Shown here: positions 1-64,000 of the stretch, piece by piece
Numbering within the stretch: position 1 is the stretch's first letter
Layout of the letters: every line of letters starts with the position of its first letter
The notes under the pieces: model-generated
The model's input: the letters and a program-made list of their open reading frames with translations, nothing else
Databases searched by the model: none
What the model was told of the DNA's origin: nothing
Made by a program: the position numbers and the translations under genes
Assembly (NCBI RefSeq): GCF_008326425.1
Contig: NZ_AP018929.1
Span: 1,874,875 to 1,938,874, forward strand
Origin: Sulfuracidifex tepidarius
Lineage (GTDB): Archaea; Thermoproteota; Thermoprotei_A; Sulfolobales; Sulfolobaceae
Reading direction: 5' to 3'
Length of the DNA: 64,000 nucleotides

Positions 1-2771
1 TCACGGGTGATCAGAGGTATCTGGGTGTTTCCAACAGTTACGCTCTTGGACGGGTCTATTGTGACGGCCTCAGCTCTAAGTTTGCCAGCTATTAGAGGTT
101 CCGCGTAGTTCACCAGACCCCAGAGAGTGACGCTGCCATTGCTGTTAGTAGTCTTTCCGAGTATCGGAAGCTGAACGCCCACTGTCCTTGCCATCTTTAA
201 GTCGTTGAGATCTATTGAAGACCAATAAGGAGTCCAGTGTGGAACCACGTATCCGTACGGCCAGCTCTTGAAGTTTGTAGGTCCATTAGCGACGTAGTAG
301 TTCCAAAGGTCGTTGTATATACTGAACCAGTCGTAGTCGTAGTAGTCTTCTGAGTAGCTGGAGAGGGATGACAGGGAAAGGGGAGCCGAGTTAGAAGTCA
401 TGTGTTTGCTTAAGCTTGTCCATATAGGGTTGAAGGCGTTGTATAACCTCTGTGCTTGAGGAGAGTTCTGGTTCCCTTCAGAGACATACATTTGGTAAAT
501 GTCAAGTGCTATCATGGCGTAGATCCATACGTCTGGCATCGACATCCCAAGCGGTGAATGGTATATGTCGTCAAGCCTCAGCCTCCTGTCGTGGCCGTTC
601 CACCTTATCTCATATGTTTCACCGTGGTTAGACGCTGACGGCAGTATCAGGTGGGCTGCGTGTTTTAGTAGGTCGTTTTGTTCCAGGAATATGTCGTTTC
701 CAACCACGAACAAAGCTCCTGAAGTGCTTCCGAGACATGATGTCACTGTACTAGCGTACTGGTCTGAGGTGGGGAATTGAGGGATTGTGGCGCCTACAGC
801 GGAAGTGTCGTAGTTGGGTGAGGTACCTGCATTAGAGGATGAGGACGGGATTCCCAAGGAGGAGGTGTTCTCAACGCATTCCTGCAGTAAGCGGGACCTA
901 TTGTCCAAAACTTGGCTCAACTTCTCTCCGCTCATTGTCTGTTTGTATGGGTTAGCGGTGAACATCCACAGCATCTTCCCGTATCCGCTGTATATCAGGT
1001 AGTCTATTATGGGGTTGTACTGGTATATCTGAGGGACTAGTGATGAAGTATACTGGTTGTAGAAGTTCTTGATGTACTCCGCTATGGTAGTGCCTGATAC
1101 TGTCTGGCCTGAGGCTTTCAACTGCTGCGGTACGTAAGTGTGCATCTGAATGAAGAACTGTCTCCCTTCACTCAAATTGCTCTGCCATGGCGGAGGTGGA
1201 GGTATGGGGAACGCAGCTCCCCTCTGGTGTCCGAAACCTGTGGATACACCGCATCCCGGTCTACCTGAGAGTGCACCAGTGATTATACCGAGGTTAGCTA
1301 CAGCATATATTGGAGTGTAGTTAGCGGACCATATTATTCCCTTCTCGAACTCCATGAGGACTCTGTTGTAGAAAGTGGAGCCGTTGGCGCTCTTGGGCTT
1401 GGCTAGCATGTCTCCCATTTTCTGAATTACGTTCTGTGGTACTCCAGTGATGGAGGAAGCCTCAGATAACCAATCGCTCAGTGATTTAGACTGTAGGTAC
1501 TGGATGTAGTAGTTGTATGTGTCCTGGTTGAAAGCGAAACCGTTGGAGCTTGCAGACTGGTAAAGCTGGACGAAGTGGTTCACCACGTCGGGATATGTGT
1601 AGTAGATGTATGCAGCTACAGCGTTCGCCAGCTCGCTGTCTGTTCCCGGGTTGACCTGAACGAACAGGAACTGGTCGCTGTTTCCGTTCATCGCGTCCTG
1701 TATACTGACTCCTAGTTTAGCAGCTACAGCGTGGACTGTCTCCGAAGGTCTGGCTTCAACTATGATGATGTTCCCTGCAGCGGCTGGCTCTCCTGGGTCA
1801 AACCAAGTCTGCTTTCTACTGATGGTTGATCCATCTATGTTATCGAAGATGTGTTGTATCAAGTTAACAGTAGACGTAGAATACTCGTTAATTCCCCATA
1901 AAACTAAGACATCCGCTATGCTTATATCTAGCATGCTGGCTGTGTCAGTTCCGTTGCCGTTAGTGGCCTCCTCCAGAGCGTCCTGAGTGAAGGAGAATGC
2001 GACTTCGTAGTGGAACCTCACGAAAGGCGTAGCTAACCCCATGTGTAGGAAAAGGCCTGGCATCAGGTTACTGAAAACTCCTCCTCCTTGTCCTCCTCCA
2101 TGATCAGCCCTTATTGCCATGACTTGTGTAGCAGCAGGTCCCACTGGACTTGGGTAGGTTGTGGTCTCATTGTCCATATAGTACTTTGCAACTCTGGCCG
2201 CTACGTCTATAGCGTAGCTCCATCCTACTGGCTGTAGGCTTCCGTTCCACCTTATGAGGGGGGTCTGTATCCTGGTAGAGAAGACCTTGAAGCCGGGAGC
2301 GTTGTCGTTGAACGGGCTCCAGTTTCTCAGTGCGTTCTTGCCTCCACGTGTGGAGTAATTCCCCTCGTTTACTGGACATTCGGAGCTGGGGACCTCTAGA
2401 ATGTAGACTGGTTCCCAGTTACCAGTGTTCGTATTGTACTTTAGTGTTGTTGTTACCATGGACTCTCCAATCCACGGGGTCCCATAATTGGCGCCGAGCG
2501 GTATGACAGGTGAAGTGTAATCAGCTTGGTAGTTCACTAGATTTCTATTAAATACTTGGTCATTCATGTTGTACACTACAGCGTTCTGCCCTTTAGCAGG
2601 CCCTCCGCTCTTGTAGATGGGGAACACGAATATATCGTAACCGCATCCGACGTTGCAGAACCTACAAGTAGCGTGATATATCTCGGCGTCAGGTGGTGGC
2701 AGAGGAATACTGGTGTTCTTCACGGACGAAGTAGTTGAGGAACTTGTGGTAGAACTTGAACTAGATGACAT
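1..2771 (-). CDS. Arsenite-oxidase-like (AioA-like) molybdopterin oxidoreductase, large subunit, truncated by the window edge
   Basis: The reading frame is open from an ATG at 2771 to the left edge (923 codons seen), so the protein exceeds the ~830 residues usual for AioA. After a Ser/Thr-rich start comes [10 protein letters not shown], the C-x2-C-x3-C pattern that binds the [3Fe-4S] cluster in arsenite oxidase. A DHGG segment near residue 220 and a GHQRG segment near residue 510 match the AioA active-site loops that carry the two substrate-site histidines. From memory of the Alcaligenes enzyme, the Glu after DHGG and the Arg four residues before the second His are not conserved here. There is no Tat signal; an AioB-like Rieske with a twin-Arg start lies at 8694 and could carry it out of the cell. 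Oxidase and sulfocyanin genes follow, so it probably feeds a terminal oxidase. AioA-like membership is likely; arsenite as substrate is inference. Confidence 0.8.
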
Positions 2772-2792
2772 ACTTTCCTCAAGTTATTTAAC

Positions 2793-2818
2793 ATGCTTTA
2801 CTCTTTTAAAAAGCTTAC
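2793..2818 (-). promoter_or_regulatory. TATA-like promoter of the AioA-like gene
   Basis: On the minus strand the run AAGCTTTTTAAAAG lies about 35 bases upstream of the ATG at 2771, in an otherwise AT-rich gap. It has the form of a Sulfolobales BRE/TATA element. Inference from position and composition only. Confidence 0.4.
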
Positions 2819-2883
2819 TATATATGTTAAATATATTTAAAAAACCTGATTATTTTTAATTTTTTAAAAAAAGTAAGAAAGTA

Positions 2884-3453
2884 CTAAAAAATCATTGCGT
2901 TCTGCATTATTTTGATTATGGTATATATAAGTACTATATTCATGACTACAAACATGGTTATACCAACGATCGGAAGAGATGAAGGTCCCCAGGAGAGGTA
3001 GCTGTAGTCTACGTTTGAGTACTGGGGGTATCCTAGGATAAAGAAAATGCTGAGTAATGAGTCCCCTAACATGTAAAGGCCAAGTGAAGTTACCTTAATT
3101 CCTAAAGACATGGAGTTGATATATGAACCGGCTAGGATCCCGCCTAGGAAGAGGGTTAACTCGCAAAGGACTCTGTACTGTATGAACGATGCACCTAAAG
3201 CGAAGAAAAGGGGGATATGCCAGAAAACTGCGGGGATTATTCCGATCAGAAAGGAAATTGGAGAGCCCTTGAAGAAGAGGTACCCTATTATCGCACCAGC
3301 TGCGTACAGAGCATAATGGTCTAACATGTAAGCTACGGGATTGTAGAACTGAAGTCTTTCCACGAAAGGGTTCACGAAGGCTATTACGAACGCAGAGGGA
3401 AGGGCTAAGTTCTTCACTGAAAACTTTCTTCCGTTATACTCCAGCATATTCAC
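2884..3453 (-). CDS. DUF1404 family membrane protein, oxidase-linked copy 1
   Basis: A 189-residue protein with about six hydrophobic segments and no signal peptide. It is a paralogue of the protein at 39375-39938: both have a conserved His in an early helix (LDHYAL / ASHYVL), an FWHxPLFxAL motif in the middle and a YSNV segment near the end. DUF1404 is a Sulfolobales family without assigned function. Both copies in this window sit directly beside a heme-copper oxidase operon. The WHxP motif and early His recall the CtaG-type oxidase assembly factors, which suggests a role in metal or heme insertion; that is inference. It lies between the AioA-like gene and oxidase subunit I, on the same strand. 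Confidence 0.75.
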
Positions 3454-3615
3454 TTTTAAGTTAAAAATATTTAAAAAGTTTTCTTACTATAAACATTAAC
3501 TCGAGCCCGCTAATGAAGATATATCATCAAGAGGAGTCTTTTTGGAAAAAAGAAAAAGAAAGAAAAAATGAGTAGCGTAAATTTATCTTGTTATACTAGG
3601 TATAAAATAATGGCT

Positions 3616-5235
3616 TTAGTTTAACGTGGGTCTGTCTTTCTTTGAGGCTTCTGCTGGACTAGAGTTTATCTCGTTCATTGTATTTTCCATTGTATTTTCT
3701 TCTGTTGAAGCCATAGTGGGTGAAGGAGATGACCCTCCTGGCATACTCACGTTAGAGACTCCAGAAAGCCCAGATGTCTGCCAGAACAGAGACGTCTTAA
3801 CTCCTAACAACGTGAATAGCACTGGCAGTCCGTACATTACGAAGCTTGCTCCCATGATTATTGCGAAGAAAGTCATCGCGTCCATGTATGGAACGAACTT
3901 TATCGGGTAAGCTACCCATCTTCTGATTAAACCCTCGTACCCGGCATAGCTCATTGTGTATCCTAATAGGAACGCTCCTATAGTCCACATAATTATCCCT
4001 CCGCTTACCATACCGCTGCTGAGGCTTGTGAGCGTAGCTCCGTTCATCTTGCTGGTCAACATGTCGAGGAGTACTGCTACGTATCCTACTACTATTATAG
4101 TCCAGATCATTAGGTGGAAGTGCCCGACGACGTAGTATGTGTTGTGCACTATAACGTTCAATGGGTTTAGAGGTAGTATCAGTGCCTGAAGTCCAGCCAG
4201 GATAAACCCTATTAGTGCTACGAGAGCCGATAACCCAACGGGGTTCTTCCATTGGTACCCTTTCCCTGTAGCTATGGTTAACCCCAAGTTCAGCACTGTA
4301 AGACCTGACCCTGCAGCCAAGATCAAGGTAGTGGGCGTTATGAATGCCCTCAGTACGACTGGTAGAGGCCACGTCTGCAAGTGGTGCACCCATGCTAGCA
4401 TGCTGAAGGTGAAGAGTAGTATGATGTTATACCTTGCCCATTTCTCGCTGTAAAGGGGCCTTCCGGCGAACTTAGGAATGAGGTAATACAGTCCTCCAAA
4501 CACTGTGAAGGGAGCGTAATAGACAACCGGATGTCCCCAGAACCAGAAGAGTACAACCCAGGTCAGTGGGTTCACGGGCACCGAAGCCCAGAAGTAAAGT
4601 ACATACCATAGCTCTGCTGCAGCTAATGCAAATTCAGTCACAAATAACAGGGCTCCTCCGAAAGCCATTCCGTAGGCAGCGAAAACTGGGATCTTCCCTT
4701 CTCTAGGTCTAGTCTTGTAAGCATCGAGGAACATCGTTATTGAAGCTATAATGACCCCTATCGCATTCAGGAACATCATGAAATATGCCAGACCTATCAA
4801 CTTATCAGCTAATGAGGGCGCGAAAGTCCCGAAATAAATCCAACTCCCTAATTGCAACGACAGGGGAGGGTACATATACCAGCCGGTGCTAGGTCCTCCT
4901 ATGAACTCTATTATCATAGGTACGTTGATCAGCCAGAATGCAGCTGCTAGTATTTTGTTGTGGATCGTTCCCATTCCGCTCTTATACAATGAATATGCGA
5001 AAACGGAAAGGGCTATGTCCTCTACTATCATCATCATCGCTGCTTGCCCGTGGAAGGTCACCAGGAAGTAGTAGAGGGGTGCTATAGCATAGCCTGCCTT
5101 TACGTTAACGTGAGGACTCAGGAGAATCGTTCTGAACCACATTGCAGCAATTCCCATTGCTGCTAACCATACTAAACCACCTGCAGTATATAGTAACGCA
5201 ATTCCCAAGGTCGATTTAGGATAGAGCTTCGCCAT
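3616..5235 (-). CDS. Heme-copper oxidase subunit I, FoxA/SoxB-like
   Basis: A 539-residue integral membrane protein with about twelve helices. The ligands of the family are visible in order: a heme His in VTFHGQ (about residue 60), the CuB His with its Tyr in GHPVVYY (about 235), the CuB pair in WVHHLQ (about 290) and the heme pair in GHFHLMIW (about 370). This is the catalytic subunit that reduces O2 at the heme-CuB site and pumps or consumes protons at the membrane. The C-terminal ~45 residues are a polar Ser/Pro/Glu-rich tail. Subunit II starts one base upstream (5237), so the two are co-transcribed. It resembles the second oxidase (41799) throughout but is clearly a separate lineage. Its partner keeps CuA, so the donor is probably a sulfocyanin, not quinol. 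Confidence 0.92.
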
Positions 5236-5236
5236 T

Positions 5237-5773
5237 TCACATCACCTCTAGGTAACCATACATGTAAGAGTGTCCTACTCCGCAATACTCAGCGCAATGG
5301 AAGGTATAGTTCCCTGCTGTAGAAGGTGCGAAGAAGAACGAATAGCTATCTATCCCTGGAACTACGTTCACATTCTGTGGTCCGTGAGGAAGCCTTAGGT
5401 AAAACGCATGAACCACGTTGTTGCTGTAAAGTATCATCTCTACGGGTTGGTGGGGAAGTACCTTAATGTATGGGTAACCGTTAGCAAATGATATCACGTT
5501 TGCAGTAACGCTTATGTTCATCTGAGTTCCATTTGGTGAATAAACTATCTCAGTCGCGTTCATAGGTACCCAAGCCCATTGTACACCTTCCATGTAGATT
5601 ACTACTGTACCGTTAGGTAGAGGTTTAGGAACTCCGCTTGCTAAAGGAAGCCCGTCCCTGTATGTAGCTGTGTCTCCTGACATTACAGAAACGTATGACC
5701 AAGCTACAAAAATTACAACGATGACGAGCATTACTCCGAACCATATTTTTTCCCAGTCACGATGAGACTCCAC
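5237..5773 (-). CDS. Heme-copper oxidase subunit II with intact CuA site
   Basis: A 178-residue protein with one N-terminal membrane helix (about residues 12-30) and an extracytoplasmic cupredoxin domain. All CuA ligands are visible: a His in NNVVHAF, and C-x3-C-x3-H-x2-M within [13 protein letters not shown] close to the C-terminus. An intact CuA normally means electrons come from a soluble or tethered carrier such as cytochrome c or a blue copper protein, and two sulfocyanin genes follow at 6219 and 6988. The gene is first in a two-gene unit with subunit I. The contrast with the CuA-less subunit II at 43449 is diagnostic of two different oxidases. An AAGCTTTTAAAC TATA-like box lies about 35-45 bases upstream. 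Confidence 0.92.
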
Positions 5774-5873
5774 TTTAGGTCAAATGTATAAATACATAAT
5801 AAAGTTTAAAAGCTTTTCTTAGTTAAACATAATTAAATATAAAGAAATTAAAATCAAAAAAAGTTTTGAATGA

Positions 5874-6014
5874 TTAGACGGCATTCTTTCTTGTTAAAAA
5901 GAAGAAGGCTATCCCAGCTACTATGGCTATGCCTGCAAGGAAAAATCCGAAGAAGTCCTCGAATCCTACGCTTCCAGAAGACGCGTATGTTGATGCCGCT
6001 TCCACGACTAACAT
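5874..6014 (-). CDS. Small single-helix membrane protein, candidate oxidase accessory subunit
   Basis: A 46-residue reading frame beginning MLVVEAAST and ending TRKNAV, with one hydrophobic helix (GFFLAGIAIVAGIAFFFL) followed by a positive tail, so the N-terminus is likely outside. A purine-rich GGAGAGTGA precedes the ATG as a ribosome site. It lies between oxidase subunit II and the first sulfocyanin on the same strand. Position, size and topology match SoxD-type small subunits of Sulfolobales oxidases, and a similar 48-residue protein exists in the second cluster (45222). I see no sequence identity strong enough to name it. Confidence 0.6.
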   Translation of the reverse strand: MLVVEAASTYASSGSVGFEDFFGFFLAGIAIVAGIAFFFLTRKNAV

Positions 6015-6211
6015 TTCACTCTCCAAACTTACAGAGTAATCATCATTTAAAAAATTTGTTAATATTTTTAACTACTTCTTTGAAATTTAGATTTAACTTT
6101 CTGTCTCTTGCTTCAAAATAAGAGGAAAGAGATTTATTTATTAGAAGAAACTTTTTACTTTATAAATACTTTAGTCTCATAAAAATATGAGGATATATCT
6201 TAGATTTTTCT

Positions 6212-6647
6212 CTTCTCTTTATCCAGTGTAGTAAGGTGTTGTCACTGAGGAAGACGACACTATTACTCCCCACATACCTGCAGCAGCATGTCCTTCGATA
6301 CCGCAGCAGAACCAGTATATCCCAGCGGGTAGAGACACCGAACCGGTAGCGCTAGCTCCGCCGTTTATTCCGTTATCTAGGTATGTTGAAGGAGTTGTTC
6401 CCACGTACAGCTTTATAGTACCGTCTTGCCCTACGTCGTCTCCAGGGGTGGCTGTGTTGTTACTGACTATGAGGAAGTTGTGAGAAAGTCCCTCTTGGTT
6501 GGTATAGGTCACCAGTACGGTCCACCCTGCAGGGATGTACACGTGGAGCTGGCCGTTACTCGTCCCGTTGAAGTTGAAGGGAGTTGCAGAGCTCAGCGAG
6601 ACAATATCAAGGAAGACCGTCTTATTTGAGCTATCGTAAGGAAGCAT
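6212..6647 (-). repeat. 436-bp identical direct repeat, unit 1 (sulfocyanin cupredoxin domain)
   Basis: Read base by base against 6981-7416 (constant offset 769) I find no difference. The repeat starts seven bases past the stop codon and ends at the codon for Met of the MLPYDSS segment, then the sequences diverge at once. This is the signature of recent duplication or gene conversion confined to the copper domain. Confidence 0.9.
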
Positions 6648-6830
6648 GTCTTTAGTAGGTGAGGTAGTAGGAGCAGTAGTGGAAGTTGAAGTTGTAGTAG
6701 TGATGAACTCTGCCTTATTGTGAGCGGGAACTGGGTATGTTACCATTGAGAAGTTAGCTGCTAAAAACCCTATCATGAATGCTGTTCCCGCGAATATTAA
6801 TACTAAGATCGCTATTCCTATCCTGCTCAT
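6219..6830 (-). CDS. Sulfocyanin-like blue copper protein, copy 1
   Basis: A 203-residue protein: an N-terminal membrane anchor (residues 5-27), a Thr/Ser-rich linker (about 45-60), and a cupredoxin domain. The copper ligands are visible as a His in LSHNFL (about 118) and Cys, His, Met in [13 protein letters not shown] near residue 180. The sequence closely follows SoxE/sulfocyanin of Sulfolobus, which carries electrons on the outer face of the membrane between Rieske or cytochrome b proteins and the oxidase. From the MLPYDSS segment to the stop the protein is identical to the next gene, although anchors and linkers differ. Start chosen because the anchor begins directly after it and an AT-rich promoter precedes it. 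Confidence 0.9.
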
Positions 6831-6980
6831 TTTACATCAATAAAAATTAAAAAAACCTACTATATATATTTAACCTATAAAAACTAAGAAGAGATAACCA
6901 AGGATTAAAATTCTCAATGTTAAATATTGCAATTAAACCAAGAAAAGTAAAAACAAAAAAGTAAAAAATAAAAATTTCCC

Positions 6981-7416
6981 CTTCTCTTTATCCAGTGTAG
7001 TAAGGTGTTGTCACTGAGGAAGACGACACTATTACTCCCCACATACCTGCAGCAGCATGTCCTTCGATACCGCAGCAGAACCAGTATATCCCAGCGGGTA
7101 GAGACACCGAACCGGTAGCGCTAGCTCCGCCGTTTATTCCGTTATCTAGGTATGTTGAAGGAGTTGTTCCCACGTACAGCTTTATAGTACCGTCTTGCCC
7201 TACGTCGTCTCCAGGGGTGGCTGTGTTGTTACTGACTATGAGGAAGTTGTGAGAAAGTCCCTCTTGGTTGGTATAGGTCACCAGTACGGTCCACCCTGCA
7301 GGGATGTACACGTGGAGCTGGCCGTTACTCGTCCCGTTGAAGTTGAAGGGAGTTGCAGAGCTCAGCGAGACAATATCAAGGAAGACCGTCTTATTTGAGC
7401 TATCGTAAGGAAGCAT
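6981..7416 (-). repeat. 436-bp identical direct repeat, unit 2 (sulfocyanin cupredoxin domain)
   Basis: Second unit of the repeat at 6212-6647. The flanks outside this block are unrelated: different linkers and anchors on one side, different intergenic DNA on the other. Confidence 0.9.
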
Positions 7417-7656
7417 TGTTGCTCCAGATGGTAAAGATGTAGTAGAAGACGATGTGCTTGGTGATGTAGTCGAAGTCGAAACGCTTGTTGATGTGGTCGG
7501 TGCAAGGGATGTAGTTATAGCTGGTGCTGTGGACGTAGATGAACTAACCCCTAAGTTAATTGGAGTACTCCTGACCGCTATATAATAGCCAGCCACTGCT
7601 ACGAGAACTATAGCTATTACGATTACAGTTACCTCTAATGTGCTTACTTTTGCCAT
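6988..7656 (-). CDS. Sulfocyanin-like blue copper protein, copy 2
   Basis: A 222-residue protein starting MAKVSTLEV; a longer frame begins at 7728, but a TATA-like AAAACTTTTTTTAC about 28 bases upstream of 7656 favours the shorter start. It has an anchor helix (about residues 8-27), a long Ser/Thr/Pro linker (about 35-75) and the same cupredoxin domain as copy 1 with His and C/H/M copper ligands. The longer linker would let the domain reach a more distant partner. The two copies may serve different donors with the same redox centre. Divergently transcribed from the membrane protein at 7795. Confidence 0.9.
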
Positions 7657-7794
7657 TTTAAGGCAGTTAGTTAAAATGGTAAAAAAAGTTTTCCATAATA
7701 TTAAAGGATTCTTTACAAATAATAGCAAAAAATGTTTATATCTCGTATAACTTATGAAAAACTTTTAAACGATTTAGCCAAAACATATAAAATC

Positions 7795-8580
7795 ATGAGG
7801 AAGAGGCTTCTTAGAATTTCGTTAGCGTTAGCCTTGATGGTTCTGTCTCTAATTTTCTACTTTACTGTGCATGATGGGGACTTGTTGCTAATTTCGTTCC
7901 TTTCAGCATTGTCGTTGTGGACAGGGATCGCCGTGATTATTCCCGATAGGTTCTACACGGTGATATGGAAGAATGTAAGGAAGACAAAGGCTTATTGGAT
8001 ATCTTTCTCGCTTTATCTATTCTTTCATGTTACCTTGTATGGTATATTCTACAACATTGTACTAGGAGGCTTCAACTTCTTCCTCTACTTTGGATACGGT
8101 GTAGGTGCAGCAGTTCCGCCTCCTCCTTATCTTTTCCTTTACTGGGTCAGTACAAGTCCAGCCTTCTTCACCTTCATCGGACCTTACGAAAGTGATGTAA
8201 CGCCATACACGGTCTTCATCGGATTGATACTAGCAGCGTTGATAGGAGCGAACGTAGAGAAAATTTTCGAACTGAGAAGGCTCTTACAAGAGAGAAAGAG
8301 AGCCCTCTCCATGTTGGTCGCAGTTCCATCTCTAGGGGTCGTTTCAGGCACTTCTTGTTGTCTGTCACTTCCATCGATCCTCATCTATATAGCCGCAGTA
8401 TCAACAGGTACCTTCTCCTCAGTAGTGGCAATACTTTCTTCGCCTATTTACTTCTCCTTGACTTACTTCGGCCTTCCAATAGCTTCTTTGGCCCTCCTAG
8501 TTTTGAACCTCAGGGACATGAACAAGATCATTGCGAGGCTCAGAGGATTGTCTTCTCAAGGGAAGGCTAGGCTATCCTGA
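7795..8580 (+). CDS. Membrane protein with buried Cys-Cys motif, paralogue 1
   Basis: About six membrane helices. A frame opens at 7732, but a TATA-like AACTTTTAAAC at 7760-7770 would then lie inside the gene; the ATG at 7795 fits a leaderless start 26-30 bases downstream and gives 261 residues. Near residue 195 is GVVSGTSCCLSLP, a vicinal Cys pair at the start of a helix. The protein at 9472 has the same plan and GVIGGGSCCISVP at the equivalent place. The Cys pair recalls the membrane Cys pair of MerT-type metal carriers, so copper handling for the oxidase or sulfocyanins is a reasonable guess only. No known family recognised. The two copies bracket the Rieske gene. Confidence 0.7.
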   Translation: MRKRLLRISLALALMVLSLIFYFTVHDGDLLLISFLSALSLWTGIAVIIPDRFYTVIWKNVRKTKAYWISFSLYLFFHVTLYGIFYNIVLGGFNFFLYFGYGVGAAVPPPPYLFLYWVSTSPAFFTFIGPYESDVTPYTVFIGLILAALIGANVEKIFELRRLLQERKRALSMLVAVPSLGVVSGTSCCLSLPSILIYIAAVSTGTFSSVVAILSSPIYFSLTYFGLPIASLALLVLNLRDMNKIIARLRGLSSQGKARLS

Positions 8581-8693
8581 ACTCCTCGGACTTTTTGTTG
8601 TTTTTTTAGTTAAAACAAGTTTAATAAATATGTAGGATAGAACATATATATTAACACTTTTTTAAGAAAGATAACTAATAATCATTGATAATT

Positions 8694-9320
8694 ATGTCAA
8701 AGGGGAATGACAAGGACAAAGTCGATCCCAATAGGAGGGCAATAGTAGTTGGGGGTGCTGCAGCCGTTGCAGGAATAGCTGCAGGCATAGTAATAGGAGG
8801 CAATGTGTTTCCTAAGCTCGAGAAGCAGACTGTAACAGTGAAACAGCCTATAGTCGAGAAACAGACTGTAACAACTACAACGCCAACCCCAACTGTTACT
8901 CAAGTGCAGGCTTATCAGAAACAGAAAGTTGCTAATTACAACTCTTTAACAGTAGGATCCCCAGTATCAGTAACCTACATGGGTTATCCTGCATATGTTG
9001 TGAGGACCGGTAAGGCTTCTATAGGAGGAGTAGGCCCCAACGGAGATGTAGTAGGTTATAGTGCTGTGTGTGCACACATGGGAGGTCCAGTGCAGTATGA
9101 TCCCAACACAAACTGCGGTGTATGTCCTTACCATTATTCACAGTACGATCTCACGAAAGACGGTATACCGGTTATAGGGCATCCAAACCAGTATCTAGCC
9201 ATGCTAGTTCTAGAATACGATAGTTCCACAGGTGATATCTACGCTTTAGGTTTCAACAGGCTAGTCTACGGTGTCTACAATAACGTAGGGCAGGCTTCAA
9301 GTTCCTCTTCTTCATCGTAA
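8694..9320 (+). CDS. AioB-like Rieske iron-sulfur protein
   Basis: A 208-residue protein starting at ATG 8694, with a TATA-like TTAACACTTTTTTAAG about 30 bases upstream. Residues 16-40 (NRRAIVVGG and a hydrophobic run) form a twin-Arg signal or anchor. A Val/Thr/Gln-rich linker follows, then the Rieske domain with CAH near residue 125 and CPYH near 145 as [2Fe-2S] ligands. The sequence after the cluster ([19 protein letters not shown]) matches the arsenite oxidase small subunit rather than a bc1 Rieske. Of the usual disulfide pair only one Cys is visible (CAHMGG has Gly where bc1 types have Cys). It probably pairs with the Mo subunit at 1-2771 and brings it through Tat. A Ser-only tail ends the protein. 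Confidence 0.85.
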
Positions 9321-9471
9321 AGGTTAAAGCTGTAACTAATGATTAATAGAAATATCTACTTATAATATATTTAAAGGGTTTAAACTTTTTAATTTTTTTA
9401 ATAAGTTTGATTCTGTGTACGTTTAATAAGACATGAAAGCAGAATTTAAAAAGACAGGAGGTAAATTGTAG

Positions 9472-10266
9472 GTGAAGATGAAGTTAATTTACCCGACGAT
9501 AGGTATCCTGTTGGGAATCGTCCTGCTTTGGATCTCTCCGGTCTCCCCGTCTTATTTCGCTTACGTTGTTGCAGGTAACGTGGTTTTCTGGTCGTCTGTG
9601 CTGCTTCTATCCTTTAACTTCATGAAACAGGAAATATCCTTGATCAAGGGCAGGATGAGCAAGTTCGTGGCATCAATATTTCTGATCTATCTTTCAATTC
9701 ACTATTTTGTTTACAGCATAGCTCTAGAGAAGCTTCTAGATGGTATATTTGGGGTTCTATTCCAGGTCTCCTCACCCTTCATCACCCTTACATATTCTCC
9801 TTTCTTCCCTCCTTCCCTGCTCACATTGCTGTATAATACCTTGTTTAACCCTGCAATAGTTGGAGGTTTTCCACCTAATTTCTATTTCGAGCTGTCTTCT
9901 TATGCAATAGTTATGGGTCTGGTAATTGCGACATTGGTAACAGCGAACATAGTGAGAGTTATGCAGTATGCGAGTTACCTCAAGAGGACCAAGGTAATCA
10001 TTTTAGCCCCTCTCTTGGGAGTAATAGGAGGGGGAAGTTGTTGCATTTCAGTTCCTATTCTTTTAGCAGAGGCCATACCTGCTGCTAACTTTATACTCTT
10101 TTCTCCGTTGGGGGATACTGCACTATTCCTTGCGTACGTACTACTTCCTCCATTAACTGCAATAGGTCTCAAGCTAAATTTTGATGCGATGAGACCGAAA
10201 GCCCCAAAGAACTTAAGGATTAACTATACCGAGCTAAGTAAGAAAAACGAAAAGAAAACTTCATGA
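9472..10266 (+). CDS. Membrane protein with buried Cys-Cys motif, paralogue 2
   Basis: A 264-residue protein with about six membrane helices, paralogous to 7795-8580: same length, same topology, a Pro/Phe/Tyr-rich outer loop in the middle, and GVIGGGSCCISVP near residue 185. Start is GTG 9472 with AGGAGGT eight bases upstream, one of the few strong Shine-Dalgarno sites in the window. The C-terminus is a basic Lys-rich tail, so it lies in the cytoplasm. Function unknown. The location next to a Rieske and copper protein cluster suggests service to the electron chain. Confidence 0.7.
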   Translation: MKMKLIYPTIGILLGIVLLWISPVSPSYFAYVVAGNVVFWSSVLLLSFNFMKQEISLIKGRMSKFVASIFLIYLSIHYFVYSIALEKLLDGIFGVLFQVSSPFITLTYSPFFPPSLLTLLYNTLFNPAIVGGFPPNFYFELSSYAIVMGLVIATLVTANIVRVMQYASYLKRTKVIILAPLLGVIGGGSCCISVPILLAEAIPAANFILFSPLGDTALFLAYVLLPPLTAIGLKLNFDAMRPKAPKNLRINYTELSKKNEKKTS

Positions 10267-10324
10267 AATAGGAAGAAGATGACGTGTTACATATAGAGGA
10301 GTTCTCATGCTATATTTATCCTAA

Positions 10325-10640
10325 TGGGGGTTTAAGGGGGCAGAAGACCCTCGTCAGGGTGGGGATGGATAGCCCTTTATGGCAAAGGGTAAATGCGACA
10401 AGTATCACGTACATTTCAACGACAGTCACAGACGTGGCACGCATCACCGAGACGCCTCTAAGCAAGAGTCTTGTGTATGCCCCTACTGCAATCAGTAGTC
10501 CTATAGTCTGGGACAATCGGTGACATTCATAGGCCAGGGTAAGAACGACCAGTGTGGGGCTCTGCCCTCTACACGTGACTTGGTTACGGGGATGGTAGAG
10601 CTATGAAGCAGGAAGTCCCTAGGAGGGCGGGGGTAGTTCA
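10325..10640 (+). mobile_element. IS200/IS605-like end remnant without transposase, copy 1
   Basis: The segment has a left hairpin (ACCCT...AGGGT) followed by GGGGATGGATAGCC, a middle part, CATCACCGAGACGCCTCTAAG, and a right end GAAGCAGGAAGTCCCTAG...GTAGTTCAC. Copies 2 (13398) and 3 (38826) follow the same order. Such motifs resemble the ends of archaeal IS200/IS605 elements and the 3' part of tnpB, where the guide RNA of TnpB is encoded. No intact tnpA or tnpB is present. Its right tip supplies the stop codon of the ATPase gene on the opposite strand. It explains the gene-free stretch 10267-10637. Confidence 0.5.
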
Positions 10641-11912
10641 CCAATGCAAAAGTAAGAACTTGTAAAGCGGTACCATTTTTATTTCCTTTCCTTTAATTTT
10701 CTCAATCCCATCAATGTCATAAGTTACTATTATCCTCTCCTTAGCTTTAACTACTTCATCCGCCTTTAGTATCCCCTTTATTTCTCTCTCCTCCACCTTG
10801 TCTGAAGCATAAGTGACTTGAATTAAGCGTGAGTTTAACTCGTCATAAAAATCTACCTCAAAGTCACCCCCCTTAATGTAATACATACCTTTCAACTGGT
10901 TTTCTCTAGCTAACTTGAGGAAAACTGTATTCTCCATGACTCTCCCTTTATCCTTAGCCTTTATTGCCACTCTGGATATAATACCGGGATCTATCACGTA
11001 TACCTTCTTGCTGAAAGTTAGCCTCTCCCTCGGTCTTTCCCCATATCTAGGTAAAAAATATGTAAGGTAAGCGTTTTCTAGACCATATGCCCACTGGTCT
11101 ACGGTCTTTTTGTCCACGGAAATCGTCTTAGCTAACTTACTAAGTGAGACCTCTGTAGAATAATAAGAGACCAAGCTCTTTGTAAAGTCCTTAAACTTAC
11201 CCATCTCTCTTACCTTATATCTGAAGATTATGTCCTTAAACAACACGTCATTATATATTATGTCGACTTGGTCTTTACCTATGATAAGAGCTTCAGGAAA
11301 ACCTCCATCTTCAAGGTATTTCTCAAGTTCCGTCTTGACCTCTGCCGTCCTCTTGGTTGAGATGGGCACTTCTTCACTTTCTCCTTTAAAACGTAAGTAC
11401 TCTCTAAAAGAAAAGGGAAACAGGACTACGTCGGAATGCCTGCCGGTGAGTGTCGTAGCTAACTCTCCGGAAAGCATCTTAGAATTACTACCCGTTACTA
11501 TGACTCTTTTAGTTTCCCTCAATCTAGACGTGAACAGCTCCCAACCTTTGACGTTGTGGACTTCGTCTAAGACAAGATAATTTACATTACCACCGTAGAC
11601 TTCATATACTCCCTGTTCAAGGTTCCTCAAGTCCTTCGCAGTAATTCCGTAAAGACTTTCGTCGTCAAAGTTTAAGTAAGCGAAGTTCACCCTCATTCTT
11701 TTCATGAGTAATAAGGAAAGAGTTGACTTACCAGACCTCCTTACGCCTAGTATCGCTAGAACATTAGGGACGCTAAGGTATATGGACAAGTCGCTAGGTA
11801 TGTCCCTCTCTACGTAGTTCGATGACATCTTCTCTTGTATAAGATCCTTTTGGTCCGCCACTATCCTTTTTGCCTCTTCGACGTTCATATATGGTGGAAT
11901 ATACTCCTCCAA
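10638..11912 (-). CDS. Archaeal P-loop ATPase with DUF4143-type C-terminal domain
   Basis: A 424-residue protein. Walker A is GVRRSGKST (about residue 57), Walker B is YLVLDEVHN (about 112) and a sensor VTGSNSKML follows near 140. The second half (LEDGGFPEAL, then KTVDQWAYGLENAYL and YVIDPGI) has the pattern of the DUF4143 nuclease-like domain joined to AAA_14 ATPases. These proteins are common in archaea and often sit in accessory DNA; their role is unknown. It abuts an IS200/IS605-like remnant whose end overlaps its stop codon, so its original C-terminus may have been altered, though the length is normal. Confidence 0.8.
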   Translation of the reverse strand: MEEYIPPYMNVEEAKRIVADQKDLIQEKMSSNYVERDIPSDLSIYLSVPNVLAILGVRRSGKSTLSLLLMKRMRVNFAYLNFDDESLYGITAKDLRNLEQGVYEVYGGNVNYLVLDEVHNVKGWELFTSRLRETKRVIVTGSNSKMLSGELATTLTGRHSDVVLFPFSFREYLRFKGESEEVPISTKRTAEVKTELEKYLEDGGFPEALIIGKDQVDIIYNDVLFKDIIFRYKVREMGKFKDFTKSLVSYYSTEVSLSKLAKTISVDKKTVDQWAYGLENAYLTYFLPRYGERPRERLTFSKKVYVIDPGIISRVAIKAKDKGRVMENTVFLKLARENQLKGMYYIKGGDFEVDFYDELNSRLIQVTYASDKVEEREIKGILKADEVVKAKERIIVTYDIDGIEKIKGKEIKMVPLYKFLLLHW

Positions 11913-12390
11913 TCCTAAATAAAGTTGGTAGAGTGTATTCCTATATTACTGGTGCTAACAAGGAGAGAGGTTCTCGCAGAGGATTTCGCTATTAAGGTAA
12001 ACTGAACCAGTAAATGGACGCATGAGCTCCTCGTTGACTAAGTATTACATGTAAAAGTACATGCCAGATAAGTTACGCAACAGTTTCAATTTGTATCAAG
12101 GCTAGTGTAGTGCTCTTTTTTAGCTTAACAGTTATATACTCGCTCAGACTACATCGGGAAACAAAATTGTGTAATACGCTTTTGAGCTCATAACTCGTAG
12201 ATATAGCCGGCTCAGCTTTTAAGGCTTGAGGAAGTATAATTTAGAATTTGATGAAAGTCGTGGGTGACTTAACACCTGAAGAAGCTTAAGCACATAAAGC
12301 ACCAGAAAAGGAAAACACTTAATTTGCTTTATTCTCTCACTATCTCTAGTGTGATGAGAGCGACCGTAAAGGACCGATGAACTTATTCCT
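11913..12390. other. Gene-free stretch
   Basis: No frame longer than a few dozen codons with convincing coding character, no repeat shared with other parts of the window that I can see. A weak box C/D-like arrangement near its right end is listed under rejected items. Confidence 0.5.
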
Positions 12391-13332
12391 TTAAGCTGAA
12401 GTTAACGTTAAGAACCCTATCATTACGAAGTAGAATAAAATGAGAGAGATCCCCTCGCGTATACCTAACTTCCTGTCCCTCATAAGCAAGGTCGCTACTA
12501 CAGTGACGAGTATGACCCCTAAAAACTCAGGTCTATCGTTTTCTATCGAGACTCCGCCGTAGGAGAATATGCCTATAATACCTGTCAGGACTGACATGTT
12601 CTCTATCTTGCTCCCCACGAAACTCATGACCGCGGTAGTGACGTTACTAGGAGACCCCACGATTAACCTTATCGCGGATATCTTTTCTTCAAGTTCGCCA
12701 GCTATAGGCATGAGGATCATTGAGACCAGGATAGGTGGCACGTTCACGTAGATCGCTAGGTTCTCTATGCTACTTACGAAGAGGTCCGAGATTATTACGA
12801 GCGGTATTCCGCCAGCAAGGAGAAACGATATCCCCTTCAAGATGTTTCCTCCCTCGTGGTGATCCGAGGACATGTAAGCTCTATACCTTGAGGTGACGTA
12901 GTATACGTACGGTACGAGAGAGAGAACCCCGGTGAAGACGTTAAGTTCTCCGTAAAGGGTAACGAGCATAAAAACCGCGATTGAGATCGCTAGTGATCTA
13001 ATCTCCAGGGAGAAGTCCTTCTCCAGCTTCACAGTGCTTGCCTTGTACTTAAGGAAATAAGTTACGGACACTATTCCCATACCAACCGTGAACAGTATCA
13101 TGTTGCCTCCTATGGCTGATCCCAAGGCGACCTGGTAGAAGTGGTCTAAGATGGCGAAGATCACGAAAACCGTTTCAGGGAACGCGGTCATGATCCCCAG
13201 GATCACCCCTCCGGCCATCCCTTTGTCAAGCCTCTTCTCCAGCTCTTCCGTGCCTATGGCGAGCATCTCGGAACAGACTCCTGTTAGGATCATCAACACT
13301 GCAGTCTCCAGTATCAAAATGTAGACATTCAC
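12391..13332 (-). CDS. Cation/Ca2+ exchanger (CaCA family)
   Basis: A 313-residue protein with ten to eleven membrane helices arranged as two inverted halves. The two alpha-repeats are visible: GIMTAFPETVF...GSAIGGNM (about residues 46-79) and MPIAGELEEKISAIRL...GSPSNVTTAVMS (about 207-237), which in this family hold the ion site. It exchanges a divalent cation for Na+ or H+. The acidic residue of the second repeat appears as ELEEK rather than the usual PE. It stands alone between gene-free stretches. Confidence 0.85.
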   Translation of the reverse strand: MNVYILILETAVLMILTGVCSEMLAIGTEELEKRLDKGMAGGVILGIMTAFPETVFVIFAILDHFYQVALGSAIGGNMILFTVGMGIVSVTYFLKYKASTVKLEKDFSLEIRSLAISIAVFMLVTLYGELNVFTGVLSLVPYVYYVTSRYRAYMSSDHHEGGNILKGISFLLAGGIPLVIISDLFVSSIENLAIYVNVPPILVSMILMPIAGELEEKISAIRLIVGSPSNVTTAVMSFVGSKIENMSVLTGIIGIFSYGGVSIENDRPEFLGVILVTVVATLLMRDRKLGIREGISLILFYFVMIGFLTLTSA

Positions 13333-13397
13333 TGAATTTTTTTAATCCCTCTTTCCCTTTAAGCTTTGGCATGAAATTGAGTACTTTATCTGATTGG

Positions 13398-13692
13398 CTT
13401 CACGGCGCGGAAGACCCACGTGAGGATGGCTTAGCCCCTTTGTAGTGAAAGTCAAATACAAAAAGTTGTATGCGTATTTTAATGAAATTCACAGAACGGG
13501 GGCAAGCGTCACAGAGACTCCACCAAACGAGGGTCTGTGGTACGCCTCTCCTCATTAGTAGTCTTCAAGACACGTGGGATGTTCACTCAAGGTCAAGTCG
13601 GAACGACCCGTAGAGCTCCGCCCTCCACAAGTCCTTGGCAAGGTAGAGTCACGAATCAAGAAGCCACTCGTGAGGGCAGGGTAGTTTACTTC
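13398..13692 (+). mobile_element. IS200/IS605-like end remnant without transposase, copy 2
   Basis: Same order of motifs as copies 1 and 3: CGGAAGACCCACGTGAGGATGG at the left, then GAAAGTCAAATACAAAAAG, a shared core with ATTAGTAGTCTTCAAG, and GAAGCCACTCGTGAGGGC...GTAGTTTAC at the right. Copies 2 and 3 are the closest pair. No transposase gene. It explains the gene-free stretch 13333-13836. A frame of 64 codons across it is not convincing as a protein. Confidence 0.5.
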
Positions 13693-13836
13693 CATATCAT
13701 TCCCTCTGAAAAGGTTAACATCATGTTTTGACTTGATAGGAAATAATTTAGTGAAAAAACTACTGATAAGTAATGAAAAGAAAGGATAAGAAAACGGAAT
13801 TAACGTAACTCGTCACATTATAGCTGGACGTCGCTT

Positions 13837-14298
13837 TCACAGCCTGTAGCTCAGCTCGCTTTTAGACGCTACTAGTAAGCTTATGCCGACAACCAGAGCG
13901 GCGATGGAGAAGTAAAGCCTAGCATTAAGTGAGAACCAAGTGAAAATCCCAGTGAAGACTCCAGTTACCATTATTCCGAGCGCTAGAATTGTGACCAGTA
14001 TCCCCAACACCAGCAAACCCTTGGAATACACGTAACCTAAGAAGACGTCCTGCCAGCTCACTTCCTTGGTGCTGGCCACGACAGCCTTCCCTTTCATGAA
14101 AGCTATGCTCCTCTCAGAACCTATCATAGCAAACCCGTGAATTGCAGAGAAACCCAGATCTCTAGCCTCCTGCATCCCTTTCTCAATGTTACCCTGGACT
14201 ATCTTAGCTATCTCTTCCGGGTTCCTCACATCCCCTTGAGTCCCCTTGACGGAACCGTTCTCCACTTGTACCTCTCCTAGTATTCCCTTCCCTTTCAT
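13837..14298 (-). CDS. DUF2173-like (roadblock-type) protein with membrane tail
   Basis: A 153-residue protein. The first ~95 residues match the neighbouring 100-residue protein in plan (an FAMIGSERSIAFMKGKAVV strand pair and an SWQDV segment), followed by two membrane helices (about 95-150). Roadblock-like folds usually act as dimerising scaffolds. Its start overlaps the end of the upstream gene by four bases, so the pair is translated together and probably forms a heteromer anchored at the inner face of the membrane. Function unknown. Confidence 0.65.
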   Translation of the reverse strand: MKGKGILGEVQVENGSVKGTQGDVRNPEEIAKIVQGNIEKGMQEARDLGFSAIHGFAMIGSERSIAFMKGKAVVASTKEVSWQDVFLGYVYSKGLLVLGILVTILALGIMVTGVFTGIFTWFSLNARLYFSIAALVVGISLLVASKSELSYRL

Positions 14299-14597
14299 AC
14301 TTGAGTCACCTCTTTCATGGTCGAGGATATGACCTGGTCCCAGTTCACCTTCATGGGATCCGTTATTACTAAATAATTGTTAACGAAAACTATCCCTACG
14401 TCATCCAGTATCATAGCGAAACCGAGAAAGGATCCCATGTCCAGTTTGGGAGCTTGAGACGAGCCTATCTCCATGTTTTCCCTGAGATAGGCGAGTAACT
14501 TATCTTTGTCAACTTTGAGGTCATCCCCCCACAATTTCACCAGGGACCTTCCGTCCGTCCTATAAACGGACAGAACTCCCTTCACGTTTTCGAGCAT
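14295..14597 (-). CDS. DUF2173-like (roadblock-type) small protein
   Basis: A 100-residue soluble protein (MLENVKGVLSV start, FLGFAMILDDVGIVFVN core, VNWDQVISS end). Such proteins belong to DUF2173, an archaeal and acidophile family without known function that resembles roadblock/LC7 scaffolds. First gene of a two-gene unit with the membrane-anchored homologue downstream. An AT-rich stretch (AAAAGTTTTTTAAG) 20-40 bases upstream looks like the promoter. Confidence 0.65.
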   Translation of the reverse strand: MLENVKGVLSVYRTDGRSLVKLWGDDLKVDKDKLLAYLRENMEIGSSQAPKLDMGSFLGFAMILDDVGIVFVNNYLVITDPMKVNWDQVISSTMKEVTQV

Positions 14598-14702
14598 TTT
14601 TCATCTAAATTAAATTAGATGAGAAACTTAAAAAACTTTTCTTTATTTTGAGCATTAGAAGACATTGATTTTTAATCTTATAGAGGATGTTAGCATGATC
14701 TC

Positions 14703-15347
14703 GTGTTAGAAGTTATAGACGTCAACGTACATCTGGGGTTAAAGCTCTTCCCTGCTGAGAGTCCTCCAGTAAGTTTCATCCTCAACCCTTCTTACAAGTT
14801 TGCATGTAAGTGTTGCGTAGATGGTTTTTACCAACAGTACCTACTTTATCCAGAAAAACCTAGGCTAGGCATATATAACCCTGCATGTAGAGTCCCTCCG
14901 GAGGTAGAGGTCTCGAGGCAGATGGAGAGGGGAATTGTAGGTTTCGTGCTCAACCCTATCAACCACGACTACAACTTGAGGGACATATCCCCTTTAGTAA
15001 GAGTCCTAGAGAAATACGACTTACCTCTCATGGTCTACACCGGGAAAGGTAAGGGAAATCCTTTGCATTTAACTGAGCATCTGTCCAGAGTCCCCCTACT
15101 GATCCTGATCCACTCGGGATATCCGGACTACGTTACTGAAGCAGAGGTACTACTTAGGGAAGAAAAAGTACTCTTTGAGACTTCCTTGGTTCCTCCTGAG
15201 GTGTCCCTTAGGTTTAGAGGTAGGAGAATGTTCGGATCATGCTATCCGTTCCACAGGATAAACTTCGAGGACAGAATATCGTCCCTCATGCTAGACGAAA
15301 AAGAGAGGAAAGGATATGCCGAAGCCCTGATTAAGGGAATCTCATGA
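14703..15347 (+). CDS. Amidohydrolase-related TIM-barrel protein
   Basis: A 214-residue protein from a GTG at 14703. It has DVNVHLG at the N-terminus where amidohydrolase-2 enzymes have D-x-H-x-H, LILIHSGYPD in the middle and MFGSCYPF near the end, where the family has GSD-P. The first metal motif has one of its two His replaced (Asn), so the metal site may be reduced. It is also shorter than the usual 270-300 residues. A Cys-rich piece (CKCCVDG, about residue 35-41) is unusual. Lies between the DUF2173 pair and TusA. Substrate unknown. Confidence 0.6.
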   Translation: MLEVIDVNVHLGLKLFPAESPPVSFILNPSYKFACKCCVDGFYQQYLLYPEKPRLGIYNPACRVPPEVEVSRQMERGIVGFVLNPINHDYNLRDISPLVRVLEKYDLPLMVYTGKGKGNPLHLTEHLSRVPLLILIHSGYPDYVTEAEVLLREEKVLFETSLVPPEVSLRFRGRRMFGSCYPFHRINFEDRISSLMLDEKERKGYAEALIKGIS

Positions 15348-15374
15348 CGTTTTCCTGTGACTCTAGTGGAGAGG

Positions 15375-15617
15375 TCATTTGGTCTTCACTATCCTTATCC
15401 TGTAGGAAGTCCCTTCCTTGCTTATATTGCAGGTGTATCCCCTGGACTCACAGATTGAAGGAATCCCATACTCGGTAGGCTCTTCGTCACTTACTACCTC
15501 TAGCACTTCTCCTACCTTCATGCTGTTTAACCTTTTCACGACCTCTATTTGAGGTTCGGGACAAGGTTCTCCTCTCAAGTCCAGGACTTTTCCAGAATTT
15601 ACTTTACTTTCATCCAT
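15375..15617 (-). CDS. tusA: TusA-family sulfur carrier protein
   Basis: An 80-residue protein. LDLRGEPCPEPQIEVVKRL is the TusA signature with the sulfane-carrying Cys in CPEP. Start chosen at MDESKVN (15617): a TATA-like TTAATTTATTAAG about 28 bases upstream supports a leaderless start there rather than at 15638. TusA proteins pass persulfide or thiosulfonate sulfur and in Sulfolobales work with DsrE proteins and heterodisulfide reductase-like complexes in sulfur oxidation. No such partners lie nearby here. A second Cys in SICESRGYTC is extra. Confidence 0.85.
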   Translation of the reverse strand: MDESKVNSGKVLDLRGEPCPEPQIEVVKRLNSMKVGEVLEVVSDEEPTEYGIPSICESRGYTCNISKEGTSYRIRIVKTK

Positions 15618-15727
15618 AAGAAAATCTAAATACTGCACTTAATAAATTAATCAGGTTTTTAAGCTTTGAAAAATATTTAGCTGAAATAATTGTAAAAAAA
15701 GCTTAGTACTTCTCATGTATGCGGAGC

Positions 15728-17266
15728 CTACATGTATTTCCAGACGTTCCTCCCCTTGTAGTTGTAGACTATCGTCTTCATTGCAGTCACGTATTCTATG
15801 GTGTAACCTATCCCTTCTCTGCCTACGCCAGAGTCCTTTCTTCCTCCGAACGGGAAGTAGCCTATTCCGTGTTTGGGTGCGTCGTTAACGTAGACCGCGC
15901 CCACTTCGAGTTTTCTGATGAGTTCCCTGATCCTGTTGATGTCGTTTCCGAAGACTGAAGCGTCAAGACCGTATCTCCTTGAGTTAGCCAAGTTTAAGGC
16001 CTCGTTCGCATCGTCTACTTTCACCAGTATAGCAACTGATGCAAAGACTTCCTTGTTGAATAGGTAAAGGTCCCTTAACTTGCTCTTATTAACCTCAATT
16101 AGTGCTGGCTCTATATACGTGGGACCTAACCTCTTCCCTCCCACGAGTATGTTCGCTCCCTTCTTTTTAGCGTCGTCTATTGCGTTCTCCCATTCGTCTG
16201 CTGTCTTCTCGTCTATTATAGGTCCTGCAGTGGTCGCGCCGTCTCTAGGGTCGCCTACCTTAACCTTGCTTATCTCCTGGACTAGTTGGACCTTGAGGGT
16301 TTCATACACCTCAGGCTCAGCGAAGATCAACTTCACCGAGTCGCATCTCTGACCGGTGTAGCTGGTAATACCTGTAGCTATCCTCTGTGCGGTGAGGGGG
16401 AACGTAGCGTCCTTCAGCACTATCACTGGGTCTCCCCCTCCAAGTTCCATGAGGTATTGTCTTATCCCTCCCACCCTTATCACGTGTTCCCCTGTCTCCG
16501 TGCTACCCGTGAGGGAGATCACTTGGAACCTCTTGTCCTTAACGATCTCGTCCATGTCTCTTCCCGGTACCGTGATTATGGAGAAAGACGTCGGAGGCAA
16601 CCCTGCAAGCTCAAATAGCCTCGCCAGCATGAGTAAGGGTAACGGGGTAGATGAAGGTGACTTGACTACTACAGCGTTACCTATCACGGTAGAGTAAACT
16701 ATCTTGTTCACGGTGTCGAAGAGGGGATAGTTGAACGGGACTATGGCAAGTACCAGCCCTAAGGGCTCCCTGGTTACGATGGCCTCAGTTTCTAGACTCT
16801 CGCTGCTCCAGTCCCCTGGCACGAAGTCTCCGTATATTTTCTTCGCGTCCAGGTCTGCCCTTATTAACCTCTCTATAGAAGCGTCGACCTCACCGTTAGC
16901 TGCAGCCCTTATTTTCCCGTTGTTCATGATGAGCGCGTTCACGAAGTCTTCCCTGGTCTTCTCGAGGAGGTCGGCGACCCTGTGATATACCTTGAGTCTC
17001 TTCTCACCGGGTAAGTTCCTTATGTCCCATCTCCCTTTCTCGTAGTTAACGTCCAACGCTTCATTGACCTCGTTCAAGGACAGTCTTGGAACCTTAGCTA
17101 TCGTAGACCAGTCTATGGGGCTTTTGACGTCAATGTATTCCTTTGAAGAGACCCACTTCCCTGCAAGAAATGTCTTAAAAAGTGGTGTTTCTCCTTGTTC
17201 AAGAATAGGCTTCAATTCGTTAGAAGTTATTTCTAGAGAGATTTTGCTACTTTTCGTTTTTTCCAT
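15728..17266 (-). CDS. gapN: Non-phosphorylating glyceraldehyde-3-phosphate dehydrogenase (GAPN), aldehyde dehydrogenase family
   Basis: A 512-residue aldehyde dehydrogenase. PFNYPLF (about 178) binds the cofactor, GSTETG (about 255) marks the Rossmann loop, MELGGGDP (about 272) holds the general-base Glu and TGQRCDS (about 305) the catalytic Cys. GAPN oxidises glyceraldehyde-3-phosphate straight to 3-phosphoglycerate with NAD(P)+, by-passing ATP formation. The gene is in one unit with KDG kinase and divergent from gluconate dehydratase and KDG aldolase, the set known from Saccharolobus solfataricus as the Entner-Doudoroff cluster, which fixes the assignment. Confidence 0.92.
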
Positions 17267-17284
17267 ATATACATTAGCATTTTT

Positions 17285-18214
17285 TCACTTAAATTCCTTG
17301 AGGAATTTCTCTGCTGACTCCTCGTCAGGTATTATCTCGTTGTCCCCCCTTGTAGTTACAACCAAGGTAGCAGACGCTACAGCGTGTGATAGAGCGTAAT
17401 CCACACTCTTTCTCTTGAGTAGGAGAGAGATGAACGTCCCCGACAGGGAATCACCAGCACCAGTGGGGTCCTCCACTTGGACGTGATAACCCCTCTGGAC
17501 GAACTTTTCCCCCTCGTGGTAGACATAGGTACCTTCTATCCCAGTCTTATAGACTAACGTGGACACTCCCATCTTGGAGAAGAAGGAGAAAGCCTCGTCT
17601 GGCTCGCTTACGTTCCCTATTATCCTCGCGTCGTCTGGGTCCGTGACCAGTATGTCGACTTCCGGAATGACCTTCAGGAGGGTCTCCCTAGCTTTCTCAG
17701 GAGACCAAAGCTTCAACCTGATGTTGGTGTCGAGGCTGGACTTCCTGGAGTTCCTCAACCCCTCCATTGCTGCCTCCTTCGCTGAGTCGCTTATAGCCAG
17801 AGTTATGCCGGTGGTGTGAACGAGGTCAGCTTCCCTTATTTTACTCACGTCGATATCAGAGGGCGAAAGGGAACTTCCTGCACTTCCCTTCCTGTAGTAG
17901 AAGGAGATACTTCTCATAGGCACGGGGTACCCTCTCTGGATGAAGAAAACCGCAGTTGGGAGTTTAGGATCCACTTTCACCATTGATGTATCTACCCCCT
18001 TTCCCCTGGCGTACTCTATCACGTTGTAACCGAACTCGTCATCCCCGACCTTAGCTATGAGCGAGCAATCGACTCCATTTACTTTAGCTGCTATGCAGAA
18101 GTTAAGTTCGGCACCGGCGACGTGTTTCTCGAAGTAAGTCACATCTCTGAGTTTTCCTACTGTCATAGCGTTAAGTTCTATCATAGGTTCTCCTATTGCT
18201 ACTATTTTCACCAT
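17285..18214 (-). CDS. kdgK: 2-keto-3-deoxygluconate kinase (PfkB family)
   Basis: A 309-residue ribokinase-type protein. GAELNFCIAA (about 34) is the substrate-side motif and DPTGAGDSLSG (about 252) the catalytic-base and anion-hole motif of PfkB kinases. It phosphorylates KDG (and KDGal) to KDPG for the semi-phosphorylative branch. It lies 18 bases upstream of gapN on the same strand, as in other Sulfolobales. The family length is about 310, so the gene is complete. Confidence 0.92.
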   Translation of the reverse strand: MVKIVAIGEPMIELNAMTVGKLRDVTYFEKHVAGAELNFCIAAKVNGVDCSLIAKVGDDEFGYNVIEYARGKGVDTSMVKVDPKLPTAVFFIQRGYPVPMRSISFYYRKGSAGSSLSPSDIDVSKIREADLVHTTGITLAISDSAKEAAMEGLRNSRKSSLDTNIRLKLWSPEKARETLLKVIPEVDILVTDPDDARIIGNVSEPDEAFSFFSKMGVSTLVYKTGIEGTYVYHEGEKFVQRGYHVQVEDPTGAGDSLSGTFISLLLKRKSVDYALSHAVASATLVVTTRGDNEIIPDEESAEKFLKEFK

Positions 18215-18229
18215 ACTTTCAATTAGTTA

Positions 18230-18716
18230 CGACTTGATATAAGAGTTTTCCTTGACGTGCCAATTCGGAAAAAGGGAAGGGGGTTCCCGATGACTTCGGA
18301 ATCCAAGGGCTGAGAAGGACACAAATCCATGAAAATTTAATGAAGCCTAAACCCGTCAAGCGGACTACCACGCCCTCACTCAGAACTTTCGCTCCCTTAA
18401 CCTCCAAAAAGTTAAGAACGCCTAAAAATAATTTGTAGCATAGAACAAGATATTTAGAACTACTGTATAACCTAAATTATTATATTAAAAATGATTTAAT
18501 GATATTATTGAGCTTCATATCTGCTGAAAATTCCTTAAGACCATGGAAGACATCACGTTCATCACCGTTAGATCTGCGTCTTTCGAAAGTTCTAGTGCGA
18601 ATGCCTTCACATGCGAATTATATATACACGACAAAGGCTATCAGTTGGGAAGGTTATGGAACCTAACCTGAGAGGAAACTACGAGCGTTTAATAATGATG
18701 TTATCAATAGTTACAT
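18230..18716 (-). mobile_element. Divergent promoter region with IS200/IS605-like right-end fragment
   Basis: On the minus strand GAGTGAGGGCGTGGTAGTCC (about 18365-18385) repeats the right-end motif of the element at 38826-39140. The rest of the element is not recognisable. The stretch also contains the control region between kdgK and the dehydratase gene; CGTTTAATAATG at about 18686-18697 looks like the TATA box of the latter. Confidence 0.4.
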
Positions 18717-19904
18717 ATGAAGATCTCGGAAATTGAACCAATAGTTTTATCCTCGAAGGAGAAAGGTGCGGCAACGTGGGCTTCTTCCATGATATTGGTG
18801 AAGGTAGTTACTAACAACGGACTCGTAGGATACGGTGAGGCAGTCCCTACCCTGAGAGTAATATCTGTGTTTAACGCGATAAAACAAGTCTCCAAGGCCT
18901 ATGTAGGAAAGGAGGTAGAGGACGTGGAAAAGAACTACCACGAGTGGTACAAACAGGACTTCTATCTTTCCAGGTCTTTCGAGTCAGCTACGTCGGTGAG
19001 CGCTATAGATATAGCTTCATGGGACATCCTGGGAAAGGAGTTCGGAGCCCCTCTATATAAACTCCTGGGAGGTAAGGTCAGGGACAGGGTTCCGGTCTAC
19101 GCTAATGGGTGGTACAGCGATTGCGTGACTCCGTTGGACTTCGCCGAGAGGTCGAAGGAGGTACACGCTCGTGGGTACAACGCGATGAAGTTTGATCCTT
19201 TCGGGAACTACTTCAACTGGATAGACGAGAAGGGCTTGAGGGAAAGCGAGGAGAGGGTGAAGGCAGTAAGAGAGGCATTGGGTGAGGACGCTGGAGTCCT
19301 CATCGAGCACCACGGTAGGTTCAACTCTAAGTCCTCTCAGCTGATAGCGAAAAGGTTAGAGAAGTATAACCCCCTTTTCATGGAGGAACCCGTACACCAC
19401 GAGGACGTGGATGGACTGAGGGAATATAGATCAAGGACTAAAGTGAGGGTTGCCCTAGGAGAGAGGCTGGTGAGCCTGAAGGAGGCTTACTTCTACGTTA
19501 GTGAAGGGCTGGTTGACGTGCTTCAGCCTGACATAACTAACATAGGTGGGGTTACCGTAGCTAAGAAGGTAGTAGATGTGGCGGAAGCTAGAGACGTGGA
19601 GATAGCTTTCCATAACGCCTTCGGGCCTGTACAGAACGCTGTGTCTGTCCAGCTCTCATCTACCGTGAATAACTTACTCTCCCTCGAGAACTTCTACGAC
19701 TGGTTCCCGCAGTGGAAGAGGGACCTAGTGTACAACGCTACCCCCGTGGAAGGAGGGCATGTAAAGGTGCCGGAGAAACCTGGGATAGGCGTGGAGGTTA
19801 ACGAGAAGCTCGTTGACGAACTGAAGACGAGTCCTGAAGCCCTCGAGGTCAAGGAAGAACCAGTCTGGGTAGTAGGCGGGACATGGAAGGGATACCTGAA
19901 GTGA
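18717..19904 (+). CDS. gad: Gluconate/galactonate dehydratase (enolase superfamily)
   Basis: A 395-residue enolase-superfamily protein of mandelate racemase/GAD type. [17 protein letters not shown] (about 23-40) is the capping-domain start; [12 protein letters not shown] (about 154) holds the first metal-site strand; EEPVHHEDV and GERLV (about 223-250) carry acid ligands; HNAFGPV (about 300) the catalytic His. It dehydrates gluconate and galactonate to KDG and KDGal, the committed step of the branched Entner-Doudoroff route. The start has a TATA-like box ~25 bases before it. The stop codon overlaps the start region of the aldolase gene. Confidence 0.92.
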
Positions 19905-19909
19905 TGAAA

Positions 19910-20779
19910 ATGGCGGAGATCATTGTGCCCGTCCTTACACCTTTCAATGACGGGAAGATAAACATCGAACTACTAAAGGAGCACACTTCCTCCCTATTGA
20001 AGGCTGGAGTTGACAGGATCTTCGTGAACGGGACTACAGGCATGGGCCCTGCCCTATCTCCTGGGGAAAAGGAGACCAACCTTAAGGCAGTGTTGGAGGT
20101 CACAGACAAGGTAATCTTCCAAGTCGGAAGTCTCAATATGGGCGAGGTGAAGTCGCTTGCAAGGGAGGGAAAAGAGTTGGGAGTCAAGACGATAGCGTCT
20201 TATGCGCCCTACTATTTCACCGGTCTACCCAAGTCCTTGATAGTGAGGTACTTCAAAGAGATATGCGGGGAGCATGATGAGGTCTACCTTTATAATTACC
20301 CCTCAGCAGTTGGGAAGGATGTGGACGCGGAGACCGTGAAGGAGATTGGATGCCTCAAGGGGGTTAAGGACACTAACGATTCAATAAACCACAGCCTCCA
20401 GTATAAGAGGGTGAACCCTGGGATGAAGGTGTTCAACGGTGCTGACACTTTAGTGATGACCTCGATAGCGACCGGACTGGATGGTACCGTATCCGCAGCG
20501 GCAAACTTCGTTCCAGAGGTCTTGGTAGAGATCAGGAGGAAGGTATCTGAAGGTAAAGTAGGCGAGGCAATGAAATTGCAGTTCATGGTAGACGAGCTGG
20601 TCTCCTTAGCAAAGGGATATGGGTACATACCGTCGATTTACGTTCTAGTCAAGGGAATTAGAGGCTACGACGTGGGTAACCCTAGGCCGCCATTGTTCCC
20701 TCTGGGAGATGTTGAGAGGAAGGAGCTCTTGGATAAGGCTATCAAGATAATGGAGAAGTACAACAAAAATGAAGCTTGA
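19910..20779 (+). CDS. kdgA: 2-keto-3-deoxy-(phospho)gluconate aldolase
   Basis: A DapA-superfamily aldolase of 289 residues if started at MAEIIVPVLTPF, which aligns with known KDGA starts; an ATG at 19904 overlaps the dehydratase stop (TGATG) and is the alternative. Motifs: NGTTGMGP (about 42), the Tyr of YLYNYPSA (about 130) and the Schiff-base Lys of GVKDTND (about 154). It cleaves KD(P)G and KD(P)Gal to pyruvate and glyceraldehyde (3-phosphate). Translationally coupled to the dehydratase. Confidence 0.92.
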   Translation: MAEIIVPVLTPFNDGKINIELLKEHTSSLLKAGVDRIFVNGTTGMGPALSPGEKETNLKAVLEVTDKVIFQVGSLNMGEVKSLAREGKELGVKTIASYAPYYFTGLPKSLIVRYFKEICGEHDEVYLYNYPSAVGKDVDAETVKEIGCLKGVKDTNDSINHSLQYKRVNPGMKVFNGADTLVMTSIATGLDGTVSAAANFVPEVLVEIRRKVSEGKVGEAMKLQFMVDELVSLAKGYGYIPSIYVLVKGIRGYDVGNPRPPLFPLGDVERKELLDKAIKIMEKYNKNEA

Positions 20780-20995
20780 TGAAAATACGGTGCATATCTC
20801 ATCTAGTCAAGTAGATCACTGTTCTGCTTAATTTCTGCATGGAAATACAGATGCAAATATCTATAATAACTGAAAATTTTTTAAATTGCAATATATAGTA
20901 AATTTTATCTAGATGAGAGTAAGGAAACGGAAGGGTCAGCGTCATGGTAAGACAAGTTTGTATTTCCTCCTAAGAGATAATTGACATTTCTTGAA

Positions 20996-21174
20996 TGGCA
21001 GTTTACGGGAATTCCTGCGGTCTAAATGTTTTTACCTAGAGCGTTATAAAAAATTTTATCTATTCTGTGGTGAGGAGATTTAGAAACTACAGCTAATTAT
21101 TTAATCTATATCACGTCACTATTAAATTATTTTTAAGGTCACGTAACTCTGGAAGGGTTTTCCGATAAAAGCTA
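20996..21174 (+). repeat. MITE-like element, copy A
   Basis: About 179 bp. Left tip GGCAGTTTACGGGAATTCCT and right tip whose complement reads TAGCTTTTATCGGAAAACCC form imperfect terminal inverted repeats. Between them are shared AT-rich segments (GAGGAGATTTAGAAACTACA, AGCTAATTATTTAA). Related copies: B 48616-48797 (same orientation), C 30210-30395 and D 31346-31529 (opposite). No coding capacity, so it would be moved in trans. It fills much of the gene-free stretch 20780-21198. Confidence 0.75.
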
Positions 21175-21198
21175 CTCGGATTATGATAGGAAAAAAGA

Positions 21199-21543
21199 CT
21201 AGGGCTGAACCTCGATCATCACGTCGATGAACTTCTTGTACCAAATTTCATATTCTTTACTAGAAATTACATGTATTTCAAAAAAGTTGTTCTTGATTTT
21301 CTCCATTATTTCCTCGATAGTTTCTACCTTGCTTTCGGTACTATTGCCTAAGATATCTGATATAACTAGCACATCTATGTCGCTATCAGGCTTGAAGTTA
21401 CCACGTGCAACGCTACCGAAAAGGAAAACCCTAGCTCCCCTGTCCATGGACGTGGCTATTTCTTTTATTCGGCTCAAGTACTCGTTCAGTCTCGAGAACG
21501 CCTCTTCCCTTTCCTTTGCCCTCCTGATCAGGTAATCAGACAT
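21199..21543 (-). CDS. Nucleotidyltransferase (MNT) of an MNT/HEPN pair
   Basis: A 114-residue minimal nucleotidyltransferase. VFLFGSVARGNFKPDSDIDVLV (about residues 39-60, motif GSVARG then DSDID) is the pol-beta-type signature with the two catalytic Asp. Its start overlaps the stop of the HEPN gene by 16 bases. In type VII toxin-antitoxin systems the MNT inactivates its HEPN partner by adding nucleotides. Here the HEPN comes first. A MITE lies directly downstream. Confidence 0.88.
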   Translation of the reverse strand: MSDYLIRRAKEREEAFSRLNEYLSRIKEIATSMDRGARVFLFGSVARGNFKPDSDIDVLVISDILGNSTESKVETIEEIMEKIKNNFFEIHVISSKEYEIWYKKFIDVMIEVQP

Positions 21544-21905
21544 CTCCCGATATCTCTGAAAAGCTCAGCTACGTTTATAGACCTTTCTGCGTCCTCTTTA
21601 CTGAACTGAGTTCCGAAATACCTGCCTTGTGTATATGAAAAGTAGATGACGTATAGGAAATCTCTATTCTTATTTATAAAATCCTTTATGTCACACCTAT
21701 CTCCGTATAAGAGTTGAACGTTCTTCAACAAGTCTAGGATATTGTGCGTCTTAGGGTAGTCCCCTGATTTCAGGTAAAGGATATACTTAGCATATAGTTG
21801 GATGAACTGCTCAACGTTAAACAAGGTGAGGTTATAGTATCCCTTGCTAAGGTCGTATCTAGCGTTGTCAAGGAACTCCTCCGCCCTGTCCTTGAGGAAG
21901 CTCAT
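21528..21905 (-). CDS. HEPN-domain protein of an MNT/HEPN pair
   Basis: A 125-residue alpha-helical protein of HEPN type. AEEFLDNARYDLSKGYYNL and EQFIQLYAKYILYL (residues 8-45) match the first helices. The R-x4-6-H RNase motif that active HEPN toxins carry is not obvious; the only nearby candidate is KTHNILD at about residue 53. It may therefore be a binding-only HEPN. First gene of a two-gene unit with the MNT. Confidence 0.82.
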   Translation of the reverse strand: MSFLKDRAEEFLDNARYDLSKGYYNLTLFNVEQFIQLYAKYILYLKSGDYPKTHNILDLLKNVQLLYGDRCDIKDFINKNRDFLYVIYFSYTQGRYFGTQFSKEDAERSINVAELFRDIGRCLIT

Positions 21906-22158
21906 GTGAGATGTAAATTCGCACTATTTAAAAACCTTCAGCTTACCCCACTCAAGGGGTTTCCTGTGTCTGTGTTAAAATCATTGATGATAGCGTAATA
22001 TTCCATTTTTTAATTAAAGAGTATATCAACGAATAACATTCTCTGCATAAACGCCTAGACTCAAACGACTTTCCTGACCAAAAAAGGAAATCGAGCATCA
22101 CACTGTAGAACCTCATGAACCTTTTTAATTCTATTACTCACTTTAGTAATACCAGACC

Positions 22159-22782
22159 ATGAAAGTATGGCGAGTCAAAGGGATGTCAAACAGCTACATC
22201 ACAGATGATGGCTTCGTTATAGATGCCGGTGCAGATCAGTCTTCGATTTTGAAAGTTGCGTATGAGAACAGTATTAGTGTGAAATACATCATGCTTACTC
22301 ACTCACACGTAGATCACGTGAAATACCTGAGAAGTATAAAGGATACCTTTGGTTGTAGAGTAGTAGCTCCCGAACTTGAAATTACTTCTATTGAAGGTAG
22401 AAAAGAAGGTAAAATGAAAGTAAAGGAGTCCTTAATTCCATCAATAGCGAGAACCATAATGAAGGGTCAGACAGCGAAAGTGGACGTAGCGGTCTCAGAA
22501 GGAGAATTTGAAGGCTTCACTGTAATTCACCTCCCGGGTCATACCCCTGGAAGTATTGCATATCTTAGGGACGGAGTCCTTTTCTCTGGAGACGCATTGA
22601 TAGAGAAAAGCGGTGAGCTTTCTCTTCCACCATCTGTTTTCACTGTGAACATGGATCAGGCTAGGGCTAGTGTCATGAAGCTAGAGAGATACAAAATAAA
22701 GGAAATCTACCCTGGTCATGGAAACCAAGTGGAAGGAGAAAAGTTACCCGAGTTTCTTGAGACAATTAGAGAAAAGAAATAG
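22159..22782 (+). CDS. Metallo-beta-lactamase fold hydrolase
   Basis: A 207-residue protein. THSHVDH (about 48) is the H-x-H-x-D-H metal motif, HLPGHTPGS (about 130) the third His, FSGDALI (about 149) the bridging Asp and PGHG (about 192) the last His, so both metal sites are complete. The size and spacing fit glyoxalase-II-like or thioester/lactone hydrolases. Single gene between gene-free stretches; substrate unknown. Confidence 0.88.
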   Translation: MKVWRVKGMSNSYITDDGFVIDAGADQSSILKVAYENSISVKYIMLTHSHVDHVKYLRSIKDTFGCRVVAPELEITSIEGRKEGKMKVKESLIPSIARTIMKGQTAKVDVAVSEGEFEGFTVIHLPGHTPGSIAYLRDGVLFSGDALIEKSGELSLPPSVFTVNMDQARASVMKLERYKIKEIYPGHGNQVEGEKLPEFLETIREKK

Positions 22783-22957
22783 ACAGAGGGAAAAATATCT
22801 TTTTCCTCCTTCTCTCAATACCTTTTACCTTTTAATTGAAAAAAGAAGAAATTATTCCTTGAAGATAGTAGAAAGGTTATGAATATCTTCTCAATGTCTA
22901 GTCATTGAAAGAGTGAAGTCATCCGGTTATCCGCACCATAGTAAAGCGAAATACTTC

Positions 22958-22972
22958 TCTTGCTTCGCAAGA
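22958..22972. terminator. Short perfect hairpin between convergent genes
   Basis: CTTGC-TTC-GCAAG with one more flanking pair, 30 bases from the end of the convergent gene at 23003. It may help termination or mRNA 3' ends; archaeal terminators usually rely on T-tracts, so this is uncertain. Confidence 0.25.
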
Positions 22973-23002
22973 AAGGAGAATTGGAAAAATTCCTTCCTCT
23001 CT

Positions 23003-25699
23003 TCACTGGGCCTTGGGTTTTCTCTTAATAAATACTGCTACGAGTAAGGCTATCGCGAGGACGACTATCGCTACCACGATCCCTACGTTTACGTAGTTCA
23101 GGGAGGTCACGGAGTTTTCAGTGATTGGTTGGTCTACCTTCAATGTAGCTCCATTGGGCTCGTGGTAAGTCCCGTTCCATGTCACCGTCTGGAAGAAGCC
23201 TTGAGGTGCGTTAAGTGTTAACGTACTCCCTGCAGGGTACCATGTGGAGTTTCCGTTCACTTTCACTAGGTATTCCACTACATAAGGCAACTTCACACTC
23301 TCGCTCTCGTTCATCACGAAGGACTTCCCGGTGACGTTGTATCTCTCTACGTTGCTAATGTAAATGTACTGTTGCGGGACCTTCACCGATGTGCTTGCGT
23401 TGACCCAGAGCGTTGTACCGGTGTATTTCTCACCGTTAAGATAGAAGGTCATATTGAAGGGCAGTGAGAGGTAATACTGCTTCGTGTATGTCACTTTCAC
23501 GTAGACAGGAGAGGTCAGCGTCAAGGAAGACACGTTACTGTTTATCACTAACCTCTCTCCTGAGTTCACGTAGTAAACTTTGAAGACCTTGAGTTCAGTC
23601 CCGTTCATGTAGTATCCGCTGGTAACTGTTGAGTTCACACCGTTTAACTGGGCGGGGACCGAAGAGGTCACACTTAAGTAGTAATAAACCTTGTATGAAG
23701 GCGTGTAGTTCAATGGCCCTTTGACCTGGAAGGAGAAAGGACTCACGTTATACATTACCCCGGGTTTTATGTAAACTTGTTGCGGGCTAGATACTACGAC
23801 GGAGGAGCCGTTTATCCATGCGTTAGAGAACTTCATCACTGTCCCATTCACTGAGACAGAGAGGTTGAACGGGAACTTCACCAAGTACTGGATCGCATAG
23901 ACAGGAGTGAAGTTTATGGGGCTCGTGACCTCAAACTTTGAGGAATCTACAGCGTATCTTTCCTCTTCTGTAACGTAATGTATCTGTGATGGAATAATCA
24001 GGGACGAACCTCTGTCAACCCATGTGGAGTTAAGGAAGTAGCTAGAATTACCCACATAGAAAGTGAGGTTGAACGGGAACTTGACAAGGTACTGTTCCTC
24101 GTAGTGTAATGAAACGTTTATCGGGGTATATGCTGTGAAGTTTATCGGAGAGACTATAGCCCTAGTTCCAGGAGCGATGTAGTCTATCTGTGACGGCACA
24201 ACGATGGAGGAGTTAGCGTCAACCCAACCGTTCTTGAAGTTTTCCATTTCTCCGTTGGACGTCAGCGAGACGTTAAAAGGAAATCCAACCTCGTATTGGA
24301 GGACATAGGTGGTAGAGATCGTGTAAACTCCTGGAGTAGTGATGTTCACCACATCCCCTTCTCTATTCCCATTTACAGTAGAGTAAAGTAAGAAGAGCCT
24401 CTCTCCGTTAGATATTGGGTACGATGTAGGGAAGGAAATCGTAGATGGTAAAGACACATAGATAGTACTGTTCGATGGTTCACTTAGTCCATTCTCGTAG
24501 AAGTAAGGTACTACGGATCTAACGGTTACCGAAGCGTCGTCAACGGTAGAGAAGGACGACTGAGCTGAGTAAATCACGGATGACCCTGCATCAAGTTGGA
24601 AAGTGGCAATGAAGTATCCTTGGGGTAGTGTCTCACTGAACGACTCATATGATCCGTTCACAGGAGATGAGAAGACTGTAGCTCCTGTCTGAGCGTTCTT
24701 TATCTCGACGCTCCACTGTGAGTCCCCCGGCGTTACTGTGGTTATCACGTGACCGTTAGAATACCTAACCCCCACAGATACGTTCCAAAGGAAACCGTGT
24801 GACAACTCGCCAGCGGTCTGCTCCACCACGTTACCTGAGTTGTTCCATACTTCGGAGATGCCTTTAACTGAACTTACGTTACCTGTAATTCCAAATGAGT
24901 TTGAGAGTGCTGAGGGCACGGTGTAATATTCGTTGTTGTACTTATACCCCAACCACATGGAAGCGTTCCAGCTGTTAACGGTGAGGGTTGAGAAGTCGTT
25001 AGATGCTGAAGCAACCATCTCGAAGCCGTTCAGTCCGCTAGGATTGGTCCCTCCAGCTATGAAGAGAGGTGCTTGAGTCATACCGTAGAGAGTGACGTTG
25101 TCGAATTCACCTATGGCGATATTAGTTGAGTTTATCAGTTCGTAATAGAAGAGCACATACGCGTTTCCTCCATCGTCACTCAAGGCTGTGAAAAGCTCCA
25201 GCGTGAAAGGAACGTGGGTCAAGAAAGATCTGCTTTCAGTGTATTGGTAAACTGTCGTTCCGTGAGTGTAAGAAACCGTTCCTTGTCCTACTACTTGGTT
25301 CGACATGAACGAATGAGCGCTGGTCACGTTCCATATCATGTCAGAGAGCTGTATCGAAAATACATTGTTACCTAAGTTCTCCACGACGGGCTTGTTCTGT
25401 ATCCAGTAATACTGGCTCCCCTCCTGCATAACTCCGTCAAGCTGGAACGATGCTTCTGGGGAATAGGACGTTCCGTTGAAGGTGTAAAAATCTCCTCCGT
25501 AGAAGTTTACTAATCCAGCTATTGTAGGGGCGTAAAAGACGTACGAGATGTTCCCACTCTGTGTGTTGAGAACCCCTACGTCAGATATGCCTATCGCGTT
25601 ACCTATGGAGAGACTGGACGTGGACGAGGCAGAGGAAGGCATCACGAAGAACAACACGGGAATTAAGAAGATCAATAAAAGGGGTAGGACTACTTTCAT
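23003..25699 (-). CDS. Thermopsin-like secreted or anchored surface protein with repeats
   Basis: An 898-residue protein: signal peptide (residues 1-25), an N-terminal ~300 residues that resemble thermopsin (GISDVGVLN, FQLDGVMQ, YYWIQNKPV, SDMIWN order), then at least five repeats of ~75 residues built on V-x-FPFNL-(10)-NG-(6)-W-V-(10)-P-x-Q, and a C-terminal membrane helix with basic tail (VGIVVAIVVLAIALLVAVF, RKPK). Thermopsins are acid proteases of peptidase family A5 active outside the cell. The repeats look like stalk modules holding the head above the S-layer. Very rich in N-x-S/T sites. Catalytic residues cannot be assigned by eye. Confidence 0.75.
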   Translation of the reverse strand: MKVVLPLLLIFLIPVLFFVMPSSASSTSSLSIGNAIGISDVGVLNTQSGNISYVFYAPTIAGLVNFYGGDFYTFNGTSYSPEASFQLDGVMQEGSQYYWIQNKPVVENLGNNVFSIQLSDMIWNVTSAHSFMSNQVVGQGTVSYTHGTTVYQYTESRSFLTHVPFTLELFTALSDDGGNAYVLFYYELINSTNIAIGEFDNVTLYGMTQAPLFIAGGTNPSGLNGFEMVASASNDFSTLTVNSWNASMWLGYKYNNEYYTVPSALSNSFGITGNVSSVKGISEVWNNSGNVVEQTAGELSHGFLWNVSVGVRYSNGHVITTVTPGDSQWSVEIKNAQTGATVFSSPVNGSYESFSETLPQGYFIATFQLDAGSSVIYSAQSSFSTVDDASVTVRSVVPYFYENGLSEPSNSTIYVSLPSTISFPTSYPISNGERLFLLYSTVNGNREGDVVNITTPGVYTISTTYVLQYEVGFPFNVSLTSNGEMENFKNGWVDANSSIVVPSQIDYIAPGTRAIVSPINFTAYTPINVSLHYEEQYLVKFPFNLTFYVGNSSYFLNSTWVDRGSSLIIPSQIHYVTEEERYAVDSSKFEVTSPINFTPVYAIQYLVKFPFNLSVSVNGTVMKFSNAWINGSSVVVSSPQQVYIKPGVMYNVSPFSFQVKGPLNYTPSYKVYYYLSVTSSVPAQLNGVNSTVTSGYYMNGTELKVFKVYYVNSGERLVINSNVSSLTLTSPVYVKVTYTKQYYLSLPFNMTFYLNGEKYTGTTLWVNASTSVKVPQQYIYISNVERYNVTGKSFVMNESESVKLPYVVEYLVKVNGNSTWYPAGSTLTLNAPQGFFQTVTWNGTYHEPNGATLKVDQPITENSVTSLNYVNVGIVVAIVVLAIALLVAVFIKRKPKAQ

Positions 25700-26052
25700 A
25701 CATATATGTCGGTACTATCTTATAAAAAGTCAAAGTATTTCACGTACTATTCGATCAGATATAAACATGGAATGTTAAAAGGAGGGAAATCTATTTTAAA
25801 CTAGAAAGGGTTTTAGGTGATAGAAGTCTCTTTAATCACGATATATTGGAAAGGATCTTCTATAAAATAAAAGATATGGTATTAATGATTCTATTTTCTT
25901 TATTAGAGTTCCTGGGTCAACGTGTCATAGAGAAGAAGTAAATAACTTGGTTAACAGGAGATCCATGCGGAACCCCGAACTCCGTTGAGTCCCATAGAAA
26001 AGACTCGATGTAACTATTTGAGGTATAAGATCTGTGCTTAGCAAAAGCTGAC
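25700..26052. other. Gene-free stretch
   Basis: AT-rich intergenic DNA between divergent genes; no coding frame or repeat of the window recognised apart from the promoters at either end. Confidence 0.4.
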
Positions 26053-26068
26053 AAAAGCTTTTTAATTA
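26053..26068 (+). promoter_or_regulatory. TATA-like promoter deciding the start of the oxidoreductase gene
   Basis: AAAAGCTTTTTAATTA is centred about 26 bases before the ATG at 26087, fitting a leaderless transcript from that codon and not from the in-frame ATG at 26075. Confidence 0.45.
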
Positions 26069-26086
26069 TATCAAATGATTTATACT

Positions 26087-27814
26087 ATGGTAATAGCCTG
26101 CACTAGAGACTGTTACGACACGTGCGTTTTCGACTCCTCGCATAAGGTTCTACCCACGTTTCCTTTTGAAGGCTTCACTTGCTCTAGGGGAATCGCTGAC
26201 ATGAAGAGGAACTCCGTGAACAGAGTGAAGGACTTCATGATTGACGGTTCGATAGCGACAATGGATGAGGCAGTGAGGAAAGTAGTCAAGGAGATTAAGG
26301 CGAGGAAGCCAACTGAGATAATTCACGTTGACTATGACGGAAATCAGGGCCTATTAACTTGGTACTTTCCAGCCAGGTTCTGGAACGCAATACATTCTGC
26401 AATCACTGACTACTCGATCTGTAGCTCCGAAGGTCATCTAGCGATCTCTAAAGTCTACGGTTCCTCTTTCGGTGCTACACCAGAGGACTTCTCGAAAGCT
26501 GACTCCTTCGTGATCTGGGGTTCAGACCCAAAGACCAGCTTCATTCATGGCTGGAAACTCATGAAGGGGAAATATAAGGTAACCGTGGATGTGAGGCTTT
26601 CTCCAACGGCGAAGGAGAGCGATAGAGCAATCATCATAAAGCCCTCATCCGACGCCTTTCTGGCCCTCGGAGTCCTGAAGTCGCTTCATGAAATGGGATA
26701 CAGCGACGAGATACCCACTCCCTGGGAAGTCATAGAGGAAGAGACAGGGGTAAGGAGACGTGAAGTAGAAGAGTTAGCTTCAGTCTACGAGGAGAGGAAA
26801 CCCCTTACGGTCATAGGCTTCGCGTTGGGAAGGACGTTCCAAGGAGGAAAGGCAATTTCCATGATATCCGCCATTCCTTCGTTGCTGGGCATCAAGAGGG
26901 GTTTTTATTACTCCAACTCTAGTTACGGGATAAATTTCTCTTACCTCAGAGGTACGTCAAAGGCTTCCAGAGTTGTCGGTATGGCCGACGTATATAAGGA
27001 AGTTGAGAAAGGGAACATTACCTTCATGTTCGTGTGGAACTCCAATCCTTTACATTCCCTTCCTGGATCGGATAGGATAGCAGAGGCTGTTGAGGAAGGG
27101 AGGCTCTTCCTAGTAGTCCATGACCCTTTCATGAACGAGACCGCAAAGATAGCTAACGTGGTGATTCCTGCACCGACTTATCTCGAGAAGGAAGACGTGG
27201 TATACAGCTACTGGCATAGGTACTTGGTTTACAATAAACCGATCCTTCCGAAGTCAGGAGTCGACGAGATAACTCTCATGAGAGCCCTCGCAAGGGAAAT
27301 GGAAGTTACCGACGAGTCAGTATGGGAAGACCCTTGGGTAGCAGTGGAGAAAGCTACGGGAGTAAACATACAGGAATTGAAATTTAAGGGTGTGATGAAG
27401 CTTCCTGAACCCGAGTTTAGGAAGCCTCGCTTGGAGATACCAGCTCTCGAGAGGGTACCAAAGGGGAAAGTGTTAGTCTTCGGATCACATCCAAATTTCA
27501 CTAACTCTCAGTTCAAGGAGATATATGGAAGGAAGGAACCAGTTGCTTTCAACTCCAGTTTAGAGGGGATAGGGTACCTTAGAAGTAAATGGGGGAAAAT
27601 TAGGGTGAAGTTCGTGAAGGTAGATGACGTCCCTGACGGGGTCATATTCATGTTCAAGAGCAATCTCTTTGACTTAGACGGTAAACCGGTGAATTCGATA
27701 ATAGGAAACGAAAAGGGAGAATCGGGAACTCCTTTACTGAACTTCACTTTAGTTCAAACGGAAATAGAGAAAGAGCATGAGGAACAGGTCAAGGAAGAGG
27801 TCAATTGTTGCTGA
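26087..27814 (+). CDS. Molybdopterin oxidoreductase (DMSO reductase family)
   Basis: A 575-residue cytoplasmic protein (no signal). CTRDCYDTC then a fourth Cys in FTCSRG binds an N-terminal [4Fe-4S] cluster. Further family motifs: SICSSEGHL (about 110), VIWGSDPKTS (about 145), FVWNSNPLHSLP (about 315) and a C-terminal cofactor domain with FGSHPN (about 465). Length is short for the family (650-800). The C-terminus ends in Asn-Cys-Cys. It stands alone without electron-transfer subunits, unlike the Mo enzyme at 1-2771. Formate dehydrogenase-like or thiosulfate/polysulfide reductase-like; the substrate cannot be decided. Confidence 0.85.
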   Translation: MVIACTRDCYDTCVFDSSHKVLPTFPFEGFTCSRGIADMKRNSVNRVKDFMIDGSIATMDEAVRKVVKEIKARKPTEIIHVDYDGNQGLLTWYFPARFWNAIHSAITDYSICSSEGHLAISKVYGSSFGATPEDFSKADSFVIWGSDPKTSFIHGWKLMKGKYKVTVDVRLSPTAKESDRAIIIKPSSDAFLALGVLKSLHEMGYSDEIPTPWEVIEEETGVRRREVEELASVYEERKPLTVIGFALGRTFQGGKAISMISAIPSLLGIKRGFYYSNSSYGINFSYLRGTSKASRVVGMADVYKEVEKGNITFMFVWNSNPLHSLPGSDRIAEAVEEGRLFLVVHDPFMNETAKIANVVIPAPTYLEKEDVVYSYWHRYLVYNKPILPKSGVDEITLMRALAREMEVTDESVWEDPWVAVEKATGVNIQELKFKGVMKLPEPEFRKPRLEIPALERVPKGKVLVFGSHPNFTNSQFKEIYGRKEPVAFNSSLEGIGYLRSKWGKIRVKFVKVDDVPDGVIFMFKSNLFDLDGKPVNSIIGNEKGESGTPLLNFTLVQTEIEKEHEEQVKEEVNCC

Positions 27815-28027
27815 CATTCGATATCCTTTTCTTTCTTATGTACTCCTCTCTCCCCCTTCGCTTTTCCCCACGAGGTTTAGATAAGGTTAGGCCTTCAACT
27901 CTCTCGTAGTCCCTCACCATTTACTACTTCTCTATGCATTCGCATGTGTACATTATATAGAACGTACCAGCTTTAATTTTTAATATTTTCAGGTTTTCTT
28001 ATGTAAATTGAGTTCTATCTCCTCAGG

Positions 28028-30085
28028 TTACCTCTCGCCTCCCTTAGAAGTTTCCAGTGTCTTGTAAAATAGAAGACCAGCGTGATACCCTATAGCCCTG
28101 CAGTTAACAGTAGCTATTCTCCTCATGTCTTCGCTCTCTACGTCGTAGTAACTTATCTTCACTTTCGGGTAAACGGTAATGTCGTCTGAATGGGCAGTGA
28201 AAGCCAAAGTCAACGTAAGTGCGTTATTGGTCTTGTTGAAACTTTCGCTCACATTTAACAGGAACTCCTTTCCCATCCTCTCGATTTCTGTTTTTTCTTC
28301 CTCCGCGCTTTTAGAGAGAGTTGCTATTACCTCGTCCTTTTTGTCCTTGAGGGCCATCCGAGCCAATCCCCTCATGAGCTCCTTCTTACCTAAAGAGAAC
28401 GACTTGATCGTCCCTATCCTTTGAGTCCACGGGTCACACACCTTACTACAGACCTCACCGTAGCACAGACTGCAGTATTTCCCAAGGAGGGCCTTCGACA
28501 ATATTTCTCCTGTTTTCTCTACATCGTAATAGTAAAAGACGTCTCCCCCTCTGATGGCTCTATCTAAGTAGTCCGAGAACTCGCCAATTTCCTTCACCTT
28601 GCTCTTGGAGGTTAAGAACTCGTAGAATAGAGCGTTCTTATCGCTAGTCTTCTTGTCCCCCGTCCTCATCATATATTCTTCCAGTGATATATCTTTCCCG
28701 TGAGTGACTTCCAGGAAGGATATCTCCCCATCGGACTTCTCGATTATGTCCACGACCCTAGCAACAGGACCTTTGCCTCCCTTTTTCTCTACGATATAGC
28801 TAACGTCAACGCCTTCGTTGAATAAGTTCCTCATTGCTTCGTCAAGGTTGTCGTATTCTGGAGTCTTCGGAGTCAAGGTAACTACGAGGTACTTGATTCC
28901 TCCTTCTCCGTCCTCTCCCTTCCTAATGAGTCTCCCTAACCTCTGATAGAAACGGAGGGGACTTTGAGGTACATCCGTCATGACTAAGAGCTTCGCCTCC
29001 GGTATGTCCACGCCCTCTTCTCCTACTATAGTTGAGACTATTACGTCTACGTCTCCCCTCTTAGCCTCGTCGACTATCTCCTTCCTCTCCTCCTTGCTGG
29101 CGTCCCCTGTCAACACCTTGACCCTCCCTCCCATGGAGACCAGAGTAGTTTCGAATTCGCTCGCCGTCGCTTTCCTGGAGGTGAAGATGAGGACGGGACT
29201 GAAGTCTTCCACTTTATAAGTAGAGAGGACTTGTTTCAGTGCTCTTGCCTTATGGCTCATCCCTTCGCTGTTACACAGGCCCTGAAGGGCAGGGTGTTCT
29301 CCTACCTTATTTCCAAGCCTTTCCAGACTGTCGCAGAAAGCCCTCTTCCCGTAGCTGTAAAGGGTAGTCTCCAGGAACTTCACGGTGTCCTTGTTTCCCT
29401 TTACTTTACCCATCATCATTGCCTCGTACGCCACATCCTCCAGCCCGTCCATCTCGGAATCGAAGAGGTCAGCTATTGCCTTAGGTGGCTTAAAGGAAGG
29501 GTCTATCTCGGCTAGAGTCTTGAAGTCGTAGGTGAGGACTACAGGGGACCCGAACTTGCTGTAGACCTTTGTATCTAACTTGTATCTCCTGCTATTGGGG
29601 AGCAAGGCAGTGAACCCGACCAGAAACTTTGGGTTCATTTCTACAATTGCGTCCGAATATCTAGGATCCCCAAAAGCGTGGTGTACCTCGTCTACTACTA
29701 GGGAATCTACCTTCGGAGAACATTTAGCTGAAGTGAACGGAGTTGAGACCACGACTGACTTGTTCTGGTTGAAGCTTGTGCATTCGCCCTCGTACTCGAC
29801 TCCGACGTTGTCGAACACCTTGCTCCAGAAATTGTGGTACATCTGGTCACAGAGAAGCCTGGTCGGCTCTAACGCTATCACGTTCCTATGACCCTTGGTG
29901 GTGAGGTAATACGCTATAGCCAGTTCGACCACTGTTTTCCCAGACCCTGTAGGCATGGAAATTACGACGAACCTGGACTTGTTCAATGCGTCAATTACGT
30001 CCTGGGTTACCCTTTCTTGATAAGGATACATTGAAAATCCAAGAGTTTTCTCTAGGACGTCTTTGAACCCTTCAACCCAATCCAT
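28028..30085 (-). CDS. SF2 helicase with C-terminal Cys cluster
   Basis: A 685-residue protein from MDWVEGF; a TATA-like GGATTTTACTT about 28 bases upstream favours this over 30106. Helicase motifs in order: PTGSGKT (I), EPTRLLC (Ia), DEVHHAF (II), GFTALLP (III), LIFTSRKA (IV), VSTIVGEEGVDIP (V), YQRLGRLIRKG (VI). The VI motif and DEVH box are like archaeal Hef/Rad25-type helicases. Around residue 550 lies C-x2-C-x4-C-x3-C, a zinc or iron-sulfur site outside the helicase core. The C-terminal ~150 residues are unknown. Probably a repair helicase. Confidence 0.85.
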   Translation of the reverse strand: MDWVEGFKDVLEKTLGFSMYPYQERVTQDVIDALNKSRFVVISMPTGSGKTVVELAIAYYLTTKGHRNVIALEPTRLLCDQMYHNFWSKVFDNVGVEYEGECTSFNQNKSVVVSTPFTSAKCSPKVDSLVVDEVHHAFGDPRYSDAIVEMNPKFLVGFTALLPNSRRYKLDTKVYSKFGSPVVLTYDFKTLAEIDPSFKPPKAIADLFDSEMDGLEDVAYEAMMMGKVKGNKDTVKFLETTLYSYGKRAFCDSLERLGNKVGEHPALQGLCNSEGMSHKARALKQVLSTYKVEDFSPVLIFTSRKATASEFETTLVSMGGRVKVLTGDASKEERKEIVDEAKRGDVDVIVSTIVGEEGVDIPEAKLLVMTDVPQSPLRFYQRLGRLIRKGEDGEGGIKYLVVTLTPKTPEYDNLDEAMRNLFNEGVDVSYIVEKKGGKGPVARVVDIIEKSDGEISFLEVTHGKDISLEEYMMRTGDKKTSDKNALFYEFLTSKSKVKEIGEFSDYLDRAIRGGDVFYYYDVEKTGEILSKALLGKYCSLCYGEVCSKVCDPWTQRIGTIKSFSLGKKELMRGLARMALKDKKDEVIATLSKSAEEEKTEIERMGKEFLLNVSESFNKTNNALTLTLAFTAHSDDITVYPKVKISYYDVESEDMRRIATVNCRAIGYHAGLLFYKTLETSKGGER

Positions 30086-30209
30086 GCGTATAACGTGTAG
30101 AGTCAAGTAAAATCCTTATCTCCTCCCTTCATGTCTTCCCAATTCGTCTTGCGGAGTAGGGGATGAAGGTTGTATATGTGCATGATGGACGGGAATTATT
30201 GAAAACGAG

Positions 30210-30395
30210 TAGCTTTTTTTATTGAAAAATCCCTACAGAGTTACTGAGTGTTAAAAACAATTTAATGGCAATAGGATAGAGATTAGATAGTTAGCTATAA
30301 GTTTGAAAATGTTCTCACTGTAAAATGAATAAAATTTATTTTATGAGGCTACAGGACGAAAATATTTAGATAATAGGAATTCCCGTTAAAAACTA
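30210..30395 (-). repeat. MITE-like element, copy C
   Basis: About 186 bp, inverted relative to copy A. Starts TAGCTTTTTTTATTGAAAAA and ends GGAATTCCCGTTAAAAACTA. It lies in the gene-free stretch 30086-30673, the rest of which shows nothing recognisable. Confidence 0.7.
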
Positions 30396-30673
30396 CTAAA
30401 CGAGCATTTGTATCTCTAAGACACTTTGTTAGTTCACGGTTACAAGGCGATATGAGTCATAGGTATACATTAAAGGGAGAACTGCATGTTACTATTCTGC
30501 CTATTAACGTTAGTTAACACACCAACGACGTTGCGTTCAACCTCTAGGGTATGAGTGTCTTCAGAGCCTAGTCTAGGTAAAGTGAATGAAGCAGAAACTC
30601 AGGGAGGTGGTTAGCCTAGTTCAAGATATGAACTTCCAATATATTTTAAAAACTTGTAGCATTGTCCTAATTT

Positions 30674-31162
30674 ATGTATACAAATTATACGTATCAGCAG
30701 TCGGAACTTTTTTATGGAATAATCATAGCTCTGCTCATAACTTTCTCTTCCCTGAGGTCTCTGAGGGGAAGGAAGGTGAAACCGTTTAACCTCTTTACAA
30801 GACCATTAATCTACGTTATCTTGGGACTCCTCATTCTCCTTACCGATATTTCCCCATTAGTCTTAGTCGCGGTTATACTAGGTTCGATCCTTGGAATCCT
30901 CCTAGGCGATAGATTCGGTAAAGGTTCACAAGTTTTCCTAGACCAGGGGGAAATTTTTTACAAAAGATCTCCAATTATACTAGCTATCTGGTTAAGCTCT
31001 TATATTGCAAGAGTCCTCATGTATCCCTACTTGGGCTCTAGCTTACTATATGTTGTTAGTATAGCGTTGGACTTTCTCCTTTTCATGTCAGGGTTCATGT
31101 TGTTGGGTGAATCCATATATGTGTTCAGGGAGTATTCCAAACTGAAGCGCGCTTACAGTTAG
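30674..31162 (+). CDS. DUF1453-like membrane protein
   Basis: A 162-residue protein with about five membrane helices and a conserved-looking GSILGILLGDRFGKG loop as in CcdC/DUF1453 proteins. ATG at 30674 follows a TATA-like ATATTTTAAAAAC by ~25 bases, so the transcript is probably leaderless. Flanked by MITE copies C and D on either side, in opposite positions. Function unknown. Confidence 0.6.
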   Translation: MYTNYTYQQSELFYGIIIALLITFSSLRSLRGRKVKPFNLFTRPLIYVILGLLILLTDISPLVLVAVILGSILGILLGDRFGKGSQVFLDQGEIFYKRSPIILAIWLSSYIARVLMYPYLGSSLLYVVSIALDFLLFMSGFMLLGESIYVFREYSKLKRAYS

Positions 31163-31345
31163 GAGTAGAATCTTTTCCCATTAATTACATGCTGAAACTA
31201 ATTCGGATTGAAGAACAGCTCCATAACCAGGATATAGGCAACGCTTTCCTTATCTCGAGCTAGCACGGTGTATCTATATGTTATTTTTACTTTAGCTTTG
31301 TTGAGGGAAGGAAAGTCTCTCTTTTTCGGAGAAGGAGAACTCGGT

Positions 31346-31529
31346 TAGCTTTTATCGGGAAATCCTTACAGAATCACGTGACCTTAAAAATAATTTAATA
31401 GCGATTAGGAGATAGACTAAACAATTAATTATAAGTTCTAAAATCTTCTCACTATAAAATGGATAAAATTAATTTTATTACACTACAAGATGAAAACATT
31501 TAGACAGCAGGAATTCCCCTAAACTGCTA
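31346..31529 (-). repeat. MITE-like element, copy D
   Basis: About 184 bp, inverted relative to copy A. Starts TAGCTTTTATCGGGAAATCC, ends GGAATTCCCCTAAACTGCTA. CTCGG flanks it on both sides (31340-31344 and 31530-31534), which may be a target duplication, although similar bases follow copy A. It fills much of the gene-free stretch 31163-31666. Confidence 0.75.
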
Positions 31530-31666
31530 CTCGGCTTACAAAAAATCTATATCACTTTTATTGATAATATATATCCTAACCTATCAAAGTTCATTATTAA
31601 CTTTATGCCCTTTTTAAAGAAAGTTTTTTATTCTTTGAAAATTATATTATTTAATGGGTGAAAGTG

Positions 31667-32062
31667 ATGGATATAAGGGTGATGAATAGGGCAGTTACAA
31701 TTTCATCATCCGTAATTTATTCCGTTAACATCATATTGTCAGTTGCGCTTTATTCCGTACTATCTTACGTAGGACTTCCAGTAACTAACATAGTGGAGAG
31801 ACAGGTCTTGATAAGCGTCCCTCTAATGTCTGCCTTATTTAATGCGTTAATCTTAGCTATGATAACGATGAGCTTGAAATATGCTGAGTATTACGGGATA
31901 TTTAAATCGGGTTTAGCGATAGCTATATACTCTGGTTACATAGCGGCGTTCTCTCCTCCTACTTACCTAGTGTTATTCATGGGTTCTATAATGGCTTTGT
32001 GTGTTATTCAAATATTATTACTTTACTACTACGCTATGCTTCAAAAGCTCATGTTCGGGTGA
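31667..32062 (+). CDS. Small four-helix membrane protein
   Basis: 131 residues from ATG 31667 (GGTGAAAG upstream as ribosome site; an in-frame GTG at 31658 is the alternative). About four hydrophobic helices, few charged residues. First of three overlapping genes (31667, 32059, 32396). Family not recognised. Confidence 0.6.
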   Translation: MDIRVMNRAVTISSSVIYSVNIILSVALYSVLSYVGLPVTNIVERQVLISVPLMSALFNALILAMITMSLKYAEYYGIFKSGLAIAIYSGYIAAFSPPTYLVLFMGSIMALCVIQILLLYYYAMLQKLMFG

Positions 32063-32412
32063 TCCCTTTGTTACTGAAAATTACGCCAAAAGGGAAGAAA
32101 TTTTTTAAATCAGAAGTGAAGGGCTATGCGTCTTTCATTAAGAACGCTATTCTTTTGGTTAGGAATCAGAGTAGGGTTCTCTTCGTCGATTATTTAGACG
32201 ATAAGGTGAATTTAGGAGGTTACAGAGTCCCTCCCTTCCTAGAGGGTCAACTTTACTTCTACGAAGTCATAGACGTCCCTGAAGACTACGTCCCTTATCT
32301 TCCGTGTATAGCTAAGGCAGTTGAGGACAAGGTAATCCCACTGTATAAAAACAGGAGATTATCGTGTAACAAAGAACTAGTGGTAGTGATAGAGAATGAT
32401 CGATCCTCTTAA
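32059..32412 (+). CDS. Uncharacterised small soluble protein
   Basis: 117 residues from GTG 32059, which overlaps the upstream stop (GTGA) and gives MIPLLLKITPKGKK. A longer frame from 31999 would run inside the upstream gene and is unlikely. Basic N-terminus, mixed alpha/beta pattern, acidic middle (VIDVPEDYVPYLP). Overlaps the next gene by 17 bases. Family not recognised. Confidence 0.55.
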   Translation: MIPLLLKITPKGKKFFKSEVKGYASFIKNAILLVRNQSRVLFVDYLDDKVNLGGYRVPPFLEGQLYFYEVIDVPEDYVPYLPCIAKAVEDKVIPLYKNRRLSCNKELVVVIENDRSS

Positions 32413-32677
32413 TTGCGACGTCTTCAAGCGGTTGACCGACGGTAGGCTCATGATAGAAGTTCAGGGAATCAGGATATTCCTCAAAGAAGAACAAACTTTT
32501 GGAATGGTGCGTGATTTAACCTTGAAGTCTACAAACTACAACCTGATGTGTAGAATAGTTTTCGACGAGAGGAAAGAGAAGGTAATCATAGTCTCTTGTA
32601 AGGGTTTCAAAAGCGACATAGTTAAGGCTATGATCGAGGAATCTATGAAAAGGTCTGGCCTACTTTACGTGTCTTAA
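32396..32677 (+). CDS. Uncharacterised 93-residue protein
   Basis: MIDPLNCDVFKRL start, overlapping the preceding gene. It has three Cys (positions 7, 52, 69) and an alpha/beta pattern. Last gene of the three-gene unit. Family not recognised. Confidence 0.55.
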   Translation: MIDPLNCDVFKRLTDGRLMIEVQGIRIFLKEEQTFGMVRDLTLKSTNYNLMCRIVFDERKEKVIIVSCKGFKSDIVKAMIEESMKRSGLLYVS

Positions 32678-32716
32678 CAAAGTTAAGGCTTTTTTTCATG
32701 AGTTTTATCTAGCTTA

Positions 32717-32731
32717 GAAAAGTTTTTTTAT
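32717..32731 (+). promoter_or_regulatory. TATA-like promoter of the Hsp20 gene
   Basis: AAAAGTTTTTTTATT about 25-35 bases before the ATG at 32753. A closely similar AAAAGTTTTTAT stands before 34520 and 44245. A GAGGT ribosome site follows at 32744-32748. Confidence 0.45.
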
Positions 32732-32752
32732 TAACAATGCGAAGAGGTACCT

Positions 32753-33259
32753 ATGTTCGGTAGGAAGAAGAAGGATAATAAAGACGATAAGAAAGACGAT
32801 GCAGTTCAGCCAAGTGATCCTTTCATGGATATGTTCGAGAAGATGATCAAGGATCAGGAAGAGATCATAAGGTCCATGTTCGGAGACATTGACAACAATT
32901 TCTCTCATTCCGTCGTAACTAGGGTCAGCGTCGGTCCGGACGGAAAACCCAAGGTAGAGAAGTTCGTAAACGGAGTCCCTGTTACACAGGAGGAAAGTGA
33001 GGACGTGGAGCCCGAAATTGTGGAGTCAGGTGATAAGGTCGTATTTACAATGGAGCTACCCGGGGTCAGTAAGGACAAGCTGTCCGTGAGGCTCAAGAAC
33101 AAAGTAAAGCTCATTGTGAGCACTGAAGACGGCTTTAGAAGGGAGGTCAGTTTACCCGGTTCAGTATCGTTAATTTCAGCTAGGTTCAAGAACGGGGTCC
33201 TTTCCTGCACTTTCCACAAAGAATACGTGGAAAGTGAAGAGGAAATACACTTAGATTGA
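32753..33259 (+). CDS. Small heat-shock protein (Hsp20/alpha-crystallin)
   Basis: A 168-residue protein: a charged, Lys/Asp-rich N-terminus (residues 3-17), a helical segment, then an alpha-crystallin domain from about residue 85 (VVFTMELPGVSKDKL, then LPGSVSLISARFKNGVLSCTF). The A-x-x-x-NGVL motif is the family mark. It holds unfolding proteins. The usual C-terminal I-x-I anchor is not clear; EEIHLD ends the chain. Own promoter. Confidence 0.85.
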   Translation: MFGRKKKDNKDDKKDDAVQPSDPFMDMFEKMIKDQEEIIRSMFGDIDNNFSHSVVTRVSVGPDGKPKVEKFVNGVPVTQEESEDVEPEIVESGDKVVFTMELPGVSKDKLSVRLKNKVKLIVSTEDGFRREVSLPGSVSLISARFKNGVLSCTFHKEYVESEEEIHLD

Positions 33260-33333
33260 GGAACTCCAATTGTATCGCCTGTTTTTCCACTTACTGCCAA
33301 TGTTTTAAAGGAAGAGCTGAGATGAAATAATAA

Positions 33334-34455
33334 ATGGATTTGACTAAGCTGACGTCAAGACTTGTTGAGTTACCCTCAATTTCAAATAGCGCCTCTTTGA
33401 GGGACACGGCTGAGTTTATAGCAGAGTGGTTGCACGGCGAGGGAACCAATGCTGAAATATTAGAGCTTGACAGGGGATATCCCATTGTGGTATCGAAGAG
33501 CATGAAGACCAACAGTAGGACTATCATGTTGAACGGTCACTTTGACGTGGTACCCCCAGGAGATTTGAAAGCGTGGAAATACCCCCCGTTCTCTCCTACT
33601 TTGGTTGACGGTAAAATGTTCGGGAGAGGTACGGCAGACATGAAGGCAGGACTGGCAGTCTTCATGCAACTCTACGTTGATCTGGTAGACAAACTGGACT
33701 ATAACCTCATATTTACAGCAGTCCCCGACGAAGAGACTGGAGGAGAACACGGTAGCAAGAGGCTCTCCGAGATATATAAGCCCGACTTGGTCCTTATATC
33801 CGAACCTACGGGGAAGGAAAAGATAGTTTTAGGGGAAAAGGGGATGATCACCCTTAAGCTAAAGGCCAGGGGTAGAAGTTCACACGGCAGTATCCCTTCA
33901 CATGGAGAGAACGCAATTGTGAAGATAGTGAACGACATAGGGCGTCTTTGCTCCCTTGATATTGTGGAGAGGTCCTTCATCATGGATTCAGAGCCTGAGT
34001 TCCAAGAGGACATGGGGCGTGTGACAGTGAATGTCGGTACGGTGAAGGGAGGGATCAAATCTAACGTGGTCCCAGACTACTGTGAGGCAGAGGTCGACGT
34101 AAGGGTCCCATTGACCATGAACCTTGAAGACATGATGGAGAAAATAAAGGGAACAGTGAAGGAGAGCGAGGTCGAGGTAGTTAACTCTTCTCCTCCAAAT
34201 TTCACGCATCCCTCTACCCCACACATACAAGTGTTAGAGAAAGCAATATCAGAGGTGACAGGGAACCCCCCTGTGAAAGTAGCCGTACCGTATAGTACTG
34301 ATGGAAAACACTTCAGGAGGAACGGGACTTCAGTCATAGTTTACGGTCCGGGGGACATAAGGAACGCTCACTCAGTGGACGAGTTCGTAGATATGGACGA
34401 AGTTAATACCATGTATAAGGTTTATTCTAACTTTTTAAGAAACATTCGCTTCTAG
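33334..34455 (+). CDS. M20 family metallopeptidase (ArgE/DapE type)
   Basis: A 373-residue enzyme. NGHFDVVPPGD (about 69) holds the first metal His and Asp, GRGTADMKAG (about 92) the bridging Asp, DEETGGEHG (about 131) the general base, SEPTG (about 153) a ligand, SSHGSIP (about 188) the dimer-domain His, and the last His is in NAHSVDE (about 352). It deacylates N-acyl amino acids or peptides. Sulfolobales make Lys and Arg with LysW-bound intermediates, so this one is more likely a general aminoacylase or dipeptidase. Confidence 0.85.
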   Translation: MDLTKLTSRLVELPSISNSASLRDTAEFIAEWLHGEGTNAEILELDRGYPIVVSKSMKTNSRTIMLNGHFDVVPPGDLKAWKYPPFSPTLVDGKMFGRGTADMKAGLAVFMQLYVDLVDKLDYNLIFTAVPDEETGGEHGSKRLSEIYKPDLVLISEPTGKEKIVLGEKGMITLKLKARGRSSHGSIPSHGENAIVKIVNDIGRLCSLDIVERSFIMDSEPEFQEDMGRVTVNVGTVKGGIKSNVVPDYCEAEVDVRVPLTMNLEDMMEKIKGTVKESEVEVVNSSPPNFTHPSTPHIQVLEKAISEVTGNPPVKVAVPYSTDGKHFRRNGTSVIVYGPGDIRNAHSVDEFVDMDEVNTMYKVYSNFLRNIRF

Positions 34456-34483
34456 ATTCTGTTTTTAATTGTTTTTAGTATAG

Positions 34484-34495
34484 AAAAGTTTTTAT
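34484..34495 (+). promoter_or_regulatory. TATA-like promoter of the MFS gene
   Basis: GAAAAGTTTTTAT 25-30 bases before the ATG at 34520; identical core to the box before 44245. GAGGAAGG just before the ATG may serve as a ribosome site. Confidence 0.45.
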
Positions 34496-34519
34496 TTCCT
34501 TCATGCAAAAGAGGAAGGA

Positions 34520-35665
34520 ATGGAGCGGAGGCAAAGGTTCATTGTCATAGGACTCATCACAATGCTCTTCAACTCCCTTTACCAGTACTCGTGGAACGCA
34601 CTAGAACCTCTGTTCAGGTCAGGCTTTCAGGTATCCTTAGTGCAGGTCGAAGTAGCGTTCACTCTGTTCACGATTTTCTCCACGGGTTTCCAGACAGTGG
34701 GAGGCCACTTTGCGGACAAACAAGGTCCTAGGAAGATTGGTATAATCTCAGCAATATTTGCGGCGGTAGGATTCCTCGGCACGTCGTTCTCCACTTCCAT
34801 CTATGAGTTCTACGTTTGGTGGTCGCTAGGGAGTGTGGGAGAGGGAATACTCTACGGGATAGCTTCCAACCTAGCCGTGAAGTGGTATGCAGACAGGAGA
34901 GGTCTAGCCACGGGTCTAGTTTCATTAGGCTTCGGTGTGGGAGCTTCCGCTATAAATCCCCTGATAGAGACTTTCTCTTCCTTCAGGGAACCCACTCTCT
35001 TAATAGGCATCTCGGAGATAATAGCTGTCCCAATCCTCATGTGGTTCGCTGAGTATCCTAAGAAGCAGAACCCCGGTAGGACACCCAGTGAACTCCTCAA
35101 GACGTGGGGGTGGTGGTCCCTTTACTTGTCATTCGTGATGGCTGCAGTCCCCTTGACTGTCATGTCCTCTTCTCTAGCTTACCTTGCTAAGGACTTCTCC
35201 CCTGAGTACCTAGCGTTGTTGATAAGCGTGTTTCCATTTATGAGCGGAGTAAGTAGACCCATCATAGGACACCTCTCCGACAAGATAGGACGAGCCAAGT
35301 CTGTAGCTATGACCGACTTGATGATGTTCCTTGGGTCAGTCCTCCTTTTGGTCGGCTTCCTGCCTATCTCAGCTGTGATCATAGGTTTCTTCGGGGGGTC
35401 CACAATAACCCTGTATTTCTCCCTCGTTGGAGACCTTTTCGGGTCAAAGTTCTCTACCTCAAATAACGCTATACTCTACACGGGGAAAGCCGTTGCAGGA
35501 GTTTTAGGCGGAGTTGTGTTCAGCTACCTCTTCTTGGTCTCACATCTAGGGTCTTTCATATACGTGTCCGTGTCCAGCATAGCGGGACTACTGTTTCTCA
35601 TAGTATCAGTGAAGGCTGTAAGGTCGGAGAACAAGAAGAAAGGAAACTCTTTCGTCATATCTTAG
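34520..35665 (+). CDS. MFS transporter (oxalate/monocarboxylate-like)
   Basis: A 381-residue carrier with twelve predicted helices. GGHFADKQGPRKIG (about 61) and GHLSDKIGRAKS (about 251) are the loop-2/3 and loop-8/9 MFS signatures. The sequence around YQYSWNALEPLF and GVGASAINPL is typical of the OFA (oxalate:formate antiporter) branch. Substrate unknown. Own promoter; single gene. Confidence 0.85.
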   Translation: MERRQRFIVIGLITMLFNSLYQYSWNALEPLFRSGFQVSLVQVEVAFTLFTIFSTGFQTVGGHFADKQGPRKIGIISAIFAAVGFLGTSFSTSIYEFYVWWSLGSVGEGILYGIASNLAVKWYADRRGLATGLVSLGFGVGASAINPLIETFSSFREPTLLIGISEIIAVPILMWFAEYPKKQNPGRTPSELLKTWGWWSLYLSFVMAAVPLTVMSSSLAYLAKDFSPEYLALLISVFPFMSGVSRPIIGHLSDKIGRAKSVAMTDLMMFLGSVLLLVGFLPISAVIIGFFGGSTITLYFSLVGDLFGSKFSTSNNAILYTGKAVAGVLGGVVFSYLFLVSHLGSFIYVSVSSIAGLLFLIVSVKAVRSENKKKGNSFVIS

Positions 35666-35955
35666 TTGTCATAGACCAGTGAGACGGTTTAACTTGTGTC
35701 TAGATCGAGACGACTTCAGCTGTGGAACTAACCCCTATCTTTTGTAAGGAGAGGTAATGAGTTACGAAAGTGGAGAGATGAGGCTGGGTAGTAAGGTCTA
35801 AGATGAAAAGATTAATATATGTACATATTGAAAAAAGAAAATAAGAACAAAGATAAAATTCTTGAAATATAATATATTTAGATAATTTGAAATGATATGA
35901 TCTAAATAATTTGAAGAAAATAAAGAATTTTGAATCTTAGTGAATTTTAAGCATA

Positions 35956-37701
35956 TTATGAAACGTTTCTAACGGTCTTTTCATATGCTTGAAGTAAATT
36001 ATCTATTGGTAGGACTCCAATATACTTCTCACCATCGACTACACAGACCCACCTGCTTCTAAGCCTAGCCATTATTTCCCAACAGTCTTCAAAGGACGAG
36101 TCTAGCTTAACGTAAGGCACTCCTTTGATTACATATCTTGCTACAGTGTCTTTTCTGTCTGCCTTTTCCAGATCCCTTAAAAACACTGCTCCTACAAAGT
36201 TATCATTATCGTCAGTTACAGGTAGACTCATAAAGTTGTTCTCTGTCATCTTTGAAAGTGCAGTCTCTACCTTATCGTGTATTTTAACCCTTATATCCAA
36301 TAACTTTGCGTCTTTAACTTTCAGTACCTTCATTACTGGGGTTTCATATTCCATCTTGTGTGCTGGCGAATCCCTCCTTGTGGGAACTTGAGCCCGATAA
36401 ATTGTATAATTGCCAGATACTAGATATGAAATAGCTACAGCTATCATAGCCCCAGGTAAAATCTGAAGGCTCCCGGTCATCTCAGTAACCATAACTATTA
36501 CAGATAATGGAACTTTTCCCGCGGCTCCGAAAAAAGCAGCCATACCTATTATTACGAAGGGAGCAATTGCAGGTGCTACTTGTGGGAATAAATAGTGGAA
36601 GAGCAGTCCTATGTCAGCCCCTAAAGTCGCCCCTATGACAAGTCCAGGCGCGTAAACTCCTCCGCTTCCTCCTGAGCCGATGGAGAAGGAAGTAGCAAGG
36701 ATCTTCAAAAACGGGAGTGAAACTAACAGAACTATTAGGGGAAGTACGGGTGAATAAAAGGCATTAAATTTAGCATACTCAGTCAAATTTATCCATCCGT
36801 AACCTGTGCCTATTACTTCTGGGGCTACTAATGCTATAGCCCCCATTATTAGTCCACCTATTACGGGTTTAAAGTAGTTACTTATTTTAAGCCTCTTGAA
36901 GACGTACTGGACTCCGTAGAACGACTTTACGTAAAGTATAGCCATCACCCCGCTTACTAAGCCTAATACTGCGTACATTGGTAAACGGAACGGGCTGAAT
37001 GTACCGAGGTAGTAGCCAAAGACCGGTGTGAAGCCGAAAAAGGAGCCGAAGATTACGTAACCTATTGCAGAGGCGACTAACCCTGGATAAATCAGTTCTG
37101 GTTCGAGATCTCTTCTATAGAGTATTTCTGCAGCTAGTAGGGCTCCGCCAATTGGAGTCTTGAATATCGTACCTATCCCAGCTCCAATTCCTATAGCAAC
37201 CATCCTCCTCCTATCTTCTGGGGAGAGCTTAAAGAGATCTCCCAATAACGACCCTATGCCTGCAGAAAACTGCGCTGTAGGGCCTTCTCTCCCTGCACTA
37301 CCTCCAGACCCTATAGTCACGGCAGAAGCAATCACCTTTACTGGAACTACTACCCACCTCATCTTACCTTGATAATCATGATATGCCCTTATTGCAGCAT
37401 CGGTGCCGTGTCCCTCAGCTTCTGGGGCGAATGTATAAACAATGAATCCAGAAATTGCACCACCTATAGCGATAGAAAAGGGAATTAAGTAATAGTGTCC
37501 CTTATTGAAGACGAAGGAAAGGGTTCCTCCTTCTCCTAAAGGCCTAGGGTAAGACATTCCAATAAATTTGAAAAGGAAGATAAACTCCATTAAGTGTAAC
37601 AACTCATAGAACGTTGTAGCAGCAAGACCAGCAACTACGCCTACAATTGCACCAAGAATAAACCATTTTTCGAAGTAATGAAGGCGATCGAAAATACTCA
37701 T
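35956..37701 (-). CDS. ClC-type chloride channel/antiporter with CBS pair
   Basis: A 581-residue protein: ClC membrane domain (residues 15-440) with [14 protein letters not shown] (about 131) and [12 protein letters not shown] (about 343) as selectivity-filter motifs, then two CBS domains (about 465-575). The gating Glu is present (GREGP). In acidophiles ClC proteins help keep internal pH and positive potential. Complete length. Upstream TATA-like region (AAGTTATTTAAG on the minus strand) suggests its own promoter. Confidence 0.92.
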
Positions 37702-38825
37702 TTCAAACCTTATATGACCTCTTGACTATTTAAGTTTGTATTTCGATAATTTTATCTCGATGTAAACTTAATAAAATGTATTTAGGTTGAATTTAAATAT
37801 ACTGCTAGCTAAATCTGTTATTCATGGTATCTCAGTTCATGTGATGGTGAAGAGAATACATTTTAGTTTATCAAGTCTGTTATTATATTATATCATCTCA
37901 ATTTCTTATTAATATGGTTCGCAAAGTTTCATTTTTAACTTACTAGTTGTGGGGAGAAGAAGTCCCTTCAGTGAGGATATACCCCCTTATAGTACTTCGT
38001 AGAACACTACAATTCCTTTTGATATTAAGTCTGCTAATTTACACTAAATTCTAAATCTAGCATTTAGCTAAAAGAGTGTTTCTTCCGCGTCTTTGGACGA
38101 ATTGAAGAAGTCTACAAAACACCCTTATGAAAAATCTTCTTACGTTAGTCAAAAATGGATGTGAATATGCGATACAAGATAGTAGGGAGATGTCATTAGT
38201 TCACGCTCTTTACTATCACTATGTCATAATTCATCAGGCTTTAAAGGTGAAGTGAACTTCATTCAATATTGACGTCTAAGGCTTACCGCACCTCCTCAAG
38301 AAACGTTAGGTCATTTGCCCCCACGGATACGTAGTGTAGGAACCTCCCCACGTTTCACGTTAATGTCTGGAACTACGTGTGAATCTGAAATATAAACCTT
38401 GTCTTTTAAGGTATGACGAAGTATAACTTCTCCGAGTCTGTAAGCTACTTCTCCTATAACGATGATAGAGATAGTAGGACAGTAATGAAAATGGATCTAA
38501 AGAATTCCAAGAGGTGTACTAAATATAGACATGCTAAGGAGGATCTGACTTTGTAATCCTGTATTTGTCTGTTCTTATTGTGTTGATTGTTGATCGTAAC
38601 TACAACGCTTCTCTAGAACTTGGAGATTTGTAGTCAGTGTCATTTTACACTTATTCTCTAGATATTAAGCGAAGCGGTACTAACTATTCCATTTCTTAGT
38701 ACGTCCATAGAGCGATGAAGTAAATACTTGAGTCCTTTGAGGCTTTAGCCTCACCGACATCTCTAGAGAGACGGATAACAAAAGTGAAGAGAGACTTGAG
38801 ACGTAGAGATGAAAATAATTTTACC
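37702..38825. other. Gene desert
   Basis: Over 1.1 kb with stops in all frames every few dozen codons and no recognisable domain. It probably contains decayed DNA, but I cannot identify the source. Confidence 0.4.
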
Positions 38826-39140
38826 TTGATGGAGTTAAGGGGTCGAGGACACACGTGGGGATGGATAGCCTCTTTGAAGTGAAAGCTAAATACAAAAAAG
38901 CCGTATGCATATTAAATGGCAACCATCGACGGAGTAGGCGTCACCGAGACGCCTCTAAGCGAGGGTCTTTGTGGTACGCTTCTGTTCATTAGTAGTCTTC
39001 AAGGCACGTGGAATGTTCACTCAAGGTCGGGATCGGAACGACCGGTGTGGAGCTCCGCCCTCTAACAGTTAACTGCTGGCAAGGTGGAGCTGGGAAGCAG
39101 AAAGCCACGTCAGTAAGGGCGTGGTAGTCCACGCTCTCTC
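38826..39140 (+). mobile_element. IS200/IS605-like end remnant without transposase, copy 3
   Basis: Left part GTGGGGATGGATAGCC, then GTCACCGAGACGCCTCTAAG shared with copy 1, TTCATTAGTAGTCTTCAAG and ATGTTCACTCAAGGTC shared with copy 2, and a right hairpin CCACG...CGTGG within GAAAGCCACGTCAGTAAGG. A frame across the core reads VTETPLSEGLCGT..., which could be the tail of a tnpB gene. No tnpA. It is the most complete copy. Confidence 0.5.
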
Positions 39141-39374
39141 AAAGGTAGGAGATATATAATAATCCTGATTATTTCAGTCTGTATAATAAACGTGAACAAA
39201 TAGGTAGTTAAGTAGTAATGTAGAAGAAAAATAAAATAGGAACCTTAATTCAATCGCAGTGTGGAATAGAAAGTCAGGTATAGTTCAATTATAAATCTAA
39301 TACATGATTCCGTAATGTTAAGTTAAGAGTTAGTAAAATAAAATAAAAGCTACCTCGAATCTATCCTTTGAACC

Positions 39375-39938
39375 TCAGAATATCAACTTCCTCAAGAAGT
39401 TGCCTAAGACCACAGCTATTATACCAGACATGAAAACCCACATGGCAACAGCCGTGGTAACTTCTTGGGAAGGTGTGAAAGGAGAGAAAGGAAATGCGAC
39501 GTTGGAGTAAGCCGGGACTTGGAGGAGAAGTACTATAGAGAAGAAGGTATCAGCTGACATCCAAGTTACGAACAAGGTCAACCATGTGAGGGTCGACATG
39601 GAAGATGAAGATATTCCTATGAGAATACCGGAAGCTATCATCGACACGTCGCAGGCCAGTCGAAAAGCTAGGTCGCTTCCCGCCAAAGCGTAAAACAGAG
39701 GGACGTGCCAAAACACCAGGAGAGAGGTAGCAGGAACGATGAATAGCAAGCTCCCCTTCAACCACCTGAAAGCCATGAGGAACCCTGCTATGACCAAAAC
39801 GTAGTGACTGGCCATGAATAGCCATTCGTGGACCGTCTCCATGCCCTCTGTGAGGGGATTCATGGTCAGGGCTATCAGTGATAGTGCTACCAAATTAAAA
39901 GTTGTTCTATTCTTGTTATTGTGTGTTACTTCCTTCAT
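39375..39938 (-). CDS. DUF1404 family membrane protein, oxidase-linked copy 2
   Basis: A 187-residue paralogue of the protein at 2884, with the same early His (MASHYVL), FWHVPLFYAL and YSNV motifs and about six helices. It is the last gene of the second oxidase unit (43967 -> 39375). Co-occurrence with both oxidases points to assembly or a loosely bound subunit. DUF1404 assignment from memory of the family; function unknown. Confidence 0.75.
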   Translation of the reverse strand: MKEVTHNNKNRTTFNLVALSLIALTMNPLTEGMETVHEWLFMASHYVLVIAGFLMAFRWLKGSLLFIVPATSLLVFWHVPLFYALAGSDLAFRLACDVSMIASGILIGISSSSMSTLTWLTLFVTWMSADTFFSIVLLLQVPAYSNVAFPFSPFTPSQEVTTAVAMWVFMSGIIAVVLGNFLRKLIF

Positions 39939-40066
39939 TATATCTCTATAACGTTTTGATGCTTAAAAATTTTTCTTTTTGCAAAATAAAAGAAAAAATA
40001 GTGACTTTAGTTAGTAAAATCTAAAAATTCCTCAAAAAGTATAAAGATATAAATGGAAAAAACAGG

Positions 40067-41821
40067 TTACCTTGAGTAGACTACACGGTGGTACAAGTTG
40101 ATCGCGTATCCCCACAAGAAGACTATGACTCCTAAGTCTATTCCGGCTAAGGAGGATGCTACCCCCACGCTGGGCAATGTAGTCATCAGGAAAAGCAGGA
40201 ATACCGTCACTATAAATATTACAGGGATAGCGTAAAAGCTGATCTCCCTAGATACTCTAGCGTAAGACGGAGAGCCGAAAGCCTTAATCATCCTGGACGT
40301 GAAGTGGTAAGCGAAGATTCCCGCCAAGGGTATCAAGAGCAGACCAGCCATTGAAGGTTTGAGAAGGAAATCTCCGAACGCACCGGCGAGGAACAGGATA
40401 CTCACAGATGTGCCCAGAACTGAGGTGGGTCCAATGAGAGGGGCTTTAACTGTTGGGCTTTCCAGTGTCTTTCCCTTCTTCCTTCCGGAAACGTAGATTA
40501 TCGCGGCTATTAGGACTGCAGGTACTCCCAATATTTCGAGCTGTTGCGTGAATGGCGCGGGAACACCAGGAGCTAGGTACCCCCAGATTGATAGCGCAAC
40601 CAGGGAATAGGCGAACATCGACATTACCCACGTCCAGAACTTCCTGCTACTTATGAACATCAGCTGGCTGTTCTCGAAGAAAGGTATCAACATTATTACG
40701 ACCAGTCCTACTACCATGACTGAGATGACCATAGAGGGGAGTAAAGGTAAACCGTTAGGTAATAGGAAGTCCACAAATTTGTATAGGAACAGGAAGAACC
40801 ATGGGGGATAAGGTGCGGTGTTCGTGGCTGCAGCAGTGAACGCTTGAGGTGCGGGGAACGGATTGATAACCAACGGCAGAGAGACTTTGATTCCGAAGAA
40901 CGTCCCTTCGTTCAAGTTAACTAGTACGTTAGGTACAATTAGGATTATCCCCCATGTCATAAGTAATATGGAGAGCATGTAAACGAAGTTCCTAGGCCAC
41001 CAAGCATTAAACCTCTGTTGCTCTTCCTTGGTGTAGTAAGCTGGAACTTTGGGCTTATCCTTCACAGAAGGAGTCATACCATATCTTTCGGATAGCATCA
41101 GGTGGACTACAAAAAGCAATCCTATTAACGCTACCATGATGATGTGCCATCCGAGTATTCTATCGAAGAACTCGCTCCTGACAACTGGGTTCGACGACTG
41201 CACAGCGTCAATTCCTGGACCGAAGAGCCAGCCTACTATGGTAGTAGCCCCGGGGAAACCCGTACCGATTAGGAGAGAAGCACCTATGTCGACAGCGTCT
41301 ATACCCAACACGTCCCCTACCATACTGTAGCCGAAGAAGGAGGCACCTAGAGTAAGGGCTAAGAGGAGGATCCCTGTGATCCACTGAAGTTCTCTGGGTT
41401 TCTTATATGCTCCTTTGAAATAATTTCTAAACATGTGGATGTAAACTAGGACTATCATGATATACGATCCGTAGAGGTGGCTGAAGAGAAGCACCGACCC
41501 ATAAGGAATCGTGTTTATGATGGCTTCAGTTTGGCCGTACGCGTTTGCGGGTTCATAAAGGAGGAGGAGTATAAGCCCGGTTATCACAGTATAGAAGAAG
41601 CTAGCTGCCACCATTGCCCCTAGCCAGTAAGAAACGTTATACATGTAATCTGGAGTCCTGAACAGGGGAGCTTCGTCTATTCCAACCCTATCTAGAAGTT
41701 CTCCAAATAATCCCCTCCTTTTTTGTCTTTCTTCTCCTTTCTCCTCCATGTTTCCTTCCTCCTTATCTCTTTTATTTTCACTTTTTTCCTTTTCATTTTC
41801 AGGATTTTCCAATCTTATCAC
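40067..41821 (-). CDS. soxC: Cytochrome b-like subunit of a quinol oxidase supercomplex, SoxC-like
   Basis: A 584-residue protein. A highly charged cytoplasmic start (residues 1-35) is followed by the cytochrome b core: heme ligand pairs are visible in SHLYGSYIMIVLVYIHMF (about 113-131) and GWHIIMVALIGLLFVVH (about 233-250). PPWFFLF (about 340) is the PEW-like quinone-site segment, and further helices fill the C-terminal half. In SoxABC it takes electrons from caldariella quinol. Its start overlaps the end of the subunit I gene by 23 bases. A later in-frame Met at about residue 25 is a possible start. Confidence 0.88.
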   Translation of the reverse strand: MIRLENPENEKEKSENKRDKEEGNMEEKGEERQKRRGLFGELLDRVGIDEAPLFRTPDYMYNVSYWLGAMVAASFFYTVITGLILLLLYEPANAYGQTEAIINTIPYGSVLLFSHLYGSYIMIVLVYIHMFRNYFKGAYKKPRELQWITGILLLALTLGASFFGYSMVGDVLGIDAVDIGASLLIGTGFPGATTIVGWLFGPGIDAVQSSNPVVRSEFFDRILGWHIIMVALIGLLFVVHLMLSERYGMTPSVKDKPKVPAYYTKEEQQRFNAWWPRNFVYMLSILLMTWGIILIVPNVLVNLNEGTFFGIKVSLPLVINPFPAPQAFTAAATNTAPYPPWFFLFLYKFVDFLLPNGLPLLPSMVISVMVVGLVVIMLIPFFENSQLMFISSRKFWTWVMSMFAYSLVALSIWGYLAPGVPAPFTQQLEILGVPAVLIAAIIYVSGRKKGKTLESPTVKAPLIGPTSVLGTSVSILFLAGAFGDFLLKPSMAGLLLIPLAGIFAYHFTSRMIKAFGSPSYARVSREISFYAIPVIFIVTVFLLFLMTTLPSVGVASSLAGIDLGVIVFLWGYAINLYHRVVYSR

Positions 41822-43448
41822 CTGTGTTTAACCTGAAGTTAACTTTCCTTCCCATGTTAATCCCCCCTTTATTTCCCTCGATCATGAAGGAGGGAGGTTG
41901 GGAAGGAGAGAAAGACGTGACTTTACTTATGACAGGAGTCCCCGCCTTTACGTATTCGGCTATGGCAGTGGAGATGGTCAGGACTAGTCCGGGTATCCCG
42001 ATCTCAGCCAGGAAGGACATCAACTGCATATAGTCCGTGAACATCGGAGGATACGCTATGACCCTTCTGAGGAGTCCCAGATATCCTGCAACCGTCATTG
42101 TATACCCTACACCGACGAACGGAATAGTCCAGAGGAGAATCCCTGCCAACATGAGGTTCCTCGACTTTCTTCCGTATTCCAAGTTTGGCCTGGATGCCTT
42201 CAACAAGTCCAGGAATACCCCGGTGAAGCCGACGAGGATGAGAGTCCATATCACCAGATGGAAGTGGCCCACGACGTAATAGGTATTGTGAACTACACCG
42301 TTGATCAAGTTTATTGGAAGCGGGAGGGCTTGAACTCCTCCTATTATGAACCCTATTAACGCTATGAGGAATGTCATTCCTAAGGGATCCTTGTAATTAT
42401 ATCCATTTCCAGTTAGAATGGTGAGGCCCAGGTTGAGAACAGTGAGCCCAGATCCTGAGGCCAATACCAAGGTGGACACGGTTATCCATGCCCTCAAGTC
42501 GGTAGGAAGCGGGAATGTCTGCAAGTGGTGTACCCATATCAACATGGATCCGATGGCAAGGAGGAATATGTTGAGCCTCGCCCACTTCTCACTGAATAGT
42601 GGTCTGCGGGCATAGATCGGGATATAATAATACAGTGCTCCAAATAACGGGAAGGGTACGTAGTATACTACCGGGTGCCCGTAGAACCAGAAGAGTATTA
42701 CCCAGAGTAGAGGGTTCACCTTCACAATGGAGGGTAACCACACTGCAAGTACGTACCAGAGCTCTGCGGCAGTAAGTGCAGGAAGCGTCACACCTATTAC
42801 AAGCGCGAAGGCGACACCGTAAGCAGCGAAGATGTTGATCTTCTGATCCTTCTTCTTCGTCAGGTAAGAGTCGACCACAAGGATCAGTGATGCAGCTGCC
42901 CCTGCAGCGCTGTTGAACGCTAGGAAGAGGTAAGCTAACCCCATCACTGCTCCGTGGTAAAGTCTGAATGCCTGAAACGCAGCGTTGTCAGTTATAGCTA
43001 AGGGCGGATACATGTACCAGCCCATGTCTGGACCGCCGAACAAGGCTAGAGCTAGAGAAATGTTGGCTATCCAGAACAGCGATGTCACGGCGCGGACGTG
43101 AACCACGGATAGATCAGACTTATACATGGAGTAGAGTATCACAGCTAACGCAGCGTCTGGTACTAGACCCAACATGGCGGACCAGCCGTGTATAGTCAGC
43201 GCGGTGTAGTAAACCGGTCCGACTGCAGGGGAATTGGAGTTGTACACTAAGTAAGTCCTCATGTTCATTGCAGCGGTCCCCAGAGTGATTAGCCAAGCTA
43301 TGGAACCGAGCATGTAGAGCCACGTTAACCCTAAGGTGTCTTTTGGTCTAGCTACTCCTTTAGCCTTAAGGAGGAATCCCTTAACTGCTTCTTGAGTAGC
43401 TCTTATTCCTATTTTAACATAAGACAAGAACAACTGATTTCTTTCCAT
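41799..43448 (-). CDS. soxB: Heme-copper quinol oxidase subunit I, SoxB-like
   Basis: A 549-residue protein with about twelve helices. Ligands in order: TIHGW (about 87), GHPVVYY (about 265), WVHHLQ (about 315), GHFHLVIW (about 400). An N-terminal extension of ~35 residues precedes the first helix. It reduces O2. One base separates it from subunit II, and it overlaps the cytochrome b gene, giving the soxABC order known from Sulfolobus. Similar to the oxidase at 3616 but with a different donor side. Confidence 0.9.
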   Translation of the reverse strand: MERNQLFLSYVKIGIRATQEAVKGFLLKAKGVARPKDTLGLTWLYMLGSIAWLITLGTAAMNMRTYLVYNSNSPAVGPVYYTALTIHGWSAMLGLVPDAALAVILYSMYKSDLSVVHVRAVTSLFWIANISLALALFGGPDMGWYMYPPLAITDNAAFQAFRLYHGAVMGLAYLFLAFNSAAGAAASLILVVDSYLTKKKDQKINIFAAYGVAFALVIGVTLPALTAAELWYVLAVWLPSIVKVNPLLWVILFWFYGHPVVYYVPFPLFGALYYYIPIYARRPLFSEKWARLNIFLLAIGSMLIWVHHLQTFPLPTDLRAWITVSTLVLASGSGLTVLNLGLTILTGNGYNYKDPLGMTFLIALIGFIIGGVQALPLPINLINGVVHNTYYVVGHFHLVIWTLILVGFTGVFLDLLKASRPNLEYGRKSRNLMLAGILLWTIPFVGVGYTMTVAGYLGLLRRVIAYPPMFTDYMQLMSFLAEIGIPGLVLTISTAIAEYVKAGTPVISKVTSFSPSQPPSFMIEGNKGGINMGRKVNFRLNTGDKIGKS

Positions 43449-43967
43449 TTATTTCACCTCTAATGTCCCAGTCCAATAGGAGAAATTGTATCCGGCGTAC
43501 TCAGGGTCACGCCATGTGAAGTTACCCGGCGAGGAAGGCGTCACGAAGTAAATGTAGCTAGTGTAACCGGGGACGGCGTTGACGTTAACAACACCGTCAG
43601 GAAACCTCATGAAGAAGCCGGTTACTACTTGTGGGGAATGAAGGATTATGACTACAGGCTCGCTCGTGTTGGCTACGATCACGTTAGGGCTAAATCCCTT
43701 GAACCCGACAGACATGTTGACAACTAGTACCCCGTTTACTACTTCCTGGTCGCCGTCTGAATGTGCCTGAAAGTAGTTCACGGCGTTCTGCGCGTTCATT
43801 GGCATTCCGCTCTTCAGAGGCAACCCGTACCTATAGCTAGTGCTAGACCCGTTAGTAACCCCGACTATGTTCCATGCTACAAACACGCCCACAAGAATTA
43901 ACATTACGACAAACCAAGCTACCTCAGCGTGTTCCTTTATCTTCTCTGAGAAACTCATTTTCCTCAA
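43449..43967 (-). CDS. soxA: Quinol oxidase subunit II lacking CuA, SoxA-like
   Basis: A 172-residue protein with one N-terminal helix (about 14-32) and a cupredoxin-fold domain. Where the first cluster has [13 protein letters not shown], this has WRDPEYAGYNFSYW: both Cys, the His and the Met are gone, and VVTGFF replaces VVHAFY. Loss of CuA is the mark of quinol-oxidising members such as SoxA. It leads the soxABC-DUF1404 unit and is divergent from the Rieske gene. Confidence 0.9.
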   Translation of the reverse strand: MRKMSFSEKIKEHAEVAWFVVMLILVGVFVAWNIVGVTNGSSTSYRYGLPLKSGMPMNAQNAVNYFQAHSDGDQEVVNGVLVVNMSVGFKGFSPNVIVANTSEPVVIILHSPQVVTGFFMRFPDGVVNVNAVPGYTSYIYFVTPSSPGNFTWRDPEYAGYNFSYWTGTLEVK

Positions 43968-44200
43968 ACGAAAATCTTACCAATAGCTTAAAAAACCTTT
44001 TTTTAATAAGTTAAGATGTTTTCAATAGTTTCATCAATATGTAAACTATGTTACGTTTCATAACTCATAAAATTTAATAAAAATATTAAACATTTTTGCC
44101 TATTAATCTTCTAAAATTTATACATCGTAAAATATATTTTTAGAAAAACTAATCGATAGTTCAAATAGTTAATATTAAATAATATTGTAAATTGTAATAG

Positions 44201-44213
44201 AAAAGTTTTTATG
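44201..44213 (+). promoter_or_regulatory. TATA-like promoter of the Rieske unit
   Basis: AAAAGTTTTTATG about 35-40 bases before the TTG start at 44245. Same core as the boxes before 32753 and 34520. Confidence 0.45.
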
Positions 44214-44244
44214 AAACGTTCTTCACAGATCGTATTGATGAACC

Positions 44245-45222
44245 TTGAGAAAGGTAATCATTAGTAGGGACGATTTAGCGTTCGCGTGGAAGTTAGTGTG
44301 GAAGATGAGGCACGGAAAGGAGAAGTTCGACCAAGAGAAATTCATGAAGGCAGGAAGAGGCTACCTGTACAATTACGCCGAACAAAACGTGGGCCCGCTG
44401 AGCCCTGGGAGGAGGGCCTTCCTGAAGGGAGTCCTCATAGGAATAGGCGTGGTCACAGTTGCGTCTGCTCTTCCCCTGGTCTCCGTGTTGAATCCTCAGG
44501 AAGTAACGTTAAAGAGCTTCCCGTGGATTGTGATAGTCGACTCCAACGGGAACCCAATAAAGGCGTCCACTTTCCCCGTGAACGAACCTACAATCATGTT
44601 GTTTCAGTACCCTATGCTGGGGGACATAACTTTCCTGTTAAACATGGGAGACGAGAACGACAAACCCGTGGCTATACCCCCGACTAAGGTGACCATACCA
44701 CAGAACGGAGCTACATATGATTTCCCAGGTGGAGTCGGACCGAACAAGTCTATAGTAGCTTACAGCGCTATATGCCAGCACCTAGGCTGTGCTCCACCAG
44801 AGATACACTTCTACCCTCCTAAGTATTTCTCACCAGGAGGGAATGTTCCAAACTTCCTTCCATCCAGTGCATACCAAGCAGCAGTAGCAGCTGGAGCGAA
44901 GAGTATAATCCACTGTGACTGTCACGGATCGACTTACGATCCTTGGCATGGGGCAGCAGTAGTTACCGGTCCCACAGTCCGTCCCCTCCCTTACGTACAA
45001 CTCTACTGGGACCAGGATACGGACTTCCTTTACGCTGTTTCCATGAACACTAAGGCTCCCCCGATCATGGATCATACGTCCGATCTAGAGGGTGCAGCTT
45101 ATTTGGACTCTTACGATTCGAAGACGCAGTGCGGGAAACTGATTTTGGGCCAAAACCAGAAGCCTTCAAACTGTTATACTGAACTTCAGAGCGACGGTAA
45201 CACTTTCTCAGGTGGTTCATGA
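44245..45222 (+). CDS. soxL: Rieske iron-sulfur protein, SoxL-like
   Basis: A 325-residue protein from TTG 44245 (an in-frame stop lies just upstream). SPGRRAFLKG (about 52) is a twin-Arg motif followed by a hydrophobic anchor (about 62-80). The Rieske domain has CQHLGC (about 178) and CDCHGSTYD (about 227), with both cluster ligands and the disulfide Cys present, unlike the AioB-like protein at 8694. PLPYVQL is the proline loop. A C-terminal tail of ~50 residues carries two more Cys. It is divergent from soxABC and probably part of the same complex. Confidence 0.9.
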   Translation: MRKVIISRDDLAFAWKLVWKMRHGKEKFDQEKFMKAGRGYLYNYAEQNVGPLSPGRRAFLKGVLIGIGVVTVASALPLVSVLNPQEVTLKSFPWIVIVDSNGNPIKASTFPVNEPTIMLFQYPMLGDITFLLNMGDENDKPVAIPPTKVTIPQNGATYDFPGGVGPNKSIVAYSAICQHLGCAPPEIHFYPPKYFSPGGNVPNFLPSSAYQAAVAAGAKSIIHCDCHGSTYDPWHGAAVVTGPTVRPLPYVQLYWDQDTDFLYAVSMNTKAPPIMDHTSDLEGAAYLDSYDSKTQCGKLILGQNQKPSNCYTELQSDGNTFSGGS

Positions 45223-45368
45223 TGAACAAGCTAGGAATTTTAATCCTAGGGCTGATTTTCGGTGCCACCGCAGCTTTCGCCAGTTTCATAGCCTACACGA
45301 TTCTGTGGAACTCATCTCCGGTGGACTTACTGTCCTTTGTGAAGGCCTTAGAAATGCTTATAAAGTAA
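45222..45368 (+). CDS. Small single-helix membrane protein, SoxD-like
   Basis: A 48-residue frame from an ATG that overlaps the Rieske stop (TGATG), beginning MNKLGILILGLIFG and ending EMLIK. One membrane helix (residues 3-29). The overlap shows translational coupling. Size and place fit the small subunits (SoxD/D') of Sox oxidases. Compare 5874-6014. Confidence 0.65.
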   Translation: MNKLGILILGLIFGATAAFASFIAYTILWNSSPVDLLSFVKALEMLIK

Positions 45369-45400
45369 TCCTTTCTTTTTGAAAATGTGAGGTGATTATC

Positions 45401-45589
45401 ATGTTAGGAAAAGCAAATCTGAACTTCATGATAGGGGTTGCGTTATTCTTTATTATTCTCTCTATTCCTTTAAATTTCCTATTAGCCTCTACAATAGGTG
45501 TTGCACCTACTACGATAATCGACGCTGCGCTCTACATCATCCTAGCGTCAGCTGCGTTCATGATGGTTTTTTATAAAGAATTTTACTAA
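45401..45589 (+). CDS. Small two-helix membrane protein
   Basis: 62 residues from ATG 45401; GAGGTGAT seven bases upstream is a strong ribosome site and excludes the in-frame GTG at 45392. Two hydrophobic helices (about 8-30 and 38-57). Follows the SoxD-like gene by 32 bases. Possibly a second small oxidase subunit. Family not recognised. Confidence 0.6.
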   Translation: MLGKANLNFMIGVALFFIILSIPLNFLLASTIGVAPTTIIDAALYIILASAAFMMVFYKEFY

Positions 45590-45650
45590 TTACAAAAGTT
45601 TTGAAAATAAGATTTTAAAACTCTTTTTTCTCTACATTTTCTTGATACAT

Positions 45651-46070
45651 ATGAGCAAGTCAGTAATGGAAATATATGATCAAGTTAACTCTGTAATGTC
45701 AAAGAACGAGTACGTCCCTGCGATCTCGGCACTGGAACTGGCGTCCCTTCTCTTCACTTACGTCGCGGGGATGGGAATAGCAGTATATAAGCTCCCTCTC
45801 CTAGGGGTCCCAATCACCGTTCACATATACGCTGCCGCGGCAGACGTAATTTTAGCGATCTTCCTTTATGGTGCTGCAGCAAGGAGCGGTAGACTGGGGC
45901 TGAAGGTCGTGTCCATAATAGACGTTCTGTGCATCCTAGGTGCAGCTTTCTCAGGGCTTTTCTACTTCGGAGGCTTCTCAGTCCCTATGTACGCTCTGGG
46001 TATGGGGACCGGTTTCGTCTTGGGAGTAGCAGTGACTTCCTTCCTGTTGTTTTACTCCATGAGAAGGTAA
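45651..46070 (+). CDS. Four-helix membrane protein of the Rieske unit
   Basis: 139 residues from MSKSVMEIY (ATG 45651). A polar start of ~20 residues and four helices; a His (ITVHIY) lies within the second. Same strand and spacing as the other small genes after the Rieske gene, and a TATA-like TTTTAAAACTC upstream may give it an additional promoter. Family not recognised. Confidence 0.6.
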   Translation: MSKSVMEIYDQVNSVMSKNEYVPAISALELASLLFTYVAGMGIAVYKLPLLGVPITVHIYAAAADVILAIFLYGAAARSGRLGLKVVSIIDVLCILGAAFSGLFYFGGFSVPMYALGMGTGFVLGVAVTSFLLFYSMRR

Positions 46071-46130
46071 CGTTTAAAAATAAAGAGAAATATTTATTTA
46101 CTGCATTTTTCAACATTATCTTGATTAGTC

Positions 46131-46523
46131 ATGACAGAAAATCTGACCAGGAATAAACCCGTCTTGATAGCCTCCTCCGTGGAGACGTTACTCTTGATAG
46201 GTGCCTTTCTCGCGGGTACAACGACCCTCCTGAACGATCAGTTCCCTTTAACCCAGACGTGGATGGCCGCACTTCTCTCGTCTCACCTCAGCCTCGCTAT
46301 ACTTAGCGGGTTGGGCGCAGTGCTTCTTTTCGCCCTGACCTACCTGAGCGATAGGAAGGACTTATTCTACATGGGGTTGGCTACTGTGCTCGCTGTGGGC
46401 CTAGCTGCCGCGGGTGGTCTGGCTTTCTACAGCACGTATAACTATGACTTCTCGTACCTCATGGCATTGTCTTTCGTTGTAGCTATAATACCTTCTTCAG
46501 GCTGTGTGGCGTTGTCAATTTGA
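46131..46523 (+). CDS. Four-helix membrane protein
   Basis: 130 residues, four helices, one His (SSHLSLA) at the edge of the second. Its stop is followed 11 bases later by the next gene. Same plan as 45651 but no clear similarity. Probably part of the respiratory unit. Family not recognised. Confidence 0.55.
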   Translation: MTENLTRNKPVLIASSVETLLLIGAFLAGTTTLLNDQFPLTQTWMAALLSSHLSLAILSGLGAVLLFALTYLSDRKDLFYMGLATVLAVGLAAAGGLAFYSTYNYDFSYLMALSFVVAIIPSSGCVALSI

Positions 46524-46534
46524 GATGAAGGGAG

Positions 46535-47059
46535 TTGGTTCCTATAGCGTTCGCATTGAACGTAATACATGGTTTCTTTGGACTGATTTACTACGGTACT
46601 ACCACACTCTTCGGCGTCATGATAGTACCCAAGCTAGGCAAGATCTCAGCGGAGTCCGTGAGGGAGTTGAGGAATTTCCTACCGGGGATTGTGACATTAA
46701 TTCAATCCTCCGGTATAATTACGATAGTGTTCGGAGCGGGACAGTTCCTTCATTATATGATAGGGTATTACAAAGGGGGCGGAATGGGTGAAGTATATGC
46801 TATCCTGTTCGGATCAGGCTGGGGGCTCAGTGTGTTGGTAGGAGGGGTCTTCGGGTTCATCGGCTTGCTGATAGGCGGGCTCGTGAAGAGGGACATGGAC
46901 AGGATGATGAGTTTGTACAGGAACATACTCCCTGATGACGAGATGTTGATGCAAGCTAGGAAGTCCCTTCAGAGGAGCTCCATGATTGGAACGGTTTTCC
47001 TGACTATTTCGGTGATCTTCATGCTGGTGGCTGTGACTTTTCTCCCGCTCCCAAGTTAG
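46535..47059 (+). CDS. CopD/DUF2269-like membrane protein
   Basis: 174 residues from a TTG at 46535 (upstream in-frame stop at 46526). Start NVIHGFFGLIYYG with VPKLG after it, and a second His in FGAGQFLHYM (about 70), resemble the His-containing helices of CopD-type proteins, which can bind heme or copper. Four helices and an acidic segment (LPDDEML). Last gene after the Rieske gene. The family link is a weak visual resemblance. Confidence 0.55.
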   Translation: MVPIAFALNVIHGFFGLIYYGTTTLFGVMIVPKLGKISAESVRELRNFLPGIVTLIQSSGIITIVFGAGQFLHYMIGYYKGGGMGEVYAILFGSGWGLSVLVGGVFGFIGLLIGGLVKRDMDRMMSLYRNILPDDEMLMQARKSLQRSSMIGTVFLTISVIFMLVAVTFLPLPS

Positions 47060-47116
47060 TGCTTCCTTTGAGACTCATGTCTGCGTTCAAGAGTAAGGGG
47101 GAGGGGGAAACAAGCG

Positions 47117-47557
47117 TTAGTCACAGCCCACCTCTCTGATCTCTCCTCTCCTTGCTTTCTCATATGCTACTCTGGTGAGAGAGTCAGCTTCCTTGTTCAT
47201 CTCACGGGGTACCCAGACGAAGGTCGCATTTATCTCCGAAGCTATCTCGAGCGCTCTTTCGTAAAGGGATCTTATCCTCTCACTCTTCACCTTGTACTCC
47301 CCGTTGAGTTGCCTGATGACTAGCTGACTGTCTCCCCTTATCTCAGGGCTTTCAGCGTTGATTCTCTTCATCTCCGTGAGGAGACATAGTACCCCTGTGT
47401 ATTCTGCTACATTGTTGGTGGAAGAAGGTGAGAAAGGCTCCGCTGCTAAACCGTATCCCTCCTTGACCTTCACGTTACCTTCATAGATAACGTATCCGTA
47501 TGTAGCTATTCCTCCTGGGTTCTTAGGTTCGCAAAGCCCGTCAAAGTATCCGATCAT
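47117..47557 (-). CDS. rnhA: Ribonuclease HI, Sulfolobus type
   Basis: A 146-residue protein starting [11 protein letters not shown]; the frame continues upstream to 47650 but those 31 residues are absent from the known Sulfolobus tokodaii enzyme. Catalytic residues: Asp in YFDG, Glu in NNVAEYTG, Asp in RGDSQLV and a late Asp in NKEADSL. It cleaves RNA in RNA/DNA hybrids, and the S. tokodaii homologue also cleaves dsRNA. The C-terminus (REVGCD) carries a Cys like the stabilising tail of the S. tokodaii enzyme. Confidence 0.9.
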
Positions 47558-47682
47558 GAAGAGGGAGTATATAAAAAGAAATAAAAAACGCTTGCTCATG
47601 ATTCTAGAAGGTTTCTCTCTATTCACGTGGTTTCGCTTCAGTAACGTCAAGGTTTAATGTCTCTGAGAAGAATGGTTATCTC

Positions 47683-48546
47683 ATGGACAGAAAGATAGAA
47701 TATCTCATACAAGGTAGACATACCATGGACGGGGCCGGAGTGAAGTTATACCGAGTATTCGGAGGGCCCAATACGGTGGAGTTGACAGACCCTTTCCTCC
47801 TTCTCGACTTCTTCGGCTCTGATAGGAAGTCTGACTACATTAACGGTTTCCCATGGCACCCTCACAGGGGGATTGAGACCGTAACGTACCAGATAGAGGG
47901 TTCAACGGAGCATGAAGACAGTGAAGGAAACAAGGGGATAATACATCATGGAGACCTTCAATGGATGACTGCGGGGAGCGGGATATTCCACCAGGAGATG
48001 CCCCGTCCTGAAGGGAAGAGCGAGAGGGTGATGGGCTTTCAACTTTGGATAAACTTACCTGCCTCCGAAAAGATGACATATCCTGTTTATAGGGACGTGA
48101 AAAAGAGAGAATCGGAGGAAAAGGACCACTGGGGGAAATTCAGGGTAATAGCAGGTGAATTCATGGGTATCCTTGGCCCAGTGAGGGCAGGGAGGAAGGT
48201 GGATCCTCTTTACGTAGACATGGAGATAGAGCCGGAAAACGAGGTGGTCTTCAACCCGGGGAGTCAAAGAAACGTTCTCGCTTACGTTATGAAAGGGAAA
48301 GTGAGAATAGGAGACAGCCCAGAATTGGAGGAGGGACAGCTGGCCGTAATGAGTCAAGGAGACTTGTTAAAGGTCTCGTCCGGAGAGGGCGGAGCTAGAG
48401 TCCTCGTCCTAGGAGGGAAACCCCTGAAGGAGCCAGTAGCCTGGTATGGGCCTATAGTGATGAACACGGACGAAGAAATTCATCAAGCATTGAAGGAACT
48501 CAGAGATGGAACATTCGTGAAGGAGAAGAGACCTAGAGTGGAATGA
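47683..48546 (+). CDS. Pirin-family protein (bicupin)
   Basis: A 287-residue protein. The N-terminal cupin has PHRGIETVTY (about 60) and HHGDLQWMTAGSGIFHQE (about 87-104), which hold the metal His and Glu. The second cupin (from about 175) is degenerate. Pirins bind iron and several have quercetin dioxygenase activity. Divergent from rnhA with 125 bases between. Complete. Confidence 0.9.
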   Translation: MDRKIEYLIQGRHTMDGAGVKLYRVFGGPNTVELTDPFLLLDFFGSDRKSDYINGFPWHPHRGIETVTYQIEGSTEHEDSEGNKGIIHHGDLQWMTAGSGIFHQEMPRPEGKSERVMGFQLWINLPASEKMTYPVYRDVKKRESEEKDHWGKFRVIAGEFMGILGPVRAGRKVDPLYVDMEIEPENEVVFNPGSQRNVLAYVMKGKVRIGDSPELEEGQLAVMSQGDLLKVSSGEGGARVLVLGGKPLKEPVAWYGPIVMNTDEEIHQALKELRDGTFVKEKRPRVE

Positions 48547-48615
48547 CCTCGAGAAGGGAGTTTTCCCTTTTCCCCTTATCTTGTAAATTGCAGCAGACTT
48601 ATGTACATACTTATA

Positions 48616-48797
48616 GAGCAGTTTACAGGAATTCCTTCGATTTAAATATTTTCATTTTTTAGTGTTACGAAATAAATTTTATCCATTTTACACTGAGGAG
48701 ATCTTCGAACCTATAGCTAATTATTTAACTTCTGTCATATCAATACTAAATTTTTTTTAATGTCTCGTAACTCTGCAAGGTTTTCCGATCAAAGCTA
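48616..48797 (+). repeat. MITE-like element, copy B
   Basis: About 182 bp in the same orientation as copy A: AGCAGTTTACAGGAATTCCT at the left, GGTTTTCCGATCAAAGCTA at the right. Its last 14 bases are also the start of a 106-bp direct repeat (48784-48889). Confidence 0.75.
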
Positions 48798-48889
48798 AAC
48801 GCATACAGTGAACCGTAGAGGCTTAGGATTGTATTCCGTCTTTTGCATTAATATGAGCTAAAAATGTTGAATTTTTTGTTTTCTATTAC
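48784..48889 (+). repeat. 106-bp direct repeat, unit 1
   Basis: Identical to 51719-51824 (constant offset 2935) as far as I can read. It begins in the right tip of MITE copy B and continues into unrelated DNA. The second unit ends exactly at the stop codon of the MFS exporter gene. Confidence 0.88.
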
Positions 48890-49042
48890 CTTCACTAAAA
48901 GGACTAGTCGAGAGTCGCTCTTATTCGATAGGAGAGTGTAAGGCGTGGTCTGTGCGTATTAGTAACTATATACCAAAAACTCCTAAACACGTAGACTCTG
49001 CAATTTTGTCTACTCAAGATGAGTTAATCCTAATCGAATTAA

Positions 49043-49297
49043 GTGAGGACACAGAACGTAGAGAAGTTAGCTAAAGAATTGTTAGAAAAACTTCAGGGGA
49101 CTTTCTTCGTCCTAACCGATTTAAATATTATTCCTAAAGTTAATAAAATAACATATACTGTAGTAGTTGGTAACAAAAGCACGGTAAGCGAAGTACAGAA
49201 GAGGCTTAATAATGCTGTAACTAACACGTACCCACTAATGATAAGGAGAAACCTCGGCACCGCTTTTCAGATGGGGGAACCTTCAACTAACCATTAA
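49043..49297 (+). CDS. Small protein of accessory region
   Basis: 84 residues from a GTG. Basic with a Lys/Leu-rich first helix (VEKLAKELLEKLQG) and a beta-like middle (ITYTVVVGNKSTV). It could be a true small gene or a remnant of a larger one inside the scarred segment between the two 106-bp repeats. Family not recognised. Confidence 0.35.
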   Translation: MRTQNVEKLAKELLEKLQGTFFVLTDLNIIPKVNKITYTVVVGNKSTVSEVQKRLNNAVTNTYPLMIRRNLGTAFQMGEPSTNH

Positions 49298-49591
49298 AGT
49301 TGAACCGTGTGTAGACAAGTAGTAAACGCTGTTAGAGCATATTAACGAAATAAATACTTTTAATTTGCTAATACTAAACGCGGTTGTGAAACACAAAGGC
49401 TCGCTAATATGACCCCTATTAAAAATCTTCCTAATATTTGCAAGTATCTTCCTCCTTCTATGGCTTCTCGGGCAAATTATGTTATCGGTAAGTTAAATAG
49501 CTTATCAGCAAGGCTTACGAGGCTGTGCTTACATCTATATAATTCGTACGTGGGAGAAGTGATACTAAGAACACTCTATCGTAAACAGACT

Positions 49592-50366
49592 CTAACCATT
49601 ACTCCAAATGTCCTCAATTCCAACGTTTAAGTTCTGGGACAAGAACTTCACAAACTCGTCCTCCTTAACCCAGCTTGGGACAGAGGGAAAATACGTTACG
49701 TCTGAATCCCTAGATAAGTAATAGTATATTTCAGATAATCCTTCATCTATTACAGAACTCTTGACACCTGCAGATAAAGGCCTAGAAATCGGGAAAGACT
49801 TAAACCACTGTATTGGTAACCCGGCACTGGAAAGCCCGTTATAAACCCATCCTTAATCTCAGTAGCGGGAATAATGAGGTACTCTGCGTTAGTAGTCCTA
49901 ACTATATTCTCCTGCGTTTGCATGCCCAACGCTAGTGAAATTATGCTAGTCCTTACCAGAGGAATTAGGTAAGATAACCATTGTAAATAAAGGGATATAC
50001 CGGTACCGGAGTTCTTCTTCATGAAAGCATGAGTCATGGTAAATGCAGTGTACTCACATTAGGACTCGTCTTCCTGTGTATAATTAAAACCACCTTTAGA
50101 AGTCCTCAAATCCTCTATGACGTGGTGTGTGAACCCGTGGAGGAATATTAGAGAAAAGTAGAGGTGACCTATTACGTCGTTATTGTACATAGACTTAAGT
50201 GCGTTTATATCCTTTCTATTTCGTCCTTTACTAGGTAAATCCCCCACTTTTCCCTGTCAAGTGAGTAAGATATATAGTAGGCTATAAGTATTCTACTACC
50301 GCTACCGTTGCCTGCCTCTTTCTTATACTCAACTATGCCTTTGTCTTTTTCGTATGAGCTCTCCCA
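49592..50366 (-). pseudogene. Broken gene of unknown family
   Basis: On the minus strand four pieces of coding character follow one another in different frames: WESSYEKDKG...DEIERI (to about 50220), NALKSMYNND...YTQEDES (to 50059), MTHAFMKKN...YLQVSRVL (to 49750) and SVIDEGLSEI...IEDIWSNG (to 49592). Joined, they give about 255 residues of one alpha/beta protein with at least two frameshifts and one stop. I do not recognise the family. It lies within the segment that also holds a VirB4-like pseudogene, so it probably came with the same element. Confidence 0.5.
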
Positions 50367-50542
50367 AACTCACTTGCCCTCACCCTTTTTAAGGGGTGGA
50401 ACCCACTTACTCCCTGGAGAAAAGCTTAGCGTCATAACAACTTATAGTTAAGAGAAATTATTAGTTTTTAGGAATATTCAAGAGTGAATAACGATCAAGG
50501 TTTTTTCTTAGAGTAGTTTGACAAACACCTTCGCAATAACGA

Positions 50543-51070
50543 TTAACTAAGATTTTCTTTAAGCTCCCTTTCAGCAATTTTATAATGCTCCTCAATTTCC
50601 TCACCCCAATAATCCCTGAAGAGGTCCTTTACGACTCTCATTATCTCCTTAGAAAGGTAAAGAATATCCCTTATTGCCTCACTCCTATCAGCATAATCAC
50701 TTGCCCCCTTATAAAGCCCGTTATAAGAATATCTATGCAACTCCAATGCAGTAGAAGTGAGGTGGTTTACCTTGTATCCAAGTTCATCAAGTCTCTGAGA
50801 GATTCCCTTCAGCCCGGTTGTAGGGGCAAGGAAGCCAGTCTTATAATACCACTCTTTTTCCTTCTCATCCCTAGGCATCTTATCAAGGTTTATAACTGTT
50901 AATGCACTTATAAAAGCCTTCCAGGATAGGAAGACCTTGTTTGCGGAATTCCTACTGAAACCCTCTTTAAGTAATTTTAACCCTAACGTCAACTCATCTA
51001 AACTTTCAATTATCCTTATTTTAACGTAAGCGCCCTTGTGCTTCTCGATGGTAGGTATTTTGGATTCCAT
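50543..51070 (-). CDS. PaREP1-family HEPN-like protein
   Basis: A 175-residue helical protein. The segment LGLKLLKEGFSRNSANKVFLSWK (about residues 30-52, key pattern EGFSRNSANKVF-W) is the PaREP1 mark; YKTGFLAPTTGL follows. These proteins occur in many copies in crenarchaea, often near mobile DNA, and are related to HEPN domains. It may be an orphan toxin-like protein or part of the integrated element. Complete length. Confidence 0.75.
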   Translation of the reverse strand: MESKIPTIEKHKGAYVKIRIIESLDELTLGLKLLKEGFSRNSANKVFLSWKAFISALTVINLDKMPRDEKEKEWYYKTGFLAPTTGLKGISQRLDELGYKVNHLTSTALELHRYSYNGLYKGASDYADRSEAIRDILYLSKEIMRVVKDLFRDYWGEEIEEHYKIAERELKENLS

Positions 51071-51191
51071 ATTTAATCATTAAACTAACTAGGTAAAAAG
51101 AAATATAGAAGTACGTTAATGACCCTCATACAACGGCAGTGCTTTTAGCAGATTTGGCACTTCATATGTGCCCAGGCTTTTCCCATAAAAG

Positions 51192-51680
51192 CTATAAGAA
51201 TACCGTTGCACTCTGTTCAAGTATCGTCATCCCCGCCTCACTTGTGGTGACATCATAGGGCCTCTGTGTGATGAACAATAGTCCTTGTATTATATTTCCT
51301 GGCCCTTCTGGCTAGATTTTCCAACAATGACATTGTGATTGGGTATTTGACGAATAACCACGCTTCGTCGATGAATACATATCCTTTCTCTCTATCACCG
51401 AAACCCTCCTTCTGTTAGATTAGGGTTAATAAAGTTGTAACAATCGCTTTAAGCCTAGTCGCTCCAGACCCGCTTATTTCCTTCAGTCCGAATATGATAT
51501 TTTCTACTCTTTCTGGCGGTGTACCGTCATAGATGTATTTATCTGGAGGTGCTTCTACTGTCTTTAGATAATTGTATAATTTAGTGTCATTTTTTATATT
51601 TTCTAGAAATTTAAAAATCAAATAGGAATCTGCATAGTCAGAGACGTATGCCCTGAGTCTATTCCTTAATGCAATATTAT
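51192..51680 (-). pseudogene. Decayed VirB4/TraE-like conjugation ATPase
   Basis: In successive frames on the minus strand: LPDNIALRNRLRAYVSD...TTLLTLI (ends 51415), then GDREKGYVFIDEAWLF with a Walker B box and ENLARRARKYNT, then RPYDVTTSEAGMTILE ending near 51192. The order Walker B, ARRARKYN and RPYDV-T-SEAG matches the C-terminal half of VirB4-type ATPases of archaeal conjugative plasmids. At least two frameshifts and no N-terminal half (no Walker A). One end touches a MITE-like tip (TAGCTTTTATGGGAAAAGCC), the other a 39-bp copy of MFS gene DNA. Confidence 0.7.
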
Positions 51681-51719
51681 CTGGAAGAACGAGGCCAGGA
51701 TAGAGAACGACAGAGTTCT
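51681..51719 (-). repeat. 39-bp copy of an internal piece of the MFS exporter gene
   Basis: Matches 52457-52495 with one mismatch, same orientation. It joins the VirB4-like pseudogene to the 106-bp repeat and must be a rearrangement scar. Confidence 0.75.
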
Positions 51720-51824
51720 CCGATCAAAGCTAAACGCATACAGTGAACCGTAGAGGCTTAGGATTGTATTCCGTCTTTTGCATTAATATGAGCTAAAAAT
51801 GTTGAATTTTTTGTTTTCTATTAC
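51719..51824 (+). repeat. 106-bp direct repeat, unit 2
   Basis: Second unit of 48784-48889. It starts with a MITE right tip although no MITE body precedes it, and ends at the MFS stop codon. Confidence 0.88.
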
Positions 51825-53260
51825 TATTTCTGACTATATGTTTGAACCTTTTCTCTTTTACTCTCCCTCACTTCCTTACCTCTAAGCGCTGACAACACGA
51901 GTGCCACTGAGAGTATCCCCGCGGAAACCAACAAGTCTGTCCTTACCCCCGTCATGAAGGCAGACGAAACGCCTCCAAGCAGGTTGGCGGTACCCAGGAA
52001 CACCTCAAACGCAACTTGTCTTGGAACTGCTATCGAAGCTACAGCTATGGTCATTACATAACTCGAGAGCGTCCCCATGTTAGCCAACGTCCTCAAAAGC
52101 CCACTAACTCCGCCGTAATCTCCCACGGAAGCGTTAGCCATGACGGAACTGTTGTTTGCAGGGTAGAACATGGAAGACCCTATACCTCCCAGCACTGACG
52201 CTGCGATTACAGTGTAGTAGGAGGACGAAGGCGTTAAAGTGAAGTAAACTCCGACAGCACTCATCATCATCAGTATCCCCAACGTGGCAGGGACCCTCCC
52301 TCCTACCCTGTCGGAAAGTATACCCATGAATGGGCCGAGCGAGCTAGCAATTACGTACCCTGGAATGAGGAGCAATGACGAGTCTAACGGACTGAGTCCC
52401 CTTATTCCTTGAAGGTACATTATCACTATGAACACTACCGCTAAGTAACCCATGCTCTGGAAGAACGAGGCCAAGATAGAGAACGACAGAGTTCTGTTCT
52501 TGAAAGCCTTCATGTTAACGATAGGGAAAGAGATCTTTCTTTCCTGGTTCAGAGTCATGGCTAGAACTACGATTCCTGCCCCCACGGTCAGGAGATCCAG
52601 CAGGTTCACTCCTAGGGCAGCTATCTCAGACCCAGATAGGCTGACCATGACTAAGCCTATTCCCAGCCCGAGAGTGCCTATAACGTCAAGGGGTTTCTTC
52701 TCCTTCTTTCCTTCGTAGTTGATGTACTTCAATCCTAAGGTGAACGCTACAGCACCTATGGGGAGGTTTATGAAGAAGATGTACCTCCACCCTACCAAGG
52801 TAGTGAGCACTCCTCCTATTACTATCCCGAGCGTTGCCCCCACGTTCCACCCGATAGAGGTGAAGCCGTAAGCCTTCCCCCTCCTGTTAGGGGAGAACAT
52901 GTCAGCTATTATCGCGCCTGAGTTAGCTTGGATCATGGAAGCTCCTACAGCTTGGAGGACTCTCGATCCTATGAGGAAGAAGATAGACGGGGACATACCG
53001 CAAAGTAGTGAGCCTACAGTGAATAGAAGGAAACCGGTGTTGTATATCCTGGCCCTACCTATGCTGTCCCCTAACCTCCCTAACTGTGTCGTCATAACTG
53101 CTATGACTAGGAGGTAAGAAAGTATGGTCCATATGGTGAGCGTGAGTGTGGTATGCAAGTCCTGTGTTATTGTAGGCAAGGCGAGTATTACCACAGTAGA
53201 GTCCACAGCAGACATCATAGTGCCCAGAACTAAGACTAGAAGTATCAGTCTCTCTCTCAT
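51824..53260 (-). CDS. MFS multidrug exporter (EmrB/QacA, DHA2 type)
   Basis: A 478-residue carrier with fourteen helices. Motif A is [14 protein letters not shown] (about 61) and motif C is [18 protein letters not shown] (about 133); [15 protein letters not shown] at the start is the DHA2 motif D1. It exports drugs or organic acids by proton antiport. Its 3' flank is the duplicated 106-bp segment. Complete. Confidence 0.88.
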
Positions 53261-53374
53261 AATGAATAATTAGGAACCTAAATTTTTAAAGTTTATTATT
53301 ATTCAAGAGAAATAAAATAAAAACATGGTTTGTGGCGAATAAGGGAGAGAGGTTCACAGGGAGCTTCAAATCCT

Positions 53375-53833
53375 TCAACTTCTTGGCTTAGATTTGTCGT
53401 CTCTTATTGCCTTAAGTGCCTCCTCCGGGTGCCTAGCAGGGTTTATTTGCGAATTGTAAACGTGGATTACCTTTCCTTCAGGCGATATCACGAAAGTGAC
53501 CCTAGAGGGAGCTATGAACCCCTTTGCGCCGTAAAGTTCCCTTATCTTCCCGTCGTCGCTGACCAGGATGAAAGGCAATGAGAGCTTTTCCCTGAACCCC
53601 TTGTGAGATGAAGGTGGATCCGAGCTCACCCCTATTACAACAGCCCCTTCCTTCTCCAGTTCATCGTGTCTGTCCTTGAATGAGATGGCTTCCCTTGTAC
53701 ACCCCGGTGTGTTGTCCTTAGGATAGAAATAGAGCACAACATACCTTCCCCTGAACTGAGAAAGTGAGATCTCCCTGCCGTCATCGGTGGGAGCCGTGAA
53801 GTCTGGAGCAATGTCTCCTACGTTGACTTTCAT
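53375..53833 (-). CDS. bcp: Peroxiredoxin, Bcp/PrxQ type
   Basis: 152 residues from MKVNVGD (the Met four residues upstream is less likely). YPKDNTPGCTREAISF holds the peroxidatic Cys; no second Cys follows at +5, so it is the 1-Cys-like or intermolecular type. RVTFVISPEGKV is the conserved end segment. It removes H2O2 and organic peroxides, which matters beside active respiratory chains. Convergent position to nothing; single gene. Confidence 0.9.
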   Translation of the reverse strand: MKVNVGDIAPDFTAPTDDGREISLSQFRGRYVVLYFYPKDNTPGCTREAISFKDRHDELEKEGAVVIGVSSDPPSSHKGFREKLSLPFILVSDDGKIRELYGAKGFIAPSRVTFVISPEGKVIHVYNSQINPARHPEEALKAIRDDKSKPRS

Positions 53834-53949
53834 AATAAATTGCATTGATACGTTATTAAAAATACTTGTTCAAATAATCTGGGCGGCTTGGCTTTCTCAC
53901 TTATGGGACAAAAAGAGAAAAAACTCTTCTCTTTTCCTCCCCCATCTAA

Positions 53950-55797
53950 TTAAGGTCTTACCTGCTTCATGATCTTCCTGAACATGAAGACAACTACAAG
54001 TGCTGGGATTAAGGTTGATAGGAATATAACAGGGTAGAATGTTTCAAAATTGAAACCGCTGTTTGAACTGTCGCTTTCTAACGATCGAATTGAAGTATTT
54101 AATAACGACAATGGTCTCATGCATAAACTGTCGTTGTAGAGGAATATAGCGTAATCTCCCGAGAATCCAAGAGGAGGCATTGAAGCCTTGAACACTCTCA
54201 TGTCCTGCAAATCCACCACGGTATAGTTTCCCTTATCACACAGAATCAACACGTTTAAATCTTGATTGATGTATACCCGGGTGAATGAAGCCCTCACTAG
54301 CGGTCTCTCAAATGTGAACACTCCGTCGCTGTTCAATATAAGAGGTTCCTCGTTATCTACGATAATCCCTTCGTGTACCTTTCCGTCCACAAAGAACTTA
54401 TAGGATGATAAGGCTGACGAAGTCAAGTTTGCCTGATCGTAAATGTAATTATTTGAGGAGCCCCGTAGCTGGTAAATACAGATCGGAGGTAGAGGCAAAA
54501 TAATAGAGCCATTCTGTCTACCAGCAGGAAGATAACTACTTGAAGGATTATACGCAGATGAAGAGGACTCTAGGCAAATAGGTTCATCGAATGTAATATG
54601 CCCAACAAACGTGAGAAAACTTATATATAATTGATGATTATAAAATATTACATTGTATAAATCATTTCCAATAAAAAATGGTAGTCCTGGAAGTGGGTTA
54701 TGTTTAAAAATAGGTGTTAAGTTCAAGTTCTCTGTTACAGTCTCGTTCATGTAGGACCATTGAATCCAAGAGGAATTATAAGCTACAAGTCCGTTATCAA
54801 GGAAACATACCGTTTTATTATAAAAAGTGTAAATTTTTGTAAGATTCTCTTTCACTACATTGAATATCAAAACTCTTGTTTCTTCACCTACCTGCTCCTT
54901 TAAGTAGAGTAGCCCTTTTTCGAATCCGAGCCAACTAAAGACTGTCTGATTGTTTTCAGCTGTCTGCTCTCCTAAATCTAATATCGGCTCTCCTAAACCG
55001 GCTAAACTTATTAAAGTAGACGGAGGACTCAAGGAAATGTTGTAGTCATTGATCTGGTCTGAAGTCACATTGAAGACGTTTATTCCAATTCCATATACTT
55101 TTAGATAAGGGTTAAAATTTACAGAATTAAATTGATTTATAATATTACATTTAATAGAACTATTATCTGTAATTAAATTAAATTCAATAATTAAATCCTT
55201 CCATGCATAGACGGGTAAGTTGTACATGAATAAGTTGGTAGAGTTAGAGAGGAAGGTGAAGCTTCTTGGAGAAATTATATAATTTTCACATATGTGTCCT
55301 CCCTTAAGTACTACTGCATGGACTAACGGAAATTCGTCCAGTTCAGAGACGTTTATCGTTCCAGAAACTCCCCTTCCCTCTTCATAAACTACTTTTAATT
55401 CATGTAAAAATTTCTCAACAGTGTTAGGATATGAGTATTGAAAAAACGGTAAAGCGGACGATATGAAAGTGTCATAATAAAGTATGTAGTTTCCGTTGTA
55501 AAGACATAAGAAAGGTTGAAGAGAGAGATGGAAGTGAGGTAGATACCTTGAAATATTTCTGTCGTGTTCCACCGTTGAATTTATTGAAAGATGACAGAGA
55601 GGGATATAGTCTTGTTTAGTCCCGTTTATTAAAACGATTCCGATAGAATAATTTGAGACAAGGAAGGTATAGCCTATTGCGTCGTGCGCATTTATGATTA
55701 TGACAGAAGAAGGTTCCGACGCTGAAACCTTGATGACAGGGATAATACTAATAACCATGAGAATTAAAATTAGCAGGACTTTATTAGAATTAATCAC
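53950..55797 (-). CDS. Large anchored surface protein of unknown function
   Basis: 615 residues: signal peptide (about 1-26), a long extracellular part with many N-x-S/T sites and scattered beta strands, and a C-terminal helix (about 588-608) with a basic end (FRKIMKQVRP). The repeated pattern of short GLxxYN or LYNxxL strands recalls beta-propeller proteins, but no motif is firm. Lower GC than its neighbours, especially at 54600-55200. No family recognised. Confidence 0.65.
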   Translation of the reverse strand: MINSNKVLLILILMVISIIPVIKVSASEPSSVIIINAHDAIGYTFLVSNYSIGIVLINGTKQDYIPLCHLSINSTVEHDRNISRYLPHFHLSLQPFLCLYNGNYILYYDTFISSALPFFQYSYPNTVEKFLHELKVVYEEGRGVSGTINVSELDEFPLVHAVVLKGGHICENYIISPRSFTFLSNSTNLFMYNLPVYAWKDLIIEFNLITDNSSIKCNIINQFNSVNFNPYLKVYGIGINVFNVTSDQINDYNISLSPPSTLISLAGLGEPILDLGEQTAENNQTVFSWLGFEKGLLYLKEQVGEETRVLIFNVVKENLTKIYTFYNKTVCFLDNGLVAYNSSWIQWSYMNETVTENLNLTPIFKHNPLPGLPFFIGNDLYNVIFYNHQLYISFLTFVGHITFDEPICLESSSSAYNPSSSYLPAGRQNGSIILPLPPICIYQLRGSSNNYIYDQANLTSSALSSYKFFVDGKVHEGIIVDNEEPLILNSDGVFTFERPLVRASFTRVYINQDLNVLILCDKGNYTVVDLQDMRVFKASMPPLGFSGDYAIFLYNDSLCMRPLSLLNTSIRSLESDSSNSGFNFETFYPVIFLSTLIPALVVVFMFRKIMKQVRP

Positions 55798-56534
55798 AGT
55801 AATTAAGATTAAAATGACTCTTATTTAAAAACTATCCAACGTTTTCATGATGTGTAATGGTTATCCATTTACAAGAATGAGGGCTAAATGTAAAGGAAAG
55901 TTTAGCCATTTACAGTAGACCAGAAACCACTTAATCAAAATATAACGATTGATGAAGTCCTCATATGAAGGCATCAATGTATCTTAAAAAAGCAGAAATT
56001 AACGTGAAATAAGGTGATTCTAACCGGCAGGGATAAGTTAGTTATCTCTTTGATAATTTTCGCTAGAAATGAAAAACCTTAAACGGATTTAGAGGAATTA
56101 CGGATGAATCAGGAGAAGTGAATCCTTACTAGACATATAATGAGCTGTCAAGGGGTAAACTCAACAGCGTCCTCATCGTGTTCTCTTATGTAAATCTTCG
56201 AGAATTAGATCTCTATTGAGAGATGATGAGAGCGAGAATAGTAGGGGAGAAAGACGAGGGAAGTTCCTTGTCTTTGGTTTTCATGTTCATGTGGTTATGA
56301 GAATGACCTTAACGTAATCTCAGTCCTAAACGTGGTCTCTGACTCTATCTATCCCGCATGAGATATATTCCTGAATCGATAAGGGATCCCTCTCCATGAA
56401 CCGTGAGGAGAAAGTCACATCTCTGCTTTTCAGTCTAGAAACTTATCGAATGATATATCTCATCTTCAATCTCGATGTTAGCATAATGATGTATTACCAT
56501 CCTCTTTATAAGACGACGTGCGTTAAAATACAAT
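55798..56534. other. Gene-free stretch
   Basis: Over 700 bases without a convincing frame or a repeat shared with the rest of the window. Only the promoter of the next gene is expected at its right end. Confidence 0.4.
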
Positions 56535-57671
56535 GTGCAGAATAAAATAACCATCACCTCTGACTTCAATACGTTTTACTCTATCTCTCCACTGCCTTCT
56601 AGGCTCAACCTCCTAAAGAAATCTAAACATCCTCCTTACGGCATTAGGAAAGTAGAGGCATCTCTGCTGAAGAAAGGTTTCGCGGTTAGCGTGAGTCCTC
56701 CAGGGAAGATTGAGGGAGACTTCGTAGGGGTTTACGTAAACGACCCGTTTGGAATGACCCCTGTATCTAAGGCAGTTCAAGAGGTATTCGGCGAGCCTCC
56801 GTCTCAGGTGATGTCCTTCTCCGAATTCTCGACGTGGATTTCAGGAGAGAAGGAGAGAAGAGGAAACCTGAGGGTCATAGCAGGAGGGCCGGGGGCATGG
56901 GAGGTTTTAATGAAAGAAGTCCCTTGGATAGACACGGTAGTCTTGGGAGGTGTAGAGACCTTGTCTTTTGAAGACATATTCCACGGTCCGAAGGTAGTCG
57001 AGACCAAGGAGATGTCTTTCGTGCCTATAATCTCACCTTCTTCTAACGCCGAGGTAGAAGTTACGAGAAAGGGAACCAAGGTCCCACTCCAAGTCATAAG
57101 GGAGGAGATTAAAGTTCAATCCCGATTTCACCGTTACGTGAACCTCATAACCGAGGATATCTTAACCTGGGGAGATGACCTGAGGGATCTACTTAGGGTC
57201 GCAAAAACTGCAGGTAAGGTAAAGTTCTCTCAGATCTCTCCCAGCCACTTCTCAGAGGAATACGTTTCCGTGATAAAGGACGAGTTAGGCCTGAACCAGA
57301 CTAACTGGATCTCACCCGTTTTATCGTCAGGAGGATGTGTCATAGATAGGGCTCCAGACGTAGTTAGGACGCTTAACGACAATTTCATCTATCCAACCAT
57401 GTTCGTGAAGGAAGAAGCGGCTGGGGAAGCATCCCGATATAAAGCTATCGTCATACCAATCCCTTCATCAGAGAGGTATTTTGAGGTGCTTTATAACGTC
57501 TGGAGGAATGAGAAGTCCCTCCTTAAGTTACCCTTCTCTAATTTAATTGAAACTGTACTTTACAAGGCGAAAGAAACGAATGGCGAATATCTCAGAAAAT
57601 TGAAAGTCAAGGGCTTACTAGGAGCGTTCAACCTTGTACGGCTGTTACTGGAAACGTATTTGTTCTCATGA
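56535..57671 (+). CDS. Radical-SAM-like protein without the cluster cysteines
   Basis: A 378-residue protein from GTG 56535. The N-terminal half (PYGIRKVEASLLKKGF, VGVYVNDPFGMTPVS, VIAGGPGAWEV, VVLGGVETLS) matches the cobalamin-binding-like domain of a family of archaeal radical SAM proteins. In those, C-x3-C-x2-C follows; here the corresponding region (VIREEIKVQSRFHRYVN) has no Cys, and the only clear one in the remainder is in SGGCVID. The barrel-like remainder (EDILTWGDDL, FSQISPSHFSEEY) is kept and open, so it is not a recent pseudogene. It may have a non-catalytic or new role. Confidence 0.6.
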   Translation: MQNKITITSDFNTFYSISPLPSRLNLLKKSKHPPYGIRKVEASLLKKGFAVSVSPPGKIEGDFVGVYVNDPFGMTPVSKAVQEVFGEPPSQVMSFSEFSTWISGEKERRGNLRVIAGGPGAWEVLMKEVPWIDTVVLGGVETLSFEDIFHGPKVVETKEMSFVPIISPSSNAEVEVTRKGTKVPLQVIREEIKVQSRFHRYVNLITEDILTWGDDLRDLLRVAKTAGKVKFSQISPSHFSEEYVSVIKDELGLNQTNWISPVLSSGGCVIDRAPDVVRTLNDNFIYPTMFVKEEAAGEASRYKAIVIPIPSSERYFEVLYNVWRNEKSLLKLPFSNLIETVLYKAKETNGEYLRKLKVKGLLGAFNLVRLLLETYLFS

Positions 57672-57832
57672 GATGTGCCTGCTAGAGCAACAAGACGAAA
57701 TAGGCGTGTAGTATCAGATACTTAAACAGTTACCTGAATTTCAGGCCCGCTGCAAGGAGTCACCGCAGTAACCTTGGACATCAAAAAATAATTGCTTGGA
57801 ACAAAATTAAAAGGATAAAAAGACATCCTTAA

Positions 57833-58705
57833 ATGATGATAGTCGAAGCTAAGGATTTGACTAAGAGGTACGGCGACTACGAGGCTCTACACTCCCTCTC
57901 TTTTGAGGTTCAGGAAGGAAGCATAGTTGCTATAGTTGGTCCTAACGGAGCGGGGAAATCGACACTCATCAGGTTGATCGCCGGAATGTTGAAGAGAACT
58001 AGCGGGATCATCCGTGTGTTCGGGAAAGACCCGTGGAGCGACTACGAGGCTCAAAGGAGGATATCCCTAGTTCTGGATAGGACTTATCTCCCCCAATTCT
58101 TGACGGTAGAGGAAGTCCTAAGGGACATGGCTTCCAAGTTCGGGAAAACCATGTCGGACGTCGTCCCACTCTTAGAGGAGTTTAGCGCTTCCGTGTTTCT
58201 GAAAAGTAAAATAAAGGACCTCTCCACTGGGACTAAGCAGAAAATTCAAATAATCTTCTCGCTTATCAAGGACCCGAGTTTAGTTCTCGCTGACGAACCC
58301 ACGGCTAACTTGGACATAGCTTCTAGGTTTGAAGTATACAACACTTTCCTGGAACTGAAGGAGCGAGGTGTTACCGTCATAATTTCATCCCATCTCGCAT
58401 CTGAATTGTTATCAATTTCAACTCATTTACTGGGAATCAATGGGGGGACCCTGAAGTACATGAACTCCGTCTCTACCTTGATCAGGGATGACTTGATGGA
58501 GGAGTTTTACGTGGTAGTAGATAACGTAAAGAAGGCGATTAACGCGTCGGCGGGTTTCAAGATAAAGGTTAAGGGAAACGAGATCAAGGTTAAGGGTGAT
58601 CTTGCAGATTTCGTGAGGGCGCTGACGTCCAGGGGAGTCAGGATACTCTACATCAGAAACTCCATACTGGAGAAGAGCGTCATGGGAGAACTGGGATGGA
58701 AATGA
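57833..58705 (+). CDS. ABC transporter ATP-binding protein
   Basis: A 290-residue ATPase. Walker A GPNGAGKST (about 37), Q-loop region LVLDRTYLP, signature LSTGTKQK (about 132), Walker B LVLADEPTANLD (about 152) and H-loop ISSHLAS (about 184). All motifs intact. The extra C-terminal ~75 residues contain beta strands. Pairs with the membrane proteins at 58740 and perhaps 59363; a typical ABC-2 exporter. Confidence 0.9.
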   Translation: MMIVEAKDLTKRYGDYEALHSLSFEVQEGSIVAIVGPNGAGKSTLIRLIAGMLKRTSGIIRVFGKDPWSDYEAQRRISLVLDRTYLPQFLTVEEVLRDMASKFGKTMSDVVPLLEEFSASVFLKSKIKDLSTGTKQKIQIIFSLIKDPSLVLADEPTANLDIASRFEVYNTFLELKERGVTVIISSHLASELLSISTHLLGINGGTLKYMNSVSTLIRDDLMEEFYVVVDNVKKAINASAGFKIKVKGNEIKVKGDLADFVRALTSRGVRILYIRNSILEKSVMGELGWK

Positions 58706-58739
58706 GTTCTTGCAGGATAGAAATGAGAGCTTGTAGAGA

Positions 58740-59366
58740 GTGAACTCCGTGGGTACATTATCTCTCATGTCAAAACACAAATATGGCTCTGCAGGAACGC
58801 TTACACTTGTGGAGATCTCGTTCATATTAGCTTCATCGCTAGTGATAGCGTTCAACTTGGACTTCCCTTACACCAGGGAAGTGATGGGAGGGAAGGAGGT
58901 CTCATTCATGAACTTCATGATAACCTTCGTAACTGCAATGTTCTCCATAATACCGGTGAGGAATGCTTCCTTCGGAATGTCACAAGACATTTCAGATGGA
59001 ACGTTTATGACTTTCGTTCAGATGGAGGGCAAGTTCAAAGCTTTCATTTACGCGTATCTCATGGACGTGCTGTACCCGATATCTATATTCCTGGTGGTCG
59101 GGACTCTAGTTCTTACTTTAGCAACGTTGAACTACCTGTGGTGGGCCGTAGAGAGCTTAACAGGTTATATGTTCGTGGCTAACTTGTCTTACACTTCGTC
59201 CTTGGTTCTCAGGAAGACGTTCAGAACTTTCATAGGTTCCGTTCTGTCGATTTTCATTTACTTAGCTATAATCTTTCTAGATCTAGGATCAATAGCCCTC
59301 TTAGCTGTGATAGACGTCCTCCTTCTGTCTTTCCTTTTGTACAAGTTCAGGTGCATCGAGATATGA
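58740..59366 (+). CDS. ABC-2-type membrane protein
   Basis: 208 residues from GTG 58740 (an ATG at 58770 is an alternative). Six helices; the segment FGMSQDISDGTFMTF (about 78-93) is the coupling helix type seen in ABC-2 permeases. Lies 34 bases after the ATPase. Its stop overlaps the next start (ATGA). Confidence 0.7.
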   Translation: MNSVGTLSLMSKHKYGSAGTLTLVEISFILASSLVIAFNLDFPYTREVMGGKEVSFMNFMITFVTAMFSIIPVRNASFGMSQDISDGTFMTFVQMEGKFKAFIYAYLMDVLYPISIFLVVGTLVLTLATLNYLWWAVESLTGYMFVANLSYTSSLVLRKTFRTFIGSVLSIFIYLAIIFLDLGSIALLAVIDVLLLSFLLYKFRCIEI

Positions 59367-59842
59367 TAGGCTATACTTTAGCTTCTTTAGGACTTCTGAT
59401 TCTGGCTTTCTCCTTCATAGCCTTACCTCTAAGCTCCTCCTACGTCACCACTTGGAACTTCACTTCTCCTCCATGGTTCACGAGGTCGGTAATACACGTC
59501 CATAACGGAAGTTTCGTTTTCACCAACTCTACGACTACTTTACTTCTGAATTCAAGCTTTAAGTTGAAGACATCAGGAACGTTCTCCCTTAAGGGTGAAG
59601 GAAACGCCTCCATAATTTTCCACGGCGTGAGATTGTTTTACGGATTCTATCCAAGGCTAGTTGGGTATTTGCTAACTGGGATAGGAGCCTTCATAGAGGC
59701 GTACCTTTTAGCTAAGAGGATGAAATGGGTGAGATTTAGCATGAAGGAAATAATCCTAAAGAAAGTAGGAAGAGAAAGAAGAAAAAAGGAAGGAAAGAAA
59801 ACCATGAAGAAAGGAAAGCAGAAAAAGAAGAGAACGATATGA
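59363..59842 (+). CDS. Two-helix protein with beta domain and very basic tail
   Basis: 159 residues from ATG 59363 (overlapping the upstream stop). An N-terminal helix, an extracytoplasmic domain of ~70 residues rich in N-x-T/S sites, a second helix (about 97-115) and a tail with more than half Lys/Arg (from about 135). The tail lies in the cytoplasm and could bind nucleic acid or phospholipid. Family not recognised. Confidence 0.55.
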   Translation: MIGYTLASLGLLILAFSFIALPLSSSYVTTWNFTSPPWFTRSVIHVHNGSFVFTNSTTTLLLNSSFKLKTSGTFSLKGEGNASIIFHGVRLFYGFYPRLVGYLLTGIGAFIEAYLLAKRMKWVRFSMKEIILKKVGRERRKKEGKKTMKKGKQKKKRTI

Positions 59843-59959
59843 TTCTTAAAAACGAAACAATTGAAGGCAGTCCTAATATAGCGAACAGCCTTTTTTTGTC
59901 AGTTAACTTGTACAAATTATATGTAGTGAATTTTTATTAGCCGTTTAACCTTAAATAAC

Positions 59960-60676
59960 ATGATCCCCTTGTTGTCAGCCCTTCACGTCTCTAAGAAATA
60001 CTTCTCCGAAGTCCTTCACGACATCACATTCAAAGTGGACAAAGAAAGAGTAGGTGTGATAGGGCTTCATTCCTCAGGAAAGAGCGTCCTTCTATCCATT
60101 CTCTCTGGGATCGAGAAACCCACCTCAGGTAAGGTTCTACTCGACGAGAGACCTCTGAACCCGTCCCTAGTAGCCTACATACCTCAGGCCCCACTTTTCG
60201 ACCCGCTGATGAAAGTTAAGGAGGTATGCAAGGGCTCTGACGTTGAAGGCGAGAGAAGGCTTGGTTCCTTGTCTTTGCTGGAAAAGAAGAAGGTTGCGTT
60301 CTGCATGACACCTGAGGCTGAGTATCTGGTATATGACGATTTCGACGAATCTCTCACAGACCTGGTGAAGGGCTTCAAGGGAGGTGTCGTTCTGTCAAGT
60401 GTAAGCCCTTCCAAGGTATGGAATGTGATAGACAAAGTGATAGTCCTCTCTAGAGGTAGAGTCGTCTTCTCGGGAAACAAGGAGAGTCTTAACTTCAAGG
60501 TAATAAGATTTAGGGACGGAAAGCAAATCAGGGAGACATGGGAGAGATCTGACAGCTTTGACGTCGAGAAAAGGCTCAACTCCTCTGGAGTTAAGTACGA
60601 CGTAATTGAGGCTAGTCCAGACGAGGCATTCTGGATGATCCTTTCAAGTAAGGGTGAGGAAAGGGAACTAGGGTAA
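59960..60676 (+). CDS. Degenerate ABC ATPase
   Basis: 238 residues. Walker A GLHSSGKS is intact, Q-loop YIPQAP present. The signature is replaced by GSLSLLEKKK, Walker B reads YLVYDDFDE with Asp where the catalytic Glu should be, and no H-loop His is seen (VVLSSVSPSK). So it probably binds ATP but hydrolyses poorly. It may pair with the intact ATPase at 57833 as the asymmetric half. Overlaps the convergent gene by nine bases. Confidence 0.75.
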   Translation: MIPLLSALHVSKKYFSEVLHDITFKVDKERVGVIGLHSSGKSVLLSILSGIEKPTSGKVLLDERPLNPSLVAYIPQAPLFDPLMKVKEVCKGSDVEGERRLGSLSLLEKKKVAFCMTPEAEYLVYDDFDESLTDLVKGFKGGVVLSSVSPSKVWNVIDKVIVLSRGRVVFSGNKESLNFKVIRFRDGKQIRETWERSDSFDVEKRLNSSGVKYDVIEASPDEAFWMILSSKGEERELG

Positions 60677-61648
60677 TGGTCTAGTCCTCACTGCCCTCCA
60701 TATGCCAACTCCTAATACTGTGATAGAGATCAAGACAGCTAAAAGGAGCTCGATTTCCTCTTCATGGTAAAATATTCCAGCTAACATGTAGCTCAGGATC
60801 AAAGGGGAGTACTTCACCCCCCTTCTTCCGGCTATGAGAACGACCCCCGTGAATGTGAGGAAAAACGAGAGGGAGAATACTACAAAGGGCAACACGTCCC
60901 ACACAACTAACCCTAGCGAGTTGCTGAGCGTAATGAAGGACACGGCTGACGAAAAAGCCATTAACAAAGTAGTGTAAAATAGCCTTCTAGTCAAGATCGT
61001 CATACCCTTCCCTATTCTCTTCAATAAGTCCATCTGCCCCCTAGGAAAAGGAATAAATTGAAAGAACGATATTACTCCTCCTACCGTCAACGTACACGCA
61101 AGGAGAAAGTAGACTGGCAAAGCGAAGTCGGTTAATCCGTTCACGTGGGACTCATGGTTCTTTATGGTGAAGACTCCCTCCTGCTCATCTCCACGAACAG
61201 TCGAGAGAGATGCGGAGATGTTCTCTCCCCTGATGAGGACATAAGATAAATCCCTCGACTGATAATGTCCTGCAGACATTGGCGATATAGCAAAGGTATA
61301 CGTTCCAAGAGAACTGAGGTTGAATCTTTCCTTCGTCCCCTGGGCAAATACAGTGACGTTGATGTTAAGCGGAGGTACGGTTGTTTCATTATACATAAAG
61401 ACTACGCTACCATTATCCGTGGAGACGGTTTCGTTGAACGAGGAGGAAGAGAACCTCACATACCCATTGAACGGTTCACCGTCATAGTTTACCAAGAACA
61501 TCGATACCTTCAGGGAAAAAGCTCCTTCTTCCACAACTCCAACTCCGTCAATTCCTGGGGGGTCGTAGAGATATGTCAGGCTAGAGGACAGGATCAAGAC
61601 GCTGAAGAGAAGAGCTACAATGATGACTCTCTCGATTTCGCTTTTCAT
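60668..61648 (-). CDS. Membrane protein with extracytoplasmic domain, ABC-locus partner
   Basis: 326 residues from MKSEIERV; a TATA-like TTTATTTAAT ~25-30 bases upstream supports this start against 61690. Helix 1 (about 5-25), an N-glycosylation-rich outer domain (about 30-175), then five helices. It may be a third membrane component of the ABC locus, but is on the other strand. Family not recognised. Confidence 0.6.
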   Translation of the reverse strand: MKSEIERVIIVALLFSVLILSSSLTYLYDPPGIDGVGVVEEGAFSLKVSMFLVNYDGEPFNGYVRFSSSSFNETVSTDNGSVVFMYNETTVPPLNINVTVFAQGTKERFNLSSLGTYTFAISPMSAGHYQSRDLSYVLIRGENISASLSTVRGDEQEGVFTIKNHESHVNGLTDFALPVYFLLACTLTVGGVISFFQFIPFPRGQMDLLKRIGKGMTILTRRLFYTTLLMAFSSAVSFITLSNSLGLVVWDVLPFVVFSLSFFLTFTGVVLIAGRRGVKYSPLILSYMLAGIFYHEEEIELLLAVLISITVLGVGIWRAVRTRPLP

Positions 61649-62034
61649 CAAAAAAGGGACGCTATACATAATTAAATAAATGTTCACCATAAAGGGACGA
61701 AAGTTTCTCCTTCTTAGATTTCAATATTTTCCGGTCTCCATGCGACTTAACAGTGTTCAGACGTTTGGTATGATTCGTGAACTTAACTTTTTTTCTCTAT
61801 CTAGAGTATCAAGGATTTGACGTAAAGCTTCCCTTGTTTTTCATCATTCTATATCTAGGAAATATTAAAATATTTATAGAAAGGAGGATTTTGTAATGAA
61901 AAAGAGAAAATGCTAATTGTATACAGACTAGATATTTTACGTAATACCCCTCCTAACTTTATGTCAGAGATATAATCCGTCTGTCCTAAAAAGTCTTTTA
62001 ACTATCATAAGAGTATCATGTAATTAGAGCTAAA
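61649..62034. other. Gene-free stretch
   Basis: AT-rich, no frame. The right end contains the presumed promoter of the mini-ORF at 62035 (AAGTCTTTTAACTATC about 45 bases before its ATG). Confidence 0.4.
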
Positions 62035-62100
62035 ATGGCAGGCAAGAAGGACAAGGCTCAGAAGAAAGACCAAGCAGCTCAAGGTCAGAAGAAACAGTAA
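62035..62100 (+). CDS. Mini-ORF, 21 residues, Lys/Gln rich
   Basis: MAGKKDKAQKKDQAAQGQKK plus a final Gln and TAA. Codon use is clean (AAG, GAC, CAG), a TATA-like region lies upstream, and T-rich runs (GTTTTTTGTTAGGGG, CCCCCTTTTCTTTTTG) follow downstream as for a terminated single transcript. No helix-breaking or hydrophobic residues; it would be an intrinsically disordered, basic peptide that could bind RNA or DNA. May also be chance. Confidence 0.4.
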   Translation: MAGKKDKAQKKDQAAQGQKKQ

Positions 62101-62125
62101 GACGTGAAGTCTTACCAAGGGCTTA

Positions 62126-62185
62126 AAAGTTAAGGTTGTTTTTTGTTAGGGGTTTTCCCCCTTTTCTTTTTGTTTTCAATACTTT
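62126..62185 (+). terminator. T-rich termination region after the mini-ORF
   Basis: Successive T-runs (GTTGTTTTTTGTTAG, CCCCCTTTTCTTTTTG) as used for archaeal transcript ends. Confidence 0.35.
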
Positions 62186-62247
62186 TAAAGTTGAAGTGAG
62201 GTTTGAGGGAAAGAAACGCATAGGGACGAAGACGTTTACAGAAAAAG

Positions 62248-62582
62248 GGGGTTAAGGGGGCGGAAAGCCTCGCCTCTCTGAGGCGGGAATGGATAGCCCC
62301 CTTTGTTTAAATACTTCTTTGTGAAATATCTTTCAGTGATGCTAATGACGCTCCTCCCCAGCTTGACCGAGGGCTTAGGACTGTGGGAGGAGCAATTAAT
62401 ATCTCTCCTTTCCTTTAAGGGACTAGAGCTTTGCGATGAAAGTCCCCTCTTTTCAAGTGGGGGGCTCTCTGGCTACCCCGACTGCCCACCAAATGAGAGA
62501 TGTAATCCCGAATAGATGGTGGGAACGATGAGCCACTCTGGAAGGGAACCCTCGCCGTGGCGGGGAGGAAGTCAGACATACA
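62248..62582 (+). mobile_element. IS200/IS605-like element remnant, copy 4 (different subtype)
   Basis: Left hairpin CGCCTC-TCT-GAGGCG followed by GGAATGGATAGCCCCC, and a right end GGAACCCTCGCCGTGGCGG with a second hairpin (CCTCGCC/GGCGGGG) then AGGAAGTCAG. The core differs from copies 1-3. Both ends resemble those of IS200/IS605 elements and the tnpB 3' end. No transposase. It fills the gap before the TPP enzyme gene, ending at its stop. Confidence 0.5.
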
Positions 62583-62583
62583 T

Positions 62584-64000
62584 TCATCTTCCCTCAGTGA
62601 CGACTTGTACAACTGAGGTCCTTCCCATCAAGGTCTCTCTCTTTGCTTCGCGTAAAGCGTCTCCCACCTCACTTGGATCCTCAACTAGCCTGAAGAACCC
62701 GTTGAACGACCTTACGGTCTCCCCTATTCTGAAGCGTTTGTATCTAGTCCCTTGAATAGGAAGTCTATCCATGACTGCGTCCACGTTCTCTTCCACAGCA
62801 AGGTAACCCGCGTTGTCGAATATCACTACCGTGACATGGGCCCTTGACGCTAAGGCGTAAAAAGCCTCCGGGACGCCGAGGATGAATGCGCCGTCTCCGA
62901 TAGCTACCACTGAGAACCCTCTTGACTCCATGGTACCTCCAACTGCTGCACCCAGAGTCCACCCTAAATGGTTAGACGACAAGTCGGAGAAGTAAGAGGA
63001 GAACTTCTCGGGCATGGCGAAGTTGGGGTCTAGTACGTACTCGTTGTATATAGTGTCTGGACTCAGCTTCCCTATCTCCCAGGACAAGTATCTTGGACTT
63101 ATGGGAGACTTAGTGGAGAGCTTCTCTGCCTCCTCTCTCACCTCTTCTCTCCAGTTCCTCAGCTTTGTTTCTCTTCTCCTTTTTAACTGGAGGTTATCCA
63201 GGAAGTCGGAGACGTTACTCTGCACGCACAAGTCGCATGGGAAACCGTAAGTAGGAAGGTAAGAATAGAGCGGATCTACATCTACCTTGATCACTTTTCC
63301 TCTCACCTTGTCGGGAGGAGACCAGGGGACTTCGCTCTCTAGTACTAATACCAGGTCGTGCTTTTCTAGATCCGTCGAGCGGAGCGCCATAGGGCCTGAG
63401 GACGGATAGTTCAAGACCTCTCCTGCGAAATTGAGAACCGGTATACCTGACCTATCGGCGAAACCTCTTAGGGAATTGAACCACATCTCTTTCCTCCCTG
63501 CTCTCCACGTTACTATCACGGGGTTCTCGCTCTCCTCTATCATCTTCACTGCAGCCTCTAAATCGCTCCTTCTCACTCCGGGCTCGTGGAGGGACGGTTT
63601 GACTCCGAGGAACTTACCTTCCTTCAACGTGACTTCTCTAGAGAACGTCACGTAAACCGGACCCCTGGGCTCGCTCATCGCGACTGAATACGCTCTCACT
63701 ATCGTTTGCTCTACCATGGAAGGGTCCTTTATCTCTATGTCTAGTTTCGTAATCTGTCTCACTATCTCACGTTGGTCTTTCACCTCTTGAGTCCAATGAG
63801 TCCTGAGGGTTTTCCCTGTCCCTCCTTCCGTGATAGGTGGTAGGCCGGAAAGTACAATGAGCGGTATCCTTGACGTGTACGCGTTCATGATAGCTCCGAG
63901 CGCGTTTCCGGTACCGGGCACGGTGTGGAGCAGGGCACACCCTATTCCCCCTTTCAGGGAAACTCCTATGGCTGCTGATACTGCTTCTAGTTCATGTCTG
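62584..64000 (-). CDS. Thiamine-diphosphate-dependent enzyme (acetolactate synthase/benzoylformate decarboxylase type), truncated by the window edge
   Basis: At least 472 residues; the frame is open to the right edge, where RHELEAVSAAIG is the conserved N-terminal-domain motif with the catalytic Glu expected further upstream. PGTGNALGAI follows, then a middle domain, and the TPP motif GDGAFILGVPEAFY...FDNAGY (GDG to DN, where most have NN). It decarboxylates or ligates 2-keto acids; no small regulatory subunit or other amino-acid gene is visible, so a role in branched-chain synthesis is not supported. The true start lies beyond the window. Confidence 0.85.
   Translation of the reverse strand, partial: RHELEAVSAAIGVSLKGGIGCALLHTVPGTGNALGAIMNAYTSRIPLIVLSGLPPITEGGTGKTLRTHWTQEVKDQREIVRQITKLDIEIKDPSMVEQTIVRAYSVAMSEPRGPVYVTFSREVTLKEGKFLGVKPSLHEPGVRRSDLEAAVKMIEESENPVIVTWRAGRKEMWFNSLRGFADRSGIPVLNFAGEVLNYPSSGPMALRSTDLEKHDLVLVLESEVPWSPPDKVRGKVIKVDVDPLYSYLPTYGFPCDLCVQSNVSDFLDNLQLKRRRETKLRNWREEVREEAEKLSTKSPISPRYLSWEIGKLSPDTIYNEYVLDPNFAMPEKFSSYFSDLSSNHLGWTLGAAVGGTMESRGFSVVAIGDGAFILGVPEAFYALASRAHVTVVIFDNAGYLAVEENVDAVMDRLPIQGTRYKRFRIGETVRSFNGFFRLVEDPSEVGDALREAKRETLMGRTSVVQVVTEGR

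What the first reader, a model, noticed from the sequence alone, without database searches (positions are those of the whole stretch)
10325..10640. Family of transposase-less IS200/IS605-like remnants that may encode orphan TnpB guide RNAs
Copies at 10325, 13398, 38826 and a subtype at 62248 (plus a tip at ~18365) keep the hairpin ends and a conserved core where TnpB's guide RNA scaffold lies, while transposase and most of tnpB are gone. Conservation of the scaffold without the gene suggests non-autonomous elements mobilised in trans, or guide RNAs used by a TnpB elsewhere; the guide would be the host DNA right after the GTAGTTCAC-type end.
Basis: partly seen in the sequence, partly recalled or inferred. 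Interest (0 to 1): 0.65.

Follow-up and report, generated by a model that had tools for sequence, protein, structure and literature searches.

The report
Mini-transposons carrying TnpB-type guide RNAs
These are not dead scraps but two old families of tiny jumping DNA elements in Sulfolobus-type archaea that lost their protein genes yet keep, under selection, a promoter and a folded RNA like the guide RNA of the DNA-cutting enzyme TnpB, which suggests that they borrow that enzyme to stay in the genome.

Summary
The copies are real. In this 2.56-Mb Sulfolobaceae genome they fall into two families of transposase-less IS200/IS605-type elements. Family 1 (window 10320-10641, 13390-13689, 38825-39132) has a TTTAT-type left flank and TTCAC-type right end. 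Family 2 (62240-62575) has TTAC/GTCAG. Autonomous relatives with the same ends and tnpB exist, so the right halves are TnpB guide-RNA (reRNA) scaffolds. The elements are not remnants: family 1 has about 22 copies here and recurs in several other Sulfolobaceae genera; family 2 is ~80% identical across genera and occurs in a virus. Both keep a TATA box at a fixed distance and a new, conserved 5' RNA domain that covariance models do not find in the tnpB elements tested. Covariation is strong: family 1, 39 pairs, 34 compensatory events versus 6-14 when slid; family 2, 61 pairs, 30 versus 1-9, including a helix joining 5' domain and scaffold. The genome holds one TnpA, an intact family-1-type TnpB, and only broken family-2-type tnpB. 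Best reading: non-autonomous mobile guide-RNA genes moved by TnpA in trans and probably retained by TnpB in trans. Transcription and TnpB loading are untested. Well-kept copies also show a weak peptide-coding signal. Closest named kinds: Sulfolobus SMN elements, haloarchaeal PATEs.

The parts
10315..10319 (+). TTTAT left-flank motif (target / presumed TAM) of family-1 copy A
   Evidence: TTTAT is the commonest left flank of family-1 copies; TTTAT is the predicted TAM of solo tnpB elements in S. islandicus (PMC10640517)
10320..10641 (+). Family-1 element copy A (left-end hairpin to TTCAC right end)
10388..10395 (+). TATA-like box GGTAAATG of copy A (a weak match, 5 of 8)
   Evidence: box 27-32 nt before the 5' domain in most copies
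10417..10489 (+). Conserved 5' RNA domain (helices P1 and P2) of copy A
   Evidence: covariance model R1, 69 bits, E 3e-15 (a sequence the model was built from)
10532..10641 (+). TnpB-type reRNA scaffold (S1, S2, S3) of copy A
10642..10661 (+). Host DNA after the right end = predicted guide of copy A
   Evidence: position only
13390..13689 (+). Family-1 element copy B; TTTAT at 13385-13389; 5' domain 13480-13554; scaffold 13591-13689; predicted guide from 13690
   Evidence: insert missing from the matching place in G001
38825..39132 (+). Family-1 element copy C; TTTAC at 38820-38824; TATA-like box GCTAAATA 38885-38892; 5' domain 38914-38988 (80 bits); scaffold 39025-39132; predicted guide from 39133
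62240..62575 (+). Family-2 element, TTAC at 62236-62239, ends GTCAG; predicted guide from 62576
62306..62313 (+). TATA box TTTAAATA of the family-2 copy
62334..62432 (+). Family-2 5' RNA domain
   Evidence: covariance model R2, 102 bits, E 3e-21 (a sequence the model was built from)
62459..62575 (+). Family-2 TnpB-type reRNA scaffold
18361..18383 (-). Possible solo right-end tip, about 20 nt, not significant alone

Best explanation
The window carries four members of two old families of non-autonomous IS200/IS605-type elements (300-336 bp). Shown: ends, target motif, TATA box at fixed spacing, a conserved RNA fold made of a family-specific 5' domain plus a TnpB-type reRNA scaffold ending at the right end, spread over several genera, recent movement of family 2 (copies 98-99% identical in unrelated flanks), and an intact Y1 TnpA and an intact family-1-type TnpB elsewhere in the genome. 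Inferred: TnpA moves them in trans; the promoter makes one RNA that runs through the scaffold into the flanking DNA, giving a guide of about 16-20 nt; a TnpB made elsewhere loads it and cuts the empty donor site (TTTAT or TTAC followed by the guide), so that the element is copied back by repair. They are mobile guide-RNA genes that parasitise TnpB as well as TnpA, and this explains why the scaffold is kept although the protein gene is gone.
For: Genome-wide copies. Full-length tnpB relatives with the same ends. Covariation: family 1, 85.3% of cells paired versus 82.0 shuffled, covariation score 0.238 versus 0.190, 0/500 shuffles; family 2, 93.7 versus 88.7 and 0.203 versus 0.117, 0/500; parsimony counts 34 versus 6-14 and 30 versus 1-9 compensatory events for true versus slid pairs. 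RNAalifold finds the family-1 helices in the 25 best copies and the single copy L195 folds that way by energy alone. G-U cells exceed A-C cells 240 to 98, so the + strand is the one under constraint. A long-range family-2 helix (columns 71-75 with 216-220, seven A-U to G-C double changes) joins the 5' domain to the scaffold. TATA box at 27-33 nt in most copies, at the distance of the tnpB start codon. Left flank TTTAT = the motif reported for solo tnpB elements of S. islandicus (PMC10640517). One TnpA gene, whose element shares only left hairpin and right tip with family 1, so recognition by TnpA does not explain the conserved inner helices. Intact TnpB at L045:1505-2743. The linker is far less conserved (0.43 identity) than the 5' domain (0.75) and scaffold (0.64-0.69). 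Known biology: TnpB-guide retention and gene drive of IS200/605 (PMC11870625).
Against: No transcript data. RNAalifold on all 45 family-1 copies finds only P2. The family-1 structure was drawn partly from the same alignment that then tested it. Copy C alone folds into a rival hairpin in the 5' domain. Every family-2-type tnpB copy in this genome is broken, so the 62248 copy has no cognate TnpB here, yet its family moved recently. Single-strand DNA folding during transposition could also select helices. The 5' domain shows a coding signal too.
Confidence: 0.6

Rival explanations
1. Ordinary transposase-less IS200/IS605 derivatives (PATE/SMN-like): internal deletions whose right halves survive only because the right end and neighbouring DNA are needed for TnpA; the RNA has no role.
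For: Such elements are known. The terminal hairpin S3 is a DNA signal as well. A TnpA source exists. Many copies are decayed.
Against: The TnpA-bearing element shares only the outer ends. Compensatory change extends to S1, S2, P1, P2 and the family-2 long-range helix. The 5' domain was not detected in the tnpB elements tested, so the elements are not simple deletions. Same architecture across genera.
Confidence: 0.2
2. Mini-genes: the 5' domain encodes a short leaderless peptide (family 1 MTVTDGVSVTETPWLKRGSMWYASAP..., family 2 VVLTTLLPSSIEGLMGLWEEQPSS...) that replaces TnpB and acts in transposition or on TnpB; the RNA fold is secondary.
For: dN/dS 0.32 in frame 0 versus 0.77 and 1.35 for 17 well-kept family-1 copies; 0.43 versus 1.28 and 0.77 in family 2. 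Start at the position of the tnpB start codon. SMN2 elements were reported to carry small ORFs.
Against: Start codon lost in about a third of family-1 copies, indels not in multiples of three, ORFs broken in the window copies. Frame downstream not conserved. No Pfam, NCBIfam or PHROGs match. The intact family-2 set was chosen for lack of stops. Helices persist where the frame is lost.
Confidence: 0.12
3. Domesticated guide RNAs: fixed copies whose flank-derived guides steer a TnpB or dead TnpB-like regulator to chosen genes.
For: Guides are defined by position and an intact TnpB exists.
Against: All flanks differ with no shared target. Copy B is missing from the matching place in a sister species. 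No sign of conserved loci.
Confidence: 0.05

Closest known systems
SMN1 and SMN2 (Sulfolobus mobile non-inverted-repeat elements)
   Same: Short (251-320 bp), no transposase, no terminal inverted repeats, in Sulfolobales genomes, viruses and plasmids; SMN1 transposition depends on the ISC1733 transposase (PMC3718332); SMN2 presumed moved by an IS200-type transposase and carries small ORFs (PMC3839810)
   Different: SMN2 of virus SMV1 shows no significant match to models R1 or R2. No SMN1 sequence was at hand. The passages read on these elements do not describe them as guide RNAs; the primary SMN1 paper (Berkner and Lipps 2007) was not held.
PATEs (palindrome-associated transposable elements) of Haloquadratum walsbyi
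   Same: Transposase-free, subterminal palindromes, derived from IS605/IS1341 elements; HqIRS71 keeps part of a TnpB C-terminal region (PMC3119063)
   Different: Haloarchaeal; no conserved promoter, 5' RNA domain or RNA covariation was described in the passages read
Solo tnpB (IS1341-type) IS200/IS605 elements with overlapping omegaRNA/reRNA
   Same: Same ends, same TTTAT or TTAC flank, same 3' scaffold, promoter at the same place
   Different: No tnpB gene; its place is taken by a conserved RNA domain, and the promoter is joined to the scaffold
Stand-alone (trans-acting) omegaRNAs of IscB/TnpB systems (own recollection of Altae-Tran 2021; the paper was not held)
   Same: Guide-RNA scaffold without its nuclease gene
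   Different: Here the RNA is the cargo of a mobile element family kept across genera; not tested against those RNAs

Membership tests
IS200/IS605 element (ends) | Subterminal imperfect palindromes near both ends, no terminal inverted repeats | tested here: met
   left hairpin GGGGGC...GCCCCC and right hairpin S3
IS200/IS605 element (ends) | Fixed short target motif at the left flank, no target duplication | tested here: met
   family 1 mostly TTTAT; family 2 TTAC in 30 and TTAT in 8 of 41; no duplication seen in the flanks printed
IS200/IS605 element (ends) | Encodes TnpA (Y1), or is moved by one in trans | tested here: inconclusive
   none in the element; a single intact Y1 gene in the genome with matching ends; mobilisation not shown
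TnpB reRNA/omegaRNA | Scaffold equals the 3' end of a tnpB element and ends at the right end | tested here: met
TnpB reRNA/omegaRNA | Conserved secondary structure with compensatory change | tested here: met
TnpB reRNA/omegaRNA | Match to a known Rfam family | tested here: inconclusive
   none reached threshold, but the autonomous tnpB elements also give none, so Rfam does not cover this group
TnpB reRNA/omegaRNA | Transcribed, processed and bound by TnpB | not testable with these tools
   needs RNA-seq or RIP
SMN1/SMN2 | Sequence identity to SMN2 | tested here: not met
   no significant match of R1 or R2 to SMV1 SMN2; SMN1 not testable here
PATE | Transposase-free IS605-type element with near-terminal palindromes | tested here: met
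   definition in PMC3119063
MITE (classical) | Terminal inverted repeats and target duplication | tested here: not met

The most novel reading that the evidence does not exclude
Sulfolobaceae carry old families of self-guarding miniature transposons: protein-free mobile guide-RNA genes with a dedicated 5' RNA domain that joins the TnpB scaffold into one fold, use TnpA for movement and TnpB for retention in trans, and perhaps overlap a tiny leaderless peptide gene.
Probability: 0.42. Interest if true: 0.8.

Novelty: new variant of a known kind. Interest (0 to 1): 0.64.

Why it matters
TnpB is thought to keep its own transposon in place by cutting the empty site. If protein-free elements carry their own guide RNA and use a TnpB made elsewhere, then retention can be parasitised just as movement can, which bears on why TnpB is so common, why solo tnpB genes survive, and how guide RNAs became genes of their own on the path to CRISPR-Cas12. 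The families offer many natural guide RNAs with a new 5' domain for direct tests in thermophilic archaea.

Tried and rejected
Rfam search, window and elements: only sub-threshold hits and one tRNA; control shows Rfam lacks these scaffolds. Simple deletion remnant: rejected, because models of the 5' domain match none of the tnpB elements tested. Plain protein-coding element: ORFs broken in most family-1 copies including the window ones. Domesticated guides: no shared or conserved guides. Match of the copy-A right tip to 59108-59136: no TAM beside it, taken as chance. Exact-pattern scans of viral contigs (none) and genome contigs (Metallosphaera yellowstonensis only). Clean empty site for copy B: insert absent in G001 but the intergenic flank has diverged too far to read the right joint. 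Same-genome likeness of family-1 scaffolds to resident tnpB scaffolds (14 of 31 nearest in the same genome, label shuffle P 0.005) hints at scaffold exchange but ignores relatedness.

Full report
Observation. The three copies at 10325, 13398 and 38826 align end to end. The window's own genome (2.56 Mb, one contig) holds 40 places that match the first copy at E below 0.001, among them several near-full copies. The fourth copy, 62248, is a separate family: five further near-full copies at 85-99% identity. The 18365 'tip' is about 20 nt and means little alone. Borders, from many copies with unrelated flanks, are 10320-10641, 13390-13689, 38825-39132 and 62240-62575.

What the right halves are. 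Full-length elements with the same ends lie elsewhere in the genome. L034 and L035 are tnpB-only elements; L043 holds an intact tnpA + tnpB element. Their tnpB genes (L034, L035) end in the stretch GATCRGGGTCGG..GACCC..GTGGAG..CCGCCCTCTACC..GGCAAGGTGGRG..GAAKCAGGAAGC..GTAGTTCAC, which is the family-1 right half. Family 2 corresponds in the same way to a second tnpB type, intact in other genomes such as L293 and L295.

They are families, not remnants. Family 1 is found in G007, G009, G015 and G019; the 5'-domain model also finds it in G002 and G115. Forty-seven full-length copies were collected. Family 2 matches at about 80% over its full length in G002 and G009, with at least a dozen copies each, and less closely in G003, G004, G007, G015, G020, G024 and others. 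A copy sits in virus STSV4, 98% identical to a G024 copy.

A new 5' domain. Between promoter and scaffold, family 1 has a ~75-nt stretch that covariance model R1 does not find in any autonomous element or family-2 copy tested, even at E = 5. Family 2 has a different one (model R2), also not found in the tnpB elements tested. Both begin where tnpB begins in the autonomous elements, and a TATA-like box lies 27-33 nt upstream in most copies. Both domains were found only in Sulfolobaceae, apart from one weak R1 match in another family of the order.

RNA structure. Family 1: P1 (GGAGUAAGCGU with ACGCCUCUGCUCC), P2 (GAC.CCU with AGGGUC), then S1, S2 and S3 in the scaffold. Counted on 45 copies and 39 pairs: 85.3% of cells paired (82.0 in shuffles, 36-46 when slid), 25 pairs with double changes, covariation score beyond all 500 shuffles. 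Family 2, 36 copies and 61 pairs: 93.7% paired, 20 pairs with double changes, score beyond all shuffles, with one helix that joins the 5' domain to the scaffold. Counting changes by parsimony on trees gives 34 compensatory events against 6-14 for slid pairs, and 30 against 1-9. Wobble pairs exceed their mirror image 240 to 98, so the + strand is constrained. Caveats: the family-1 helices were drawn partly by eye on the same alignment; RNAalifold on all 45 finds only P2, but on the best 25 it finds all five, as does the fold of L195 alone; copy C alone prefers another hairpin in its 5' domain.

RNA or protein. In well-kept copies the 5' domain also looks weakly coding: dN/dS 0.32 (family 1) and 0.43 (family 2) in the frame that starts at the tnpB start position, higher in the other frames. 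But start codons are lost in a third of family-1 copies, indels break the frame, and the window copies have no long ORF, while the helices persist. No library knows the peptides. A tiny overlapping gene remains possible.

Partners. The genome has one Y1 transposase, whose own element shares only the left hairpin and the last ~30 nt with family 1; the inner helices are therefore not explained by transposase binding. An intact family-1-type TnpB with D, E and D of RuvC (read by eye from the translation) is at L045:1505-2743. All family-2-type tnpB copies are broken, so the 62248 copy lacks a cognate nuclease here although three copies are 98-99% identical. The TTTAT flank of family 1 equals the motif reported for solo tnpB elements of S. 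islandicus (PMC10640517).

Mechanism. Shown: ends, flank motif, TATA-like box, conserved RNA fold, mobility by copy comparison, presence of TnpA and TnpB. Inferred: one RNA from the promoter into the flank, TnpB loading, cutting of the empty site, copy-back by repair. That TnpB guides serve retention and gene drive of IS200/605 elements is established (PMC11870625).

Known or new. As mobile elements they resemble SMN1/SMN2 of Sulfolobus (PMC3718332, PMC3839810) and haloarchaeal PATEs (PMC3119063). SMN2 is a different sequence; SMN1 could not be compared. No paper seen in my library searches describes such elements as carrying a TnpB-type guide RNA, but primary papers such as Berkner and Lipps 2007 and Altae-Tran 2021 were not held. 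I therefore call it a new variant of a known kind.

Noticed in passing
L190, L196, L272; and L267-L270, L273 (right ends): Some copies in three genera have their right end replaced by GGTAGACCCAAAATCACC or GAGCTTCCGGTATAAAAACCTTTCC, as if a third element had entered the terminal hairpin or an alternative right end exists.
   Followed up: no
own genome, e.g. 59744-61014, 230899-232168, 362839-364106, 855608-856877: More than ten tnpB-only elements of the family-2 type all have stops or frameshifts in tnpB, yet several are closely alike: the gene decays while the element spreads.
   Followed up: partly
window 20993-21174, 30227-30389, 31346-31532, 48617-48804, 51176, 51714: Another dispersed repeat of roughly 100-180 nt with a GGTTTTCCGATAAAAGCTA core, in both orientations.
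   Followed up: no
window 6206-6505 and 6975-7274: Two 300-nt copies 99% identical, 769 nt apart, next to short ORFs.
   Followed up: no
L315 (OP999031.1) 170-515: Virus STSV4 carries a family-2 element 98% identical to a G024 copy, annotated as four overlapping hypothetical proteins.
   Followed up: partly
window 10632-10660 and 59108-59136: Right tip plus flank of copy A matches a stretch in another ORF at 86% over 29 nt, without a TAM; probably chance.
   Followed up: partly
L316 33927-34177 (SMV1 SMN2): SMN2 is a 251-bp element of different sequence; the tnpA+tnpB IS in the same virus ends in the same GAAGTCAG as family 2.
   Followed up: partly
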